64,000 nt of DNA. Source: Candidatus Cloacimonadota bacterium. Its GTDB lineage: Bacteria; Cloacimonadota; Cloacimonadia; Cloacimonadales; Cloacimonadaceae. The stretch spans positions 62,001 to 126,000 of the forward strand of contig JAKOXG010000006.1 of assembly GCA_029781115.1 (NCBI GenBank), in the 5' to 3' direction. The number at the start of each line of letters is the position of its first letter. The first letter of the stretch is position 1. The notes beneath the pieces were generated by a model. It saw only the letters and a list, made by a program, of their open reading frames with translations. It was not told the origin of the DNA and did not search any database. A program made the translations under genes and the position numbers. Shown piece after piece: positions 1 through 64,000 of the stretch.

Positions 1-990
1 CCAGATATGTTTTGGCTCAATGAAGGCGGCTACTTTTCTGACAAGAACACAGAACTGGGCTTCAGAGCAGCACCGGACATGAAAGGCTTGGCCGGTCGCG
101 GCGTAGCTCCTGCTGACTTCAACGACGATGGCCGCACTGACATCCTGGTGACCAACTACCGCCTACAGCGCAACTTCCTCTTTGTAAACACTCCCGACGG
201 CTTTGTGGATCAAGCCTTCCAAAACCAAGTAGCCGGACACTTTACCGATGGCTACTATGGCCACAGCATCGGAGCTGACTGGGGCGATTTTGACAACGAC
301 GGAGACCTCGACCTCATCATTTGCAACCTCGCTCACCCCCGATTTATAGACTTTTCAGACATCACCATGCTCCTGCGCAACGACGGCCCGGCAGAGTATG
401 AGATAGACGGCAAAACCATCCACTATCACAAGTTTACAGACGTCACTCAGCAAGCCGGCATTACTTACGATGAGCTACACAGCGATCCCACCTGGTTGGA
501 CGTGGACAACGACGGCTATCTTGACCTCTACATCACCTCCATCTACGAGAATGACCGCAGTTACCTTTATCACAACAATGGTGATGGCACCTTCACGGAC
601 GTGACTTGGCTCAGCGGCACCAGGGTATACAATGGCTGGGGCAACGCCTCCGGAGACCTCAACCGCGATGGACTGATAGACCTCGTGGTGGCCAGCTCCA
701 GCGGCATCAAAGTCTTTTACAACGAGACCCCCACCACAAACCAAGCCCTTTTCCTCAAACCTGTATGGACAAAAGATGAGATCCTGCTTTTGGAAAACGC
801 TTGGCAGCACACAGAGCACCCCAATTCCCCCGCATTTGGCACGCGTGTGATCATGAGCCTTGATGATGGCAAAAGCCTTGTCAGAGAGCTCAATTCTGCC
901 AAAGGAACCTGCTCGCAAAATGCACCCGAGCTCCACTTTGGCATAGGCAGATCCAAGATGACCAAATATCAGAAGGTAGACTTCAAGTGA
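1..990 (+). CDS. FG-GAP/VCBS repeat protein with UnbV/ASPIC C-terminus (5' end outside window)
   Basis: The reading frame is open from the first base, so the gene starts upstream of the window. Four calcium-binding FG-GAP/VCBS-type motifs are visible: DFNDDGRTDILV, DFDNDGDLDLII, DVDNDGYLDLYI and DLNRDGLIDLVV. They predict blades of a beta-propeller. The last 55 residues resemble the ASPIC/UnbV domain of CRTAC1-type extracellular proteins (GTRVIMSLDDG, then LHFGIG), but the chain stops soon after that motif, so the domain looks short. The protein is probably exported, with an unknown ligand. Its stop codon overlaps the GTG start of the next gene, which suggests co-transcription. Family assignment is firm; function is not. 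Confidence 0.8.
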   Translation, partial: PDMFWLNEGGYFSDKNTELGFRAAPDMKGLAGRGVAPADFNDDGRTDILVTNYRLQRNFLFVNTPDGFVDQAFQNQVAGHFTDGYYGHSIGADWGDFDNDGDLDLIICNLAHPRFIDFSDITMLLRNDGPAEYEIDGKTIHYHKFTDVTQQAGITYDELHSDPTWLDVDNDGYLDLYITSIYENDRSYLYHNNGDGTFTDVTWLSGTRVYNGWGNASGDLNRDGLIDLVVASSSGIKVFYNETPTTNQALFLKPVWTKDEILLLENAWQHTEHPNSPAFGTRVIMSLDDGKSLVRELNSAKGTCSQNAPELHFGIGRSKMTKYQKVDFK

Positions 991-2207
991 TAAAGATCAG
1001 AACCAACCTGCTCAACCCCATCAGCCCTGATAAAGTGCAGCTTCTCAAGGACTATACCTTGGGCTATGAGAATGGCATCATCAAGCTGATCCGCCCCTAC
1101 GATCCCAACCAGGATGCAGACGGCGAACAAGCCTTGGACTCGGTGCTCATCCCCGGCTTGATCGATCTTCACACGCATCTGAGCCAATATTGGGTGCGCG
1201 CCAGCTACCAACCCTCACTCCTGCCCTGGCTCTCGCAGCACATCTTCCCCGCTGAAGCCAAATCCAAAGACCCAGACTACGCTCAAAGAGTATCCAACGC
1301 CTTCTTCCAAGCCCTCTTCGCCTCTGGAACCACCACTGCGGTAATCTACACCGCCCCGTTCAAGCAGGCCTGTGAGATCGCCCTGGAAACAGCTCTGCAT
1401 CTGGGCGCCAGAGCTCTGATTGGCATGACGATGATGGACACCAATTCCCCACCTTACCTCGAGCAACAGACCGTCCAGGCACTGGATGACAGCTTTGAGC
1501 TGTTTGAGCGCTACAACACACGTGACAGCCGCATCGGCTATATCTTCTCGCCTCGTTTTGCCCTTTCTTGCAGTGCAGACCTGATGAAACAGACAGCAGA
1601 CTTTGCTCACCGGCACGATGCCTACATCCAAAGCCATATATCCGAAAACAAGGACGAGGTCGCCCAAGTGAAAGAACTCTTCGGCAAAAGAAGTTACACC
1701 CAAGTCTATGAGGATTTCGGTTTACTGGGCTCCAAGACTATCATGGGACACGCCATCCACCTTTCAGGGGAGGAGATAGACATCTTGGCACGCACCAATA
1801 CCGCCATCGCTCACTGCCCGGAATCCAACTTCTTTTTGAAGAGTGGCGAATTTCCCTTTGCCGCCTTGCTTGATAAATCCCTGCGCATCGGTTTGGCCAG
1901 CGACGTTGCTGCCGGCAATTCACTGAGCATGTGGCAACAGGCCAAATTTGCCAGCTACAGGCAAAGCTCTCTCTCCCTATCACCGCAGCGACTCTTTTGG
2001 CATCTCACCTTGGGAGCAGCGGAAGCCTTGGGCTGGCAGGAACGCATCGGCAGCCTCCAACCTGGCAAGGAAGCAGACCTCTGCCAGATCAAGCTAAATG
2101 CGCTTCACGCCTTGGATGAACAACTCTTATCCAAGCTGATTTACCAAAGCGATGAGTTCCGGATTTCCAAAACTATTATCCAAGGGAACACAGTTTTCCA
2201 AAGCTAA
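987..2207 (+). CDS. guaD: guanine deaminase (amidohydrolase family)
   Basis: A 406-residue metal-dependent amidohydrolase predicted to convert guanine to xanthine plus ammonia in purine salvage. The HxH metal motif is H62/H64 (DLHTHLSQY). The later ligands are H217 (SHISEN), H255 (GHAIHLS) and D306 (ASDVAAG). E220 in SHISE and the CP(E)SN segment near residue 278 match guanine deaminases, as do FSPRFALSCS and the FPAE segment near residue 88. Overall the order of motifs follows eukaryotic and bacterial guanine deaminase rather than the MtaD or AtzA branches, though a related aminohydrolase cannot be excluded. The GTG start overlaps the upstream stop (GTGA), so translational coupling is likely. 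Confidence 0.85.
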   Translation: MIKIRTNLLNPISPDKVQLLKDYTLGYENGIIKLIRPYDPNQDADGEQALDSVLIPGLIDLHTHLSQYWVRASYQPSLLPWLSQHIFPAEAKSKDPDYAQRVSNAFFQALFASGTTTAVIYTAPFKQACEIALETALHLGARALIGMTMMDTNSPPYLEQQTVQALDDSFELFERYNTRDSRIGYIFSPRFALSCSADLMKQTADFAHRHDAYIQSHISENKDEVAQVKELFGKRSYTQVYEDFGLLGSKTIMGHAIHLSGEEIDILARTNTAIAHCPESNFFLKSGEFPFAALLDKSLRIGLASDVAAGNSLSMWQQAKFASYRQSSLSLSPQRLFWHLTLGAAEALGWQERIGSLQPGKEADLCQIKLNALHALDEQLLSKLIYQSDEFRISKTIIQGNTVFQS

Positions 2208-2291
2208 ATGCGATATTGGAAGGAATATTGCATGATACATCATGAAGACCAGTATTAAATATAACTACAAACAAGATATAAGGAGGAATAC

Positions 2292-5200
2292 GTGAGAAAG
2301 CTCGCGTTGATATTGACTCTTTTAACCCTTACCGCGGTTGGTTTTGCCAACCTTGTTTGGAACGAAGAAGTAGCTATTCGCCAAGGTGTGAACATTGAAT
2401 GGTTCCGCACCGGCATTGATACACACGATGGCTGCGCCATTTATGTGTGGAGTGACACCAAGCTGGGAGAACGTGATCTCTGGGCTCAAAAGGTGGACGC
2501 TCAAGGTAATTTGGTTTGGGGAGAACCCGTCTTGATCGACGGCAAATCTGACCGTCAGGAAGACCCCACCATCACCCGCACCAGCGACAACCATTATGTT
2601 ATCGCTTGGATAGACTTTTCTGATGATCTGGATGGCAACGTTTATGCCCAAAAGATCAATGCCCAAGGACAGCTTTTATGGCAGGAAGGCGGCGTGCCGG
2701 TATGCACAGCCCCGGCTGTACAGCTTTCCATCAATATGGAGCCCGATGAGAACGGCGGCGTATTTATGGTCTGGATGGACGACCGTAACCCCAGCAAGGA
2801 TATTTATGGTCAACGCTTAAATGCCAACGGCGAACCGATGTGGGCACTAAACGGCATCCCTATTGCCAACGATATTGGAGATGAAGTCCAAAACACCATG
2901 CTTCCCGATGGCGCAGGCGGCATGATGATTGGCTATACTCAGGATTTTTCCGGCAACGAAGACATATTTGTAAAGCGCTTCTTGGGAGACGGAACCATGG
3001 CTTGGGACAATGCTTTAGTCTTGGCCGATGGCAGTGAAGCCGAAGGAAAGGTGCGCATGGCAGCTATTGGCAATGGTGAATTTATCTTCACTTGGCAAGA
3101 CCAAACTAACAACGACCCAAACATCATGGCCCAAAAGGTAAACCTTGCAGGGCAATTGGGTTGGCCGCAAGCTGTGACCATTTACAGCGATTTGGATGCT
3201 CCCCAGCCCCGCCCTCAAGGCAACCCACGCATCGTGGGCACCAGTGACAACGCTGCCATCATCGTATGGGAAGACAAGCGCTTTAGCACTGAAGACACAG
3301 ACCTCTTTGCCCAAAAGATCAATGCTTCCGGGCAGCTGCTTTGGGATCCCAACGGAGTGCCTCTTTCCACCGCTGAATTTTCCCAATTTGGGGCTCGCCT
3401 GTCCTCAGATGGAGCTGGTGGCTGCTATGTGGTTTGGGATGATAGACGCAACGGAAACACACCCAATGAAGACATCTATGCCCAGCATCTCAGCGCTACT
3501 GGCCAACCCCTGTGGGGAGCCGGTGGCAAACCGATCTGCACCGCCCAAAACACCCAGGAAGGAAGCTTGGTAAAGGTGGCTGGAAACCACATCTTCATCA
3601 ACTGGATGGATATGCGCAACGGCAGCATCGGCCTCTACTATCAAGTCCTAAACACCAATGGAGACATCCTCCTTGAGGAAAACGGCAAAGAAGTATTTTG
3701 GGGCCTTAGCGGGGACGCTCCCCTGGCCAACTATCTCATCCTCCCCAGAACCAATGACATAGCCATAATCTGGCAGGACACCCGCTATGCAAACTTGGGC
3801 TATCAGATCTTTTTCCAATTTGTAGATACTGAAGGCAATGTGCTCCTGGAAACCAACGGACGCAGCGTTACCACTTCCACCGGCTTTCATCAAGAAGATC
3901 CGCAAGCTGCCGTCACTTCAGACGGACACATCTATGTAGCTTGGATTGACAAACGACACCAAAACCCCAAGATCTATATGCAGTATCTCTCTCCCACCGG
4001 TGAAAGACTGTGGGGTGATCAGGGAAGACCGCTCACCGAAATATCTCCCATCGACCAAAAAGACCCCAAACTTTATTATGATGCGACAAACGACGCACTC
4101 TATGTGGGCTGGTCAAACGCCGACCCCGTGGCCGGCAGCTTCCCACTTCATGCTTGGGGACAACTATTTCAGAATGGACAAAAGATGTGGGGCCCCAATG
4201 GAAAGCTGGTCTCCGTCGTGGATATCGACACTGAACATCACGAATGCAGATTACGTGATTTGAGCAACGGATACTATCTCTGGAGTCATTACTACTCAGA
4301 AATTGACTCTGAGTATCTCTTTGTAAACCGCATAGACCAAAGCGGCAACCCCTACCTTGGCTGGCCTGAGGAAGGACATGCCATTCACCTCAGGGATGGC
4401 CGCAATATAAAACAACTCTCAGGCCAATTAGCCCTGACAGATTCCGGGGTATTCGTACTCTATACAGATGATCCGGGCGGTTGGGGTACTCACTATCGTG
4501 GCCAACACTTTTCCGAGAACGGTGCGAGGCTGTGGGGCGAAGAGCCTCTTATCCTATCATTTAACGGCTGTGAACAGCTGAAAGCCTCTTTGCTCACCAA
4601 TGGCAGAACTGACTGCATCACCTTTGTATGGGATGAGAACATCTTTGGAGACCATGACATCCGTATGCAAAGAATTGGGCTCGATGGATCTTTCATCTGG
4701 GGTATGTATGGGCATGCGGTTGTCCAAAAACCTGGAGACCAAACACAGGCATCCATCGTTGCATTTTATGAAAATGACGGTCTTGTGATTGCTTGGTCAG
4801 ATTACTCCAGCGAAGAAGAATCAGACATCTACTACAAATACGTCCATCCCAGCGGAAACTTCCTGGTAGGAGACCCTGAAGGTGGCTTTGTGATGTGTAA
4901 TGCGCTGAAAAAGCAATATCAACCCAAGCTGGTCACTTTGGGTGAACACGCCTATGCAGTTTGGGCAGACGGACGCTCCAGTGGCAAGACAGAGATCCTG
5001 GGGCTATACGCTCAGAAGGTGAGCAACACCACCACACCAAACGACGACTTCACCCTGCCCTCTCCCATGGGATTCAGGCTGATGCAAAATCATCCCAATC
5101 CCTTCAACCCCAGCACCAATATCTCTTTTGAAATCTCAGATCAAACCAAGGACTACAGTTTGGAAATCTACAACATCAAAGGACAGTTGGTGAAAACGCT

Positions 5201-5348
5201 GCATCAAGGCAAGCTCACTCCGGGACGCCACAACTTCGTGTGGAACGGACAAGACAAACATGACAACGAAGTAGCCTCCGGCGTGTATTTCTACCGCTTG
5301 AACAACGGTAAGGAGACCCAAATCCGCAAAATGCTGATGATGAAATAG
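2292..5348 (+). CDS. large exported repeat protein with C-terminal sorting domain
   Basis: A 1018-residue protein with an N-terminal signal peptide (basic start, then LALILTLLTLTAVGFA). The body consists of repeated units of about 50 residues with recurring features such as YAQKINAQGQLLW, a G(V/I)P segment and VWMDDR/VWEDKR, which predict a beta-propeller-like fold. The last 90 residues are a FlgD-like/T9SS type A-like sorting domain (NHPNPFNPSTNISFEI, YNIKGQLVKTL, SGVYFYRL, and a basic end RKMLMMK). It should be secreted and surface-anchored or released. AAGGAGGAATAC precedes the GTG start at 2292. A strong hairpin terminator follows. The substrate or role is unknown. Confidence 0.82.
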   Translation: MRKLALILTLLTLTAVGFANLVWNEEVAIRQGVNIEWFRTGIDTHDGCAIYVWSDTKLGERDLWAQKVDAQGNLVWGEPVLIDGKSDRQEDPTITRTSDNHYVIAWIDFSDDLDGNVYAQKINAQGQLLWQEGGVPVCTAPAVQLSINMEPDENGGVFMVWMDDRNPSKDIYGQRLNANGEPMWALNGIPIANDIGDEVQNTMLPDGAGGMMIGYTQDFSGNEDIFVKRFLGDGTMAWDNALVLADGSEAEGKVRMAAIGNGEFIFTWQDQTNNDPNIMAQKVNLAGQLGWPQAVTIYSDLDAPQPRPQGNPRIVGTSDNAAIIVWEDKRFSTEDTDLFAQKINASGQLLWDPNGVPLSTAEFSQFGARLSSDGAGGCYVVWDDRRNGNTPNEDIYAQHLSATGQPLWGAGGKPICTAQNTQEGSLVKVAGNHIFINWMDMRNGSIGLYYQVLNTNGDILLEENGKEVFWGLSGDAPLANYLILPRTNDIAIIWQDTRYANLGYQIFFQFVDTEGNVLLETNGRSVTTSTGFHQEDPQAAVTSDGHIYVAWIDKRHQNPKIYMQYLSPTGERLWGDQGRPLTEISPIDQKDPKLYYDATNDALYVGWSNADPVAGSFPLHAWGQLFQNGQKMWGPNGKLVSVVDIDTEHHECRLRDLSNGYYLWSHYYSEIDSEYLFVNRIDQSGNPYLGWPEEGHAIHLRDGRNIKQLSGQLALTDSGVFVLYTDDPGGWGTHYRGQHFSENGARLWGEEPLILSFNGCEQLKASLLTNGRTDCITFVWDENIFGDHDIRMQRIGLDGSFIWGMYGHAVVQKPGDQTQASIVAFYENDGLVIAWSDYSSEEESDIYYKYVHPSGNFLVGDPEGGFVMCNALKKQYQPKLVTLGEHAYAVWADGRSSGKTEILGLYAQKVSNTTTPNDDFTLPSPMGFRLMQNHPNPFNPSTNISFEISDQTKDYSLEIYNIKGQLVKTLHQGKLTPGRHNFVWNGQDKHDNEVASGVYFYRLNNGKETQIRKMLMMK

Positions 5349-5368
5349 TCGTTAGTTGCCAATAGTCA

Positions 5369-5462
5369 GTGGTCAGTCGCTGACGCTCACTTAGAAGGCA
5401 GTTATAAACATGATAAGCCCTGGGATTATCCCGGGGCTTTTTTGGTGGTCAGTCGCTGACGC
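5369..5462 (+). repeat. 18-nt direct repeat flanking a terminator
   Basis: GTGGTCAGTCGCTGACGC occurs at 5369-5386 and again at 5445-5462, on either side of the terminator hairpin. Each copy contains GTCAGtcGCTGAC, itself an inverted repeat. Confidence 0.6.
5415..5443 (+). terminator. rho-independent terminator after the 1018-residue exported protein
   Basis: An 11-bp stem (AAGCCCTGGGA paired with TCCCGGGGCTT, one G-T pair) with a TTA loop is followed by a T run. It lies 67 bp past the stop codon. Confidence 0.85.
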
Positions 5463-5815
5463 ACCCTGTACGGACGGTCGCCGAACCGCCGCCCAAAGAT
5501 AGCACGCACATCTCCAAAGCGTGCGTCAGCCATTCACAACTCACAACTGCCAGCTTGCTGGCATGCCCCTCTATAATATACACTGACGATCTCATTTCGT
5601 CGCCAAAAATCCCAAAAAATAATCTCGTAACCACCTGGAACTATTATCGATACAAATAGGTCAAATATTAACCACATCTGGTGAAAAGTAAAATGCCAGC
5701 CGGTGCTGCATCATTCCTAAATCGCCCATCTCACTTTCCCCGCAACATCACTCCCCATCAGCATCTTGCCCGCCAATCACAACTCCCCTACTCACGACTG
5801 GCCAGCGCAGCTCGC

Positions 5816-6784
5816 CTACACCACCCCCGCTCTGATCAAATCATGCATATGCAGCATCCCTACCGTCACGTTGTCCTCATCCACGATGGGCAGCATGGTG
5901 ATGGAGTGTTCTTCCATCAGCTTCAGTGCCGCAGCAGCCAATTCTTCCGGGTGCATTCTTTTGGGATTTGCGCTCATGCATTCCAGCACGGGACGTGTCA
6001 GCAGCGAGTTTGGATTTGCTTGTATCTGGCGGCGCAAGTCCCCATCTGTAATGATGCCCAATAGCTTATCCTCATCATCCACCACCGCCGTGCAGCCCAA
6101 TTTTGCCGAAGTCATCTTCAGGATAGCTTCTTTCATGCTGGCATCCCGATTTACCAGGGGAAGTTCATCGCCCTGATGCATCAGGTCTTTGATCTTGATG
6201 ATGAGCTTTTTGCCGATGCTGCCTCCGGGATGAAAGCGGGCAAAGTCATTGAGCGAAAAGTTGCGGCTTTTGAGCAGAGCCACGGCAAATGCATCTCCCA
6301 GGGCCATAGCCACCGTGGTGCTCGCTGTGGGAATCATGCCCAGGGGTTCGGCATCTTTGTCTACGCTGCAATCCAGCGCCACATCCGCAGCTTCTGCCAG
6401 AGGAGACTGCATATTTCCCGTGAAAGCGATCAGGGGCGTGCCGATAAACTTTAAGAATGGGATCAGTGAAACCAGCTCACTTCCGGCACCGCTATTGGAA
6501 ACGGCAATCACCAGGTCATGGCTTTGGATCATGCCCAAATCTCCATGTATCCCTTCCGCTGCATGCAGGAAGATGGATGCAGTGCCGGTACTGGCCAAGG
6601 TGGCGGAGATCTTTCTGGCGATGATACCGCTTTTGCCCACTCCGGTGAGCACCACCTTGCCTGTGCAATTGCGGATCAGCTCAAAAGCACTTTCGACAGC
6701 CTCCTCATTCAAGCTTTCTGCCATCTTGAGAATGGCATCTGAAGCTGTCTTTAGTGAACTGATGATCTGGTTTTTAATGCTCAC
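5816..6784 (-). CDS. kdsD: arabinose-5-phosphate isomerase (SIS domain plus two CBS domains)
   Basis: A 322-residue enzyme that interconverts ribulose-5-phosphate and arabinose-5-phosphate, the first step toward Kdo of lipopolysaccharide. The SIS domain occupies about residues 30-175 (VVLTGVGKSGIIARKI, FLHAAEGIHGDLG, AVSNSGAGSE, PTASTTVAMALGDA, FHPGGSIGKKL). Two CBS domains fill about 205-322. Length and architecture match KdsD/KpsF. The ATG overlaps the thrS stop as ATGA, so it should be translationally coupled to thrS. No other Kdo gene is nearby. It supports an LPS-containing outer membrane. Confidence 0.92.
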   Translation of the reverse strand: MSIKNQIISSLKTASDAILKMAESLNEEAVESAFELIRNCTGKVVLTGVGKSGIIARKISATLASTGTASIFLHAAEGIHGDLGMIQSHDLVIAVSNSGAGSELVSLIPFLKFIGTPLIAFTGNMQSPLAEAADVALDCSVDKDAEPLGMIPTASTTVAMALGDAFAVALLKSRNFSLNDFARFHPGGSIGKKLIIKIKDLMHQGDELPLVNRDASMKEAILKMTSAKLGCTAVVDDEDKLLGIITDGDLRRQIQANPNSLLTRPVLECMSANPKRMHPEELAAAALKLMEEHSITMLPIVDEDNVTVGMLHMHDLIRAGVV

Positions 6785-8688
6785 GCCTGAGCCTGCTCCT
6801 TGATCAGCTTCATCGCTTCATCAAAGCTCATCACACCGAGATCGCCCTTGACGTGCTGTCTCAGCGTCAACGTGCCGTCGGCTTCTTCCTTTTTGCCGAT
6901 CACGCACATATAGGGTATCTTTTGCAGCTCGGCTTCACGGATCTTGTAGCCCACCTTTTCATTGCGGGAATCTACATTCACTCTATAGCCAAGCTCTGTA
7001 AACTTTTCTTTCAGCTGCTCAGCATAGTCATTTTGAGCGTCGGTGATAGGCAGAATGCGGATCTGTTCAGGAGCCAACCACAGGGGCAGCCTGCCGCCAT
7101 GATACTCCAAGAGGGTAGCAAAGAAGCGCTCCACCGAACCCAGGATCGCTCTGTGGATCATATAGGGACGGTGTGGTGTGTTATCCGAGCCAATATATTG
7201 CATGTCAAATAGTTCTGGCAGGTTAAAGTCAAATTGGATGGTGGTGCATTGCCAAGCTCTTCCGATGGCATCTTTGATCTTGATATCGATCTTGGGACCA
7301 TAAAAAGCTCCGCCGCCTTCGTCCAATTCATATTGCAAGCCCAACTTTTGCAGGCTCTTGGCCAAAGCTTGCGTGGCATTTTCCCAATCCTCATTTTTGC
7401 CCACGCTATCTTGCGGTTTGGTACTCACATAGATGAGGAAATCCTCAAAACCAAAATGTTTGAGCATATCCAGCGAGAAAACGATCAGCTTTTCCACTTC
7501 CTCGTCCAATTGTTCCGGCATGCAGATGATATGCGCATCATCCTGCGTGAAGCCTCTCACTCGCATCAGACCGTGCAACACGCCGGAGCGTTCATAGCGA
7601 TACACGGTTCCCAGCTCCGCCATACGAATAGGCAGTTCTCGATAGCTGTGCAAATCTGAATTGTAGATGGAGATGTGGAAGGGGCAGTTCATGGGTTTGA
7701 TATAATAGTCCTGATCTTCCACTTCCACTGCGGCATACATGTTTTCTTTGTAGTGCCCGAGGTGGCCGCTGGTTTCCCAAAGCGTGCTGCGCCCCAAGTG
7801 TGGCGTATAAACCAGATCATATCCCCGGCGCAGATGCTCGTCTTTCCAATAGCTTTCGATCAAGTGGCGGATCATCGCCCCCCGCGGATGCCAAAGCACC
7901 AAGCCCGGCCCCACTTCTTCATTGATGGAAAAGAGGTCTAAATCCTTGCCCAGCTTGCGGTGATCTCTCAGAGCTGCTTCTTTGAGGAATTCCATATATT
8001 GATTCAGCTCTTTGTTTGAGGGAAAGCTGATGCCATAAATGCGTCTCAGCATCTTGTTTTTCTCGTCTCCACGCCAATAGGCACCGGAGGTCTTGAGCAG
8101 CTTGATGGCCTTGATCTTGCTGGTATCCATGATATGCGGCCCACGGCAGAGATCGATAAAATCACCCTGCTGATAGGTGCTGATTGTATCTCCCTCCGGG
8201 ATCTCAGCCAAGATTTCCAGCTTGTAATCCTCTTTCATATCGGCAAAGACCTGCACAGCTTCATCTTTGCTTAGCTCTTTGCGCTCATATTTCAAGCCGG
8301 CTTTGCTCAGCTCTTTCATCCGCTCTTCGATCTGCATCAGGTCATCTTCCGTGAAGGGGGTATCCTTGTCAAAATCGTAGTAAAAGCCCTGCTCGATGGC
8401 GGGTCCAATCGTCACCTGCACCTTGGGAAAAAGCTGCTTCACCGCTTGCGCCATCAAGTGCGCCGTGCTGTGCCAATACACATGCTTGCCGATATCGCTC
8501 TCAAAGGTGTGCAACATCATCGCTGCATCGTGGTCTATAACGTGATCCATATCCACCAGCTTGCCTTCCACTTCTGCGCAGATCGCAGCATCGGCAAGAC
8601 GCTTGGATATGTCTTGTGCAACTTGGTAGACGGTTACCGCCTGATCGTATTCTCTTTGCGAACCATCCGGTAAAGTGATCTTTATCAT
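6781..8688 (-). CDS. thrS: threonyl-tRNA synthetase
   Basis: A class II aminoacyl-tRNA synthetase that charges tRNA-Thr. Domain order is TGS (starting ITLPDGSQREYDQ), the second additional editing domain with HSTAH, the class II core with zinc-site PMNCPFH, the motif 2 region YRYERSGVLHGLMRVRGF, motif 3 ILGSVERFFATLLEYHGG, and the C-terminal anticodon-binding domain (KVGYKIREAELQKIPYM). I chose ATG 8688 because MIKITLPDG is where the family begins and AAGGAAG lies 6 bases upstream. The frame stays open to 8745, with another ATG at 8709 that also has a weak ribosome site. No T-box-like leader is evident. Confidence 0.95.
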   Translation of the reverse strand: MIKITLPDGSQREYDQAVTVYQVAQDISKRLADAAICAEVEGKLVDMDHVIDHDAAMMLHTFESDIGKHVYWHSTAHLMAQAVKQLFPKVQVTIGPAIEQGFYYDFDKDTPFTEDDLMQIEERMKELSKAGLKYERKELSKDEAVQVFADMKEDYKLEILAEIPEGDTISTYQQGDFIDLCRGPHIMDTSKIKAIKLLKTSGAYWRGDEKNKMLRRIYGISFPSNKELNQYMEFLKEAALRDHRKLGKDLDLFSINEEVGPGLVLWHPRGAMIRHLIESYWKDEHLRRGYDLVYTPHLGRSTLWETSGHLGHYKENMYAAVEVEDQDYYIKPMNCPFHISIYNSDLHSYRELPIRMAELGTVYRYERSGVLHGLMRVRGFTQDDAHIICMPEQLDEEVEKLIVFSLDMLKHFGFEDFLIYVSTKPQDSVGKNEDWENATQALAKSLQKLGLQYELDEGGGAFYGPKIDIKIKDAIGRAWQCTTIQFDFNLPELFDMQYIGSDNTPHRPYMIHRAILGSVERFFATLLEYHGGRLPLWLAPEQIRILPITDAQNDYAEQLKEKFTELGYRVNVDSRNEKVGYKIREAELQKIPYMCVIGKKEEADGTLTLRQHVKGDLGVMSFDEAMKLIKEQAQA

Positions 8689-8795
8689 AGTTTCTTCCTT
8701 ATCATTCATTTGGATGCCTTCAGGCAGGAGCTTATAAAGCCACACTCGAAGGATATTCCACTAAATGACACTTGTTTATGGGTTGGGGTTTTTTG

Positions 8796-10877
8796 TCAAG
8801 TGCGGCTTTTGCCAAACCCGAAACGTCCCGCATTTAGAACCGCAAGCAGAGTCACTCCCACATCCGCAATAATAGCCTCCCAGAGCCCACTTACACCACT
8901 CAGACCCAACACCATCACCAGCACCTTTACACCCAAAGCCAAGCTGATATTTTGCACCACACTCTTGTGTGTATTCTCGGCAACTTCCATGGCTTTGATG
9001 AGCTGCTGAGGTCTATCCTGCAAAAGCACGATATCCGCCGTCTCGATGGACGCAGGATTGCCGATCTTGCCCATCGCTATGCCCACATCCGCCCTGGCCA
9101 AAGCGGGAGCATCGTTCATCCCTTCGCCCACGTAAGCGGTGAAGCCATTCGACGCCTGCATCAGCTTCTCCAGATGCTCAATCTTCTGATCCGGCAAAAG
9201 CTCCGCCTCCCAGATGTCGAGACCCAATTCCCGGCTCATCGCCTGCACCTTGAGCTTTCTATCACCACTCAAGACGCCCAAATGCTCTACACCCTTGGAG
9301 CGCAACTGCGTCAGCACTTCTTTCATCCCGGGACGCAATTCGTCTGCAAAGGTGATGGCACCTAAGTAGATGCCATTTTTGCCCGCATGCACACAGCTCT
9401 CGTCTTCCACCTCGATCAGATTCCGATATCCCTGTTCAGCTAAGAACTTTGCACTGCCCACCACCAATTTGTGCCCATCATATTCCATTGAGATACCCTT
9501 GCCGGGATTTTCTGAGAAAGCAGATACTTTGTCTGCATCATAATCCGCACTGTAGGCGGCCTTGATCGCCTTGGCAAAGGGATGGTACGAGGTGTATTCG
9601 CTCACGTAGACCACGCTTTTGAGCTCCTCTGCATCCACGCCTTTGGGAGTGAACAGGTTCTTGATCTTCAATTCGCCTGTGGTGAGCGTGCCCGTTTTGT
9701 CAAAGACCATGGTTTTCACCCGGCGCAGGATGTCCAAATAGACAGAACCTTTCACGATGATTCCCTGCTTTGCAGCCTTGCCTATGCCTACATAATAGCT
9801 GAGCGGAACCGAGATCACCAGAGCGCAAGGACAACTCACGATCAGGAAAACCAAAGCCCGCTTAAACCATACCGCTGCTTCATAACCGATCAGTGTGGGA
9901 ATCAAAAACACCAAAATAGCCGCTACCACCACCGCAGGGGTATAGACGCCCGCAAAGCGTGTGATGAAGCGTTCGCTGGTAGATTTACGGCTGCCTGCAT
10001 CCTCGATAAGTTTCAGGACGCGGCTCACCGTGCTCTCTGCATCGATGGAGCTCACTTCTATCTCCAAAAGACCCTGCATATTGAGAGTGCCGGAAATCAC
10101 CTTGTCACCCTCAGAAACCGCCAAAGGAGTGGCTTCACCCGTAAGCGTGGAGGTATCCAGACTGGAACTGCCTTTGGTCACCACTCCATCAAGAGGAATG
10201 CGCTCGGAAGGATAGACCATTACCTTCTGCCCTACCTGCACCTGGCTCAGAGCCACATCCCGTGTGCCCTCAGCCGTGATCAGATGCGCCTTGTCCGGCT
10301 TGATGGACAGCATGCCCTGAATGGATTTGTAAGAGCGCTTCACCGCCAAACTTTCCAACCACTCACCGATTTCATACAAAAACATCACCGCCACTGCTTC
10401 GGTAAATTCCCCCAAAACCAGAGCACCACTGGTGGCAATCGTCATCAGAAACTGCTCGCCAAAGACCTTGCCCCGCAGCAGTGAACGCAAAGCCGTCCAG
10501 ATCACCCTGTGCCCCACCAGCAGCCAGGCTATGATGCCCAAGATGGTCTTGATTTCAGGCGCAATCGGCAAAACCGAAGATATTATCAACACCAACACAC
10601 CCAGCGCCAATGGCAGCCAAAACAGGACGCTGGCGCGCTTGTCTACTACTTCCACCTGCTTATCCGTAATGCTTACGCCCGGCTCGATGGAGTCCGCCAG
10701 ATGGTTCAGCCGCTCCAAAGCATCCACCGCCTCCTCGCTGTAGCTCACCACCAGTTTCCGATTCACAAAATCCAGCCTCGCTTCCGCTACACCGGGCATT
10801 TTGCAGATGCCCGCCTCTATCTCATTGGCACAATGCGCACAATCCAAGTTGTGGATCTCATATTCCTGCGTCGTCAT
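8796..10877 (-). CDS. cadA: Zn/Cd-exporting P1B-type ATPase
   Basis: A 693-residue heavy-metal efflux pump of the inner membrane. An N-terminal HMA domain carries CxxC (C13/C16 in NLDCAHC). The transmembrane metal site is CPC (SCPCALVISVP, near residue 348). The phosphorylated aspartate is in DKTGTLTTG near 390, the HP motif in YHPFAKA, and the hinge in VGEGMNDAPALA. After the P domain, K in the segment QNISLALGVK and DVG in ADVGVTLL match the P1B-2 (Zn2+/Cd2+/Pb2+) signature rather than copper pumps. It starts inside the repressor stop codon (TAATG), so the pair is one operon and probably metal-induced. Whether zntA or cadA is the better name cannot be decided. Confidence 0.92.
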   Translation of the reverse strand: MTTQEYEIHNLDCAHCANEIEAGICKMPGVAEARLDFVNRKLVVSYSEEAVDALERLNHLADSIEPGVSITDKQVEVVDKRASVLFWLPLALGVLVLIISSVLPIAPEIKTILGIIAWLLVGHRVIWTALRSLLRGKVFGEQFLMTIATSGALVLGEFTEAVAVMFLYEIGEWLESLAVKRSYKSIQGMLSIKPDKAHLITAEGTRDVALSQVQVGQKVMVYPSERIPLDGVVTKGSSSLDTSTLTGEATPLAVSEGDKVISGTLNMQGLLEIEVSSIDAESTVSRVLKLIEDAGSRKSTSERFITRFAGVYTPAVVVAAILVFLIPTLIGYEAAVWFKRALVFLIVSCPCALVISVPLSYYVGIGKAAKQGIIVKGSVYLDILRRVKTMVFDKTGTLTTGELKIKNLFTPKGVDAEELKSVVYVSEYTSYHPFAKAIKAAYSADYDADKVSAFSENPGKGISMEYDGHKLVVGSAKFLAEQGYRNLIEVEDESCVHAGKNGIYLGAITFADELRPGMKEVLTQLRSKGVEHLGVLSGDRKLKVQAMSRELGLDIWEAELLPDQKIEHLEKLMQASNGFTAYVGEGMNDAPALARADVGIAMGKIGNPASIETADIVLLQDRPQQLIKAMEVAENTHKSVVQNISLALGVKVLVMVLGLSGVSGLWEAIIADVGVTLLAVLNAGRFGFGKSRT

Positions 10878-11233
10878 TATCTTTTCACCTCGTTGATATG
10901 GGCCAATGCAACCTCAAAGATGCTCTGCACGTGCTCATCATCCAGAGAATAATAGCTGGTGGTGCCTTCTTTGCGCACTTTTACCAAACGGTTGAGCCTC
11001 AGATTTCGCAGCTGATGAGAGACGGCGGACTGCCCCATCTTCACCAAGCTGGCCAAATCCGCCACACAAAGTTCATGACGTGAGAGATAATAGAGTATCT
11101 TGAGCCGCGTGCCATCACCAAACACACTGAAAAATGTGCTCAGCCGCTCGATGGTTTCGGCATCAGGTTGCTCAGCAACCGTGCGCTCCAATTCTTTCTT
11201 GTCTATATACTTACACTTGCATATCGCATCCAT
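10877..11233 (-). CDS. cadC: ArsR/SmtB-family metal-sensing repressor (CadC-like)
   Basis: A 118-residue winged-helix repressor. The DNA-recognition region is SAVSHQLRNLRLNRLV. ELCVADL matches the ELCV(C/G)DL metal-box region of CadC/SmtB relatives, although only one cysteine is present there. The N-terminus adds C5 and C7 (MDAICKCKY), which could complete a thiolate site as in CadC. I chose ATG 11233 because AAGGAG precedes it by 6 bases; an upstream in-frame start at 11263 would overlap the operator. It overlaps cadA by one base and probably represses both genes until Zn or Cd binds. Confidence 0.88.
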   Translation of the reverse strand: MDAICKCKYIDKKELERTVAEQPDAETIERLSTFFSVFGDGTRLKILYYLSRHELCVADLASLVKMGQSAVSHQLRNLRLNRLVKVRKEGTTSYYSLDDEHVQSIFEVALAHINEVKR

Positions 11234-11244
11234 GTGTAGCTCCT

Positions 11245-11291
11245 TATATGAATATCTGTTCATATATTAACCAATACCGAGCGAAAGCAAA
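11245..11291 (-). promoter_or_regulatory. cadC-cadA promoter with overlapping ArsR-type operator
   Basis: A perfect inverted repeat TATATGAA-N6-TTCATATA spans 11245-11266 and contains TGAA-N6-TTCA, the core of SmtB/CzrA/CadC operators. On the minus strand a -10-like TAATAT (11264-11269) overlaps the operator edge, and TTTGCT (11286-11291) lies 16 bp upstream as a weak -35. Binding here would block both the promoter and access to the ribosome site at about 11240. The operator is seen directly; the promoter is inferred. Confidence 0.75.
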
Positions 11292-11384
11292 GGGGAAAAT
11301 AAAAGTGTTTTCACTTTTTGGGCATACGCTTCCCGCCACTTCTTTTTAAACCCGATTTAAAATCACTTACCCGTCACTCGCTCC

Positions 11385-11566
11385 TTACTCACCCGCCCGG
11401 TGATGCCGTGGAGATACTCGGGTTTTTTCCGGGAGGCTCCGGGGAATCACCGGGAGGCTAAGGCAGGAAGAGGCGGGGAAAAGACAACTTCTTGGTGAGG
11501 CCTTGCCTGCCACCCACCTTATTACCTCCCTTCTTTAATTAATGAGGAATTAAGGTGGCTCGCAGG
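11385..11566 (+). repeat. 182-bp structured dispersed repeat, copy A
   Basis: Full-length copy from TTACTCACCCGCCCGG to CTCGCAGG, lying between divergent cadC and trxB. The 5' half can form nested stems: CCCGCC/GGCGGG, CGGTGAT/ATCACCG, GGAG/CTCC and CTCGGG/CCGGGAG around a T loop. The 3' half forms CCTGC/GCAGG, CCACCTTA/TAAGGTGG and CCTC/GAGG. No open reading frame of note lies inside. The rest of this 507-bp gap holds the cadC promoter, an AAAAGTG-TTTT-CACTTTT hairpin at 11301-11318 and the palindrome TTGTATACAA at 11720. Confidence 0.85.
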
Positions 11567-11740
11567 TGCCAACGGAAGAATATGTCTTCTCGTCTGGAGT
11601 GGAGGTCTGCTTCATCTCAGAGGTCAAAATGGAGTGTCCATCCCGCTTCCAGAGCATCCTCTTCCCTTTTCCCTTGACAAAGAAGAGCCTTTCAAAATCA
11701 GAGTATGGAATGTGATAATTTGTATACAACGAGGTAAGAT

Positions 11741-12685
11741 ATGAGATACGATGTAGTGATAGTCGGAGGCGGACCAGCGGGTTTGAGTGCTGCGATCTAT
11801 GCCGCCAGAGGAGGCTTGAAGACTGCGGTTTTTGAGCGCGCTTTTATCGGTGGCCAGATCACCGTCACGGAAGATGTGGAAAACTACCCCGGCTTCGAGG
11901 AGAGTTTGAGCGGTTTTGAGCTCACAGCCAAGATGCATGCTCAGGCAGAGCGTTTTGGAGCGGAGTTTTTTGATGAAGAGATCACAGCTTTGCACTTGGA
12001 CGGTGCCATCAAAAAGTTGGAGACTTCCGAAGATAACAAGTATGAAGCCAAGGTGATCATCCTCTGCACCGGTGCGCATCCCCGCAGTTTGGGTGTGGCC
12101 GGCGAAGAGGAGTTTACCGGTCGCGGCGTGTCCTATTGTGCCACCTGTGATGGTGCTCTGTATCGGAATAAAGCCGTAGCCATGGTGGGTGGTGGAGATT
12201 CCGCTGTTCAAGAAGCCATTTTCCTCACCCGTTTTGCGTCCAAGGTCTACATCATCCACCGTCGGGACGAGCTCAGGGCGCAGAAGATCATCCAAGACCG
12301 TGCTCTCAGCAATCCCAAGATTGAAATGGTCTGGGATAGCGTGGTACAAGAAATTCAGGGCGAAACTGCCGTGCAAAAGCTGAAAGTCTTCAACCGAAAG
12401 ACGGAAGAAGTCAGCTATCTCGATGTAGATGGCGTGTTTATCTACGTGGGCATCTTGCCCAATAATGAGCTGATGGGCTCCGGTATCGAGCTGGATGAAG
12501 CCGGCTTTGTGATTACGGATGCGAATATGATGACTAACATTCCGGGCGTCTATGCCGCCGGTGATATCCGTCACACTGTATTGAGGCAGGTGGTAACCGC
12601 TGCTTCCGATGGAGCGATCGCCGCTTGGTGTGCCGAGAAATGGCTGATCGAAAACTTTGACGATACATCATCCAACAAGGACTAA
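11741..12685 (+). CDS. trxB: thioredoxin-disulfide reductase
   Basis: A 314-residue flavoprotein that passes electrons from NADPH to thioredoxin in the cytoplasm. The FAD site is GGGPAG near residue 9, the redox-active disulfide is CATC near 133-136, the second nucleotide site is GGGDSA, and HRRDELRA marks NADPH preference. The C-terminal FAD contact YAAGDIRHTVLRQVVTA is intact. GAGG precedes the ATG. It is 4 bp upstream of alaS and likely shares its transcript. Length and motifs are fully typical. Confidence 0.94.
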   Translation: MRYDVVIVGGGPAGLSAAIYAARGGLKTAVFERAFIGGQITVTEDVENYPGFEESLSGFELTAKMHAQAERFGAEFFDEEITALHLDGAIKKLETSEDNKYEAKVIILCTGAHPRSLGVAGEEEFTGRGVSYCATCDGALYRNKAVAMVGGGDSAVQEAIFLTRFASKVYIIHRRDELRAQKIIQDRALSNPKIEMVWDSVVQEIQGETAVQKLKVFNRKTEEVSYLDVDGVFIYVGILPNNELMGSGIELDEAGFVITDANMMTNIPGVYAAGDIRHTVLRQVVTAASDGAIAAWCAEKWLIENFDDTSSNKD

Positions 12686-12689
12686 GCAA

Positions 12690-15284
12690 GTGCTGAGTAG
12701 TAAAGACATTCGCAGTAGCTTCATCGACTTCTTCCGCAGCAAAGAGCATCAATTTGTGCACAGCTCGCCTGTGGTTCCTGAAAGCGACCCCACGCTGCTC
12801 TTTACCAATGCGGGCATGAACCAGTTCAAGGACATCTTTTTAGGCCTGAGAGAGCGGGACTTCCCGCGGGTCGTCAACAGCCAAAAGTGCATCCGCGCCG
12901 GTGGCAAGCACAACGACCTTGAAGAAGTGGGGCAAGACGGCTATCATCACACCTTCTTTGAGATGCTTGGCAATTGGTCTTTTGCAGATTATTACAAAAA
13001 AGAAGCCATAACCTGGGCTTGGGAGCTGCTCACCGAAGTGTGGAAGCTGCCCAAAGACAAGCTCTATGCCACCGTGCATGACAGCGATCAGGAAGCCTAC
13101 GACATCTGGAAGAGTGAAACGGACATCAACCCCGAGCACATCAGCTTCCATGGTGATAAAGACAACTTTTGGGAGATGGGCGAAACCGGCCCTTGCGGCC
13201 CCTGCAGCGAAATCCATATCGATCGGGGCGAAGGCACTTGTGACAAAGGGCACGATCCCGAGCACGTCTGCGGCGTCAATGCAGATTGTGCCCGCTATAT
13301 CGAGCTGTGGAATCTGGTGTTTATCCAATACAAAAGAGAGGCGGATCGCAGCCTCACGCCGCTCAAAGACCGCTTTGTGGATACCGGCGCCGGCTTGGAG
13401 AGAATCGCACAGGTGCTGCAAGACAAGCACAGCAACTACGAGACCGACCTCTTTATGCCCATCATAGAAAAACTGGCTCAGCTCAGCGGCAAAGCCTATG
13501 ACATCAAGACAGGCGTGAGCCACAGGGTGATCGCAGACCACGTGCGCTGCCTCTGTTTTGCACTGGCGGATGGTGGCTTCCCCTCCAATGAAGGACGTGG
13601 CTACGTGCTGCGACGCATCCTCCGGCGTGCGGCCAGGCATGGAAGGCTGCTGGGCTTCACCGAGCCCTTCCTGTATCTGCTGGTCAATACCGTGGTGGAG
13701 ATCATGGGGCATCACTTCACCGAGCTCAAGGGCAAGGAAGAGTATATCCGCACCGTGATCAAAGCGGAAGAAGAGCGCTTTAACCACACTTTGGATATTG
13801 GGCTGCAACGTTTTGAAGAGATTGTCGAGAAGCTGGAGGGTAAGACCATCGACGGCAAAGATGCCTTCATGCTCTATGATACTTACGGCTTCCCGCTGGA
13901 CTTGACTCAGATCATGGCAGCCGAACACGGTTTGGATGTGGATTTGCCGGGCTTTGAAGCCGAGATGGAAGCACAAAGAGAGCGGGCTCGCTCCAGTTCC
14001 AAATTTGCCTATGCCGCAGAAGACGTGGAGTGGATCACGCTTGCAGAGCCCTCACCCACCGAGTTTGTGGGCTATACCGAGCCTGAAGCCAAAGTGCGCA
14101 TCCAGAGCTACTATTTTGATGAAGAGGGACTCAGCCATCTGCGTTTGGATCGCACTCCTTTCTATGCCGAATCCGGTGGCCAAGTGGCTGATACGGGCAT
14201 CATCTCTGATGCTGGTTTTGAAATGCAAGTTTGCGATGTTCAGAAACATGCGGATTATCATGTCCATATCGGTAAGGTAACAAAAGGAACACCGCATGCG
14301 GGTGAGCTCACCGCAAAGATCGATGTGGAGCGCAGACTGGATATCGCCCGCAATCACACGCTCACCCACCTCATCCACAAGGCTCTCAGAGAGCTTTTAG
14401 GCGACCATGTGCAACAGAAAGGTTCCCTGGTTGCTCCGGATCATGCCCGCTTTGATTTCACGCATCAAGCCGCCTTGGATAAGGCTCAGATACAGGCCTT
14501 GGAGAAAGCGGTCAACGAGGTGATCCTGCAAAACCGTGAGGTGAGCACCGAGATTCTGCCCATCGCCGAGGCCAAGAAGCAGGGTGCTATCGCCTTGTTT
14601 GGCGAAAAGTATGCCGATGACGTGAGAGTGGTGACCGTTCATGACTACTCCAAAGAGCTTTGCGGAGGCACACACGTGCAGGCTACGGGCGAGATCGGGC
14701 TCTGCAAGATCGAATCCGAAAGCTCATCCGCAGCCGGCATCAGAAGGCTGGAAGTGTTGAGCGGACGTGCCGCTCTTGCGCATGTAAACCATCTGCAGGA
14801 GAGGCTGCACGAGCTGGCAAACAAGCTCAAATCCCCGGAAAAGCAATTGGAAGAGAAGCTGGATGCACTGATCCAGAAGAATAAAGATTTGGAAGAAGAG
14901 CTCAAGGCTCAGGCTGCCAAGCTGGGTAGAGACCAGTTGGGCAGCATCATGCAACAGGCTGAGCAACTGGACAGCTTCAGGTTTTTGGCTGCCGAAGTTC
15001 AGGCCGAAACAGCAGATCAGCTCAGGACTATGGGAGACGAAATCAAGGCACAAGCCACAGATATGATCGCCTTTCTCTTTGCACCCAGTGCTGATAAAGT
15101 CTCCATCCTCTGCGTGGTGGGCTCCCAGCTCAAAGACCGCTTTCATGCCGGTAAACTCATCGGCCAAGTGGCGGAAGTTTTGGGCGGCAAAGGCGGCGGC
15201 AGACCGGATTCCGCCATGGCTGGTGGCAAGGACGCCAACCTTATTCCCAAAGCAATCGAAAAAGCCAGAAGCCTCGTGAGCTGA
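12690..15284 (+). CDS. alaS: alanyl-tRNA synthetase
   Basis: Charges tRNA-Ala. The catalytic domain begins IRSSFIDFFRSKEHQ and carries the motif 1 region DPTLLFTNAGMNQF and the motif 3 region GRGYVLRRILRRAARHG. The editing domain carries HTLTH and the ELCGGTH zinc and cysteine site. A coiled-coil linker follows, then the C-Ala domain with the glycine-rich GGKGGGRPDSAMAGG near the end. I chose GTG 12690 (864 residues), because AAGGA lies 9 bases upstream and families start at this point. The longer ATG 12657 would overlap trxB and add a non-homologous leader. GT9 follows with a 1-bp gap. Confidence 0.95.
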   Translation: MLSSKDIRSSFIDFFRSKEHQFVHSSPVVPESDPTLLFTNAGMNQFKDIFLGLRERDFPRVVNSQKCIRAGGKHNDLEEVGQDGYHHTFFEMLGNWSFADYYKKEAITWAWELLTEVWKLPKDKLYATVHDSDQEAYDIWKSETDINPEHISFHGDKDNFWEMGETGPCGPCSEIHIDRGEGTCDKGHDPEHVCGVNADCARYIELWNLVFIQYKREADRSLTPLKDRFVDTGAGLERIAQVLQDKHSNYETDLFMPIIEKLAQLSGKAYDIKTGVSHRVIADHVRCLCFALADGGFPSNEGRGYVLRRILRRAARHGRLLGFTEPFLYLLVNTVVEIMGHHFTELKGKEEYIRTVIKAEEERFNHTLDIGLQRFEEIVEKLEGKTIDGKDAFMLYDTYGFPLDLTQIMAAEHGLDVDLPGFEAEMEAQRERARSSSKFAYAAEDVEWITLAEPSPTEFVGYTEPEAKVRIQSYYFDEEGLSHLRLDRTPFYAESGGQVADTGIISDAGFEMQVCDVQKHADYHVHIGKVTKGTPHAGELTAKIDVERRLDIARNHTLTHLIHKALRELLGDHVQQKGSLVAPDHARFDFTHQAALDKAQIQALEKAVNEVILQNREVSTEILPIAEAKKQGAIALFGEKYADDVRVVTVHDYSKELCGGTHVQATGEIGLCKIESESSSAAGIRRLEVLSGRAALAHVNHLQERLHELANKLKSPEKQLEEKLDALIQKNKDLEEELKAQAAKLGRDQLGSIMQQAEQLDSFRFLAAEVQAETADQLRTMGDEIKAQATDMIAFLFAPSADKVSILCVVGSQLKDRFHAGKLIGQVAEVLGGKGGGRPDSAMAGGKDANLIPKAIEKARSLVS

Positions 15285-15285
15285 T

Positions 15286-16263
15286 ATGCATTTCCTCATT
15301 ATTCGCCTGAGCAGCTTGGGTGACATCATCCTCACCCAGGCTGTAGTGGCGGCTCTCAGACGCAACTTCCCCAATTGCCAGATCACCTTCGTCTGTAAAG
15401 AGGCTTTCCAAGACATCGTCCAGATGATGGGCAGCAATATTGAAGTGCTCTGCTGGCGCGAGAATCTCAGCTTTTTCAAAGAACTCAGAGAGCAGCAATA
15501 TGATGCGGTGATCGACCTACATGGCAAGCTGGCTTCGCATCTGATCACGCTTTTTGCCAAAGCAAGCATGAAATACAGGTATCACAAACAGCGCAAGCTG
15601 CGTCAGCAAATCGTAAAGCATGAGACCGAAGAGTCAATCAGCTCCACGGTGGATTTATACTTTTCTGCGCTGACGGAATTGCTCCCCGGAGAAAGCTGGG
15701 AACAGCCCAAGCTCTATCCACATCTGCTGCTCAAGGACGAGGTAGCTCTGCCTGCAGAATGGCAGGGCAAGAAGGTAATAGCCATCTTTGCCGGTGCTGC
15801 CCACTTTACCAAGACCTATCCCTTGGCGCAATACCGGGACTTTCTGCGCTTGGCCAAGGAGGATTGGCGCTTTATCTTTCTGGGTAGTGAGGTGGAGAGA
15901 GAGCTTTCGGAGGCGATCCGCGGCTCTTTTGAAGCGATCAGCATTAACAAGTGCGGAGCTTTTGATCTGGTCTCTCTGGCCAGTCTGCTGCAAAAGGTGG
16001 ACTTGGTAATCTCCTCGGATAGCGGGCCCATGCACTTGGCTGCGGCGCTGGGATGCAGGCAGATTGCCATCTTTGGCAGCACACATCCGAGGTTGGGCTT
16101 TGCGCCCTTAAACCCCAAAGCTGAGGTCTTGTGCGCAGACCTGCACTGTCAACCCTGCACTCTGCATGGTAGGGATAGTTGTCCCTTGGGGCATTGGTAC
16201 TGCATGACGCAGATTTCGCCGCAGATGCTTTTTGAGACGGTCGAGAAGTCTTTATTGAGTTAG
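15286..16263 (+). CDS. glycosyltransferase family 9 (heptosyltransferase-like)
   Basis: A 325-residue GT-B enzyme. The N-terminus IIRLSSLGDIILTQAVVAALRR is the GT9 signature, and the nucleotide-sugar region SSDSGPMHLAAALG plus IFGSTHP matches ADP-heptose:LPS heptosyltransferases. A C-terminal Cys-rich stretch (LHCQPC, SCPLG, YCM) is common in the family. It probably builds the LPS core at the inner face of the inner membrane. It follows alaS by one base and overlaps the tail of uvrB by 12 bp tail-to-tail, so no spacer terminator exists between these convergent units. The exact acceptor is unknown. Confidence 0.88.
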   Translation: MHFLIIRLSSLGDIILTQAVVAALRRNFPNCQITFVCKEAFQDIVQMMGSNIEVLCWRENLSFFKELREQQYDAVIDLHGKLASHLITLFAKASMKYRYHKQRKLRQQIVKHETEESISSTVDLYFSALTELLPGESWEQPKLYPHLLLKDEVALPAEWQGKKVIAIFAGAAHFTKTYPLAQYRDFLRLAKEDWRFIFLGSEVERELSEAIRGSFEAISINKCGAFDLVSLASLLQKVDLVISSDSGPMHLAAALGCRQIAIFGSTHPRLGFAPLNPKAEVLCADLHCQPCTLHGRDSCPLGHWYCMTQISPQMLFETVEKSLLS

Positions 16264-18270
16264 CTGTGGTGCTGGTGTGTCCAGCATCTCGGCAATCCTG
16301 TCCCTCAGTTCTGCTGCCTTTTCAAACTCCAGATTGGCAGCCGCTTTCTGCATTTCCTTCTTGAGCAGAGAGATCAGTTTATCCTTGTTGTCAATCTCCA
16401 GATATTCAAAGAAATCAGCCTTGGAAGGCTTGGTATCCTTCTCTTCATCAAAGGCGGCGTAACCTTCCGCAATGGCAGTGGATTGCATGATCTGCTCGAT
16501 ACTCTTCTGAATGCTTTGCGGTGTGATGTTGTGCTCTTGGTTGTAGGCTATCTGTTTGGCGCGCCTGCGCTGCGTCTCGCTGAGGGTTTGAGCGATGGCG
16601 TCGGTGATGGTATCCGCATAGAGCACCACCTTTCCCTCCACGTTGCGAGCCGCTCTGCCTGAAATCTGGATCAGTGAGCGGGTAGAACGCAGGAAGCCGG
16701 TCTTGTCCGCATCCAGGATGGCTACCAAAGACACTTCCGGCAAATCCAGGCCTTCACGCAGCAGGTTCACGCCCACGATCACGTCAAACTCGCCCAAGCG
16801 CAGGTCTCTGATGATCTGAGCTCTTTGGATGGAGTCGATCTCGCTGTGCAGGTATTTGGCACGGATGCCGGCGTTGCTGAGGTAAATGCTGAGGTCTTCA
16901 CTCATCCGCTTGGTGAGCGTCATCACCAAGGCTTTATGCCCCTTGGCAACACGTTCCTTGATCTGCGAGATGAGGTCGTCCACCTGGTTCTTCACCGGCT
17001 TGATCTCCACTTCGGGGTCCAGCAGCCCCGTGGGGCGGATTACCTGCTCCACCACTACGCCTTTGGTCAGTTCCAGCTCATAATCCGCCGGGGTGGCAGA
17101 GACGAAAATCACGGTGTTGAGATACTGCTCAAATTCCTCAAAGCGCAGGGGGCGGTTGTCGAAGGCAGAGGGCAGCCTGAAGCCATATTCCACCAGGTTT
17201 TGCTTGCGGGTATAGTCGCCGCCATACATGCCGTGCACCTGCGGGATGGTGACGTGTGATTCGTCGATGATGAAGATGAAGTCCTCAGGGAAATAGTTTA
17301 AAAGGCAGTAAGGAGGCTGTCCTGCAGGCGTTCCGGTGAGATGCCTGGAATAGTTTTCGATGCCGGAGCAGTAGCCCAGTTCGTTGAGCATCTCAAGGTC
17401 GAACATGGTACGCTGCTTCAGCCTTTCAGCTTCCAGATAGCGGTTGTTTTCCAGGTAAAACTGCAACCGCTCGTCCAGCTCTTTGCGGATATTGGCCGTG
17501 GCTTTGCGCATCCTTTCCGGGCTCATCACAAAGTGGATGGCGGGATAGACGGGATAGGAGTCCACATCCTCCAAAACCTGATAGGAGATGGGTTGCAGCT
17601 TTTGCAGCCTCACGATCTCTGGGCCAAAGAACTCCACCCTGAGGCAGTGCTCCAGATAGGCGGGATAGATGTCCACCACATCACCGCGCACACGGAAGGC
17701 ACCACGCTCAAAAGCGATGTCGTTGCGCGCATAGTGAGCAGCTACCAGTTTTTTGATCAGCTCGTCCCTATCCATCTGGGCGCCAACTTCCAGGCGGATC
17801 AACGCTTCTCGATACTCCTCAGGCACACCCAAGCCATAGATGCAGGAAACCGACGCCACGATGATCACATCCCGGCGCTCCATCAAACTCATGGTAGCCC
17901 GCAATCTCAGCTTCTCTATCTGCTCGTTGACGTCGCTATCTTTCTCTATATAGATGTCTTTACCGGGGATATAGGCTTCCGGTTGATAGTAGTCGTAATA
18001 AGAGATGAAATACTCCACTGCATTGTGCGGGAAAAGCTGTTTGAGCTCTCCATAAAGTTGAGCAGCGAGGGTTTTGTTGTGGGAAAGCACCAGCACAGGA
18101 CGGTCAAAGTGGGCAATCACATTGGCGATGGTGAAGGTTTTCCCGCTGCCGGTCACACCCAAAAGCACCTGGTGAGCCTTTCCCGCCTCTATCCCCTGCA
18201 CGAGCTCAGCGATGGCTTGAGGCTGATCCCCGGAAGGGCTATACTCGCTTTCCAACTTGAATATCGACAT
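16252..18270 (-). CDS. uvrB: excinuclease ABC subunit B
   Basis: A 672-residue damage-verification helicase of nucleotide excision repair. Walker A is GVTGSGKTFT, the damage-probing beta-hairpin is YISYYDYYQPEAYIP, the DEAH-like box is DESHVTIPQ, motif VI is QISGRAARN, and the C-terminal UVR domain (NLEFEKAAELRDRI) contacts UvrC. Length is standard. An AGAGGA site precedes ATG 18270. It is transcribed alone, divergent from the ndk operon. uvrA and uvrC are not in the window. Confidence 0.97.
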   Translation of the reverse strand: MSIFKLESEYSPSGDQPQAIAELVQGIEAGKAHQVLLGVTGSGKTFTIANVIAHFDRPVLVLSHNKTLAAQLYGELKQLFPHNAVEYFISYYDYYQPEAYIPGKDIYIEKDSDVNEQIEKLRLRATMSLMERRDVIIVASVSCIYGLGVPEEYREALIRLEVGAQMDRDELIKKLVAAHYARNDIAFERGAFRVRGDVVDIYPAYLEHCLRVEFFGPEIVRLQKLQPISYQVLEDVDSYPVYPAIHFVMSPERMRKATANIRKELDERLQFYLENNRYLEAERLKQRTMFDLEMLNELGYCSGIENYSRHLTGTPAGQPPYCLLNYFPEDFIFIIDESHVTIPQVHGMYGGDYTRKQNLVEYGFRLPSAFDNRPLRFEEFEQYLNTVIFVSATPADYELELTKGVVVEQVIRPTGLLDPEVEIKPVKNQVDDLISQIKERVAKGHKALVMTLTKRMSEDLSIYLSNAGIRAKYLHSEIDSIQRAQIIRDLRLGEFDVIVGVNLLREGLDLPEVSLVAILDADKTGFLRSTRSLIQISGRAARNVEGKVVLYADTITDAIAQTLSETQRRRAKQIAYNQEHNITPQSIQKSIEQIMQSTAIAEGYAAFDEEKDTKPSKADFFEYLEIDNKDKLISLLKKEMQKAAANLEFEKAAELRDRIAEMLDTPAPQLTQ

Positions 18271-18344
18271 CTTATTCCTCTTATCTTATTGTTTTGGCAT
18301 CAATGAGTTAGACTACTCAGCAGAAGAAAACTGCAAATTAAGAC

Positions 18345-18372
18345 TTGACGCATAACTCAATTTTAATATTCT
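18345..18372 (+). promoter_or_regulatory. predicted sigma-70-type promoter of the ndk operon
   Basis: TTGACG (18345-18350), a 16-bp spacer and TATTCT (18367-18372) lie 61 bp before the first start codon, in the divergent gap with uvrB. Sequence match only. Confidence 0.45.
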
Positions 18373-18433
18373 TGGGAACATTGACTCTGAACTACGGTTT
18401 TTTGTCCATAGAATAATACGCTGGGAGACATAA

Positions 18434-18757
18434 ATGAACAATCTGAATGAATTACAGATCAACTACGACAACCTGCTCAAGCTCGGCTATGCCGTTCTTG
18501 ACATCCGCTTCAAAGATTACGACTTCTGCCCCGATAGCTACAAATTGGTGATCGCCAGAGTGGATGTAGATCGGGACGAGTTTTACCAGGAAATGCTCAA
18601 GAAGTATACTTCGCACGAGTTTAAGGCCAACGAAGTGAGCGAAATCTGGACGGATATCCTTAAGCACAAAGTGAAGATGAGCTCCGTTCTCAATCGTGAC
18701 ATTGCCATCAAAGTAGCCGCTTTGGACTACATCGAAACTGTGTATACCCGCAAATGA
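18434..18757 (+). CDS. hypothetical protein, coupled to ndk
   Basis: A 107-residue soluble protein of unknown family. No signal peptide, membrane segment or cysteine motif is present (one Cys). It is rich in charged residues and predicted mixed alpha/beta. Its stop overlaps the ndk ATG (ATGA), so the two are translationally coupled. GGGAGA precedes the ATG by 6 bases. Coding bias resembles its neighbours, so the gene is real. A structural role or a link to nucleotide metabolism is only guilt by association. Confidence 0.75.
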   Translation: MNNLNELQINYDNLLKLGYAVLDIRFKDYDFCPDSYKLVIARVDVDRDEFYQEMLKKYTSHEFKANEVSEIWTDILKHKVKMSSVLNRDIAIKVAALDYIETVYTRK

Positions 18758-19164
18758 TAGAACAATCCCTCCTGCTGATCAAACCCGACGCCGTGAAGAA
18801 AAACCACGTGGGACACATCATTACCATCACGGAGGAACATGGCTTTACCCTCAAGTATATGAAGGTGCTGCAGTTTGACCGTGAAAGCGCAGCGGAGTTT
18901 TATATGATGCATGAGGGCAAAGATTTCTACGAGAAGCTTCTGGACTTCATGTGTTCCGGCACCACGGTGGCTCTGCTCTTGGAGCGCATTGATGCGGTAG
19001 CCAAGCTGCGTGAGCTGGTGGGAGATGCAGACCCCGCCAAGAGAAAGCCGGATACCATCCGCGCCATGTTTGCCGATGGCGTCACCGAAAACGCCGTGCA
19101 TGCCTCGGATTCTCCTCTCTCTGCCAAGCGGGAGATAGGCCTGATCTTCAAAGGCGGATACTGA
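18754..19164 (+). CDS. ndk: nucleoside diphosphate kinase
   Basis: A 136-residue enzyme that transfers the gamma-phosphate from ATP to nucleoside diphosphates through a phosphohistidine. The N-terminal LLLIKPDAVKK is diagnostic, the catalytic histidine is about H116 in ENAVHASDS, and RxxFADG plus the terminal glycine-rich end are kept. It is the second gene of a two-gene operon and is followed by a strong terminator. Confidence 0.96.
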   Translation: MIEQSLLLIKPDAVKKNHVGHIITITEEHGFTLKYMKVLQFDRESAAEFYMMHEGKDFYEKLLDFMCSGTTVALLLERIDAVAKLRELVGDADPAKRKPDTIRAMFADGVTENAVHASDSPLSAKREIGLIFKGGY

Positions 19165-19192
19165 GTTTAGATAATTTTAGGACTCGACGTAA

Positions 19193-19234
19193 AAAGCCCC
19201 CGGATTTCTCCTTTTGTCCGGGGGCTTTGCTTTA
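19193..19234. terminator. bidirectional terminator between ndk and hppA
   Basis: A 12-bp perfect stem AAAGCCCCCGGA/TCCGGGGGCTTT with a 12-nt loop has A-rich sequence on the left and T-rich on the right, so it can serve the convergent ndk and hppA transcripts. Confidence 0.88.
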
Positions 19235-19246
19235 TAGTTATCTTGT

Positions 19247-21676
19247 TTAATTCTTTGTTTCCCTGTTAGTTGCGTCCTCACTCACAGCTTCATCCGCCTT
19301 GATCTCTTTGTATTCCACTTTCTCTTCTTCTTCAGGAGCCTTAACGTCAGATCTGATCACTCTTTGCTGCGCTTGGGGATGATCCGTCGGCAGGGTCATG
19401 AGCGTGTTGTGGGCTTCCACGTTGGGCTTCAAGCTCGAGCCCGGAGCGGGCAGGGTCTCAATCCTGAGTGAGAAGGTCACGATCAAGCCTGCAAACACGA
19501 TGGACACCATGCTCATCAGCTTGATCAGGATGTTGATGCAGGGGCCGGCGGTATCTTTGAAGGGGTCTCCCACCGTGTCTCCCACGATAGTCGCCTTGTG
19601 TGCAATCGAGTTTTTGCCGCCATATTTACCTGTTTCTATATACTTCTTGGCATTATCCCAAGCTCCACCGGCGTTATTGAGCATGACAGCCAAAACGAAG
19701 CCGGCTGCCAAAGCGCCGGAAAGAACTCCCAGCACACCCGCCACACCCAAGGTCATGCCCACGATCACAGGTGCGGAAATGCCGATGATAGCCGGTAATA
19801 CCATCTCCCTTTGGGCGGCTTTGGTGGAGATTCTCACGCAGGAATTGTAGTCCGGATTGACGCTGCCGTCCAAAATACCGGGGATGGTGGTGAATTGACG
19901 GCGCACCTCCTCCACCATCTTGCCGGCGGCACGCCCCACAGCCTTGATGGTGAGCGATGAGAAGAGGAAGGGCACCATGGCGCCCACGAACACTCCCATC
20001 AGGTATTTGGGGTTGAGCGCACTGATCTGATAGTAATTGATAAAGTCTTGGATGGAGGCGTGTTTGATGTTGATCGCCTCATAGTATCCGGGGCTGTAAT
20101 TGACCTTCAGGAAGACGGCTTGATTGAGCTTGTCACCCAGGAGAATGAGCCCGGCACGCACTTCTTCCAGATAGGCAGCCAGAAGCGCCATCGCGGTGAG
20201 CGCTGCACTGCCGATCGCAAAGCCCTTTCCGGTGGCGGCGGTGGTATTGCCCACGCTGTCCAGGCTATCGGTGAGCTCACGCACATATTCCGGCATGTAG
20301 GACATCTGAGCATTGCCACCGGCGTTATCTGCAATAGGCCCAAAGGCATCCATCGCCAGAGTTACACCCAAGGTAGCCAGCATACCCACGGCTCCAAATC
20401 CTATGCCATAGAGCCCCATCTCCATCGAAGAGAAGCCATGACTGAAGATAAAGGCCAAGATGATGCCTACCACCACCGTGAGCACGGGAGCAGCGGTGGA
20501 GCGCATTCCCACGGCTATGCCTTCCAAAATCACCGTAGCGGGGCCAAACTTGCCCTGCTCGGATATAGCCCGCGTAGGTTTGTAACTATGTGAGGTATCC
20601 AGCTCGGTAAACCAACCAATCAACACACCAATAGCCAAACCGATAACAATACTGATGAAAACGCCAAAATAATACTGTGGCGGCAGCAGCAATCTGGTGA
20701 TGAAGAAAGCCGCAACAGCTATGGTGGCAGAGGTGAAGTAAACGCTTTTGTTGAGGGCAAACATCAGCTCTTTGGTATCTGCCTTTTCATGGGTGCGCAC
20801 CATGTAGATGCCGATAATGGAAAGCAAAGCACCAATGCCGGCCAAAATCATGGGTGCTACCACAAAGTTGACCCTGTAGCTGGCAAATTTGGGGCCCAAC
20901 ATGGATACCGCACTCATACCCAATGCCGCTGTAGCCAGAATGCTGCCCGCATAACTTTCATAGAGGTCAGCGCCCATTCCGGCGACATCTCCCACGTTGT
21001 CACCCACGTTATCTGCGATGGTGGCGGGGTTACGGGCATCATCTTCAGGGATACCGGCTTCCACCTTGCCCACCAGGTCGGCTCCAACGTCTGCCGCTTT
21101 GGTAAAGATTCCACCACCCAAGCGGGCGAAGAGCGCCTGCGTAGATGCGCCCATCCCAAAGGAAAGCATGATCACGGTGATCTGTTCCAGCGGAGTTCCC
21201 AAACGGTTCAGGATAAAGAACCAAGCGGATATATCTATCAAAGCGAGACCAATCACGGTAAGACCGGTCACGCTGCCAGCCCTAAAGGCTACCTTGAGCC
21301 CTTTGTTCAGACTCTTGGAACAAGCCTGTGCAGTGCGATTGGAGGCCAAAGTGGCGATATTCATGCCGATAAAACCGGCAAGGCCACTAAAGAAGCCACC
21401 GGTCAAAAAAGCCCAAGGCACCAAAGGATGCAACACCTTCATTCCCAAGGCCATTATTTGAAAGATGATGAAGGCTACGATGAAGAAAATCGTCACACCT
21501 TTATATTGCTGTTTCAGGTAGGTAAATGCACCCTCCCGCACAAAGCCGGCGATCTCAACCATGCGGGGTGTGCCTGGATCTTGCGCTTTGACCTGGTAGA
21601 AAAATACCGCCGCAAAAGCCAAAGCCATAGTAGCTCCCAAGGGAGCGAGATACCAAAGAATCGGGATAACTTCCAT
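19247..21676 (-). CDS. hppA: membrane-bound ion-translocating pyrophosphatase, K+-dependent type
   Basis: An 809-residue integral membrane pump that couples PPi hydrolysis to H+ or Na+ export, with about 15-16 hydrophobic segments. The substrate motif DVGADLVGKVEAGIPEDD and the acidic NVGDNVGDVAGMGADLYES are intact, as is the second DNAGGAWDNAKKYIE-type site. At the K+-dependence position the sequence reads GNTTAATGKG, with alanine where K+-independent enzymes have lysine. After the last membrane segment comes an acidic tail of about 65 residues that is not typical. ATG 21676 was chosen over TTG 21679 because GAGG sits 6 bases upstream. The transported ion cannot be settled here. Confidence 0.93.
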   Translation of the reverse strand: MEVIPILWYLAPLGATMALAFAAVFFYQVKAQDPGTPRMVEIAGFVREGAFTYLKQQYKGVTIFFIVAFIIFQIMALGMKVLHPLVPWAFLTGGFFSGLAGFIGMNIATLASNRTAQACSKSLNKGLKVAFRAGSVTGLTVIGLALIDISAWFFILNRLGTPLEQITVIMLSFGMGASTQALFARLGGGIFTKAADVGADLVGKVEAGIPEDDARNPATIADNVGDNVGDVAGMGADLYESYAGSILATAALGMSAVSMLGPKFASYRVNFVVAPMILAGIGALLSIIGIYMVRTHEKADTKELMFALNKSVYFTSATIAVAAFFITRLLLPPQYYFGVFISIVIGLAIGVLIGWFTELDTSHSYKPTRAISEQGKFGPATVILEGIAVGMRSTAAPVLTVVVGIILAFIFSHGFSSMEMGLYGIGFGAVGMLATLGVTLAMDAFGPIADNAGGNAQMSYMPEYVRELTDSLDSVGNTTAATGKGFAIGSAALTAMALLAAYLEEVRAGLILLGDKLNQAVFLKVNYSPGYYEAINIKHASIQDFINYYQISALNPKYLMGVFVGAMVPFLFSSLTIKAVGRAAGKMVEEVRRQFTTIPGILDGSVNPDYNSCVRISTKAAQREMVLPAIIGISAPVIVGMTLGVAGVLGVLSGALAAGFVLAVMLNNAGGAWDNAKKYIETGKYGGKNSIAHKATIVGDTVGDPFKDTAGPCINILIKLMSMVSIVFAGLIVTFSLRIETLPAPGSSLKPNVEAHNTLMTLPTDHPQAQQRVIRSDVKAPEEEEKVEYKEIKADEAVSEDATNRETKN

Positions 21677-21799
21677 CAATAAACCTCGACAATAAATCTA
21701 AGAATTAAAACACACTTGGGCTATACCCACGTGATCTCGCAACTCTCTATATGTGGCTCAGATTGTCAATGAAAATCTTTGAACTACCTCGTTGTGAGC

Positions 21800-22363
21800 C
21801 TATTTTTCAACACTTTGCCGAATCGCCTTCAGCTCTTCCAAGATGGATTTGAGCACCTCGGCAGATTCAGGTTTTTCCCCAGTAGCAGCCACTGGAGCAC
21901 CTTCAGACTTTCTGATATAGTCCATGATCTCTGTCTTGAGCTCTTCCGGATCAGTAATGCCACGCATAACCAACTCCGCATGAGTATTTTCGCCGCCACT
22001 CAAACCGGCGGTCTGGATATGAACCTCGCTGATGCCAAAAGCACGTTCCACCGGCCCCTGCGTGATGTCGATATTGGTAATCTTACCATAGGGAACTGTG
22101 GTGCGTCGCTTCCAAAACACACCTTTTTGCAGGAGAACGGCGTCGGAATCCAGGCTATAAATCAATTGGCGACACATAGCCACAATGTAAGCATCAATAA
22201 TGATGACAAGTGCAAGCCAAATGAAAATAGCCGGTATAGAAACAACCGGATAAAAGAATATCGTTGCTATGATGGGAATCAACAGGATGATGAAGACCAC
22301 CAGGTTGATCCTGCGGAGCATAGTGCGCATCTGGGATGCAGGCTTGAGTTCTTTTGCTTTCAT
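21800..22363 (-). CDS. bacterial PH-domain (YdbS-like) membrane protein
   Basis: A 187-residue protein with two N-terminal membrane segments (about 22-42 and 44-62) followed by a bPH2/DUF304 domain. The IYSLDSDAVLLQKGVFWKRRTTVPYGKI stretch (about 68-95) is typical of the YdbS family. The C-terminus is a charged helix with a predicted coiled coil. It is probably an inner-membrane protein with the PH domain in the cytoplasm. AAGGAGG precedes the ATG. It stands alone, with repeat copy B upstream. Function is unknown. Confidence 0.78.
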   Translation of the reverse strand: MKAKELKPASQMRTMLRRINLVVFIILLIPIIATIFFYPVVSIPAIFIWLALVIIIDAYIVAMCRQLIYSLDSDAVLLQKGVFWKRRTTVPYGKITNIDITQGPVERAFGISEVHIQTAGLSGGENTHAELVMRGITDPEELKTEIMDYIRKSEGAPVAATGEKPESAEVLKSILEELKAIRQSVEK

Positions 22364-22542
22364 ACTAACCTCCTTGGTTATTCTGTTTCTAACTGCAGAA
22401 TTGTCGCTTTATCTTTTTTGTCAAGCAATTATTTCTTAAATATCGAGCACTTCAGCATCCGGATACCCCAAAAGCGCATCAGCATATAGATCCATGCGGT
22501 GCAGATATGATTTTGGCCATAGCTTCGCCACTCACCTCCTGC

Positions 22543-22637
22543 TTACTCATCCGCCCGGTGATGCCGTGGAGATACTCGGGTTTTTCCCGGGAGGCTCCGA
22601 GTAATCACCGGGAGGCTAAGCAAGGAAGAGGCGGGGA
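22543..22637 (+). repeat. dispersed structured repeat, copy B (5' domain only)
   Basis: The first 95 bp of the element, TTACTCATCCGCCCGG through AGAGGCGGGGA, are present and well conserved. The 3' hairpin domain is missing; unrelated sequence begins at GGCACAGC. It lies upstream of the PH-domain gene, inside a 425-bp gap that otherwise contains the hairpin at 22671 and the lemA terminator. Confidence 0.8.
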
Positions 22638-22670
22638 GGCACAGCTGGATATTCGGGCCCTTCGGGCAGT

Positions 22671-22715
22671 CAACCTTCAGGCAGAAAACACTTTTCCCTC
22701 ACGCCTGAAAGGTTG
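22671..22715. other. inverted repeat of unknown role
   Basis: CAACCTTCAGGC (22671-22682) pairs with GCCTGAAAGGTTG (22703-22715) with one bulged A. It follows repeat copy B and a small GCCC-TTC-GGGC hairpin. No T run follows, so it is not a clear terminator. Confidence 0.45.
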
Positions 22716-22730
22716 CCGCATTCTTGGGGA

Positions 22731-22763
22731 ATAAAAAAGGTCACCTTATATCCGGGTGACCTT
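22731..22763 (-). terminator. rho-independent terminator after lemA
   Basis: On the minus strand a 9-bp stem (AAGGTCACC/GGTGACCTT, nine-base loop) is followed by TTTTTTATT. It lies 26 bp past the lemA stop and closes the cmk-ispH/rpsA/PAP2/lemA unit. Confidence 0.85.
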
Positions 22764-22788
22764 CTTTGTTTCTAAATAGTTTCAGGCT

Positions 22789-23385
22789 TTAGTCAAATTG
22801 AACCTTGGGTGCAGTTTGGGCATCCTCAGCAGCTTGGAAGAAGGCCATTGGCTTCATGCCAAACATGTTGGCCAGGATGTTGTTTGGGAAAACCACAATG
22901 TAGGCATTGAAACTTTTCACGCTGTCGTTGAAGCGACCTCTCTCGGTTGCCACGCGGTTTTCGGTGCCTTCCAGCTGAGCTTGGAGCTCGAGGAAGTTTT
23001 GGTTTGCCTTCAGTTCCGGATAGCGCTCCACCACCACCATTAGCCTGCTCAATGCGGAGCTGAGGCCGTCCTGGGCTTGTTGGAACTTGGCGAAAGCTTC
23101 TGGATCTGTCAGGGTTTCCGGGGTTACTTTCATCTGTCCCACCTTGGCACGAGCTTCGACCACGTCTGTGAGAGTGCTCTTCTCAAAGTTGGCGGCTCCC
23201 TGCACGGTGGCAACGAGGTTGGGGATGAGGTCAAAGCGGCGTTGATATTGGTTTTCAACTTCAGCCCATGCTTTACCCACTTCATTCTTGTTGATTTGCA
23301 TTTTGTTGTAGCGGCCAATGACTGCAGCTATCAGTATGACGATGATTAGAACAATCACCAGCAGGATTGAATATCCTTTTTTCAT
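22789..23385 (-). CDS. lemA: LemA family protein
   Basis: A 198-residue protein with one N-terminal membrane anchor (ILLVIVLIIVILIAAVIG) and a long helical domain. The family signature is present: W-AEVENQYQRRFDLIPNLV, then YPELKANQNFLELQAQLEGTENRV and YNxxxxxFPNN-like FNAYIVVFPNNI. The function of LemA proteins is unsettled; many sit beside PH-domain or TPM proteins, and here a PAP2 phosphatase lies 24 bp upstream and a PH-domain gene about 430 bp downstream on the same strand. AGGAGT precedes the ATG. Confidence 0.93.
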   Translation of the reverse strand: MKKGYSILLVIVLIIVILIAAVIGRYNKMQINKNEVGKAWAEVENQYQRRFDLIPNLVATVQGAANFEKSTLTDVVEARAKVGQMKVTPETLTDPEAFAKFQQAQDGLSSALSRLMVVVERYPELKANQNFLELQAQLEGTENRVATERGRFNDSVKSFNAYIVVFPNNILANMFGMKPMAFFQAAEDAQTAPKVQFD

Positions 23386-23409
23386 TGTTGTGTAACTCCT
23401 TAAACGTTA

Positions 23410-24174
23410 TTATGAAGAGGACGTCGGGTTGTCATCTTGTTTGATTGTCGTAGATAATATAAGCGGTTCTTTGTGCAAGCCCATAGAATAATAGAGCAGA
23501 GCGGAAATAAACCACACTATGGCCAGCGACCAGAGCACATCAGTGAAGAAGTGACCGCCCTGCATGATGCGCACCAAGCCGATAACAGCTCCCCAGGCAA
23601 TGGCCAACAGCCCTATCCAGAATGACTTCCGCCACCCTTTGCGTCTGCTTAGAAAATGGAGCGTTAAGAAATAGAACCCCATGCTGGCATGACCACTGGG
23701 GAAGGAATTGCCGGGGCTACTCTTATCCATCTGCCAAGGGGCTTCATAGCGGTGTTTCCCTCCAAACTCCTGGATGCGGCGAGGTCTGGGTCTGCCCCAT
23801 TGCTGCTTGAGGGCTGTATTAACCACCAAACCGGGGCCGATGATCATCACCAACACCAAGTAAAGACACACCTTGCGCCTGCCTTTGAAGCGGGCATCAA
23901 AGAAAGAGCGGATAAACGCATACAGACCATAGATAGCTACGCCCAAGGCAGGCCAGGTGCCGTATTTGTAGATCAGTTCACAAAATAAGTTCTTGCCCCA
24001 CGGCCAGCCCAGCTCGCTGTGATACCACCTGGATGAGATGGATAAATCCAGTGCTTTGGCATCGACAAAGATGGTAAATAGAGCCAGCAAAGCGATGGGG
24101 ATAAGAAAGTCCAGCCAAATAGCCAAGTGACGGCTTGGATAAGCCGCCACTTGATATTCTTTATTTTCGGGCAT
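23410..24174 (-). CDS. PAP2-family membrane phosphatase
   Basis: A 254-residue protein with about six membrane segments. The three phosphatase motifs are KQQWGRPRP (motif 1), FPSGHAS (motif 2), and RIMQGGHFFTDV (motif 3, with the catalytic histidine). This arrangement fits lipid phosphatases such as undecaprenyl-pyrophosphate, phosphatidylglycerophosphate or LpxE-like lipid A phosphatases. The active site should face the periplasm. It begins 8 bp after the rpsA stop without a strong ribosome site, so it is probably translated by coupling. Substrate unknown. Confidence 0.85.
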   Translation of the reverse strand: MPENKEYQVAAYPSRHLAIWLDFLIPIALLALFTIFVDAKALDLSISSRWYHSELGWPWGKNLFCELIYKYGTWPALGVAIYGLYAFIRSFFDARFKGRRKVCLYLVLVMIIGPGLVVNTALKQQWGRPRPRRIQEFGGKHRYEAPWQMDKSSPGNSFPSGHASMGFYFLTLHFLSRRKGWRKSFWIGLLAIAWGAVIGLVRIMQGGHFFTDVLWSLAIVWFISALLYYSMGLHKEPLILSTTIKQDDNPTSSS

Positions 24175-24182
24175 ATTTGGAA

Positions 24183-26798
24183 TTATGCTTGGGGTTCCTC
24201 GTCAGGTGTGGGAACTTCGGCTTCGGGCTCCTCGGGAACCTCGGTCGCTTCTTCAGCAGCTTCAGCCGGTGTTTCCACAGGTTCAGCTTCGGGTGCAGCT
24301 TCCTCTACGGGAGCTTCCTCTGCTGGAGTCTCTTCAACTGGAGCCTCCTCGACGGGGGCTTCAACTTCAGGCTCCACAACTGCTTCGGTGACTTCCACGG
24401 GGGCTTCCTCTACGGGAGCCTCTTCTGCAGGTGCTTCCTCTGCAGGAGTTTCCTCTACGGGAGTCTCTTCTGCAGGTGCTTCCTCCACAGGAGTTTCCTC
24501 AACCGGGGCTTCCTCAGCTGTAGTCTCTTCAACGGGAACTTCCTCGACGGGGGCTTCAACTTCTGGTTCCACAGCTGCTTCGGTGACTTCCACAGGAGTT
24601 TCTTCCACTGGGACTTCAGCTACGGGTGTTTCCACCACGGGAGCTTCGGTTTCAGGATCAGTGGGCTCTTCCGTAACCGCTTCAGCAGCCATTTCTGCAG
24701 CTTTCTGTTCTTCTTCGAGTCTCTTGGCCTCTTCCTTCTTTTTCTTCATCTGCTCGCGGCGTTGTTTGGCACGCTGAGCTCTTTCCTGTTTCTTCTTCTG
24801 AGCTTTGGCGAGCTTTTCACGCATAATCGCCTCATGGATAGCCACATACTCCTCATGGAGTTTGGGATCCCTGGAGAAGAAGAAGGCTTTTGCGCTCAGG
24901 ATCAATCTGCGGTTTTCGGAATCCAGCTCGATCACCTTCAAGGGGATTCTTTCCCCTTCCACAAAGGCGTCTTCACAGTTTTCCAGCTTGGGTATAGCCA
25001 GGTGAGAGATAGGCACAAAGCCTTCTATCACTTCCTTTTCGGTCTCCACATCCACCAGCACTCCCTTGGGGATAAGCTTGGTGATTTTGCCCAAAACTTC
25101 GGTGTTTACGGGCAGGATTTCAGGCAGGTCTTGCCAAGGATCCGGGTTAAGCTGTTTGACCCCTAAGGCAATGCGGTGTAAAGCTCTGTCGATGGAAAGG
25201 ATAACAGCTTCCACCTCTTGATCTTTGCTATACACTTCACGCGGGTGATAGACGCGCTTGGTCCAGCTGATGTCAGAGATGTGGATGAGCCCGTCGATTC
25301 CGTCTTCGATTTCCACAAATGCGCCAAAAGCGGTGATGCTCTTAATCTTACGGTTGAGGACGGTTCCGATGGGATAGCGGTCTTCGATCGTGAGCCAGGG
25401 GTTGGGATCCATCTGTTTCATTCCCAGAGAGATGCGCTGATTTTCCGTATCCAGCTCCAGCACGATGGCGTCGATCACATCGCCCACTTTGACAAACTTG
25501 CGTGCGTCGGAGATCTTTCTCGTCCAAGACATCTCAGAAATATGCACCAGTCCTTCCACACCGGGCTCCAGCTCTACAAATGCACCAAAGGATCTGACGC
25601 TCGTCACTCTGCCGGTGATGCGTGTGCCTTCGGGGAATTTGACTTCGATGGTCTCCCATGGATGAGGAACCAACTGCTTGAGTCCCAGTGAGATCCTTTC
25701 GTTTTCAGGCTCGAAGTTGATCACTTTGACCTTCAGCTTATCGCCGATGCCAAGCATCTCGGAGGGGTGATTGACCTTGCCCCAGCTCATATCGGTGATG
25801 TGCAGGAGTCCGTCGATACCGCCCAAGTCTACAAAAGCGCCATAGTTGGTGATGTTTTTCACTTCACCATCCAGCTCGGCGCCCACTTCGATGGTTGCCA
25901 ACAGTTCTTTTCTTTTCTCTTGTTCTTCGGCTTCCAAGACCAGTTTACGGGAAACGATGATGTTTTTATGGTTGTCATCCAAGCTTAACACTTTGAAGCC
26001 CAGCTCTTTGCCGATGTATTGGTCGATGTTTGGAATGGGGCGGATGGAGATATGTGAGCCAGGTAAGAAGGCTTCGATCCCAATCACTTCCACGATCATT
26101 CCACCTTTCACACGGCGGCGCACCACTCCTGGCAGAGCAGTGCCTTCATCGTAAGCTTTTTTGATCTTCTCAATGTTTTTGATAAAGTCGGCTTTCTTTT
26201 TGGAAAGCTCCAGTCTGCCCTCTCCATCATCCACGCGCTCAATGAATACCTTGATGGTAGAGCCAACTTCAGGGACTCCACCATAGCTAAATTCGCTGAT
26301 AGGTATCACGCCGTCGGATTTGTAACCAATGGCCACCACGACGTCTTTATCCGTCACATCAACTACAGTCCCATCAATGATCTCGCCTCTCTCAAGGCTT
26401 ACGGTGTATTTGTCATACATGTTGATCATTGCCTGACGGTCCATTTCTTCTTGGGTCACAGCAGCCTTAGGTTTTTCAAGCTCTGCTTCCTCGCCTTCTT
26501 GCGCCGGTGTTTCCACGGGCTCTGGCTCGGGTGTAACTTCCTCTGCTGCGGGAGCTTCTGGTTCAGGGGTTTCTGCCACAGGAGCATCTTCCACAGTAGC
26601 CTCAGCTTCAGGGCTTGGTTCAGGAGTTTGAGCTTCTTGCTCCGGCTCCTGAGGTTCTAATTCTGTTGGGGTTATGGTGCTAACTTCCTGTTCGGGTGCA
26701 CCGTCTTCGGGTTTGCTCTTCGACGTTATGTCTTCACCGACCTTTTCTTGGTTTTCATCCAGATCGACGTTGACGTTGTTTTGATCATGATCTAACAT
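24183..26798 (-). CDS. rpsA: ribosomal protein S1 with acidic Glu/Pro-rich extensions
   Basis: An 871-residue protein with six S1 RNA-binding domains, at about 131-200, 218-285, 302-370, 388-456, 475-545 and 560-632. Each has a typical GxxxxGxVxxxxxxGAFVxL(E/G)GxxGLxHISxMSW pattern or a diverged form. S1 helps mRNA bind the 30S subunit. Unusually, an acidic Glu/Pro leader of about 115 residues precedes the domains. After them come a Lys/Arg/Glu-rich linker (about 655-700) and about 165 residues of VEE(A/T)P-type repeats. The start has an excellent AAGGAGGA site. It overlaps the end of cmk-ispH by 7 bp, a neighbourhood also seen in other bacteria. The tail is low complexity and may vary between strains. 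Confidence 0.9.
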   Translation of the reverse strand: MLDHDQNNVNVDLDENQEKVGEDITSKSKPEDGAPEQEVSTITPTELEPQEPEQEAQTPEPSPEAEATVEDAPVAETPEPEAPAAEEVTPEPEPVETPAQEGEEAELEKPKAAVTQEEMDRQAMINMYDKYTVSLERGEIIDGTVVDVTDKDVVVAIGYKSDGVIPISEFSYGGVPEVGSTIKVFIERVDDGEGRLELSKKKADFIKNIEKIKKAYDEGTALPGVVRRRVKGGMIVEVIGIEAFLPGSHISIRPIPNIDQYIGKELGFKVLSLDDNHKNIIVSRKLVLEAEEQEKRKELLATIEVGAELDGEVKNITNYGAFVDLGGIDGLLHITDMSWGKVNHPSEMLGIGDKLKVKVINFEPENERISLGLKQLVPHPWETIEVKFPEGTRITGRVTSVRSFGAFVELEPGVEGLVHISEMSWTRKISDARKFVKVGDVIDAIVLELDTENQRISLGMKQMDPNPWLTIEDRYPIGTVLNRKIKSITAFGAFVEIEDGIDGLIHISDISWTKRVYHPREVYSKDQEVEAVILSIDRALHRIALGVKQLNPDPWQDLPEILPVNTEVLGKITKLIPKGVLVDVETEKEVIEGFVPISHLAIPKLENCEDAFVEGERIPLKVIELDSENRRLILSAKAFFFSRDPKLHEEYVAIHEAIMREKLAKAQKKKQERAQRAKQRREQMKKKKEEAKRLEEEQKAAEMAAEAVTEEPTDPETEAPVVETPVAEVPVEETPVEVTEAAVEPEVEAPVEEVPVEETTAEEAPVEETPVEEAPAEETPVEETPAEEAPAEEAPVEEAPVEVTEAVVEPEVEAPVEEAPVEETPAEEAPVEEAAPEAEPVETPAEAAEEATEVPEEPEAEVPTPDEEPQA

Positions 26799-28351
26799 GA
26801 TTCCTCCTTATACAAGGGGATTTCCCCGATGGTAGTAACTCGCTCGGGTTCCCCAATTATTTCTTTTATCCTGTTGTATACATTCAAGATGGTTTGTGAA
26901 GGTGTAGAAGCTCCGGCAGCCAGGCCGATGGTCTGCTTGCCTTGCAACCAATCAGGCTCGATTTCAGCCGCAGTCTCTATCTTGAAGCAATCACAATGCT
27001 TTTGGCAGAGCTGATACAGTTGAGTGGTATTGGAGCTATTTTGCCCGCCTATCACTATCATCAGATCTGCGATCTTGGCCAGATCGACGGTAGCCTTTTG
27101 GCGCTGCTGAGTGGCCAGGCAGATGGTGTTGTAAATCCTCAGTTCCTGCACGCGGGTGCTGAACCAGGCACTCATGGCGGCGAGGTCTTCCGGCTTCTTG
27201 GTGGTTTGGCAGATGATGCACACCTTGCTGTGAAAAACCTGCTCCGGCGTGCTGCCCGGCGCCAGGACAAGCGTGCTTCCATTGCCCCAGGAGCGCATCC
27301 CGATTACCTCTGGGTGATGCTCGTCTCCCATGATAATCACCTGATAATCCTCAGCAGACATCTCCTTAACCAATTGCTGAGCCCGTTTCACATAGGGACA
27401 GGTAGCATCGACTATCGTGTTTCCAGAAGCCTCCAAAGCTTCGTAGACCTCTCTGGAAGCACCATGAGAGCGGATGATAACGGTGTGATTCTGCAAGGGA
27501 GTGGGATCTTCACACACGAAAATCCCCTGCGCTGCCAGTTGGTTTACGACCACCGGATTGTGGATCAATTCACCCAGGGTGCACACGTTTTGGCTTGTTT
27601 TCCTGGCTTCTGTAGCCATCTGAATCGCCCTGCGCACACCAAAGCAAAAACCGGAATGCTCCGCCAGATAGATGGTGGTTGCACCCCGCTTTTGCGTGAT
27701 AGCTTTGTAAAGCACCTCTACCTGTTCTTCGATGCTCAAAGTTCCGGTATCCACCTCGATGGCGTCCGGCATTTTCATCAAAGGAGCCAAAGCGCGGCCG
27801 GCGTCGTTTTCATCTCTTTGCCTGATGTCTTTCAGCACATCCTGATAATCCACTTCCAAGCCACGTTGGGCCAGCTCATCAAACCTTCTCTGGGCTCTGA
27901 TCTCGGCATCTGCCACCAAGAAAAACTTGAAGTCTGCATCGGGAAACACATATGAACCTATATCACGTCCATCCAGGATGAACCCACCGCTCGAAGCGAT
28001 CTTCCTCTGCAATTCCACCATCTTCAAGCGCACGCTCGGCAAGGCGGAGATGGCAGAGGCTTGTTTGGAGATATGCTCACTGCGGATTTGTTGGGAAACA
28101 TCCTCATCGCCCAAAAAGATACGGTTTACGCCGCCGCTGAATTCCACCCGCAGCTGTATCTCGTCCATCATAGATTCGATCGCTGAAGCGTCATCCAAGG
28201 GCACAGCTAACCTCTCGGCCTGCAATGCACAAGCGCGATACATAGCTCCGGTATCCAGATACACCAATCCCAGCTTGGCAGCTAAGAGCCGAGCTGTGGT
28301 GCTCTTGCCGGAGGCAGCGGGGCCATCAATGGCGATAATAGGTTTTTTCAT
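26792..28351 (-). CDS. cmk-ispH: cytidylate kinase fused to IspH (HMB-PP reductase)
   Basis: One 519-residue reading frame joins two enzymes. Residues 1-215 are CMP/dCMP kinase: P-loop GPAASGKST near 10, DTGAMYRACA, and the LDGRDIGSYVFPDAD site. Residues 222-519 are IspH (LytB), the 4Fe-4S enzyme that makes IPP and DMAPP in the MEP pathway. The three cluster cysteines are in SGFCFGVRRA, DATCPYV and TICLATQQRQ, with catalytic-site GELIHNP and DEHHPEV. ATG 28351 was chosen because AAGGGA lies 6 bases upstream and kinases start MKKPIIAIDGP. The frame is open to 28399. Both halves look complete, so both activities are expected. Confidence 0.92.
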   Translation of the reverse strand: MKKPIIAIDGPAASGKSTTARLLAAKLGLVYLDTGAMYRACALQAERLAVPLDDASAIESMMDEIQLRVEFSGGVNRIFLGDEDVSQQIRSEHISKQASAISALPSVRLKMVELQRKIASSGGFILDGRDIGSYVFPDADFKFFLVADAEIRAQRRFDELAQRGLEVDYQDVLKDIRQRDENDAGRALAPLMKMPDAIEVDTGTLSIEEQVEVLYKAITQKRGATTIYLAEHSGFCFGVRRAIQMATEARKTSQNVCTLGELIHNPVVVNQLAAQGIFVCEDPTPLQNHTVIIRSHGASREVYEALEASGNTIVDATCPYVKRAQQLVKEMSAEDYQVIIMGDEHHPEVIGMRSWGNGSTLVLAPGSTPEQVFHSKVCIICQTTKKPEDLAAMSAWFSTRVQELRIYNTICLATQQRQKATVDLAKIADLMIVIGGQNSSNTTQLYQLCQKHCDCFKIETAAEIEPDWLQGKQTIGLAAGASTPSQTILNVYNRIKEIIGEPERVTTIGEIPLYKEESC

Positions 28352-28656
28352 ACAATTTCCCTTGTAAGACCAAGATTTTAAAGATTCAAGTGCGGTCAAT
28401 AACTATTTTCACATTGGCTAAAATATCTGCCCTGAAACACTCACGTAAATGCGCCTAACTTCCTCTATTGGTGCCGGATAGCGGCACCTTAAAACTTTTT
28501 TAATAAATCTGTCCCACAGCTCTGAAAAGACCTGTATAGACGCACACTGAGAGCTAAGCTCAGATAGCTTCGCATCGTCTTCGTGCTCCGATATCTCTTG
28601 CCTGTTTCACCAAGCCGCCTTATATTATCTGCACAGTTATTAAGGAGCGATTAAGT
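28352..28656. other. 305-bp divergent promoter region between cmk-ispH and dgt
   Basis: Contains the predicted dgt promoter and a 7-bp perfect hairpin GGTGCCG-GATAG-CGGCACC at 28470-28488, followed on the plus strand by TTAAAACTTTTTT. No gene reads into it from the left, so it could be an attenuator, or the end of a small transcript I cannot define. GAGAGCTAAGCTC at 28549 is a further small palindrome. Confidence 0.4.
28598..28626 (+). promoter_or_regulatory. predicted sigma-70-type promoter of dgt
   Basis: TTGCCT (28598-28603), a 17-bp spacer and TATATT (28621-28626) lie 30 bp upstream of the start codon, with AAGGAG between. Good consensus spacing; sequence evidence only. Confidence 0.55.
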
Positions 28657-29808
28657 ATGAAAGACAACTTGAATAAATTGTTCTCACAAATCAGAGAGAG
28701 CTACCAATGTGCCTTGGGGCCGCGTGCCTTCAGGGAACAGGACGCCACGCGCAGGCATGTGGAAGATGAAGACGAGATGCGCACCCGCTTTGCCGTGGAT
28801 AGAGACCGCATCCTCTACAGCGGCTCTTACAGACGCTATCACGGCAAGACGCAGGTCTTTTCCTTCACCAATCTCATCGACGAGGAGATGACCAACCGCA
28901 ACCTCCACGTTGCGCACGTATCGCAGATTTCCCGCACCATTGGCAAATACTTGAGGCTCAATACCGAGCTGATCGAAGCCATCGCCTTGGGGCACGACCT
29001 GGGTCACCCTCCCTTCGGGCATGATGGTGAAAAAGCGCTCTCCGAGAGCTGCGTAAAGCATGGAATAGGTGAGTTTCACCACAACATAGAATCCCTGTAT
29101 ATCGTGGATAACATCTCACGCAAAGGACAGGGTCTCAACCTCACTTTCCAGGTGCGGGACGGCATCATTTCCCACGATGGAGAAGTGCACAACACCCGCT
29201 TGGAGCCGGAATTCAACAAGACCGAAGCAGAGATTCAAGACTACATCACCAGAAAGAAAGCCGGTGAATTTGTCCACTGGATGCCCAGCACCCTGGAAGG
29301 CTGCGTGGTTCGCATTGCCGACACCATCGCCTACATCGGCCAAGACATCGAAGACGCCATCCGCTTTAAGATCCTCAAAAGGGAGGACTTACCCAAAGAA
29401 GCCACCCAGTATTTGGGCAATGAAAACAGCCAGATCATCGAAACGCTGATCAAGAGCGTGATCGCCAACAGCGTAGACAGGGATTGGATCGCCTTTGATG
29501 AGGAAACATCTTACCATCTGCTTGAGCTAAAGAAGTTTAACTACAAATACATCTACACGGATAAGAACGTAAAACACGCCAATGCAGTCATCAACCGCAC
29601 CATGGGCATGCTCTTTGATATCTATATGGAAGACATCCGCAAAAACAATACGGACTCCATGATTTTCAAACACTTCCTGGATCATAAGGTTGACGCATAC
29701 CGAGAAGGCCTCTTGCCGGCAGAACAGGTGCGGGATTTCATTGCCACCATGACGGATAGATATTACAACGAGCAGATTAAAGACCATTTCCTGCCTTGGA
29801 AATGGTAG
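28657..29808 (+). CDS. dgt: dGTP triphosphohydrolase-like HD-domain enzyme
   Basis: A 383-residue HD phosphohydrolase of the dGTPase family, which releases triphosphate from dNTPs and so tunes nucleotide pools. The family N-terminus RDRILYSGSYRRYHGKTQVF is present. The metal ligands lie in LHVAHVSQISR, ALGHDLGHPPFGHDGE (HD pair), and the later D in VVRIADTIAYIGQDIEDA. Length matches the shorter dGTPase-like type 2 proteins. AAGGAG precedes the ATG. The last codons (LPWKW, stop) form the first unit of a 73-bp tandem repeat that runs on into the intergenic region. Confidence 0.9.
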   Translation: MKDNLNKLFSQIRESYQCALGPRAFREQDATRRHVEDEDEMRTRFAVDRDRILYSGSYRRYHGKTQVFSFTNLIDEEMTNRNLHVAHVSQISRTIGKYLRLNTELIEAIALGHDLGHPPFGHDGEKALSESCVKHGIGEFHHNIESLYIVDNISRKGQGLNLTFQVRDGIISHDGEVHNTRLEPEFNKTEAEIQDYITRKKAGEFVHWMPSTLEGCVVRIADTIAYIGQDIEDAIRFKILKREDLPKEATQYLGNENSQIIETLIKSVIANSVDRDWIAFDEETSYHLLELKKFNYKYIYTDKNVKHANAVINRTMGMLFDIYMEDIRKNNTDSMIFKHFLDHKVDAYREGLLPAEQVRDFIATMTDRYYNEQIKDHFLPWKW

Positions 29809-29951
29809 CTAAAAGCAGTATGCACTGTTTGGGTGCGGCGGTTCAGCGACCGCCGGCTACCTCCTGCCCTGGAAATGGTAGCTGAAAGCAATATGCTCTG
29901 TTTGAGTGCGGCGGTTCAGCGACCGCCGGCTACCTCCTGCCCTGGAAATGG
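29791..29951 (+). repeat. 73-bp tandem repeat derived from the dgt 3' end
   Basis: Unit starts at 29791, 29864 and 29937 are exactly 73 bp apart: two complete units plus 15 bp of a third. Each starts CTGCC(T/C)TGGAAATGG, the codons for the last four residues of dgt, and the first two run on through the stop codon. Each complete unit holds a strong hairpin CGGCGGT-TCAGCG-ACCGCCG. The two complete units differ at only a handful of positions, so the duplication is recent or maintained. Confidence 0.9.
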
Positions 29952-29977
29952 CAGGCTGCCAAGGGTTTAGAAAGCTC

Positions 29978-31087
29978 CTACTTTAGATAAGCTTCCAGCA
30001 CCAGATCTCCATCCAAAACCATGCAGGAACGGATGTCTATCTTGATGGCATTGGCGATATTGCCCAGGTTCAGCGAGCTAAGCGCAGCTCTATCTCCGCC
30101 TATGATCTTGGAGCCGTAGTAGATGAGGAGTTTATCCACCAAACGCAGACGGACAAACTCCGATGCCAGCGCACCGCCGGATTCCAACAACACGCTGTAA
30201 AAGCCTCTATTGTGCAGAAAATCCAGCACTTTGGGCAAGCTCAGGTGCGTGCCTTCCAACCCGATGGGCACCAATTCCACGCCCATATTTCTCAGGATCG
30301 CCGCCTTCATAAATTGCTTCCGCCCCAATACCGGCGCATGAAACACCATCAGCGGCGCTTGATCCATGCTCTTGACCAGAGCGCAATCGATGGGCAGCTG
30401 CAAATCCTTATCCAACACCACCCGCAGGGGTTGGCGCCGAGCCAGGGGAATCCTGGAAGTGAGCAAAGGATCATCTGCCAACACCGTGGAAATGCCCACC
30501 AACATGCAATCTACCTGATGCCTCAGGACATGCACCTGCATCCTGGAAGCGGCTGAACTGATCCACTTTGACGACCCATCCGGTGCAGCGTATTTACCAT
30601 CCAAACTGAGCGCCATCTTCAGGATGACGAAGGGTCTGCCCTTCTGGATTCTGCAAAGGAAATATTCATTTTGCCGGGCTATCTCTTCTTCCATGTAGCC
30701 CCAACTGACCTCTATCCCCGCTTCCCGCATGGCGACGATGCCAACCCCCTCCTTGCTGATATCCTCATTGACTTGGGGGTTGGGATCGCGGATGCCAAAA
30801 AACACTCTTTTGATCCCCGCTTTGATGATCGCATCCGTGCAGGGAGGCGTCTTTCCCTGGTGTGAACAGGGCTCCAAGGTCACATAGAGGTCTGCCCCTT
30901 TTGCCTTTTCACCGGCCAACTTAAGTGCCATAGCTTCTGCGTGATACGAGCCATAGCTTTGCGTGTGCGCTTGGGCGATCACCACATCATCCTTCACCAC
31001 TACCGCGCCCACAAAGGGGTTTGGAGAGCAGAAGCCACGCGCCTTTTCCGCTTCCTCAAAAGCCATTTGCATATATTTTGGGTTCAT
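29978..31087 (-). CDS. ribD: bifunctional riboflavin biosynthesis deaminase/reductase
   Basis: A 369-residue enzyme for steps 2 and 3 of riboflavin synthesis. The N-terminal zinc deaminase has YHAEAMAL and EPCSHQGKTPPC (ligands H, C, C; catalytic E). The C-terminal reductase starts near residue 150 with RPFVILKMALSLDGKYA and carries SKWISS, LVGISTVLADDP and LLESGGALASEF for NADPH and substrate. The start overlaps the stop of the TPR gene (ATGA). It ends a nadE-TPR-ribD operon, which groups NAD and flavin cofactor synthesis. No other rib gene or FMN riboswitch is seen here. Confidence 0.95.
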   Translation of the reverse strand: MNPKYMQMAFEEAEKARGFCSPNPFVGAVVVKDDVVIAQAHTQSYGSYHAEAMALKLAGEKAKGADLYVTLEPCSHQGKTPPCTDAIIKAGIKRVFFGIRDPNPQVNEDISKEGVGIVAMREAGIEVSWGYMEEEIARQNEYFLCRIQKGRPFVILKMALSLDGKYAAPDGSSKWISSAASRMQVHVLRHQVDCMLVGISTVLADDPLLTSRIPLARRQPLRVVLDKDLQLPIDCALVKSMDQAPLMVFHAPVLGRKQFMKAAILRNMGVELVPIGLEGTHLSLPKVLDFLHNRGFYSVLLESGGALASEFVRLRLVDKLLIYYGSKIIGGDRAALSSLNLGNIANAIKIDIRSCMVLDGDLVLEAYLK

Positions 31088-32259
31088 TTGTGCCTTTCCA
31101 TGTTTCTCTTTGCCGGCTCCAGATTGGGATCAATCTGCAAAGCCTTCTTCCACAGCTTCTTAGCCTCTTCTATCTGCCCCTTGCCCGCATAGGCAGCACC
31201 TAAATTGTTAAGCACCAGCGGGTCTTCGCTATTCTTCTCATAAAGCTTTTCAAACCAATACATTGCCTCATCCAAATCCTCCTGAGCCAAGTTGATCGAG
31301 CCCAAGGAAAAGGTAGGCGCATAAAAATCGTTGTCCAAGGCGATGGAATCAAAGAAGGCTATCTTAGCCTTATCCAGCTGCTTCACGATCTGCCAATAGA
31401 TGCCCAAATAGTAGTAAAGATCGGCACTATCGGGGTATAGCTTCAAACCTTCCTGCAAGGCTTCCCAAGCCTGAGCATCCTTGCCCTCGGAAAGAAGCTG
31501 CGCTATCTGACCGTGACGCTTATTGAGCTCATAAAACAGCTTGGGACTGCCATTTATCTGATACCTGAGTCGCCAAACATCGCCCTGCTTGCCAAAGATG
31601 AGCGTCCAATCAAAGCGACGGTTGAGCTCCAGATAAACCATCGCCGTGACGCCATCATCGGCTATGCCGGCATGGATGATATTGTGATGATTTGCCCTCT
31701 TCAACATGGGGATGTCTCGGATGATTTCTTTGTAACGCTGAGCCAGATCCTCTTCTGCGTCTTGATTGATGGTAAACTGCCTCAGCTTGTCCCACTCCAT
31801 TGCAATCACGCAATTTAGATAGTCTGCGGCGATGCTTTCAGGATCCTTTACTTCAGGCTCAGGATACTTCTCCAACCCCAACTTGCCTAACAGATAATTC
31901 ATGGGGAAATGCTGAGGGTATTGATAGCCGGCCAGCCACTCCAGGAGCTGCTTACTATCCTCTGCAGCCACTGCCAAAGGCGTCTTTCCATCCAGGGAAG
32001 CTTGAGGCTGCGAGATCCACAAATCCAAATACAGCTTGATGGCATGGTTGAATTCGGTAACTGAATCTGCCTTAAAAGCAGGCAGGGGGCTGTTTTCATC
32101 CTCTTTGAGCGCATAGGCACATTCGCTGGGACAGCGTTTGTCCAAGCGTATTTCGTTGCAGCAACGCCAGCCTATCTCCTTCCTGCGTCTGGCACAGGTG
32201 CGTAAGGCTCGCTCACTCCGGCAGATACGGCAACGGTCAGACTTGCGAAATCTCAGCAT
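31084..32259 (-). CDS. TPR protein with an N-terminal cysteine-rich region
   Basis: A 391-residue protein. The first 47 residues hold seven cysteines (10, 13, 22, 33, 34, 43, 47), beginning RCRICRSERALRTC, which suggests a zinc-binding or SEC-C-like module. The middle (about 95-250) has no family I recognise. The C-terminal 140 residues hold three to four tetratricopeptide repeats (for example SADLYYYLGIYWQIVKQLDKA and PLVLNNLGAAYAGKGQIEEA). There is no signal peptide. It overlaps nadE by 7 bp and ribD by 4 bp, so all three are tightly coupled. Probably a protein-interaction factor; role unknown. Confidence 0.8.
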   Translation of the reverse strand: MLRFRKSDRCRICRSERALRTCARRRKEIGWRCCNEIRLDKRCPSECAYALKEDENSPLPAFKADSVTEFNHAIKLYLDLWISQPQASLDGKTPLAVAAEDSKQLLEWLAGYQYPQHFPMNYLLGKLGLEKYPEPEVKDPESIAADYLNCVIAMEWDKLRQFTINQDAEEDLAQRYKEIIRDIPMLKRANHHNIIHAGIADDGVTAMVYLELNRRFDWTLIFGKQGDVWRLRYQINGSPKLFYELNKRHGQIAQLLSEGKDAQAWEALQEGLKLYPDSADLYYYLGIYWQIVKQLDKAKIAFFDSIALDNDFYAPTFSLGSINLAQEDLDEAMYWFEKLYEKNSEDPLVLNNLGAAYAGKGQIEEAKKLWKKALQIDPNLEPAKRNMERHK

Positions 32260-33035
32260 GACAGCTCCGGCATGGGCGGCATGGAAAGCTTGAATTTGCT
32301 GCGCTTGACGAGGCGATCCACCAGCTCAAACTCAGCCTGTGAATAGGGCAAGGAAGGGCTCCATTGCTTGATCCCCTGCTCGCTGATGTCGTAAAGTATC
32401 TGATCCAAAACGGGATAGTCTATGCCCAGTTCCTCTTCATCCGTCTGGTTTTCCCAAAGATCCGCAGTGGGCGCTTTGTCTATGATGGACTGAGGCAGCT
32501 TTAGCAATCTTGCAATCCCTTTAACTTCAGTCTTATAGAGGTGACAGATAGGCTCCAGGGCGCAGGCGGAATCGCCCCATTGCGTAAAGTAACCCACCAG
32601 AAGCTCGCTGCGGTTACCGGTTCCCACCACCAAAGCCTGCTGCTCCACCGATTTATCATAGAGCACACACATGCGCGCTCTGGCCATCCAATTACCTTTC
32701 CTCAAAGCACTTGCATCCTTGGCATGAGTATCAAAATAGGGGTCTACCCAAGCGTTGATCCAGATCGTCTCATGCTTGATACCGATGTTTTCTGCCAATT
32801 CCGTGGCATGAGCCACTGCCAATTTGCTGTGCTCAAAATAGGGCATGATAAAGCCAGTGACGTTGTCGCCACCCAAGGCCTTAGCCGCCAAAGCCGCACT
32901 CACCGCGGAATCCAAACCTCCTGAAAGCCCCAACACCGCTTTGGTGAAGCCGGCCTTTTGAAAGTAGTTTTGGATAAACTCCACGATGTGGGCGATCTCT
33001 TTTTCCAAGTTTATACTTCGCATATGCTCATTCAA
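32253..33035 (-). CDS. nadE: NH3-dependent NAD+ synthetase
   Basis: A 260-residue enzyme that amidates deamido-NAD to NAD using ammonia and ATP. The PP-loop is LSGGLDSAVSAALA near residue 37. Substrate contacts RMCVLYDKS, GTGNRSELLVGYFTQWGDSA and PTADLWENQTDEEELG are all present. There is no glutaminase domain, so free ammonia is the donor. A second ATG four codons in (33023) is an alternative start. It is the first gene of the operon with the TPR gene and ribD. The 225 bp upstream, up to the gingipain relic, contain no clear promoter. Confidence 0.94.
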   Translation of the reverse strand: MNEHMRSINLEKEIAHIVEFIQNYFQKAGFTKAVLGLSGGLDSAVSAALAAKALGGDNVTGFIMPYFEHSKLAVAHATELAENIGIKHETIWINAWVDPYFDTHAKDASALRKGNWMARARMCVLYDKSVEQQALVVGTGNRSELLVGYFTQWGDSACALEPICHLYKTEVKGIARLLKLPQSIIDKAPTADLWENQTDEEELGIDYPVLDQILYDISEQGIKQWSPSLPYSQAEFELVDRLVKRSKFKLSMPPMPELSC

Positions 33036-33260
33036 CCTCGTTTTTTCATGTTGAAGTCCATACTCAGAATAGGGGCATTTTTGGTCAACAAGAAAATAAG
33101 GCTCATGCTCAATTAGAGTAGGATAAATCCCTCCGTGGGGCCACCATTAACAGCCAATTCTCTCTTCAAAAGCATAAACTGCTTCACAACTATCCCATGG
33201 CGCCAACAGCAAAACAGACTTCAGAGAGTTTCGGGGCCTGCCAACGATCTTAACAGTTAA

Positions 33261-33884
33261 TTATCTCATCAACATCACTTTTTTACACTGACTTGCCCCG
33301 CTGTTTCAATGCGAACAAAGTAAACTCCAGATGCCACACTACGGTTCAGGTTGTCTACACCACTCCAAATAGTGCGGTGCTGTCCCGCCTCCAACTCGGT
33401 ATCAATGAGTGTCTTAATCTTCTGTCCTTTAACGTTTAAAATACCGAGTTTAACGTGGCCGGCTTGGGGCACATTGTACTCAATCGTCGTTGACAACTTC
33501 AACGGGTGTTGATGGGAAAATAGGCATTGTGTAAAAAGTGCTGTCTGGCTACACGAATGGGCCCCGCTGCCACTCGTCTGAGGTGGATATCTCTGGTTGA
33601 ACAGGAATTAAGTTATAATTGTCGGGCAGTATTTGTGTACTGGATGTAATAGAGATGCTATCAACATCCATTCCAGGCGGAATAACAAAGTTCAATAGCT
33701 TTACCGGCACTTGAGGAGCCCTCACAACCCCAATGTTTTCTAAACCATTCATAAATACTACGTCATAACCTCTTTCCCCTGTGGAGAATTGGATATCTGA
33801 AATGTTAAAGCTCATACTTTAGCTTACTGCCATTGCTGGAACTAACAATGTACAGGCCGCGACGATCAAAAGAGAGTGTTTCAC
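33261..33884 (-). pseudogene. decayed gingipain-like (C25) exported protease: propeptide and sorting domain, middle lost
   Basis: GGAGGA precedes a GTG at 33884 that opens a good signal peptide (HSLLIVAACTLLVPAMA). The same frame then hits TAA at 33819 and continues as a segment resembling the C25 propeptide (SDIQFSTGERGYDVVF, then YNLIPVQPEISTSDE). It meets TAG at 33549 and then runs directly, with a frame change near 33502, into a FlgD-like sorting domain (LSTTIEYNVPQAGHVKLG, SGVYFVRIET). A further shift at a run of six A separates the expected end KKVMLMR (stop 33261). The catalytic middle, usually several hundred residues, is absent. C25 assignment rests on the propeptide only. Confidence 0.7.
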
Positions 33885-33900
33885 GATTCCTCCATGATAC

Positions 33901-35466
33901 TCAGTAGATAAGGGTTATTTTTTTGCTGCTGACAGGCTTGTTGTCGACCGATAGCTTGATCAGGTATACGCCACAGGGAAGCTTTCGTCCCAGGCTATCC
34001 TTCCCATCCCAAACAGCACTGTATTGCTCTTTCCCAAGATAAGAATCCCGGATTCTGGCAACCAACTGGCCTTTAAGGTTATAAACCGACAGCGTAGTTT
34101 TTCCACGACTTTTTAGCTCATAGCAAAGCTTGGCTGTGTCACAAAAAGGGTTGGGTGAAGCAGTAAGATATATTTGAGCAGGGATGACTTCATCATCCAC
34201 TGAATCGTCGAACTCGGTGGTGAAAACCTTGAATAATACTGGGGTTTCGGCGCGGTTTGATAGCAGAATATCGTTGTGTCCATCTCCATTGATATCACCC
34301 AAAAAATACGATAATTGATTTGCAGCATGAGGATCGTAATTTTCTTTGATTACATATTCCAGAATCAAGCCTTCCTGCTCTTGCCAGCGATAGAAATTGA
34401 AACTCTGCATCTGAGGGGTTCCATAGCATAAATATGTGCTGCCATTGAATCTAGCGGTGTAAATGGAACGTAGGTTTGTCGGGGACGAGGTATGCCATAG
34501 TTCAAACTCCAGATCTGCAACAGCAGAGCCCCAACACATTTGAAACTCATTACCGCATAGGAAAATCAGATCATCATAGGAGTCGTGATTAAAATCTTCG
34601 CTCATAAGTGGAAGCAAGTACATGTGGGGCGTATGGACAGTAAAAGATGCGTCATGCTCACTATCAAACTGGTCACCACCTAAGAATAGTTTAAGCACTT
34701 GATATCCGGACTCAGGTGAGGTTCGTGCAGACACTACTAAATCACTGTAACCATCACCATTCAGGTCTCCGACGGCTAACGTGATTCCAAACTCTTCCTC
34801 CATTTCTCCAACAAACTGCCAATCACTGGTTGTATCCAAGGTGGGCCCACCAAAGAAGATATTTACCTGCCCGTAGTGACACAGATTTCCATGCTCTGAG
34901 GAAATAACCAGGTCGTTAAAACCATCACCGTTGAAATCGCCTGATATATTTATGTTTGCCCCAAAATTGAGCCCGTATGTTATGAAACCATAATCCAAGC
35001 CATCCAAGATCAGATCTGGAGTGGTGTCAAAGGTTGGGCCACCGTAATAAACAAGCACCCTTCCCCAATTATCGACACCATAACGAGGCTCAGAAATCAC
35101 CAAATCACAGTAGCCATCGCCATTTATATCAGCGTTATAGGATATGGCAGAGCCAAAACCATAATATGGCCCCGGGTAGGCTGGATCAACAATGATGTGA
35201 TCCGGGGTACTGCTGAAAGAACTGCCACCCAAATAAATATATACATCCTTACGACTAGGTCCACTTCCATGTGGTCGACCAACCAAGACAATATCGTCGT
35301 AGCCATCGCCGTTCAGGTCTCCACCTCCCTTGATGGCTACGCTCCAACCCGACTCAAAAGGTGAAACAATAGAATGCAAAAACTGCATATTTGCTTGTGA
35401 AAATAGCAGTCCCGCAAAACTGCAGAAAAGCAAGGCAATGACCGCTGGCTTGGATAATATTAGCAT
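33901..35466 (-). CDS. exported FG-GAP propeller protein with C-terminal sorting domain
   Basis: A 521-residue protein beginning with a signal peptide (MLILSKPAVIALLFCSFAGLLFS). The body holds at least six FG-GAP repeats (GDLNGDGYDDIVLVG, ADINGDGYCDLVISE, GDFNGDGFNDLVISS, GDLNGDGYSDLVVSA, EDFNHDSYDDLIFL and GDINGDGHNDILLS), the blades of a calcium-binding integrin-like propeller. The last 80 residues are the sorting domain (TASPNPFCDTAKLCYEL, YNLKGQLVARI, GVYLIKLS). The frame is open to 35637, but ATG 35466 gives the signal peptide directly. The stop is 16 bp before the start of the protease relic, so the two formed one unit. Ligand unknown. Confidence 0.82.
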   Translation of the reverse strand: MLILSKPAVIALLFCSFAGLLFSQANMQFLHSIVSPFESGWSVAIKGGGDLNGDGYDDIVLVGRPHGSGPSRKDVYIYLGGSSFSSTPDHIIVDPAYPGPYYGFGSAISYNADINGDGYCDLVISEPRYGVDNWGRVLVYYGGPTFDTTPDLILDGLDYGFITYGLNFGANINISGDFNGDGFNDLVISSEHGNLCHYGQVNIFFGGPTLDTTSDWQFVGEMEEEFGITLAVGDLNGDGYSDLVVSARTSPESGYQVLKLFLGGDQFDSEHDASFTVHTPHMYLLPLMSEDFNHDSYDDLIFLCGNEFQMCWGSAVADLEFELWHTSSPTNLRSIYTARFNGSTYLCYGTPQMQSFNFYRWQEQEGLILEYVIKENYDPHAANQLSYFLGDINGDGHNDILLSNRAETPVLFKVFTTEFDDSVDDEVIPAQIYLTASPNPFCDTAKLCYELKSRGKTTLSVYNLKGQLVARIRDSYLGKEQYSAVWDGKDSLGRKLPCGVYLIKLSVDNKPVSSKKITLIY

Positions 35467-36649
35467 GGCGACACCGTCTCCAAAGGCAGATGGCGATTTG
35501 TTTTTGTTGGATGGATAGAGCATGACGCTTCCCAAGTTTATTGTCATAACTATAAACGCCAATGAGTTTGCCGAAACGGGGTAATGGACGTGACTTCGAC
35601 TGGGGAGCATGAGGGATATGCTTCCGGCACAGAGCAAGAAAATACTTTGATCTTTTGAGAGCTCATAAGTCTGTCTTTCATGATGGATGCAGAGTAACTA
35701 AAGTTACTATCTCTGTCAAGTAATATTTCAAAGAAACATAGGAGAGGACTAGAAATTATGCGACATCATTGGTGTTTGAGAGTTACAAGTATTTTAAGAC
35801 TGTGGATTTGCAACATATTTAAACTGTGCATATCCCAAAAGAACGGTTCAAGTTCTTTCAGGGTAGCAAATTTGATTTCCTCTACATTGACACCACAGGT
35901 AAAGTCGGGATACATTCTCAATTCTATCAACATCAATGTACCAAATGTCATCCCGCACCCTATCCTGAGATGGGGTAATATTACTCATGCCTATTCAAAA
36001 TCGACATGAGGCAAAATATTTACTGAAGTTGTAGATAGCCTCCCAAGCCCCACCTTGCCACCATGCGACATCTGTTTTAGTAAAAAGTGGATTCCCACAA
36101 AAGAAAAACCATCATGATACAGAGACAAACCGGTGCGTTTTAAGGACAGACTCTGACAGTTTTCAGATGGCTGTAAACCATCCAAATATCACGCTCCTGA
36201 GCAGTGACAAAGCCGGCTTAAAATCAACATTTGACCCTAACCTATTAATTGGTTACCTATAACCCCCATCAACGACCCTCCTCAAATGCCCATTCCACGC
36301 GGCTTGCCAACTCCTCCCCTGCTGCCCTCCTGCTCCTCTAACAAGTAACGAGTAGGAAAGCAGGCAGTTAGGAGCAGGGGCCAAGTAGGGGCGAAAGCAC
36401 TTTTCTGAAGGTGGCAAGCCACCGCCGAAAGTCAAATGTTTCGCAAACGTCACAGGTGGAGCAAATAAAATAACGCCTACTAAAACTGTAGGAGATCAGC
36501 TTACCGATATGCGGGCAGAAAACCCCGGAAAGTCTCATGATCAGGTTCGGCATCCAAGCAGCCTGAAAAACATGTAAAAAGCGGTGGCATATCAGCCGAT
36601 TCCGGCTTATACTTTCATGTAAAGAAAATAAATATGACTGGAGGAAACA
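35467..36649. other. 1.2-kb region without a convincing gene
   Basis: Lower GC than its surroundings from about 35.65 to 36.25 kb. The interval holds GTAACT-AA-AGTTAC near 35695, a possible frameshifted gene fragment on the minus strand (35766-35988), and a strong inverted-repeat cluster at 36325-36423. A TATACT at 36608-36613 with TGGCAT 17 bp upstream is a weak candidate promoter for the cupin gene. No tRNA or other RNA gene was recognised. Confidence 0.5.
36325..36423. repeat. inverted-repeat cluster upstream of the cupin gene
   Basis: CCCTcCTGCTCCTcTAAC (36325-36342) pairs with GTTAGGAGCAGGGG (36367-36380), apart from two unpaired C. A perfect hairpin GGTGGC-AA-GCCACC follows at 36410-36423. 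Composition resembles the 3' part of the 182-bp element, but I cannot align it convincingly. Confidence 0.55.
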
Positions 36650-37045
36650 ATGAAAGTCGTCCATTACACAGAAGTTCCGTTGGAGCCGGTGAATGCAGAA
36701 GGCGCCGAAGGTGCGCAGATTCGCTGGCTGGTAGCCCAAAAGGATGGAGCGCCAAACTTTGCCCTGCGCTTGTTTGAGTTGGCTCCAGGTGGCCACACTC
36801 CGCATCACAAGCATGATTGGGAGCATGAGGCCTGGGTGGTGAGTGGAACCGGCAAACTGGTCACCGATCGGGGTGAGTTTAAGTTTGCCGAAGGTGACGC
36901 CATGTATGTGGATCCCAATATGATGCACTCTTTCCACAATACCGGAGACGGTGTGCTGAAGTTTTTGTGCATCATCCCACATGAAAAGCCGGTGGTGAAA
37001 AGAACCTTGAATCCTTTTGCCGACGGCCAAGCAAATGATTGTTAA
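36650..37045 (+). CDS. small cupin-domain protein
   Basis: A 131-residue single-domain cupin. Motif 1 is PGGHTPHHKHDWEHEAWVV, with H, H and E metal ligands. Motif 2 is EGDAMYVDPNMMHSFHNTG with the last histidine. It probably binds Fe, Mn or Zn; substrate unknown (sugar isomerases, dioxygenases and regulators all share the fold). CTGGAGG lies 6 bases before the ATG. It precedes the M42 peptidase by 12 bp and should be co-transcribed with it. Confidence 0.88.
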   Translation: MKVVHYTEVPLEPVNAEGAEGAQIRWLVAQKDGAPNFALRLFELAPGGHTPHHKHDWEHEAWVVSGTGKLVTDRGEFKFAEGDAMYVDPNMMHSFHNTGDGVLKFLCIIPHEKPVVKRTLNPFADGQANDC

Positions 37046-37057
37046 AGGAGAAACTTG

Positions 37058-38116
37058 GTGAAAGATAAAAATCTCAAATTCTTGCGTGACCTCGTCGAGG
37101 CACACAGCCCGTCAGGTTTTGAGGGTCCCGCTCAGGCGGTTGCTAGAGTCTTTATGGCCCCCTATGCGGATGAAATCACCTCCGACATCAACGGCAACCT
37201 GATAGCGCTCAAGCGTGGCAGTGGCGACCTGAAAGTGATGGTGGTTGGCCATGCTGACGAGATAGGTTTTCTGATCAATCACATAGATGAAAATGGCTAT
37301 CTCTATCTCAAACCTTTAGGCGGATTCGATGTGAACCTGCTCCCGGGTTTGAGGCTGGATATCCATCACGGAGACAGCATCGTAAGGGGCATCATCGGTC
37401 GTAAACCCATCCATATGATGCGTGGTGATGACGGTGGTGGCAAGCTCAAGATGGAAGACCTTTGGGTAGATATCGGCGCCAAAGACAAGGAAGATGCGCT
37501 CAAAAAGGTAGGCATCGGAGACACTGTCACCTATCACAGCAGTTTTGAGATGCTGAGTGACGACCTGGTGGTAACCAAGGCAACTGACAACAAGGCAGGT
37601 GTTTACGTTGCCGCCAGAGTGATGCAGGAGCTGAGCAAAAAGAAGCTGAAAGCCAGCTATTATGCCGTGTGCAGTGTGGGAGAAGAAACCACAATGAAGG
37701 GTGCCGGAACCAGTGCATTTCAGATAAAGCCAGACATCGCTATCGCGGTAGATGTGACCTTCTCGTCTGACCTCCCCGGCTCTGACAAGCGCATCTATGG
37801 CGATGTTTCTTTGGGGAAAGGCCCTACGCTCACCATAGGTGCAGCGCTGCATCCAAAGATCAAAGATCTGCTGGAGAAGGCGGCCAAGGTGAACGATATC
37901 CCTTACCAATTGGAGATTGCGCCCGCCCGAACCGGAACCGATGCCGACGCCATCCATGGCTTGGGCCCGGGTGTAGCCACGGCGGTGATCAGCATCCCAA
38001 ACCGTTATATGCACTCTCCCAACGAAGTGATCAGCCTCAGTGATCTGGAAAATGCGGTGAAGATCATCGCAGCCTTCATCTCTGATCTGGATGATAAAAT
38101 CGACCTAACTCGTTAG
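37058..38116 (+). CDS. M42-family metallo-aminopeptidase
   Basis: A 352-residue cytosolic dinuclear zinc peptidase of the glutamyl-aminopeptidase/endoglucanase (FrvX/YsdC) family. Ligand regions are VVGHADEIGFLI, TDNKAGVYVAARV, SVGEETTMKGAG and DVTFSSDLPG; PARTGTDADAIHG follows near the end. The last zinc-ligand histidine is probably in the PNRYMHSPNEV segment. I chose GTG 37058, 7 bases after GGAG; TTG 37055 is one codon earlier. These enzymes form tetrahedral dodecamers that trim peptides, which suits a protein-degrading anaerobe. A long hairpin terminator follows. Confidence 0.9.
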   Translation: MKDKNLKFLRDLVEAHSPSGFEGPAQAVARVFMAPYADEITSDINGNLIALKRGSGDLKVMVVGHADEIGFLINHIDENGYLYLKPLGGFDVNLLPGLRLDIHHGDSIVRGIIGRKPIHMMRGDDGGGKLKMEDLWVDIGAKDKEDALKKVGIGDTVTYHSSFEMLSDDLVVTKATDNKAGVYVAARVMQELSKKKLKASYYAVCSVGEETTMKGAGTSAFQIKPDIAIAVDVTFSSDLPGSDKRIYGDVSLGKGPTLTIGAALHPKIKDLLEKAAKVNDIPYQLEIAPARTGTDADAIHGLGPGVATAVISIPNRYMHSPNEVISLSDLENAVKIIAAFISDLDDKIDLTR

Positions 38117-38130
38117 TATCAAAGTATATT

Positions 38131-38181
38131 GGGTGCCTGCGGGTCAAAATAAGAGTTGACGGGCAAGCACCCTTTATTTTT
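38131..38181 (+). terminator. rho-independent terminator after the M42 peptidase
   Basis: GGGTGC pairs with GCACCC, with inner pairs TGC/GCA and GTCAA/TTGAC, then TTTATTTTT follows. It lies 14 bp past the stop. Confidence 0.8.
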
Positions 38182-38243
38182 ATGGCATTTACATTACAAA
38201 AATGCGGCTTACCATAGAGTAAGCGAGCTATAAAGGAGCACCA

Positions 38244-38420
38244 ATGGCAAAGAATAACCGCGGAAGAGGTCTCAAAAGCTTGGTGAATGCAGGCAGAGGG
38301 CAGTGCCCATCCTGTCAGCGCACCGGTGTTAAGCTCATGTATGAGATCAAAGTAGCAGATAAGACCGTCAAGGTCTGCAAAGTCTGCAGAGCAGTCCCAG
38401 CAGAAAAATTGGGCGCCTAA
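38244..38420 (+). CDS. 58-residue zinc-ribbon microprotein
   Basis: A short reading frame with an excellent ribosome site (AAAGGAGCACCA before ATG). The protein begins MAKNNRGRGLKSLVNAGRG, a basic tail, and then has CPSC near 21-24 and CKVC near 45-48, separated by a predicted beta-hairpin (KLMYEIKVADKTVKV). The spacing fits a treble-clef or zinc-ribbon fold like small ribosome- or nucleic acid-binding proteins. It lies alone between two terminators, upstream of rsmA. I do not recognise the family. Coding nature rests on the ribosome site, the paired CxxC motifs and flanking signals. Confidence 0.75.
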   Translation: MAKNNRGRGLKSLVNAGRGQCPSCQRTGVKLMYEIKVADKTVKVCKVCRAVPAEKLGA

Positions 38421-38434
38421 ACACCACATTATCG

Positions 38435-38502
38435 GGGGAACCGGCTGCATTAAAAAGGAACCTCGAACCTTATGTCCACATCTCCTTCGGTTCCCCTTTT
38501 TC
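38435..38502 (+). terminator. probable terminator after the zinc-ribbon gene
   Basis: GGGGAACCG (38435-38443) pairs with CGGTTCCCC (38488-38496), followed by TTTTT. The same 3' arm can alternatively pair imperfectly with AAAAAGGAACC at 38452, giving two competing stems. Confidence 0.65.
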
Positions 38503-38561
38503 GTTTATCCAAGTTAGCAGCTTCATTGCGGAGCTGCGCTCTTTTTTTATAGGGTAAAGTA

Positions 38562-39329
38562 GTGAAGAAACTGCATGGATTGGGTCAAAACTTCCTCACC
38601 GATGCCTCCGTGGCGGCCAAGATAGCTGCTGCTGCGCAGATTCAAGCGGGCGAAGAGGTTTGGGAAATCGGGCCAGGGATAGGGATTCTCACCCGGGAGA
38701 TCCTGGCTTATCAGCCCAAGTTGACCGCCTTTGAGCTGGATCGGAGATTGATTCCTGTGTTGAACAAGAAGTTCCCAAACCAGCTTCAGCTCATTCATGC
38801 AGACATCCTGAAGGTGGATTGGGATGAGCTTACCAAAGGCGCACCCATCAAGCTGCTCTCAAACCTTCCCTATCAGATCACATCCCCTCTTTTGGCTCTG
38901 CTTGAAAAGCACTATAACAGCTTTAGCACCATAGTGTTGATGCTGCAAAAAGAGGTGGGACAGCGTTTGGCGGCTGAGGCCGGCAGCAAGGCTTATGGAG
39001 CCATCACTTTGAGGATGAGGATAATCTTTGATATCGAGACTTTGTTTGAGGTTCCGGCAGAGCTCTTTGAACCTGTGCCCAAGGTGGATTCCGTGGTTTT
39101 GAGGTTTTCACACAGAGCAAGCAAGCCTTCACTCAAAAACCCTGAGATGTTTTATAGACTGATTCAGCTGGGATTTGCGTCCCGCAGAAAAACGCTGCGG
39201 AACAACCTCAAGTCGCACTTTTCAGCTGAGCAACTTCAACGGCTGGAAGCAGATAGCGGCATCTCGCTATCGCGCCGGGCGGAGAGCTTGAATGAGGCAG
39301 AGTTTATTACTTTGGCTGATCTGCTTTAG
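38562..39329 (+). CDS. rsmA: 16S rRNA dimethyladenosine transferase
   Basis: A 255-residue SAM-dependent methyltransferase (KsgA) that dimethylates two adjacent adenines in the 3' helix of 16S rRNA during 30S assembly. The N-terminus KKLHGLGQNFLTD, the SAM motif EIGPGIGILTREI, the acidic ELDRRL, and the catalytic NLPYQITSPL are diagnostic; the C-terminal domain has FASRRKTLRNNL. The start is GTG with a modest AGGGTAA site. Its end overlaps the next gene by 38 bp. Confidence 0.95.
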   Translation: MKKLHGLGQNFLTDASVAAKIAAAAQIQAGEEVWEIGPGIGILTREILAYQPKLTAFELDRRLIPVLNKKFPNQLQLIHADILKVDWDELTKGAPIKLLSNLPYQITSPLLALLEKHYNSFSTIVLMLQKEVGQRLAAEAGSKAYGAITLRMRIIFDIETLFEVPAELFEPVPKVDSVVLRFSHRASKPSLKNPEMFYRLIQLGFASRRKTLRNNLKSHFSAEQLQRLEADSGISLSRRAESLNEAEFITLADLL

Positions 39330-41085
39330 TCTGTCGATCACCGCTTTGACAGCGCAATCCGCCGAGCTGGAATACTATTTCCACAACTCGCGCTCTTCCA
39401 GGCTGATGGACAATCATCTGAGCTATATGCTTCAACATGCAAACAATAGAAGCATCGGCATTGAGGCAATGACGGTCAGCGACAATCGGCTGAACTTCGA
39501 CCAAAACAGCCGCCGATCCACCGTGCAGATGAAATATCTGATCCAAAGCAAACTGCTCAATCACAACATCAGCACCGGTTATGAATATCTTTACGACTCC
39601 AGCAGCCTGCAGCAGGAGCTTTCCGCATATCAAAACAGGACGGGGTTCCTGGCTTACAGAGCGGATCTGCATCTTGTGCCCGGGTTTGAGCTTGCCTTGG
39701 GCGGCAAGGCTTTTATCCGCAAAGAACAGGATAGGTATGCAGAACATCGCTTCCTGAATTCCGATGGTTCAGAACTCAATGCGGCACTGAACATCGTCTC
39801 TGAGCTGGGTGACAGCAATCTTGGCCTGAATGCCAACCTGGACGCCAAAAAGATGGATTGGGAAGCCTTCAGACAAGGCAGGGCGGGAGCTTGGTACAAC
39901 TATGATAGCAGGCGCTTTACCACACAGCAGATCGTTGCCTGGGACTATCGGGAAGATGACCTGTATGTGTTGCAAGTAGATGAAGAAAGGCAAGGAGTAG
40001 GCCAATATAGCCACAATGACAGTCAAAAGCGCAACCAGCTTTCCTGGCAGGGTGGCTTCCACTTCCACAATACAAACCTGCAAGCTTCGCTGTCAGACCA
40101 TCTTACCTTCAAGCACGTTCGTTTTGAAAACAATGCCGTTCGCTCCAATGAAGACCTGAACAACCAAGCCATCCTCAACCTCAACTATCAGCTGACCCGC
40201 TCGCTGGGGGTAAGCTCTGCCGTCACGCATAACTATGCCTTCAAAGACTTTACCTATCTGGGAAACACCCGTTCCACGGAGCTGAGGAGCGTGAGTTCAC
40301 GCTTGGCTTGGGAATATCTGCCCCTGGATACCCTCTTCGTGAGCGCATCCATAGACCTGCAACGCACCAGCTACCCACAGGATAAACATCGCTGGGATAA
40401 TGACCTACTCAACAAGCAGTTACGCCTGGGTGGCAGCTATCATTATAAACGGCGCATCCGGTTTGCAGCGCTGACGGGACTGAGCAGCAAAGAAGACGTC
40501 TATTTGGATGGCATCCTGTCTTCCAACAATAAGACGGTAAAGGGCATCTATTTGCAGCCGGAATGCGATATTCTCTTTGGCGATCGCCTGGTCTTTGCGC
40601 AGGATTACTTCATCCGGGCAGACTATACGGATTACATCTATGGAGAACGGGCCGGCAGCCTGTATCGCCAATTGGGATACCAATACAGCCTGAGATTTGA
40701 CAGCTATCCCCTGATCGCCAACAGCAACGACCCCGTGTGGATGCTGCTGCCCTATCGGCAAATTCAAGACAAAGCCATCATGATCCAAGCAAGCTTTGCC
40801 TACGAGCAAAATGACTATGCGGATAGCCGCCACGACTACTATGTCATCGGCAGCAAAAATATCCGCAAGACAGCCACCCTCACCCTCAAACGGGATATCA
40901 GCCCCATCTACGTCATCCTGGAACCGGCATATTCCTGGGGCACTTGGACACGCTATTCCATACTATTTGGTATGGCTTGGCGCTTCAACAACGAATCCAT
41001 GTTGGAATTGTCTATCAATCCCGTAGGAGATTCAGTGGAAGACTTGGACTGGAAAAGCTCAGTGAACCTGAATCTACGGTTTTGA
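39292..41085 (+). CDS. predicted outer-membrane beta-barrel protein
   Basis: A 597-residue protein with a signal peptide (LLLWLICFSLSITALTAQS) and a body of alternating polar and hydrophobic strands rich in Tyr, Asn, Arg and Asp, ending SSVNLNLRF. The terminal phenylalanine and amphipathic last strand are typical of BAM-assembled barrels. No named family is recognised. The start lies inside rsmA (38-bp overlap), so it is probably co-transcribed. It could be a porin-like or surface protein. The barrel prediction is inference from pattern alone. Confidence 0.72.
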   Translation: MRQSLLLWLICFSLSITALTAQSAELEYYFHNSRSSRLMDNHLSYMLQHANNRSIGIEAMTVSDNRLNFDQNSRRSTVQMKYLIQSKLLNHNISTGYEYLYDSSSLQQELSAYQNRTGFLAYRADLHLVPGFELALGGKAFIRKEQDRYAEHRFLNSDGSELNAALNIVSELGDSNLGLNANLDAKKMDWEAFRQGRAGAWYNYDSRRFTTQQIVAWDYREDDLYVLQVDEERQGVGQYSHNDSQKRNQLSWQGGFHFHNTNLQASLSDHLTFKHVRFENNAVRSNEDLNNQAILNLNYQLTRSLGVSSAVTHNYAFKDFTYLGNTRSTELRSVSSRLAWEYLPLDTLFVSASIDLQRTSYPQDKHRWDNDLLNKQLRLGGSYHYKRRIRFAALTGLSSKEDVYLDGILSSNNKTVKGIYLQPECDILFGDRLVFAQDYFIRADYTDYIYGERAGSLYRQLGYQYSLRFDSYPLIANSNDPVWMLLPYRQIQDKAIMIQASFAYEQNDYADSRHDYYVIGSKNIRKTATLTLKRDISPIYVILEPAYSWGTWTRYSILFGMAWRFNNESMLELSINPVGDSVEDLDWKSSVNLNLRF

Positions 41086-41155
41086 CGTAAAAAGTCCTTG
41101 ACTCAAACAGTTATATCCCCAAATGTGGCCCAAAATGTGTAAAATGAGGTTTTCT

Positions 41156-41554
41156 ATGAAACAACAGACTCATATTTTGCTGCTGCTCTTGGCTATCTTC
41201 CTTTTGGGATGTGCTTCCAGTGATGCTAATGTAGCACGCAAACCACAGACCAAGAGACCCGTCACTGAAGACGCTCAGATGGCAGGTGTCCGGGATAGGG
41301 TTAAGCTCAAACAAAGCCAGATCACCAAGATCTACACCAGAGAAACAGCCGTCTATGCAAATCAGCACGGCATGTTGGAGATCACGCTTTATATAGATGA
41401 GAAGGGCAATGTCGTGGAGGCTGAAATCACTCCCAAATCCGGACGCTTTTCCACCACCTTGATCAATAAGGTGAAGGCTGAAGTATCGCAGTGGAAGTTT
41501 CAAAACACCAAGAAGCTGATCTATACCTTCAATATCCGTCTGGCGAAGGATTGA
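41156..41554 (+). CDS. small lipoprotein with TonB-like C-terminal domain
   Basis: A 132-residue protein. The lipobox is LLGC after a hydrophobic stretch (ILLLLLAIFLLGC), predicting lipid attachment at C19. The C-terminal 80 residues (GMLEITLYIDEKGNVVEAEITP, VSQWKFQNTKKLIYTFNI) have the beta-alpha-beta pattern of TonB C-terminal/AgmX-type domains, which bind periplasmic partners. I chose ATG 41156, which follows GAGG by 6 bases and gives a clean signal. An upstream ATG at 41123 is possible. No ExbB/ExbD genes are nearby. Confidence 0.75.
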   Translation: MKQQTHILLLLLAIFLLGCASSDANVARKPQTKRPVTEDAQMAGVRDRVKLKQSQITKIYTRETAVYANQHGMLEITLYIDEKGNVVEAEITPKSGRFSTTLINKVKAEVSQWKFQNTKKLIYTFNIRLAKD

Positions 41555-41631
41555 GTGGCGCAAAAGGACATGAGTAGCCATGTTTTACATCATTTTCTAT
41601 ATTTACACGTTACATTCAAGGAGAAATAAAT

Positions 41632-42252
41632 ATGATTCTTAGCACCAAACGCCAAAAGAAAACCTTGAAACCTGTTAATTACCGCCAGAAGATTCTGGAC
41701 GCTGCCGTCAAGGTTTTCGCCAAAAAAGGATATCAAAATACCACTATGATAGATGTCGCCAGAGCTGCTAAAGTAGGTATAGGCACCTTGTACAACTACT
41801 TTAAAAACAAAGATGAGCTACTCATCACCAGTGCCGATCTGACCATCAAAACTGAGCTGGACAAGATCCGCAAAATCTGTGATAAACAGACTGATCCGAT
41901 GGATAAGATGGAAACCTACTTCGTGCAGCATGCCCTGTTACTCAGAGAAAAGCCTCACCTTGCCATCTTGTTGGTCTCAGAAGTGCGTCAGACGCAAGAT
42001 TTCTTCAAGCGCAACCCCAGCTTTAATCCTCTGAGACACTATTTAAATTTTGTGGTAGGGCTCTTTGAGGAAGCAAAACAAATCGGGCGCATCAAAGATG
42101 TGGATTCAAACGCACTTGCCATCATGGTAATAGGTGCGATGGATTTGCTGATCTGTAAGTGGCTGATAGAACCGGAAACTGTCGACTCCAAAACTATAAT
42201 CCACAATATCCGCAAGATTCTGGCTTTTGGGATCCGTCCCGAAGGGATCTAA
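41632..42252 (+). CDS. TetR-family transcriptional regulator
   Basis: A 206-residue regulator. The N-terminal helix-turn-helix is intact: RQKILDAAVKVFAKKGYQNTTMIDVARAAKVGIGTLYNYFKNKDEL spans about residues 18-63. The C-terminal ligand domain is undefined. CAAGGAG precedes the ATG. It heads a small group with an outer-membrane protein 5 bp downstream and a deacetylase, so it may control them or envelope exporters elsewhere. An inverted repeat candidate around TTTACACGTTACATT upstream is too weak to call an operator. Confidence 0.9.
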   Translation: MILSTKRQKKTLKPVNYRQKILDAAVKVFAKKGYQNTTMIDVARAAKVGIGTLYNYFKNKDELLITSADLTIKTELDKIRKICDKQTDPMDKMETYFVQHALLLREKPHLAILLVSEVRQTQDFFKRNPSFNPLRHYLNFVVGLFEEAKQIGRIKDVDSNALAIMVIGAMDLLICKWLIEPETVDSKTIIHNIRKILAFGIRPEGI

Positions 42253-42257
42253 TAACG

Positions 42258-43256
42258 TTGTTTTTGAAGGCAAAACCGGTCATCATTGCCTTGAACCTGC
42301 TCTTGATGCCGGTTCTGTTCTTTGCTGTAGAGCTCCCTTTTTATCTCGATATCAAGGGAGCAACTGCCTTGAGCTATCACCCGCAAAGGGAGCCACGCCC
42401 CTTAAAGTGGGATGAAAACTACCTGATAGACTTTGGCTTTGAAACCGTGGAATATGGCGCCTGCGATGCTCAACTGCGCCTGCAGGCATCTCAATATCTG
42501 CACCGTTATCAGCCCTATATCCATACGCTGGAAGTAGGCTATAACAAGGGTAAGCATCGTCTGGCGCTGGGAACCAATGCCATCGGAATCGGGAAGGACT
42601 ATTGGCAAAGCTCTTTCCTCATCTATCCCCACAGAAATGAATTCCTGTTTGAAAACAACCGCCTCAATGCCATTTCCTATACCTATAGGGATAGGAATGT
42701 CAGGTTGAAAGCGGCTTTGGGTGGCAACCGGCTCTCCCAGAGCATGGGCATCTTGGGGCTGGATTATAAAGGCATGCAGATAGATGTCCGCAGCACTGCA
42801 TCCGATGCACATTGGAACAACCCTTCCCTGATCAGCCATCTGGGCTTTTCGCATCAGTCTGCCCAGCTTGGCTTCAAGACTGACCTGATGCACAAGTATG
42901 TCTTTGCTTTCAGCGATCGGCCAAGTAGAAGCGAATATGCCCTTGCGGCGCAGGCAAGCTATCTGCTGCTGCCGGAAGCTACTGTCAGCCTGGCAGCCAC
43001 GCATGAACATCGGGAGTACGCACCCTTTGATGCTCAGGAATACCACCTTGCCATCAGCAAAGCTTGGAACAAGGTTACGGTATCTCCATATCTTACTTAT
43101 CGCAGCGCGGATGAGTGTCTGCAGAGCAGGCTCTTGACCACTTACGAGTTTTATCCGGATGCCCGGCTGGGTCTGGCCTATGGGATTGGCAAACCCAAAG
43201 ATAGCGATCTGTATCATGAGTTCATCCTTCAAGCTGATCTTGCTTTTGGCTTTTAG
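42258..43256 (+). CDS. predicted outer-membrane protein
   Basis: A 332-residue protein with an N-terminal signal sequence (LKAKPVIIALNLLLMPVLFFAVELP) followed by beta-strand patterns rich in Tyr, Arg and His, ending FILQADLAFGF with a terminal Phe as in outer-membrane barrels. No canonical ATG lies where the signal begins: candidates are TTG 42258, TTG 42264 and ATG 42306, the last of which would cut the signal. The frame is also open upstream inside the TetR gene. It overlaps the deacetylase start by 41 bp. Role unknown. Confidence 0.68.
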   Translation: MFLKAKPVIIALNLLLMPVLFFAVELPFYLDIKGATALSYHPQREPRPLKWDENYLIDFGFETVEYGACDAQLRLQASQYLHRYQPYIHTLEVGYNKGKHRLALGTNAIGIGKDYWQSSFLIYPHRNEFLFENNRLNAISYTYRDRNVRLKAALGGNRLSQSMGILGLDYKGMQIDVRSTASDAHWNNPSLISHLGFSHQSAQLGFKTDLMHKYVFAFSDRPSRSEYALAAQASYLLLPEATVSLAATHEHREYAPFDAQEYHLAISKAWNKVTVSPYLTYRSADECLQSRLLTTYEFYPDARLGLAYGIGKPKDSDLYHEFILQADLAFGF

Positions 43257-43944
43257 CCTTCTGTTGGGCTCCTGCACCGTGGTTGAGGTGACGGATAGCC
43301 CCCTGATCATCTGCCTAAACTTCGATGATGGTTACCGGGATGTGTATCAAAACGCCCTGCCTATTCTGGATCGCTTTGGCATCAAGGCTACCTGCTTTAT
43401 CAATTCCGGCTCCATCGGCAAGCCCATCCTCATGAGCTGGGAAGAGCTGAGCGAGCTGCAAGACACCTATGGATGGGAGATTGGAGGCCATGGATACAGC
43501 CACGCAAACTTCTCTGAACTAAGCTTTGAGGAAGCGAGAAGGGAGATAGAAGAGGACTGGAGCCTCCTGCGTGAGAAGGGATTCAGTCCCAAAAGCTTTG
43601 CCCTGCCCTATGGCATCTGCCCGCATGAGTATCTTAGCCTCATCAAAGCCAGATACCAAAACATCCGCAGCACCAACGACCTTGCCATGCACAGGCCCAT
43701 AGACAGGCTGAACCTGAGCTACTACCCTTATCATTACGGCTGGACAGCCCAAAGAGTCAAGGATCGTATCCTGCAAGCCATGGCAGATAAGGAAGCTTTG
43801 CTCATCATCGGCTTCCATCAGGTGGGCTTTACCGACAACTGGCAAGATTGCCACCCTGAGATCTTGGAGCAGATCTGTGCATTCATCCGAGAGAAAGGGC
43901 TGAAAACCATGACCCTCAAAGACGCCATGAAAGAGTTTTACTAA
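43216..43944 (+). CDS. polysaccharide deacetylase-family lipoprotein
   Basis: A 242-residue NodB-homology protein. The signal ends in the lipobox LLGSC. The metal triad is in CLNFDDGYRD (two Asp) and GGHGYSHANFS (H-x3-H), ALPYGICP is the substrate-side motif, and IIGFHQVG supplies the late histidine. It should act in the periplasm or outer membrane on an N-acetylated glycan such as peptidoglycan or exopolysaccharide. I chose ATG 43216, which gives the signal directly. The preceding reading frame overlaps it, implying coupling. Confidence 0.85.
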   Translation: MSSSFKLILLLAFSLLLGSCTVVEVTDSPLIICLNFDDGYRDVYQNALPILDRFGIKATCFINSGSIGKPILMSWEELSELQDTYGWEIGGHGYSHANFSELSFEEARREIEEDWSLLREKGFSPKSFALPYGICPHEYLSLIKARYQNIRSTNDLAMHRPIDRLNLSYYPYHYGWTAQRVKDRILQAMADKEALLIIGFHQVGFTDNWQDCHPEILEQICAFIREKGLKTMTLKDAMKEFY

Positions 43945-44066
43945 AGCCGCAATCCACTATCAGGCCAACCCTTAATGGGCATCTTGTCCAAGTGCATAAA
44001 AGATTTTACTTGTCTGATTTGGGGCTTTGAAAAAGATTGTAAAAAAACATATCTAAGAGGAAAAAC

Positions 44067-45263
44067 ATGCAGTTATCAAAAAGAGCCAGAGAAATTCAGG
44101 CATCCCCCATCCGCAAGCTGATGCCCCATGCAGTGGCAGCCAAAAAGCGCGGAACCAAAGTTTATCACCTCAATATCGGCCAGCCGGATATCCCCACGCC
44201 CCAAGTCATGATCGATGTCTATCACAGCTTTTCAGACAAAGTCTTGGCCTATGGCCCCTCTCAAGGATTGGATGTGTATCGTGATGGTTTGGTCAAATAC
44301 TATCAGAAATGTGGCATCTCACTCAAAGAAAACCAGATAATCGTGACCATCGCCGGCAGCGAAGCGGTGACTTTTGCCATGTATGTGACCTGTGAGGTGG
44401 GCGAAGAGATCATCGTTCCTGAGCCCTTTTACACCAACTACAACGGCTTTGCCACCATGGCAGGCATCAAGATCAAACCCCTGCTCACCGTGGCGGAAGA
44501 TGGCTTCCAGCTCCCAAAGGACGAAGTCATCGAAGCGGCAATCGGCCCCAAAACACGTGCCATCATGATCTGCAACCCCGGCAACCCCACCGGAACAGTC
44601 TATTCCAAAGAGGACATCACGCGCCTCTGCAAGATCGCCAAGAAGCACAACCTCTTTGTGATCTCTGACGAAGTGTATCGTGAATTCACTTACGATGGTG
44701 CCAAACACACCTCCATCCTGGAAATCGAAGGCATGGAAGATTTGGCCATCATGGTGGACAGTGTATCCAAGCGTTACAGCGCCTGCGGAGCACGCATTGG
44801 CTGCATCGTCTCCCGCAATGCGGAGCTGATGGCAGCTACCCTCAAGTTTGCTCAAGCCAGGCTCTGCCCTCCCACCGTGGATCAACTGGCCGCAAATGCG
44901 TGCATCAATCTTGGAGATGACTTCTTTGGCCCCCTGATCTCTGAGTATAAGAAACGCAGAGACCTGGTCTACAGCGAGCTTCAGAAGATACCCGGCATCG
45001 TGTGTGTGAAACCGCAAGGTGCCTTCTATATCGTTGCCAAACTGCCCATAGAGAATGCCGAGGACTTCGTGATCTGGCTGCTGGACAACTTCCAGATCGA
45101 CAACGAAACCGTGATGGCAGCTCCTGCAGAAGGCTTTTATTCCACCCCCGGTTTGGGACGCAATGAATTGCGCCTCGCCTACATCCTTAACGAAGAAGAC
45201 TTGGCCAAAGCCATGAACATCTTCAGAAAGGGCTTTGAAGAATACAAAAAGACTCACAAGTAA
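44067..45263 (+). CDS. class I/II PLP-dependent aminotransferase
   Basis: A 398-residue fold-type I transaminase of the aspartate/aromatic subgroup. PLP contacts are GSEAVTFAM, YTNYNGFA, CNPGNPTGTVYS, ISDEVYREF and the lysine in SVSKRYSACGARIG; the carboxylate-binding arginine is probably in RNELRLAYI. It could serve aspartate, branched-chain or aromatic amino acids, and amino acid fermentation would suit the suspected lineage. AAGAGG precedes the ATG. A 22-bp gap separates it from the ABC permeases, and it may share their transcript. Confidence 0.88.
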   Translation: MQLSKRAREIQASPIRKLMPHAVAAKKRGTKVYHLNIGQPDIPTPQVMIDVYHSFSDKVLAYGPSQGLDVYRDGLVKYYQKCGISLKENQIIVTIAGSEAVTFAMYVTCEVGEEIIVPEPFYTNYNGFATMAGIKIKPLLTVAEDGFQLPKDEVIEAAIGPKTRAIMICNPGNPTGTVYSKEDITRLCKIAKKHNLFVISDEVYREFTYDGAKHTSILEIEGMEDLAIMVDSVSKRYSACGARIGCIVSRNAELMAATLKFAQARLCPPTVDQLAANACINLGDDFFGPLISEYKKRRDLVYSELQKIPGIVCVKPQGAFYIVAKLPIENAEDFVIWLLDNFQIDNETVMAAPAEGFYSTPGLGRNELRLAYILNEEDLAKAMNIFRKGFEEYKKTHK

Positions 45264-45285
45264 ATACAACTAATATGGCGGTATT

Positions 45286-46209
45286 ATGAAAACTCAATGG
45301 AAGATATCACCCTATCTATACATCTTACCAGCGTTTGCGCTGTTGTTTCTCTTTAGGATGATCCCCGTAGCCATGAGCTTGGTGATTGGCTTCTTTGAAT
45401 GGGGAATCACCGGTAGCGGCACCTTCATTGGCCTCAAAAACTATATCGCCATGTTTAAAGATGAGCTGTTTTGGAAGTCTCTTTCAAACACCGTGTGGTT
45501 TGTGGTGATGGTGGTTCCCACCAGCATTATCTTACCCTTGATCTTTGCCAACTTGCTCAACCAGATCACCAAGCTGAAGAGCCTCTTCCGCATCATGTAT
45601 TTCCTGCCCTATGTAACCTCATTGGTGGCGGTTTCTATCGTGTGGAAGATCATCTTCTCCGAACAGGCAGGCCTCGCCAACCATTTCCTAAGCCTCTTTG
45701 GTATACCTCCTTTGGGATGGCTTGCCGAGAGCACCGGAATCTTCAAGCTGATCTTCGGAAGTGGTTGGCCGGATTGGGCGGCAGGCCCCTCCCTGGCTTT
45801 GTGTTCCATAGCCATCATGACTGCCTGGAAGAGCTTGGGTTACAACACCATCCTCTATCTGGCAGGCTTGCAAAACATCTCCAAGGTCTACTACGAAGCT
45901 GCAGACATAGATGGAGCCAGCAAGTTCAGGCAGTTTTGGAACATCACCCTGCCCCTGGTCTCCCCCACTACCTTCTATGTGCTGATCATGACCACTATCA
46001 GCACCTTCCAAGCCTTCTCGCAAGTGTATCTGATGACCGATAAGGGCGGCCCGCTCAACAGCACCAAGCTCATCGTCTATTACATCTACGAGCGCGGCTT
46101 TGACGCTCTGGATATGGGTTATGCCAGTGCTGTGGCGCTCTTCCTGTTTGCTATCCTGCTTATTCTCACCATCATCCAGATGCGCGGTGAGAAGAAAGTG
46201 TTCTATTGA
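45286..46209 (+). CDS. carbohydrate ABC transporter permease (MalF-like)
   Basis: A 307-residue inner-membrane permease with six predicted membrane segments. The EAA loop that docks the ATPase is EAADIDGASKFRQFWNITLP (near residue 203). N-terminal YLYILPAFALLFLFRMIPV and the length match the UgpA/MalF-type CUT1 family. The MalG partner follows after 12 bp. No solute-binding protein or ATPase gene is in the window, so the sugar is unknown. Confidence 0.9.
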   Translation: MKTQWKISPYLYILPAFALLFLFRMIPVAMSLVIGFFEWGITGSGTFIGLKNYIAMFKDELFWKSLSNTVWFVVMVVPTSIILPLIFANLLNQITKLKSLFRIMYFLPYVTSLVAVSIVWKIIFSEQAGLANHFLSLFGIPPLGWLAESTGIFKLIFGSGWPDWAAGPSLALCSIAIMTAWKSLGYNTILYLAGLQNISKVYYEAADIDGASKFRQFWNITLPLVSPTTFYVLIMTTISTFQAFSQVYLMTDKGGPLNSTKLIVYYIYERGFDALDMGYASAVALFLFAILLILTIIQMRGEKKVFY

Positions 46210-46221
46210 TGGAGGCTTGAA

Positions 46222-47208
46222 ATGAAAGAGAAAATACGCCTTGGAATCATCTACGCACTGCTCGCCATCTTCGGTCTTTTCATGATCGTACCTTTTGTCT
46301 GGATGGTATCCACCTCGCTGATGACGCAGAGTGAATTTAACAAGCAAGAAGCCGTGTTTATCCCCAAAGAAGAGTATCACGTCTGGAACACCGACGGTGG
46401 TCAGCGCAGGATACTCGTGGTGCAAACTGAGGCTGATAGCTCCGTGATCCACGTGCTCAATAAAGACCTCAAGATTGAGCAGGAATACATCAAAGTCCCC
46501 ACCAAGCAGATAGAAAAGATTGTGAAGAAACCGAGCCTTCACTGGGATAACTACAAGAAGGCATTCAACAAGGTACCCTTTGCCATCTATTTTAAGAACA
46601 CCCTCTTTGTGTCGTTCGCCAGCCTGATCGGCGTGATGATTACCTCATTCTTGGCGGCCTATGCTTTTGCCAGAATGGAGTTTAAGGGCAAGCAGCTCAT
46701 CTTCCTCATGTTCCTCAGCATGATGATGGTTCCTGCACCTATCTACCTGATCTCATCCTATATGCTATTGGACAAGTTCAACTGGCTGGACACCTACCAA
46801 GCACTCATCGTGCCCTGGTGCGTGAATATCTTCACCATCTTTATGTTCAGGCAGCACTTCCGCTCGCTGCCCAAGGAGCTGTTTGACGCCGCTATGATCG
46901 ATGGAGCCAGCACCTTTGGCATCCTTTGGCGCATCGTGTTGCCGCTTTCCAAGCCCATCATCGCCACCGCAAGCGTCTTTACCCTCATCAGCTCTTGGAA
47001 CAGCTTTATGTGGCCTTTGGTGATGACAAACAGGCCGGAGCTGCGAGTCCTGCAGGTGGGCTTGAGCTACTTCAACCAGGAAGCCTCCACGCAGACCACG
47101 CTCCTGATGGCAGCCTCCACTTTCAGCATTTTGCCCATCCTCATCCTCTTCTTCCTGGCGCAGAAACAGATCATCGCCAGCACCGCCAAAACAGGCATGA
47201 AAGACTGA
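46222..47208 (+). CDS. carbohydrate ABC transporter permease (MalG-like) with a periplasmic insertion
   Basis: A 328-residue CUT1 permease. The EAA loop is DAAMIDGASTFGILWRIVLP (near residue 221). After the first membrane segment (IFGLFMIVPFVWMVSTSL) relatives need about 25 residues to reach the conserved NY-x3-F. Here about 75 lie between, including a beta-rich segment (YHVWNTDGGQRRILVVQT, VIHVLNKDLKIEQEYIKV). This insertion should sit in the periplasm, near the binding-protein face. Otherwise the protein is standard. AGG precedes the ATG. Confidence 0.88.
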   Translation: MKEKIRLGIIYALLAIFGLFMIVPFVWMVSTSLMTQSEFNKQEAVFIPKEEYHVWNTDGGQRRILVVQTEADSSVIHVLNKDLKIEQEYIKVPTKQIEKIVKKPSLHWDNYKKAFNKVPFAIYFKNTLFVSFASLIGVMITSFLAAYAFARMEFKGKQLIFLMFLSMMMVPAPIYLISSYMLLDKFNWLDTYQALIVPWCVNIFTIFMFRQHFRSLPKELFDAAMIDGASTFGILWRIVLPLSKPIIATASVFTLISSWNSFMWPLVMTNRPELRVLQVGLSYFNQEASTQTTLLMAASTFSILPILILFFLAQKQIIASTAKTGMKD

Positions 47209-47277
47209 TACAATGTCCAAACCTTGATGCCAATCACTGCTTGGCACACAACATAGATATTTTTATGGAGTAATGAT

Positions 47278-50001
47278 ATGAACACTACCAGACGTGACGC
47301 CCGCTCGGCTAAAGACCAAAGCAGGCAGAAAAGTAGAGATAAACGAGGCAGATACAAAAAGCCTGAAAAACAAGTTGAAATAGACCCACCCGCCCTGAAA
47401 CCACAGGTTTTGGTGGCACCTAAGACCAACACCCTCGTCGCTTGGCTGGTGTTTGCCGTCACTCTGTTTGTCTACTTTCTCACCACGGCACGCTCCCTTT
47501 CTTTTTGGGATAGCGGCGAGTTTGCCACCTGCATCAGCACCTTGGGTGTGCCACATCCTCCCGGAGCTGCTTTTTACATCCTGTTTGGCCGTGCCTTAGT
47601 CAGCCTGTTCGGTGGTATCGTTCACCATGCCTTCATCGCCTCCTTCCTCTCCGGCATCTTCTCAGCTTTTGCCGTGATGTTTACCTATCTGATCACGGTG
47701 CAACTGGTCAGCATGCTCAAGGTAAAGGACTGGCAGGCCATCTTTGCCGGCTGCATGTCCGCCTTTTTGACGGCCTTCTCCTTCACCTTCTGGATGAACG
47801 CCATTGAAGCTGAGGTCTACTCCGGTTTGGTGTTCTTTGTCAATCTCATCATCTGGCTCACGCTACGCTGGGTGCAGAATTCCGAGGACATGAACAGACA
47901 AAATGAGCTCCTGCTCATCGTTTACCTGTTCTTCTTGGGCTTTTGCGTCCACCAAACTGCACTGCAGATCGCTCCGGCCATCCTTTTCATCGTGGTCTAT
48001 CCCCTGTTCAGACAAGGCGTCTCCAAAAGCTCCTTCTGGCCGAAGGTCGTGGGCTATACCTTCGCCATCATCATCGGTTACGTGATCTTTGGTGCCATCG
48101 GCCATGAACTGATGATCGACGACTTTGACAAATGGGGCTTTGCCCTCGTGGTGCTTTTACTCCTCTGGATAGAGCTGAGAGATGTTTTTGACAAACGCAT
48201 CTGGTTTTTGGCTGTCTTCCTGGTTCTCGTAGGCGTTTCCAGCCATCTCTACATTGCCGTACGTGCTGCGCAGCGTCCTTTCATCAATGAAGGACACCCC
48301 AGCACCTGGAACATGTTTATGGATTACGTCTTGCGCAAACAATATGGAGAAACCTCCTTCTTTGTGCGCAGAGCATCATTCCTGAGCGAGCAGATGGGCT
48401 ACCATTTCCTCAGGTATTTGGGTGACCAGTGGCTCAACAGCGAGATCATGTCCGGTTGGTTCAAGGTTCCCGCCAATCTCATCAAAACCATCGCCATCAT
48501 CATCTCCGGCGGCTTGGGCCTCTTCGGTGCTATCTTCCAGGCACGCAGGAACAAACACAGCTTTTTCTATCACCTCTCGCTGGTATTTTGCACCACTATC
48601 CTGATGGTATTTGTGATCAACCTCTCCAATGCAGAAGTGCGGGACAGAGACTACTTCTTTGTGGTGGGCTACAATATGTTGGCCATTTGGATGGGCATCG
48701 GAGCGATGGGCTTGGTGACCCTGGCCAAGAAGAAATCCGCTCAGATCGCTCTCATGGCCGTTTTAGCTGCCTTCCCCATCGTCAACCTCGCCTCCCAATA
48801 CTTTGTGCATGACCGCAGCAGAGAGTTCATAGCTCTGGATTATGGCATAAACTTCCTCAACTCTCTGGAAGAAAATGCCATCATCTTCACCAATGGTGAC
48901 AACGACACCTTCCCCATCTGGTATGCGCAGGCGGTGGAAGACCCCTATGCCTTTGAAAACATCTATCCTGCCAAGGATGTAAATCCAGACGCCGAGACCA
49001 AGGCGGCAATCGCCAAAGCTATGGCTTTCAAAAACAAAGAGCTCAAAGGAATACGCAAGGACGTCACCGTAGCCAACCTCTCGCTGCTCAACACCGCTTG
49101 GTATATCAGACAGCTCCAAGATCGTGAAGGCGTGATCATCAACTTTACCGAAGATCAATTGGACAACCTGCTTGCCTTGCAGCCACCCCGAGAACTGAAT
49201 GTGGGAAGCGGTGAGATGAGCTTTACCCTGCCGCTGGATGAAAGCCCCGTCTGGCGTCCCAATGAGCGTTTTTACCGCATCTCAGACGTCGCTGTGTTGC
49301 AAATCATCAAGGACAACTTTGGCAAGCGCCCCATCTACTTTGCCGTCACCTGCGAAAGCATGATCGGCTTTGAAGACTATGTGCGCGCTGAAGGCATGGT
49401 CAATAGACTCGTCCACACCAAAGCCGGTGCCAACGAGCAGGTGGACGTCAGCCGCCTCCTCAACAACATCGACAAGGTCTACAAATATCGCTCCATTTTC
49501 GATGACAGAGTCTACAAAGACGACAATATGATGCGCTTGGTGATGAACTATGCTGCTGCATTTTCCAAGGCTGCATCCCACTTTGCCGTAAACAATCAGC
49601 CCGAAAAAGCCTGGCAATATATCGAGAAAGCCAAGAAGTTCCAGGTTGATGAGCTCAGAATGATAGACTTTTACGTGCGCTACTATGCCAATACCCGCAA
49701 GCTTGATGAGTTTGATCAATACCTGGAAAGGAACCTCTATCATCGTGCAGATGGTGCCGGCATCATGCTCAAGTATGTGATGCGGTATCTGGAGGAATAT
49801 GATCCCCAGCTTGCTCTGAGCTATTATGAAAAAGCGCTGATCAACTTCCCTCAGGAGGATATAGTCGCCCGCTTTGCCGTCTTCTTTGCCGATGAACAGC
49901 AGATGCATACCCAAGTGGCAAACATGTTGGAACGTCACAGAGCCTCACTGCTCTATCCCGCGGATCAGTTCATCAACTACTTGCGTCAACCTCAAGAATA
50001 A
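47278..50001 (+). CDS. DUF2723 (GT-C-like) multi-spanning membrane protein
   Basis: A 907-residue protein. A basic cytoplasmic leader of about 50 residues is followed by some 11-13 membrane segments, then a large soluble C-terminal region from about 500 onward, with TPR-like helices near 760-890. The DUF2723 signature FWDSGEFATCISTLGVPHPP is at about 77-96; the acidic pair and the following periplasmic loop resemble GT-C/PMT-type glycosyltransferases. HFAVNNQPEKAWQYIEKAKK shows the helical repeats. It may transfer a lipid-linked sugar to exported proteins, consistent with glycosylation of T9SS cargo in FCB bacteria. That role is inference. A terminator follows. Confidence 0.85.
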   Translation: MNTTRRDARSAKDQSRQKSRDKRGRYKKPEKQVEIDPPALKPQVLVAPKTNTLVAWLVFAVTLFVYFLTTARSLSFWDSGEFATCISTLGVPHPPGAAFYILFGRALVSLFGGIVHHAFIASFLSGIFSAFAVMFTYLITVQLVSMLKVKDWQAIFAGCMSAFLTAFSFTFWMNAIEAEVYSGLVFFVNLIIWLTLRWVQNSEDMNRQNELLLIVYLFFLGFCVHQTALQIAPAILFIVVYPLFRQGVSKSSFWPKVVGYTFAIIIGYVIFGAIGHELMIDDFDKWGFALVVLLLLWIELRDVFDKRIWFLAVFLVLVGVSSHLYIAVRAAQRPFINEGHPSTWNMFMDYVLRKQYGETSFFVRRASFLSEQMGYHFLRYLGDQWLNSEIMSGWFKVPANLIKTIAIIISGGLGLFGAIFQARRNKHSFFYHLSLVFCTTILMVFVINLSNAEVRDRDYFFVVGYNMLAIWMGIGAMGLVTLAKKKSAQIALMAVLAAFPIVNLASQYFVHDRSREFIALDYGINFLNSLEENAIIFTNGDNDTFPIWYAQAVEDPYAFENIYPAKDVNPDAETKAAIAKAMAFKNKELKGIRKDVTVANLSLLNTAWYIRQLQDREGVIINFTEDQLDNLLALQPPRELNVGSGEMSFTLPLDESPVWRPNERFYRISDVAVLQIIKDNFGKRPIYFAVTCESMIGFEDYVRAEGMVNRLVHTKAGANEQVDVSRLLNNIDKVYKYRSIFDDRVYKDDNMMRLVMNYAAAFSKAASHFAVNNQPEKAWQYIEKAKKFQVDELRMIDFYVRYYANTRKLDEFDQYLERNLYHRADGAGIMLKYVMRYLEEYDPQLALSYYEKALINFPQEDIVARFAVFFADEQQMHTQVANMLERHRASLLYPADQFINYLRQPQE

Positions 50002-50026
50002 AACACCCAAACCATAAAACCTTGCA

Positions 50027-50052
50027 GGCGTCCTTCACGGGACGCCTTTTTT
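50027..50052 (+). terminator. rho-independent terminator after DUF2723
   Basis: GGCGTCC-TTCACG-GGACGCC with six T following, 25 bp past the stop. Confidence 0.88.
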
Positions 50053-50105
50053 GTGCCCTGCAAGCCCTTCTTTGGCAGAGATGATGACAATGTCAAAGAT
50101 TCCCC

Positions 50106-50133
50106 TTGCCAAAAAGCGCTCTCCACATATATT
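50106..50133 (+). promoter_or_regulatory. predicted promoter of the TM1266-like/hydG operon
   Basis: TTGCCA (50106-50111), a 16-bp spacer and TATATT (50128-50133), about 140 bp before the first gene. Sequence match only; the leader is long. Confidence 0.45.
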
Positions 50134-50270
50134 GTCCCATAAATACTCAACCTGAGATGAGGGATACGTTCCGGCATCGAGGGTGACTGCTCATGCACTT
50201 GCATCGGAGCCACCTTTCACAATGTCCAATGTATCTCCCCTTAGTAACCAAAGAAAGGAGAACTATATCA

Positions 50271-50519
50271 ATGGACCTCAGACGTCATGTTGTCACAATT
50301 GCGGTGGATGACATTCACAAGGCATTCCACCCTGTCAACGAACTATTACACAGCTATGCACCCCATGTCCTCTTAAGAGTGGGTTATCCCATGAGAGACA
50401 AGGGAGTTTCCGTAATCTTCCTGGTCATCGAACTAACCGTGGAAGAAATGGGCGCCTTTTCAGGCAAGTTAGGTCAAATCGACTCCGTCAAAGTAAAGAC
50501 GATCACCCTCAATATCTGA
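50271..50519 (+). CDS. TM1266-like iron-only hydrogenase system regulator
   Basis: An 82-residue ACT-like (NikR C-terminal-like) domain protein. The core NELLHSYAPHVLLRVGYPMR and FSGKLGQIDSVKVKT closely follow Thermotoga TM1266, a family found with hyd maturation genes. It probably dimerises and binds a small ligand or metal; regulatory function is presumed from neighbourhood only. I chose ATG 50271 because AAAGGAG lies 8 bases upstream. hydG starts 16 bp after its stop, so the two form one transcript. Confidence 0.88.
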   Translation: MDLRRHVVTIAVDDIHKAFHPVNELLHSYAPHVLLRVGYPMRDKGVSVIFLVIELTVEEMGAFSGKLGQIDSVKVKTITLNI

Positions 50520-50535
50520 AGAAGGAGCTACTGAC

Positions 50536-51945
50536 ATGAAAATCAGCACTGAAGGACTCAAATCATTCATCCCCACCCAGACCATCGAAGACCTCATCGT
50601 AAGCGAAAGAAATGCGCCCGCATCCCGTATTCGCGACATCATCGCCAAATCTTTGGATAAAAACCGCCTCGAACCGGCTGAAACCGCAGCCCTGCTCTCG
50701 GTCAAAGACCCCGAACTCAGAGAGATGATTCTGCAGGGTGCCCGCGACCTCAAAGAAAGAATCTATGGCAACCGCATCGTCCTCTTTGCCCCGCTCTATG
50801 TAGGCAATGAGTGCGTCAATGACTGCGTTTACTGTGGCTTCAGGATTTCCAACAAGGAATGCGAAAGAGCCACGCTGAGCAAGGAACAGTTGATCGCAGA
50901 CACCAAATCCCTGATCGATGTTGGACACAAGCGCCTGATCATGGTCTATGGCGAACACCCCATCTACAGCCCGGAATACATCGCCGAAACGGTGCAAACC
51001 GTCTATGACACCAAACATAAAAATGGCGAGATCCGCAGAGTCAACATCAACGCTGCACCCTTGGATATCGAGGGCTTCCGCATCGTGAAGTCAGCAGGCA
51101 TAGGCACCTACCAGATCTTCCAAGAAACCTATCATGAGGAAACCTACAAAAAGCTGCACCCCAGAGGCCCGAAAAGCAGCTTCCTCTGGAGATTGGACAG
51201 TCTCGACCGCGCCATGCAAGCCGGAATCGACGACCTCGGCTTGGGTGCGCTGATGGGATTGACCGATTGGAAGTTTGAAGTCCTCGCCCTGCTCTATCAC
51301 ACCATCCATCTGGAACAACGCTTTGGAGTGGGCCCGCACACCATCTCATTCCCTCGCATTGAACCTGCCATCGGCACCGACTTTGCTTCGCATCCGCCCA
51401 ACCCGGTAAGCGATGAAGATTTCAAGCTCCTCGTCGCCACACTCAGGCTCAGCGTTCCTTACACCGGCTTGATTCTCACAGCCCGTGAGCCCGTAGCCAT
51501 CCGTGACGAAGTGTTGGAATACGGTGTTTCACAGATCGACGCCGGCTCCAGCATCGGTGTGGGCGATTACTCACACAAGGACGATGAATCCCGTAAAAAG
51601 AGCCAATTTGTGCTGGGCGATACACGTGCCCTGGATGACGTCATCTACGAACTGGCCAAAAGCGGCCACATCCCCTCCTTCTGCACCAGTTGCTATCGTG
51701 CCGGAAGGACGGGTGAGCACTTCATGGAATTTGCCGTGCCGGGCTTTGTGAAACGCTTTTGCACGCCCAACGCCCTGCTCACCTTTGCCGAATATCTCTA
51801 CGACTACTCCTCAGAACGCACTATGAAAGTAGGCATGAAGCTCATTGAGGAAGAAACCGCCAAAATCGAGGATGACAACATGCGTCAATCCGTAAAAGAC
51901 AAGCTTGCAGAGATGAAAGCCGGCACCAGAGACCTATACTATTGA
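50536..51945 (+). CDS. hydG: [FeFe]-hydrogenase H-cluster maturase HydG
   Basis: A 469-residue radical SAM enzyme that splits tyrosine to supply CO and CN- ligands of the H-cluster. The SAM cluster motif is C-x3-C-x2-C in NECVNDCVYCGF (near 93-101). The C-terminal auxiliary cluster motif is CTSC, with a third Cys about 22 residues on (KRFCTPNALLTF), which separates HydG from ThiH. AAGGAG lies before the ATG. The partners hydE and hydF and the hydrogenase itself are absent from the window. It implies hydrogen metabolism in an anaerobe. Confidence 0.95.
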   Translation: MKISTEGLKSFIPTQTIEDLIVSERNAPASRIRDIIAKSLDKNRLEPAETAALLSVKDPELREMILQGARDLKERIYGNRIVLFAPLYVGNECVNDCVYCGFRISNKECERATLSKEQLIADTKSLIDVGHKRLIMVYGEHPIYSPEYIAETVQTVYDTKHKNGEIRRVNINAAPLDIEGFRIVKSAGIGTYQIFQETYHEETYKKLHPRGPKSSFLWRLDSLDRAMQAGIDDLGLGALMGLTDWKFEVLALLYHTIHLEQRFGVGPHTISFPRIEPAIGTDFASHPPNPVSDEDFKLLVATLRLSVPYTGLILTAREPVAIRDEVLEYGVSQIDAGSSIGVGDYSHKDDESRKKSQFVLGDTRALDDVIYELAKSGHIPSFCTSCYRAGRTGEHFMEFAVPGFVKRFCTPNALLTFAEYLYDYSSERTMKVGMKLIEEETAKIEDDNMRQSVKDKLAEMKAGTRDLYY

Positions 51946-51969
51946 TCCTATAATCCCATAAGAATAAAA

Positions 51970-52008
51970 GCGGGAGCGGAAAGTGTTACACCTTCGCTCC
52001 CGCCCTTT
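51970..52008 (+). terminator. rho-independent terminator after hydG
   Basis: A 9-bp perfect stem GCGGGAGCG/CGCTCCCGC with an inner GTGT/ACAC pair, followed by CCTTTCT. A second stem GGGGAGA-N8-TCTCCCC lies at 52073-52094. Confidence 0.75.
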
Positions 52009-52176
52009 CTGAAGAGGAGAGAGAGAGAGTGACATACAAACCCTACATAGGGCGCATATCCTTTTAGCTTTTGGGGAGACACGAAGCTCTCCCCTCTCAC
52101 AACAATATACTCCTCTCAAAGAAAAACCCCTCACACTTTCTTTTTTGAGTTTACTCTTTTGATTCCTGCCTGGCTC

Positions 52177-52358
52177 TTACTCACCCGCCCGGTGATGCCG
52201 TGGAGATACTCGGGTTTTTCCCGAGAGGCTCCGAGGGATCACCGAGAGGCTAAGCAAGGAAGAGGCGGGGAAAAGACAACTTTCTGGTGAGAACTCGCCT
52301 GCTCCCCACCCTATATCCACCCTTCATTAATTAAGGAGGAATTAAGGTGGCTCGCAGG
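52177..52358 (+). repeat. 182-bp structured dispersed repeat, copy C
   Basis: Full-length copy in the 477-bp convergent gap between hydG and the 418-residue exported protein. The internal hairpin CTCGGG-TTTTT-CCCGAG is perfect here, whereas A, B and D read CCGGGAG at the 3' arm. The 3' domain has CCTGC/GCAGG and CCACC/GGTGG, plus one C-A mismatch at the position where copies A and D carry T-A and C-G pairs. Confidence 0.85.
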
Positions 52359-52422
52359 AGCTTGTATTCTTAGCTTGGGCAGTTCCTGCTCTATCTACCA
52401 AAAGATTCAAGCCGTTACACGC

Positions 52423-53679
52423 TCACTTGGGCAAGATCGCAAGCTTCTTGACCAAGCTCTGTCCGTTGCTTGCGGTCACCTTTACCAGCAGCGCCTGAAC
52501 TGCCAATTTGGGAAGCGGTATACTCACTTCCACCTGCCCATCTGCCGCTGGGACATCATATGAGAACAGTCTCCTGCCTTTGATGTCATAAAACTGAGCC
52601 CTCTTGATCCGGCCACCAAACCTGATGGCCTTGATATGGCAGATGTTGTTTGCATCAAGCCAAATAGAACACTCAGCTTGGTTCAGCTCATCGTAGAAGA
52701 TGACATCCTGCCATCTTGAATGAAAGTAATAACTTCCAGTATTGTTATCAACACGAACGTCTCCTGGATAGGTCAAGTGGTCGACACCCCGTTCAGGATC
52801 GTAAATGGTATCTGGAAGCTTCCTTTCCTGCACCGGATTGGTGGTCCTGAAGTAGTAACTTCCCATATATGAAACCCACTGATCAGTATCCGCAATATAC
52901 TTGTCTCCCTTGAGCGTCATGGGGTATTCTTTGCCGTCGTACATTAGATATGCACTTGTAGACCCGATATAATTCATAAGCTCACGAGTAATATAGAAGA
53001 TACCTTCCCTGCTAAAGCCATAGTGCCTGCGATTGAACTTTATTCTCTCTTCCTCAGGCAAAGGCGAAGTTACCTCGATGAATTCGCCACCCGTATCCCC
53101 ATACCAATCTGAACACCAGCCTTCCATCAGCGTAGCACTGCCATCTTCAGAAGGAACAGTCCAAAAATCGCAACCTAACTGCACACCGATATGCCCATGC
53201 ATACGAAAGCGCATCTTGAGAGCATATCTGTGACCTGGAATCCCTTTGTATCCTACAAGCCACCAGTGGTTAACGTTGTCCGGCTTCGCGCCTACGTTGA
53301 CCCTCAGCATTCCGTTTTGAACCATGGAATTGGTCAAGGGCGTGCGAGCACTGCCGGGCGGGAACCATCTGCCAAACAAACCACCCAGCTCGGATGACAG
53401 CATTCCATCAACGTCAAAGTGGCTTTCAAGCACCACCATGCCCCCTTGATCCAAGTCAATCAACTGCATCCAATCCACCTCAACGTAGCCGTCGTTGGCT
53501 ATACCGGGAATAACCGTCGCAGCCGCTACCCAAGGCACGGGAATGGGATGCGAAGCGGGCAGCTCCGGCACCCGGATAGCTTCACACGGAGCATGACAAT
53601 CATAGGGCACATGAACTACGTCACACATGGCGCATAGCCAGATGCTAAGAAAGAGAATTGATGTTAGTATTTTCTTCAC
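52423..53679 (-). CDS. exported protein with C-terminal sorting-like domain
   Basis: A 418-residue protein with a signal peptide (ILTSILFLSIWLCAMC). The mature N-terminus is rich in Pro, Cys and His (VVHVPYDCHAPCEAIRVPE). The central region has beta-strand patterns with many aromatic residues and no family I recognise. The last 80 residues resemble a divergent FlgD-like sorting domain (AQFYDIKGRRLFSYDVP, ending LVKKLAILPK) without the usual NPFNP. It is probably secreted. AGGCGAGGAG precedes the ATG. Function unknown. Confidence 0.75.
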   Translation of the reverse strand: MKKILTSILFLSIWLCAMCDVVHVPYDCHAPCEAIRVPELPASHPIPVPWVAAATVIPGIANDGYVEVDWMQLIDLDQGGMVVLESHFDVDGMLSSELGGLFGRWFPPGSARTPLTNSMVQNGMLRVNVGAKPDNVNHWWLVGYKGIPGHRYALKMRFRMHGHIGVQLGCDFWTVPSEDGSATLMEGWCSDWYGDTGGEFIEVTSPLPEEERIKFNRRHYGFSREGIFYITRELMNYIGSTSAYLMYDGKEYPMTLKGDKYIADTDQWVSYMGSYYFRTTNPVQERKLPDTIYDPERGVDHLTYPGDVRVDNNTGSYYFHSRWQDVIFYDELNQAECSIWLDANNICHIKAIRFGGRIKRAQFYDIKGRRLFSYDVPAADGQVEVSIPLPKLAVQALLVKVTASNGQSLVKKLAILPK

Positions 53680-53885
53680 TTTTGTCTCCTCGCCTGTCCG
53701 GGTGCAATTGTCTTGGGGTAAGGGTTTCTTGTCAACAACAATATTGCCTGCACCTAAACATTAACAGATTAAGGCATCAGAAGATAGCAAGGCAGAAGCC
53801 CATATCGGGAATGCCCTCATATCTCTTTTCCCTACACCCGCTCATTGCCATGCAGAATCCGCCTGCAATGCCTCTTCACGACATC

Positions 53886-53909
53886 AAAAAACCAGGCAAC
53901 TGCCTGGCT
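53886..53909 (-). terminator. rho-independent terminator after the 90-residue exported protein
   Basis: On the minus strand CCAGGCA-GT-TGCCTGG (5-7 bp effective stem) is followed by six T. It lies about 70 bp past the stop at 53979. Confidence 0.75.
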
Positions 53910-53978
53910 CGATTGTGATGTAATAGGCTTAGCTGTCATCTTTTCAGAATCCACTTTACGATGTCGCTCATCACTTCT

Positions 53979-54251
53979 TCATTCCTTGCAGCTTGCCATA
54001 ATGCCGCCGATGGAAAACTCGAGAGTTCCATCCTTGAAAGTCTCATCATCAGCGACTATACCATATGCATCTTGATCTGGGTAGTCCACAGTGGCAGACA
54101 GGCCGGTGTCATCATCGTTTACATGAACAACGAGGCTCAATTTCGCGCCTCTTGCTTCCGGTACTCCATGCCACTGACCTTCGATGACTGCAACACCCAA
54201 ACTCACGGCCAAGATGCTGAGTATAAATAAGATAACTCTAACCTTCGTCAT
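53979..54251 (-). CDS. small exported protein resembling the N-terminal domain of a serine hydrolase family
   Basis: A 90-residue protein with a signal peptide (VRVILFILSILAVSLGVAV). The rest (GQWHGVPEARGAKLSLVVHV, then GLSATVDYPDQDAYGI and TFKDGTLEFSI) resembles the beta-domain found before alpha/beta-hydrolase or peptidase domains in exported proteins (consensus W-G-x-L, L-x-V-x-H, ATxDSPDQ, IP). The hydrolase part is absent, and the chain ends MASCKE just where the domain's last strand would follow. It may be a stand-alone domain or a truncated gene. The minus-strand terminator downstream implies it is transcribed. Confidence 0.6.
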   Translation of the reverse strand: MTKVRVILFILSILAVSLGVAVIEGQWHGVPEARGAKLSLVVHVNDDDTGLSATVDYPDQDAYGIVADDETFKDGTLEFSIGGIMASCKE

Positions 54252-54325
54252 GCCTCCTATGCTTATTTTAGTTTTGAAGTTTCGTGGGTAATAAAAGCCC
54301 TTTGGATGTCAATTCAAAAAAAGGC

Positions 54326-54354
54326 TTGACATGTAGTGTCAATTTAATTTACAG
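54326..54354 (+). promoter_or_regulatory. promoter-like site with an inverted repeat before the sigma-54 activator gene
   Basis: TTGACA (54326-54331) with TTACAG 17 bp downstream (54349-54354). The -35 is one arm of the inverted repeat TTGACA-N5-TGTCAA (54326-54342), which could be an operator. Confidence 0.45.
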
Positions 54355-54415
54355 TCCCGTGTAAACGATTATAGACAATCTGAGAATCAAGCGTTAGTAT
54401 AAAAGAGGTTTTAAG

Positions 54416-57400
54416 ATGAGTCAAAAGCCATATACCATAATGCATGAGTTTGTGTCCGAGAGGTTTCCCAGCCGCAAAGTCATGGATATGCTCAAGACCA
54501 AGAAGATCTCGCATCTCATTGAGATATCCGGCAAAACTGGCAGCGGCAAGTCCTACCTGATCCAAACCTTGATAGACAAACTGCGCCCAAATTTCAAGCA
54601 AATCAAGGTTTTTTCACCTCACCCCTTTTATTATAATCAACTTGAACGGATGGTGCTGCACACCAGCGCACTCAGTGGCGAGGAGTTTGCCGAGATCGTC
54701 AGCCAATATCAGACCGGATACAAGACGGGGCGCAAGCACGATTTCTTTTACTATCTTATCTCGATTCTAAACGAGCGCAAGCTGTTGAAGCCCATGCTCT
54801 TGATCGTGGATGATTGTGAGATTTTGGATTCCTACAGCCGGGAATATCTACAATACTTGATTCATGCGGTGCCGGATATTGGCATCAAGATCGTGGCTCT
54901 GACGCAATCTCACCTCTTTAGCTTTTCACACTACGAGCCCATTCCCGCGCTCAACACGGATGACATGCAAAGGATCATCCAAATCGCCTTCCCCGATGAT
55001 AAAGCCAGCTCTGCGAGCGGCAGTGAAGTGTTGCAGACCATCTCCCAGGGCAACCTGCTGGTGGTGGAAAGCATTCTGGAAGAGATGTTGGAAAGTGGCA
55101 AGAGTTTTGATTTATCTCCCTTTTTGGAGCGCAACTTTGACCCTCAGCAGCTGTATTATGAGAAGCTGAGCAAGCTTGATCAAAGCCAAAAGAACCTGCT
55201 CTTTGCCATGTATGCCCTGGATAGCGGTCTGGATGAGAAACAGGCAAAGAACCTGGGGCTTTCCAAGAACCTGAAGAAGAATCTGGAGCTGTTGGCCGGG
55301 CAAAACCTGATTGCCGATTTTGGCGATGGCTTCAAGGTGCAGAGGAAAACCTCTTTCATGCATTGGCTGGAGAGCAATCCGGAGCAGTTTAGCCCTGATT
55401 ATAAACTCAAAGTCTTGCAGGAATGCGAGGCTTATCCCGATAAACTGCAGGCGATGGTGTATCTGCAAAACATTGATTCCCTCTATGATGCCGAGCAGTT
55501 CAAGAGCTTGGCGGAGTATCTGGAGCAGATTTCCGATAGCACGAGCGCGGCTTTGCTGTGGCAAACTATCCTCAAAAACTCCACCGAGCCCATGGATGTT
55601 TACAATGCCTATCTGCGATTGGGGCTTGCGCAAGCCTCTTCCGAAGACAAGAACAGAGCGGTGGAGACCTTCAGAGAAGCATTGCAGTTTTGCACCGAAA
55701 ACTCAATTGCTGCCGAAGAGATAGTGTGGCATCTGGCCTCCAAGCTCTTTGATCAGGGCTCGGGCAGCGTGGCTTTGGAAATCATCAAAAAGTATTCTCC
55801 CGCCACTATTGATGAGCATTGGAAGCAAAAGATCCTCCTGCTTAAGGCAGATATCCTGACTGAGATGGAAAAGTTTGATGAAGCCCTGGAAGTTTTGGAC
55901 ATCATCTCACACAGCTATAGCAAGCTGGAAGACAAGAATCAGAGATACCTGGTGCAAGCCGAAGGCAAGAAAATCAGAGGCAAAATCCACTATTACATCA
56001 GCGACTGGGAGCAAGCAGAAGAAGCATTCAAAGAAGCGGAAAAGATGTATAACCTGGCCAAGGATAAGAGTGGGCTGGCAGCGATTTATAACAACCTGGG
56101 CGTGCTCTATATGTTCCAGGCGGACTGGCCACGCAGCGAACAGTGCTTCCTCAAGAGTTTGGCCGTCGAGAAAGAGACCTTCAACCTCAATGGCATCAGC
56201 GTGTGTTACAACAACTTGGGTGGCTTGATGGATGATAAGGGCGACCAAGCCCGCTCCCTCTTCTACCTCGAAGAAGCGGTAAAACTGCAACGGCTGCTCA
56301 ATGAACCATATAACATCGCCAATATCTACAATAACATCGGCATCACCTACGCCGACATTGGCGACTATGCCAAGGCAGAGGAAGCGCACCGTCGCTCCCT
56401 GGATACAGCCATTGAGTTTGGCTTTTACAGAAACTCTATCGCCTCCCTGTGCAATCTTGGTGCCCTCTATTTCAAGATGGGTGAGTGGACCAAGTCTATC
56501 GAGTTTTACGAACAGGCGGTGGCCAAAAGCGAAGAAAACAACTTCAACGACGGACTGATCCGTGCTTACAGCAACCTGGGTGAGCTTTACGAAAAGCAAG
56601 GCGAACTGAACCTGGCTTATGACCTCTGCTTCAAAGGACTGGAGCTGATTCCACATGTGAATGACCAATATATCAAGGCAGAGCTTTATGGAAACATGGG
56701 CAGCGTGCTCACCAGGATGCAAAAGTTTAAAGAGGCTTATCCCTACCTGAGCGAAAGCCTGGACTTCTTCAAGAGCATGAACGCCCGGGATAAGATCGTG
56801 GAAGGCTACCAGAAGCAAGCCTATTACTTCATCCTTTCGCACAGCAATGAAAGCGCTCACTATTACATCGACGAATCCCTGAAGATGGCCATCGAGCAGA
56901 ACAGCCCCAAAGAGATTGGCCAAGCCTACTATCTGAAAGCACTGCTGGAAAAGAAGAACCCGGAAGCAGCACGAGAGCATCTCAACGAAGCACTGCGCTA
57001 CTTTGTGCAAACCAATGAGGATTACAAGCTCTCTTTGGCAAATTATGAGCTGGCGCAGGTGCTTTATGAGCTGGAGGATTGGGAAAAAGCGCTGGAGATC
57101 CTGAAGAACAACAAGAAGATCATCCAACGCTTTGGCTCCATCAAGCTACTGGAACAAAACGACATCCTCAGTCAGAAGATCTCACGTGAATACGCCGCAC
57201 AGATGCAGGAAATGAAGTTTGAGGAAAACCTGCTCAACCAGTTTTATGAGATCACGCAGAAGCTGAATACCATCAGCGATCTTGACCTGCTCATCGAGCA
57301 ATCCCTGGATAGCTTGATCGAGCTCTCGGATGCCAGCGGTGGCATTATGCTGCTCCACACCGGCACCCTGGGAGTAGATAGCTGGGATTACAAGATATTC

Positions 57401-58693
57401 CGCAACATCAGCTCGGAAAACAAGCTGCGCGAGAACCTCTTGGAGATCTGCAGCGAAGTGTATCAAACCAACGAAGTGATAGACCTCAAGCAGCCCCATT
57501 TTGCGCCCTCTTTCAACCACCTCATCTGCATCCCTCTCTCCATCCGCAACGACGTCCTGGGTGTGGTATTGCTCTTCACCACCGAAGGCTCCTATTACTT
57601 CCCAGAGCGCATCATCAACCTGCTCAATGCGTTGGCAAATCAGGTAATCGTGATCATCGAAAACGTGCGCAATGCAAACCTGGAAAAGGCTCACGCCATC
57701 ATCAGAGAGCAGCTGAACGCCACCAACCAGTATGCCAACATCATCGGCAACAGCCCTCAGATGGAGAAGATATTTGAGGTGATAGACAAGGTGAAAGACA
57801 CGCCCACCTCGGTGCTTTTGGAAGGCCCCAGCGGAACGGGTAAGGAGCTGATCGCCCGTGCCTTGCACTACACCAGCAACCGCCGGAACAAGAAGTTTGT
57901 AGCCCAATACTGTGGAGCTTTGCCGGAAACCCTGCTGGAAAGCGAGCTCTTCGGCCATGTGAAAGGCTCCTTCACGGGTGCCATCAACGACAAGAAAGGT
58001 CTGTTTGAGATCGCCGATGGCGGCACCTTTTTCTTGGATGAAATAGCCGACATCAGCCCTTCCACGCAAGCCAAGCTCTTACGCTTCCTGCAGGAAGGCG
58101 AAGTGAAGAGAGTGGGTGCCACCAAGACCGAAAAGGTGGATGTGAGGGTGGTTTGCGCCACCAACACCTCCCTGATGGAGAGGGTCAAGAGGGGCGAATT
58201 CCGCCTCGACCTTTATTATAGGCTCAACGTGATCCGCATCGAGGTGCCACCCTTGGCTTCACGTGAGGGCGATATCCCGCTTTTGGCCATTCACTTCCTG
58301 GATAAATACACCAAGAGAATGAACAAAGAAGTGCACGGCATCACGGATGAAGCCATGAAGATTTTGGAGCAATTCAACTGGCCGGGAAACGTGCGCCAGT
58401 TGGAGAATGAGATCGAAAGAGCGGTAACCCTTGCTGTGCCCGGCACTTCGATCAAACCCACCGACTTCTCGGATGAAGTGCACCACTTTATGGAAAACAT
58501 GCGCATGCTGGACATGCTGGATAACAAGCAGACACTCAAGGAGGCCATCGAAGAACTGGAAAAGAAGATGATCATCCAGTGCATGGAAGATTGTGATTGG
58601 AACCAGACCCAAGCCGCTAAAGAGTTAGGACTTTCACGCCAAGGTTTGATCAAAAAGCTTGCCCGCTACAACCTCAACAGAGACGAGATATGA
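54416..58693 (+). CDS. large sigma-54-dependent activator with NTPase, TPR and GAF domains
   Basis: A 1425-residue protein with four parts. Residues 1-340 form a P-loop ATPase (EISGKTGSGKSYLIQT, P-loop near 39-46; Walker B-like MLLIVDDCEI near 127). About 390-930 are TPR repeats, at least ten (AAIYNNLGVLYMFQADWPRSE, ANIYNNIGITYADIGDYAKAE). About 955-1100 is a GAF domain. From 1110 comes the AAA+ sigma-54 domain: Walker A GPSGTGKE, the loop reads GSFTGA instead of GAFTGA, and DEIADISPSTQAKLLRFLQEG follows. A Fis-type helix-turn-helix ends the chain (NQTQAAKELGLSRQGLIKKL). The N-terminal half resembles MalT/STAND scaffolds. It should activate RNA polymerase-sigma-54 at unknown promoters. It overlaps dinG by 4 bp. 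Confidence 0.9.
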   Translation: MSQKPYTIMHEFVSERFPSRKVMDMLKTKKISHLIEISGKTGSGKSYLIQTLIDKLRPNFKQIKVFSPHPFYYNQLERMVLHTSALSGEEFAEIVSQYQTGYKTGRKHDFFYYLISILNERKLLKPMLLIVDDCEILDSYSREYLQYLIHAVPDIGIKIVALTQSHLFSFSHYEPIPALNTDDMQRIIQIAFPDDKASSASGSEVLQTISQGNLLVVESILEEMLESGKSFDLSPFLERNFDPQQLYYEKLSKLDQSQKNLLFAMYALDSGLDEKQAKNLGLSKNLKKNLELLAGQNLIADFGDGFKVQRKTSFMHWLESNPEQFSPDYKLKVLQECEAYPDKLQAMVYLQNIDSLYDAEQFKSLAEYLEQISDSTSAALLWQTILKNSTEPMDVYNAYLRLGLAQASSEDKNRAVETFREALQFCTENSIAAEEIVWHLASKLFDQGSGSVALEIIKKYSPATIDEHWKQKILLLKADILTEMEKFDEALEVLDIISHSYSKLEDKNQRYLVQAEGKKIRGKIHYYISDWEQAEEAFKEAEKMYNLAKDKSGLAAIYNNLGVLYMFQADWPRSEQCFLKSLAVEKETFNLNGISVCYNNLGGLMDDKGDQARSLFYLEEAVKLQRLLNEPYNIANIYNNIGITYADIGDYAKAEEAHRRSLDTAIEFGFYRNSIASLCNLGALYFKMGEWTKSIEFYEQAVAKSEENNFNDGLIRAYSNLGELYEKQGELNLAYDLCFKGLELIPHVNDQYIKAELYGNMGSVLTRMQKFKEAYPYLSESLDFFKSMNARDKIVEGYQKQAYYFILSHSNESAHYYIDESLKMAIEQNSPKEIGQAYYLKALLEKKNPEAAREHLNEALRYFVQTNEDYKLSLANYELAQVLYELEDWEKALEILKNNKKIIQRFGSIKLLEQNDILSQKISREYAAQMQEMKFEENLLNQFYEITQKLNTISDLDLLIEQSLDSLIELSDASGGIMLLHTGTLGVDSWDYKIFRNISSENKLRENLLEICSEVYQTNEVIDLKQPHFAPSFNHLICIPLSIRNDVLGVVLLFTTEGSYYFPERIINLLNALANQVIVIIENVRNANLEKAHAIIREQLNATNQYANIIGNSPQMEKIFEVIDKVKDTPTSVLLEGPSGTGKELIARALHYTSNRRNKKFVAQYCGALPETLLESELFGHVKGSFTGAINDKKGLFEIADGGTFFLDEIADISPSTQAKLLRFLQEGEVKRVGATKTEKVDVRVVCATNTSLMERVKRGEFRLDLYYRLNVIRIEVPPLASREGDIPLLAIHFLDKYTKRMNKEVHGITDEAMKILEQFNWPGNVRQLENEIERAVTLAVPGTSIKPTDFSDEVHHFMENMRMLDMLDNKQTLKEAIEELEKKMIIQCMEDCDWNQTQAAKELGLSRQGLIKKLARYNLNRDEI

Positions 58694-61539
58694 CCCAGCA
58701 AGGCAACGATAAAGCAGCTGCATTTGTAAACAGTTTGGATTTTGTGGCTCTGGACATTGAGACCACTGGCTTGGACGCCGAAAAGGATGAAATAATCGAG
58801 ATCGCAGCCATCAGATTCTCCCAAGGCCAGATCTCAGAGCGATTCCAGAGCTTTGTAAAGCCCCGCAAGCAGGTTCCCAAGTTTATCCAGCACCTTACCC
58901 GGATCAGTGCCTCCGAACTAAACGATGCTCCATCCTTGGACATTGTACTCACGCAACTGGGTGAATTTGTGAAAGACAAGATCATCGTGGGGCACAACAT
59001 CAACTTTGACCTCGGCTTTATCAACAGACAACTCACCAATCGGAACCTGAGCCCACTCCTGAACACCAAATGGGACACACTGGAGCTCTCCAGGATTTAT
59101 TTCCCCTTCACTTTGGATCACTCCCTGAACAGCGTGTGCACCTATCTGGATATAGAGCTCACCGACGCACACAGAGCCGATGCAGATGCCACCGCCACCG
59201 GAGAGCTGATGTTGGCCATGGCTGCACACATCGCCAGCCATTATAGCTTGCTCACCAACGCCCGCCTCTACGAACTGTGCAAACAGGCACAGATCGACCA
59301 TCTGATCGGCAACTTCCTCTATTCCCTGATCGAATGGCAGCGCCGGAACTTGGGTGCCGCCAAACTCAACCCGCCGCCCAATGACAGGGTAAACGTGGTG
59401 GAACATGTGGTGGAGAAGAACAGAAAGATAGAGATGGAGGATTTCTTCGGCATCGGCGGTCTGTTGCACAAGCAATTTGAGAACTACGAATTCCGCGAAG
59501 GCCAATTGCAGATGAGCAAGCTGGTGCAGGAAGCATTTGCCCAAGACAAGCATTTGGCAGTGGAAGCAGGCACAGGCGTGGGAAAATCCTTTGCCTACCT
59601 GGTTCCAGCCATAGGTCACTGTCTCGGTTCCGAAGGCACTGTGGTGATCTCCACCAACACCAAAAACCTGCAGGAACAGCTCTTCTTCAAGGACTTACCC
59701 CTACTGAGAGACATACTGCCCCAATCCTTCAAAGCCGTGCTGGTGAAAGGCAGGGAAAACTACGTCTGCCAGAGGCGTTGGGAAGCCATGTTACGAGAGC
59801 AAACCGATGGCCTGAGCCCTTGGGACGCAAGGTCGCTGCTCTATCTATTCGTGTGGAAGCTTCAGACCCTCAGCGGTGACGTGAGCGAGAACTCATCCTT
59901 TGATCGCAAGCGCTCCAGCCTCTTCTGGCGTAAGATCAACTCCGACCGCTACAGCTGCATGGGCAGAAGGTGTCCCAAGGCCAACGACTGCTATGTGATG
60001 ACTCTGAGAAAGAACATCGAGACCGCATCCTTGGTGGTAGCCAACCACTCACTCCTGCTGGCGGATTTGCTCAATGACAACAGCACCCTGGGACCCTATT
60101 CACGCCTGGTGATCGACGAAGCGCACAACCTTCCCGCCTCTGCTGCCAGCCACTTGGGCATTGAGATCAGCAACGCCGAGCTCACCAACAACTTCAACCA
60201 ACTATCCTACGGAGCGAAGAAACGCAGCGGCTTTTTAACTCAAACGCAGCTGAACCTCAACAAAGCCATCATCACAGATGCCGCCAAGAACCACGCCACT
60301 CAGGTCGTCAAGATGCTCAATGAGGACGTGGACAAGCTAAAGGATGCGACCACAGAGCTCTTTAACGAAGTCTCCATCAGGCTGCAAAGTGACAACAACT
60401 ACGGCAAACTGAGGATCAAGGATGTGGCAGATTTCCCTGCCATGTTCACCAAGCTCAACGCCCTGATCAATCACTACAAGCAGCTGATGAAGGACTTGCA
60501 GGCACTCCAGAACATCTATTCCACCTTCAATGCCAAGCAAATCCACGGTTATGCTGAGACGATTGACTTCCTTTCCGCCACCTTCAAGCGCTTCAGCGAG
60601 ATGGAGCAAAAGCTGCTCAACATCCAAAACCCCAATCTGGAAGATTATGCCCTCTGGCTCAGCTCCGAATATTCGCCAGACCGCAAAAACCCCAATTCCT
60701 CCATCAGCTATGCGCCCGTGGAGGTCTCCGGATTGCTCAACAACCTCTTGTATAAAAGCGTCGAAAGCATTGTGTTCACCTCCGCCACCCTGGCCATCCG
60801 CGGCTCCTTCAAATATTTTCACAATCAAAGCGGCCTGAGCCAGCTCGAAGAGGACAAGCTGCGAAGCGAAATCGTGGATTCTCCTTTTGACTACAACACC
60901 CAATCCAAGCTGATGATCAGCAGCTTCCTGCCGGAGCACAAAGACAAGTTTTTCATGAACCAGGCGCTGAGTTGCCTGCAACAGATACTGGGAGCCACAG
61001 ATGTAGGCACCATGATGCTTTTCACCTCCTACAAAGACCTCAACACCGTCTACGACCACCTGGATGAGGAGCTCTACCGAAAAGGCCGCCCCTTCTTTGC
61101 CCAAGGAAAGGTCGGCACCCGCACCTCCATCCTGGACGAATTTAAGCGCCATCAAAACGCCGTGCTCCTGGGCACAAACTCTTTCTGGGAAGGAGTGGAC
61201 ATCCAAGGTGAGTCACTATCTCTACTCATCCTCTTCAAGCTTCCGTTTTTGGTGCCCAGTGAGCCAATAGTGGAAGCATATATAGACAAACTGGAGCGCG
61301 AAGGAAAGGACTCCTTCATGCACTACATGCTGCCTAACGCACTCTTGCGCCTGCGCCAGGGCTTCGGACGCCTGATCCGCAGTAAGACTGACCGCGGAGT
61401 GGTGCTCATCATGGATTCCCGCGTCTCAAACAAGCGCTACGGCAGGTTTTTCAAAGAAGTGTTACCCACCAAAAGCCTGGAATTGCGCAGCGAACTCGAG
61501 CTCCTCAACGAAATAACCGCCTTTTTCGCAATATCATAA
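58690..61539 (+). CDS. dinG: DnaQ-type exonuclease fused to DinG-family helicase
   Basis: A 949-residue protein. The N-terminal 3'-5' exonuclease has DIETTGL (Exo I), VGHNINFDLGF (Exo II) and HRADADATATGELM (Exo III). The XPD/DinG-like superfamily 2 helicase follows: Walker A EAGTGVGKSFAYLVPA, DEAH box VIDEAHNLP, and a Q/R-rich end RQGFGRLIRSKTDRGV. Four cysteines in the expected insertion (YVCQRRW, then CMGRRC and NDCYV) suggest a 4Fe-4S cluster. The fusion is common in Firmicutes and some other phyla. It probably acts in repair of damaged or structured DNA. The ATG overlaps the regulator's stop. Confidence 0.92.
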   Translation: MTQQGNDKAAAFVNSLDFVALDIETTGLDAEKDEIIEIAAIRFSQGQISERFQSFVKPRKQVPKFIQHLTRISASELNDAPSLDIVLTQLGEFVKDKIIVGHNINFDLGFINRQLTNRNLSPLLNTKWDTLELSRIYFPFTLDHSLNSVCTYLDIELTDAHRADADATATGELMLAMAAHIASHYSLLTNARLYELCKQAQIDHLIGNFLYSLIEWQRRNLGAAKLNPPPNDRVNVVEHVVEKNRKIEMEDFFGIGGLLHKQFENYEFREGQLQMSKLVQEAFAQDKHLAVEAGTGVGKSFAYLVPAIGHCLGSEGTVVISTNTKNLQEQLFFKDLPLLRDILPQSFKAVLVKGRENYVCQRRWEAMLREQTDGLSPWDARSLLYLFVWKLQTLSGDVSENSSFDRKRSSLFWRKINSDRYSCMGRRCPKANDCYVMTLRKNIETASLVVANHSLLLADLLNDNSTLGPYSRLVIDEAHNLPASAASHLGIEISNAELTNNFNQLSYGAKKRSGFLTQTQLNLNKAIITDAAKNHATQVVKMLNEDVDKLKDATTELFNEVSIRLQSDNNYGKLRIKDVADFPAMFTKLNALINHYKQLMKDLQALQNIYSTFNAKQIHGYAETIDFLSATFKRFSEMEQKLLNIQNPNLEDYALWLSSEYSPDRKNPNSSISYAPVEVSGLLNNLLYKSVESIVFTSATLAIRGSFKYFHNQSGLSQLEEDKLRSEIVDSPFDYNTQSKLMISSFLPEHKDKFFMNQALSCLQQILGATDVGTMMLFTSYKDLNTVYDHLDEELYRKGRPFFAQGKVGTRTSILDEFKRHQNAVLLGTNSFWEGVDIQGESLSLLILFKLPFLVPSEPIVEAYIDKLEREGKDSFMHYMLPNALLRLRQGFGRLIRSKTDRGVVLIMDSRVSNKRYGRFFKEVLPTKSLELRSELELLNEITAFFAIS

Positions 61540-61627
61540 ACAGGGAGGCACCATCAATTACATCCATCTTGCCAAAGAAGCATTTGCAGACCTGATAGAT
61601 GCAGATCGCTTCCGATTTGACGAACCC

Positions 61628-62488
61628 ATGCACTTGCACACCAGCTACGAGATTGGAGGCCCAGCCCAGCTCTATGCGCTGCCCTCTTCGCAAGCTGAGA
61701 TCATCCGCCTTTTGCTCTTTGCCTTGGAGCACAATGTCCCCTGGATGGTGGTGGGCAAAGGCTCGAACCTTTTAGTCAGCGACGACGGCATCCTCGGCCT
61801 CGTGATCAGCACCGATGCCTACGCCAAGCTCACCAAGGATGAAAACTACATCTCCGCCTTCTGCGGTGTGAGTCTCAAGGAACTCTGTGACTTCGCCCAA
61901 GAAAACGGGCTCTCGGGACTGGAATTTGCCTCCGGCATCCCCGGTTCCGTGGGTGGAGCGGTTTTTATGAACGCCGGCGCCTACGGAGGCGAGATCAAGG
62001 ACGTTCTCTACTGCAGCAAAGCCTTACACCCTGTAGCAGAATCCCTCACCTCCGCCAATCCTGTGCTGCACATCAAAGCGGAAGAGCATGATTTTGGCTA
62101 CCGCAGCAGCGCATTTCAGAGCAAAGGCTGGTTCCACCTGAGCAGCGTTTTCAAGCTCGAATATGCAGACCCTGATGCGATCAAAGCCAAGATGGAAGAC
62201 CTGCATGAACAGCGCTGGAGCAAGCAACCCATGGACTGCCCCAGCGGCGGTTCCACCTTCAAAAGACCGGAAGGATATTTCGCCGGGAAGCTGATCCAGG
62301 ATTGTGGCTTGAGAGGCTACAGCATCGGCGGAGCGCAGGTTTCTGAAAAGCATTGCGGCTTCATCATCAATAAAGGCGGCGCTACAGCCAAAGACGTGAG
62401 CGACCTGATCAAACATATCCAGGACACCGTCTTGGAGCGCTTTGGAGTGGAGCTGCACACGGAAATCCGCAAAGTGGGCAGGTGGTGA
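61628..62488 (+). CDS. murB: UDP-N-acetylenolpyruvoylglucosamine reductase
   Basis: The flavoenzyme that makes UDP-MurNAc for peptidoglycan. FAD-site and catalytic motifs are HTSYEIGGPA, VGKGSNLLVSDDG, GLEFASGIPGSVGGAVFMNAGAY, DFGYRSSAF, SGGSTFKRP (catalytic Ser) and GGAQVSEKHCGFIIN. Length and loop pattern suggest the type II branch. The given start is the first ATG. In-frame sequence continues 25 codons upstream to 61553 with family-like residues (FADLIDADRFRFDEP), just after AGGGAGG, but the codon there is ATC and no ATG, GTG or TTG exists in that stretch. The real start is therefore unresolved. The permease GTG overlaps its stop. Confidence 0.9.
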   Translation: MHLHTSYEIGGPAQLYALPSSQAEIIRLLLFALEHNVPWMVVGKGSNLLVSDDGILGLVISTDAYAKLTKDENYISAFCGVSLKELCDFAQENGLSGLEFASGIPGSVGGAVFMNAGAYGGEIKDVLYCSKALHPVAESLTSANPVLHIKAEEHDFGYRSSAFQSKGWFHLSSVFKLEYADPDAIKAKMEDLHEQRWSKQPMDCPSGGSTFKRPEGYFAGKLIQDCGLRGYSIGGAQVSEKHCGFIINKGGATAKDVSDLIKHIQDTVLERFGVELHTEIRKVGRW

Positions 62489-63267
62489 AATCTAAGCGTC
62501 GCAGCAAGGTCATCGCTCCCCTGCTCTTTGGTCTCGCCATCCTGATCCTGTGGCAGATAGCCAGCGAACGAGCCTGGATAGGCTTTTGGGTGCTGCCCTC
62601 TCCCAAGGATGTGGTGAATGTATTCATCCAGCAACCACAGCTGATCTGGACTCACCTCAAACCCACTCTCTACGCCAGTTTGGTGGGACTGCTGATCGCC
62701 TTCGTCTTAGGCATCATCTGCGCCATCCTCATGCACGGTTTTGCCTGGTTCAAAAACATGATCTACCCCTATCTGGTGATCTCGCAAACCATTCCCATCA
62801 TAGCAATTGCGCCGCTCTTGGTGCTGTGGTTTGGCTTTGGGATTGCCTCCAAAGTGTTCACCGTCACCCTGGTCTGCTTCTTCCCTATCTCGCTGGGTTT
62901 CTTTGATGGACTCAGACAGGTGCCCGCAGAACAGATCCAACTGCTCAAATCCATGGGTGCATCCAAGCTGACAACCTATCGCCTTTTGATGATTCCGGCT
63001 GCCTTGCCATCGCTCTTTACCGGCCTGAAATTGGCCGCAACTTACAGCGTGATGGGCGCCGTGTTTGGCGAGTATTTGGGCGGAAATGCAGGTCTCGGAA
63101 TCTATATGACCAGAGCCACCAAGAGCTTCCAAACCGCCCACGTCTTTGCCGTGATCATCACCATCAGCGTGCTCAGCATGGCGCTTTTTGGCATCGTTGC
63201 CCTGCTGGACAGGCTCTTCCTGGGCTGGAACTACCGCAAACAGGCAGAATACGAAGACTTAGCCTGA
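62482..63267 (+). CDS. ABC transporter permease (NitT/TauT type)
   Basis: A 261-residue inner-membrane permease with six predicted membrane segments. The family start (LLFGLAILILWQIASER, then WVLPSPKDVVNVF) and the EAA loop (PAEQIQLLKSMGASKLTTYR) place it with SsuC/TauC/ThiX. Substrates of this group include sulfonates, nitrate and thiamine precursors, so the cargo is unknown. GTG 62482 or GTG 62485 can start it; the latter gives a GTGA overlap with the murB stop. Its ATPase and binding-protein genes are not in the window. Confidence 0.85.
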   Translation: MVKSKRRSKVIAPLLFGLAILILWQIASERAWIGFWVLPSPKDVVNVFIQQPQLIWTHLKPTLYASLVGLLIAFVLGIICAILMHGFAWFKNMIYPYLVISQTIPIIAIAPLLVLWFGFGIASKVFTVTLVCFFPISLGFFDGLRQVPAEQIQLLKSMGASKLTTYRLLMIPAALPSLFTGLKLAATYSVMGAVFGEYLGGNAGLGIYMTRATKSFQTAHVFAVIITISVLSMALFGIVALLDRLFLGWNYRKQAEYEDLA

Positions 63268-63306
63268 CTGGTCACCCCCCCCCTACTGAAGCCTTCCCCC
63301 TTCCTC

Positions 63307-63488
63307 CCTGCCCGCCTCCCTAATTCCTCCCTTCATTAAGTAAAGAGGGTGTAGGGTAGGTAGCAGATAAGCCACCACCAAAAAGTTGTCTTTCCCCAAC
63401 CTCTTCCTTACTTAGCCTCCCGGTGATTACCCGGAGCCTCCCGGGAAAAACCCGAGTATCTCCACGGCATCACCGGGCGGGTGAGTAA
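63307..63488 (-). repeat. 182-bp structured dispersed repeat, copy D (inverted)
   Basis: Read on the minus strand this copy runs TTACTCACCCGCCCGG to CGGGCAGG, again 182 bp. The 3' domain differs most from copies A and C: its stem reads CTACCCTA/TAGGGAGG, with one compensatory C-G pair, one wobble and one mismatch relative to copy A. It fills most of the 302-bp convergent gap between the permease and the last exported protein. Confidence 0.85.
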
Positions 63489-63522
63489 GAGCCAAGCAAC
63501 CGACGAATGAATACCGGATACC

Positions 63523-63550
63523 AAAAAGCCGGCCCATTCCTGAGCCGGCT
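63523..63550 (-). terminator. rho-independent terminator of the last exported-protein gene
   Basis: On the minus strand AGCCGGC-N10-GCCGGCT is followed by TTTTGG; it lies about 20 bp past the stop at 63570. Confidence 0.8.
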
Positions 63551-63569
63551 CGATAACGATGGATAATGC

Positions 63570-64000
63570 CTATTTCATCAGCATTATTTTGATAACTTTC
63601 CGATATCCCGGGGCATTCATCTTAACGAAGTACACACCGCTTGCCAAGGCACGCCCACAATCATCTTCGCCATCAAAGAAACTCTCATGGTGGCCGGTGT
63701 CACGGTGTTCATTGAGCAGGGTTCTCACCAATTGCCCCTTGATGTTGTAGATGTTCAGGCACACCTTTCCGGATTGTTTAACGCTGTAACTGATCGTGGT
63801 TTTAGGGTTGAAGGGATTGGGATAGTTTCCATGTAAAGCAGTGGCCGCCACCGGCACTTCAGGATCACCGCTTCCCTCCAGCATAATGAGGTTCAGGCTG
63901 GTAAAGAGTCCCTGGCTGACCATCACATTTTCCACGGTAGCACTGTCAAAGCCCTCGGCAGTAACTTCCAGCGTGCGACTGCCCACGGGAACCATGAGGA
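63570..64000 (-). CDS. C-terminal part of an exported protein with sorting domain (gene continues past window)
   Basis: About 143 residues, open at the window edge. The first 45 (SRTLEVTAEGFDSATVENV) resemble a carboxypeptidase-regulatory or PEGA-like beta domain. A short linker follows, then the clearest FlgD-like/T9SS type A-like sorting domain in the window: GNYPNPFNPKTTISYSV, NIYNIKGQLVRTLLNE, SGVYFVKM and the basic end KVIKIMLMK. The enzymatic or binding part must lie upstream, beyond 64000. Confidence 0.82.
   Translation of the reverse strand, partial: LMVPVGSRTLEVTAEGFDSATVENVMVSQGLFTSLNLIMLEGSGDPEVPVAATALHGNYPNPFNPKTTISYSVKQSGKVCLNIYNIKGQLVRTLLNEHRDTGHHESFFDGEDDCGRALASGVYFVKMNAPGYRKVIKIMLMK

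Follow-up and report, generated by a model that had tools for sequence, protein, structure and literature searches.

Repetitive extragenic palindromes (REPs) are widespread and the manner of their spread is unresolved (PMC8266576, PMC3116915), the accessible text of Corneloup et al. (2021, PMC8266576) describing the mechanism of dissemination as still to be elucidated. According to that text, the enzyme TnpAREP leaves a 3′-OH, with priming of DNA synthesis and strand transfer both offered as ways for REPs to spread, and in vitro a GTAC head shifted cleavage to GA and GT sites. In Pseudomonas fluorescens SBW25, 16 tandem clusters of REPINs (two inverted REPs) occur with flanking sequence, and in this species REP doublets have been seen excised and single REPs, in the accessible part of the report, have not, its authors holding the doublet to be mobile (Bertels and Rainey 2011, PMC3116915). 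Four cases of BIMEs capturing the 3′ ends of rayt genes have been described (Nunvar et al. 2010, PMC2817692), and in the text available from the same paper IS200/IS605 elements generate no larger target site duplications. That REP clusters are repeated with flanking DNA, and that REP arrays capture gene ends, has already been published, as far as the accessible texts go (PMC3116915, PMC3733652, PMC2817692). The array behind a dgt gene that we describe here is a further case of this known type, made a variant by the layout of its duplications and by the natural GTAC and GTAT heads in its genome.

The array lies in the 64,000-nucleotide stretch of Candidatus Cloacimonadota DNA that was analysed (the window). 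We denote the window's own genome G000 and the related genomes compared with it G001 to G005. The gene dgt (28657..29808, plus strand; open frame, Pfam, NCBIfam) encodes a dGTP triphosphohydrolase-like HD protein of 383 aa ending in FLPWKW-TAG, with the Pfam domains HD and HD_assoc and a match of 171 bits to NCBIfam TIGR01353 (cut-off 152), and is convergent with ribD (29978..31087, minus strand; open frame with Pfam RibD_C and a deaminase domain). Between them, TRF places a tandem array at 29789-29951 with a period of 73, 2.2 copies, 94% matches and a score of 291, the highest of the five TRF rows in the window. Other TRF rows include 15/45-bp tandem repeats at 24297-24557, in the Glu/Pro/Val-rich end of an open frame that we take to be ribosomal-protein-S1-like, and upstream of dgt a single open frame at 26792-28399 apparently fuses two genes, presumably cytidylate kinase and IspH. 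The array begins with the coding copy of the dgt end (copy 1, 29789..29808, plus strand), followed by linker 1 (29809..29834), a palindromic element on the minus strand (REP 1, 29835..29860, GTAG head at 29857-29860; C16:91835-91860, 0 mismatches), a non-coding copy of the dgt end that keeps its TAG (copy 2, 29862..29881, plus strand), linker 2 (29882..29907), a second minus-strand element (REP 2, 29908..29933, head at 29930-29933; C16:91908-91933, 0 mismatches) and a partial dgt end without stop (copy 3, 29935..29951, plus strand).

A sequence-only reading of this locus had described a 73-bp tandem repeat with each unit opening with the dgt end, and TRF and the unit comparison agree on it. 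The units 29791-29863 and 29864-29936 are identical at 68 of 73 positions and differ at 29796, 29811, 29818, 29824 and 29832 (four in linkers, one in the dgt end and none in the REP), while copy 3 equals unit 2 over 15/15 nt from 29937. The coding copy of the dgt end reads CTGCCTTGG and both non-coding copies read CTGCCCTGG. The repeated part had been given as the last four codons and the stop; the stop is indeed included, but the sense codons are five (CTG CCT TGG AAA TGG), and the statement that codons and stop are kept downstream holds for copy 2 and fails for copy 3, which has TGGCAG in place of the TGGTAG of copies 1 and 2. The strong hairpin of that reading is borne out, the folding energy of 29780-29960 being -80.1 kcal/mol and the mean for shuffled sequences -63.2 (z -3.9). 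Its suggestion of a repeated intrinsic terminator is not, since the terminator scan gives no site at either REP hairpin and a T-run is absent. The single match of the scan (0.5 expected) is the dgt-end stem on the minus strand, a 9-bp inverted repeat within the dgt end (ACCATTTCC-6-GGAAATGGT, 29783..29806), in whose loop region the duplicated segment begins. An Rfam search of 28500-31200 gave nothing up to E 1.

The hairpin behind dgt is a REP element, dispersed in the genome and not private to dgt. Read on the minus strand, each unit has the REP layout of GTAG followed by a GC-rich imperfect palindrome (GTAG-CCGGCGGTCGCTGAACCGCCGC). Searching G000 with the array gave 52 matches, mostly short and centred on the hairpin, and the 26-nt REP alone had 57 matches within 3 mismatches, with none for the reversed control. 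Exact 18-nt REP cores numbered 58 in G000 (control 0), and within 1 mismatch we found at least 84 in G000, 23 in G001 and 82 in G005 (control 0); the many copies dispersed through the genome place the element with the REPs of the GTAG super-family. The elements are mainly extragenic, as 73 of the 90 testable clusters (of 220) did not lie wholly within an open frame of at least 150 aa, a raw, uncalibrated figure for mechanically called frames. Related palindromes with GTAC, GTAT and GTAG heads are abundant in the loci compared. The tail of the GTAG class is often a second small hairpin (43 elements in two genomes, by eye), the sides of which covary (atcaagc-gca-gcttgat and agcaggc-gca-gcctgct, by eye), and the copies at dgt seem, by eye, to have a decayed tail of this kind, which the minus strand of linker 1 resembles. 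Both REPs at dgt are on the minus strand, and the two inverted REPs that make up a REPIN or classical BIME are thus not found there. The surroundings of REPs hold other dispersed repeats, CACGAATTACACG-like and TAACACCTAACACCT-like strings (e.g. at L028, L080 and L019), which confound repeat statistics, and at G000:C3:23643 (L101) and G000:C10:193993 (L018) REPs lie inside or beside CRISPR-like arrays of regularly spaced repeats, as judged by eye.

The locus was found in three states. In G001 the site is empty: dgt ends in TGGTAG (CTGCCCTGGAAATGGTAG) and the convergent ribD ends 11 nt later. G005 carries one REP behind dgt with the dgt end on both sides, the downstream copy (TTCTGCCCTGGAAATGGTAGC) running on into the intergenic sequence that follows dgt in G001, and the window adds to this a second REP and a third dgt end. 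One copy in G001 thus corresponds to two in G005, with junctions continuous with the old flanks, as in a target-site duplication. The coding copy shares a C-to-T change in G000 and G005, and the non-coding copies retain the C of G001-G004. Within the stretch read, G002, G003 and G004 have no REP behind dgt, and their downstream neighbour also differs. Among public relatives, we surveyed the dgt 3′ ends of 41 of 45 loci (L171, L174, L176 and L179 were left out), and a duplicated end was seen only in L136, which has the coordinates of G005 and an alignment score of 29, the next best of the 41 scoring 18. Among named records, the dgt of the Cloacimonetes MAG UBA3900 came closest, at 95%. In L149 (HGW-Cloacimonetes-1), a palindrome preceded by GTAC (CGGAGCTT-GCCG-AAGCTCCG) lies about 27 nt past the dgt stop and may be a REP that arrived independently at this position.

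These states bear on several explanations of the array. That the assembly read a single unit as two we regard as very unlikely: short tandem repeats are easily misassembled, but the units differ at 5/73 positions and a form with one REP and two copies occurs in the separately assembled G005. The earlier idea of a buffer, with the extra copies protecting the gene from losing its end, appears less credible still. The C-terminus (LPWKW and variants) is well conserved in the 41 loci, by eye, yet the duplicated end is found in one of them, the extra copies lie behind the stop and, at a spacing of 73, out of frame with the gene, copy 3 has no stop, and REP insertion accounts for the copies without selection. 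We instead consider it probable that the array originated from a REP insertion with a target duplication of about 20 bp, the unit being doubled later. On this reading, the 3′ end of dgt was the target of a REP with a GTAG head, a member of the REP/RAYT system of this genome, which would have integrated in minus-strand orientation, presumably driven by RAYT activity. A direct duplication of the ~20-bp target, arising at insertion, would have placed the dgt end on both sides of the REP, the upstream copy remaining the gene end and the downstream copy joined to the former intergenic sequence. A later head-to-tail doubling of the unit of dgt end and REP, in the lineage of the window, would account for the second REP and the third copy. 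The direct repeats may have given rise to the second unit by unequal recombination or by slippage, the latter being the likely source at dgt. The array had earlier been called a possible slippage product, and a duplication product it is; plain slippage of dgt does not suffice, however, as any slippage would have been built on an inserted REP.

A different account is that REP hairpins are kept by selection between the convergent genes, shielding or defining the mRNA 3′ ends of dgt and ribD. It gains from the convergence of the two genes, the strength of the hairpins and the influence that REPs in E. coli and S. maltophilia are reported to have on mRNA stability and on transcription (PMC3686654, accessible text), and also from the 26-nt REP being identical in G000 and G005 while the adjoining linkers are not alignable. 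But the hairpins lack a T-run, three relatives of the genus have no REP behind dgt, G001 has the same convergent pair without a REP, and the duplicated dgt end is left unexplained. We find such retention by selection improbable; the hairpins may nevertheless affect the 3′ ends of both mRNAs as a by-product. The non-coding dgt ends of G000 and G005 differ, by eye, at about 1/21 nt and are thus more alike than the adjoining linkers, a pattern that the insertion reading leaves unaccounted for.

REP-associated tyrosine transposase (RAYT)-like genes are present in the window's genome. G000 has two Y1_Tnp genes (28.6 and 24.0 bits, cut-off 23), the products of which are both 221 aa long and 74% identical to each other; against NCBIfam REP_Tyr_transpos, the model for REP-associated tyrosine transposases, they scored 70.9 and 63.1 bits, under the curated cut-off of 80. 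REPs surround both genes, as in a REP/RAYT system: at G000:C20:41253-43214 (L079) we counted 8 GTAC, 4 GTAG and 1 GTAA heads around the gene, and at G000:C19:403-2050 (L080) 12 GTAT and 2 GTAC heads. The sister genes with their differing REP heads (predominantly GTAC and GTAT, respectively) form a natural pair for studying the retargeting of the guide tetranucleotide. A PDB sequence search with one RAYT gave nothing up to E 1. G001 has one RAYT-like gene (one REP was found in the surrounding ~3.6 kb) and, at another place, a fragment of 22 residues. Searches of G002, G003 and G004 found no copy of this RAYT and no exact REP core, and G003 has a Y1 transposase of a different type. No RAYT was detected in G005 (99% complete) despite 64 exact REP cores, and this richness in REPs without a RAYT counts against the insertion reading; REPs without their RAYT have also been reported for Pseudomonas (PMC3686654, accessible text).

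To see how far the layout at dgt extends to other REPs, we compared the 80-nt flanks of 220 REP clusters (106 in G000, 30 in G001 and 84 in G005), which represent part of the REPs in the three genomes; 6 of 226 clusters had no such flanks. Direct duplications scoring at least 28 were found at 17 of the 220 clusters, in comparison with 40 of 2519 mismatched pairs, a control whose pairs are not mutually independent, so that P values from it are indicative, and 9 of 3000 random places. This supersedes a smaller earlier test of 90 clusters (8 matches at score 28 vs 5/621). The remaining 203 clusters were under the threshold and weigh against the insertion reading as a general account; the absence of duplication there may reflect decay or another route. 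Among the 191 same-strand clusters (29 of the 220, with REPs on both strands, were excluded from this count), the head-side copy ended at most 7 nt before the REP head in 9, vs 11 of 3567 mismatched pairs. With a CRISPR-like repeat removed (G000:C3:23643, recognised by eye and taken out of the 9/191 only), 8 of 190 clusters had a copy ending 1-7 nt before the head. These 8 rows represent six loci: dgt (G000 and G005), G001:C5/G005:C63, G000:C20:7207, G005:C32:12138, G005:C9:18229 and G000:C3:2769. At G001:C5/G005:C63 there is a second empty site, G000 having no REP where G001 and G005 carry one between copies of 26-27 nt. G000:C20:7207 is a third case, older and diverged, in which the genes are adjacent in G002 and G003 and REPs lie between copies of a gene start in G000, G005 and G001. 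A single REP is present at each of dgt (G005), G001:C5/G005:C63, G005:C9 and G000:C3:2769.

At the abutting loci the duplications range from 17 to 38 nt and are thus not constant in length. A constant duplication length is typical of most DDE transposases. The linkers between the REP and the second copy span 10-38 nt. No donor for them was seen among the other REPs listed, none of which extends further than 6 nt into the linker of the G001 locus. Inspecting nine sites by eye for the expected cleavage dinucleotides at the junctions (CT for GTAG; GT or GA for GTAC) showed nothing consistent across them; the border at dgt in G000 is CT. Eight of the 17 duplication matches do not have the abutting layout. 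Our count of target duplications excludes G005:C76:17974, rows of the AGGTGTTAG type (three, in G000:C4) and of the ACGAATTACAC type (one, in G005:C47), a 24-bp case of other geometry whose neighbourhood is rearranged in G005 (G000:C3:34795) and the exact 82-bp duplications around REPs at G000:C17:71002-71051 and C19:14816, which look like slippage or template switching; all uncounted rows remain within the 17/220.

The 82-bp duplications fit a rival history in which a REP inserted cleanly and later slippage or template switching at the hairpins of the REP and the dgt end copied the dgt end and doubled the unit. The dgt end being itself a 9-bp inverted repeat also agrees with it, as do the tandem REP clusters with flanking DNA described in the accessible texts (PMC3116915, PMC3733652). 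On the other hand, the one-REP site of G005, with copies continuous with dgt and with the old intergenic DNA, would on this history need a further deletion, and at six loci a copy stops 7 nt or less from the head. We consider this history unlikely as a whole, although the slippage-like 82-bp cases, the 24-bp case of other geometry and the linkers that matched no donor stand as points against insertion with target duplication.

The distribution of the REPs adds a complication. The dgt REP is common to G000 and G005 and the C5/C63 REP to G001 and G005, so that one or more events of precise loss, of lateral exchange or of repeated insertion must have intervened. Over 5 kb adjoining dgt, G001 and G005 are the closest pair (86.0% vs 84.3% and 83.6%), at odds with the presence of the dgt REP in G000 and G005 and a difficulty for its insertion in a common lineage, while the informative sites in dgt (21, 18 and 18) are undecided on the relationship. 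For the dgt REP, the explanation may have to include either lateral exchange or exact removal of the element from G001. If the insertion reading is true, recombination between the duplicated copies would yield such a precise loss, and an insertion could later vanish cleanly.

Tentatively, the observations may be drawn together into a wider reading, possible but one on which we would not rely: REPs here would move replicatively, duplicating a target of ~17-38 nt with the head 1-7 nt from the copy, unlike IS200/IS605, and the two sister RAYTs would use retuned GTAC and GTAT heads, a pairing that as part of the same reading would be the counterpart in nature of a change of guide reported until now in vitro. 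Because the single-strand transposition of IS200/IS605 leaves no larger target duplication, we propose a copying route in which DNA synthesis from a RAYT-generated 3′ end would be followed by a backward template switch; this would leave the REP between target copies of variable length, such as the 17-38 nt seen. A point against insertion at dgt is that in P. fluorescens the doublet is held to be the mobile unit (PMC3116915, accessible text), while at several loci here the unit inserted seems to be a single REP. The insertion reading, if true, explains how gene ends are copied into REP arrays. Paired empty and filled sites with target duplications are a signature to seek in any REP-bearing genome, and would make cut-and-paste and replicative spread testable against each other.

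GTAC/GTAT heads, and duplication of the target at single REPs, seem less well known than REP arrays with flanking DNA. We found no report of target duplications at REPs in the main texts of the accessible literature, including the available parts of PMC2817692, PMC3116915, PMC3733652, PMC6006769, PMC8266576 and PMC3686654, and no paper in the accessible literature naming both the phylum Cloacimonadota and repetitive extragenic palindromic sequences. In comparison with the BIMEs, as far as their description is accessible (PMC2817692), the likeness is that a gene 3′ end and the DNA up to the REP joined the inter-REP segment; there, the gene is rayt itself and the REPs alternate in orientation, whereas the dgt array involves an unrelated gene, both REPs point in the same direction, and empty and one-REP states exist in relatives. 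The clusters of SBW25 similarly consist of head-to-tail units of flank and element, but their unit is a REPIN and that of dgt a single REP (PMC3116915, accessible text). The GTAG super-family shares the GTAG-tagged palindromes, single or in tandem with variable flanking DNA (Di Nocera et al. 2013, PMC3733652), and the abundant GTAC and GTAT heads and the flanking duplications of 17-38 nt at some REPs go beyond the accessible part of that account. IS200/IS605 and the RAYTs belong to the same transposase superfamily. TnpAREP is likewise a Y1 HuH enzyme whose cleavage can be guided by the REP tetranucleotide (PMC8266576, accessible text), and in contrast to the in vitro system, the GTAC and GTAT heads found here are natural and lie beside RAYT-like genes.
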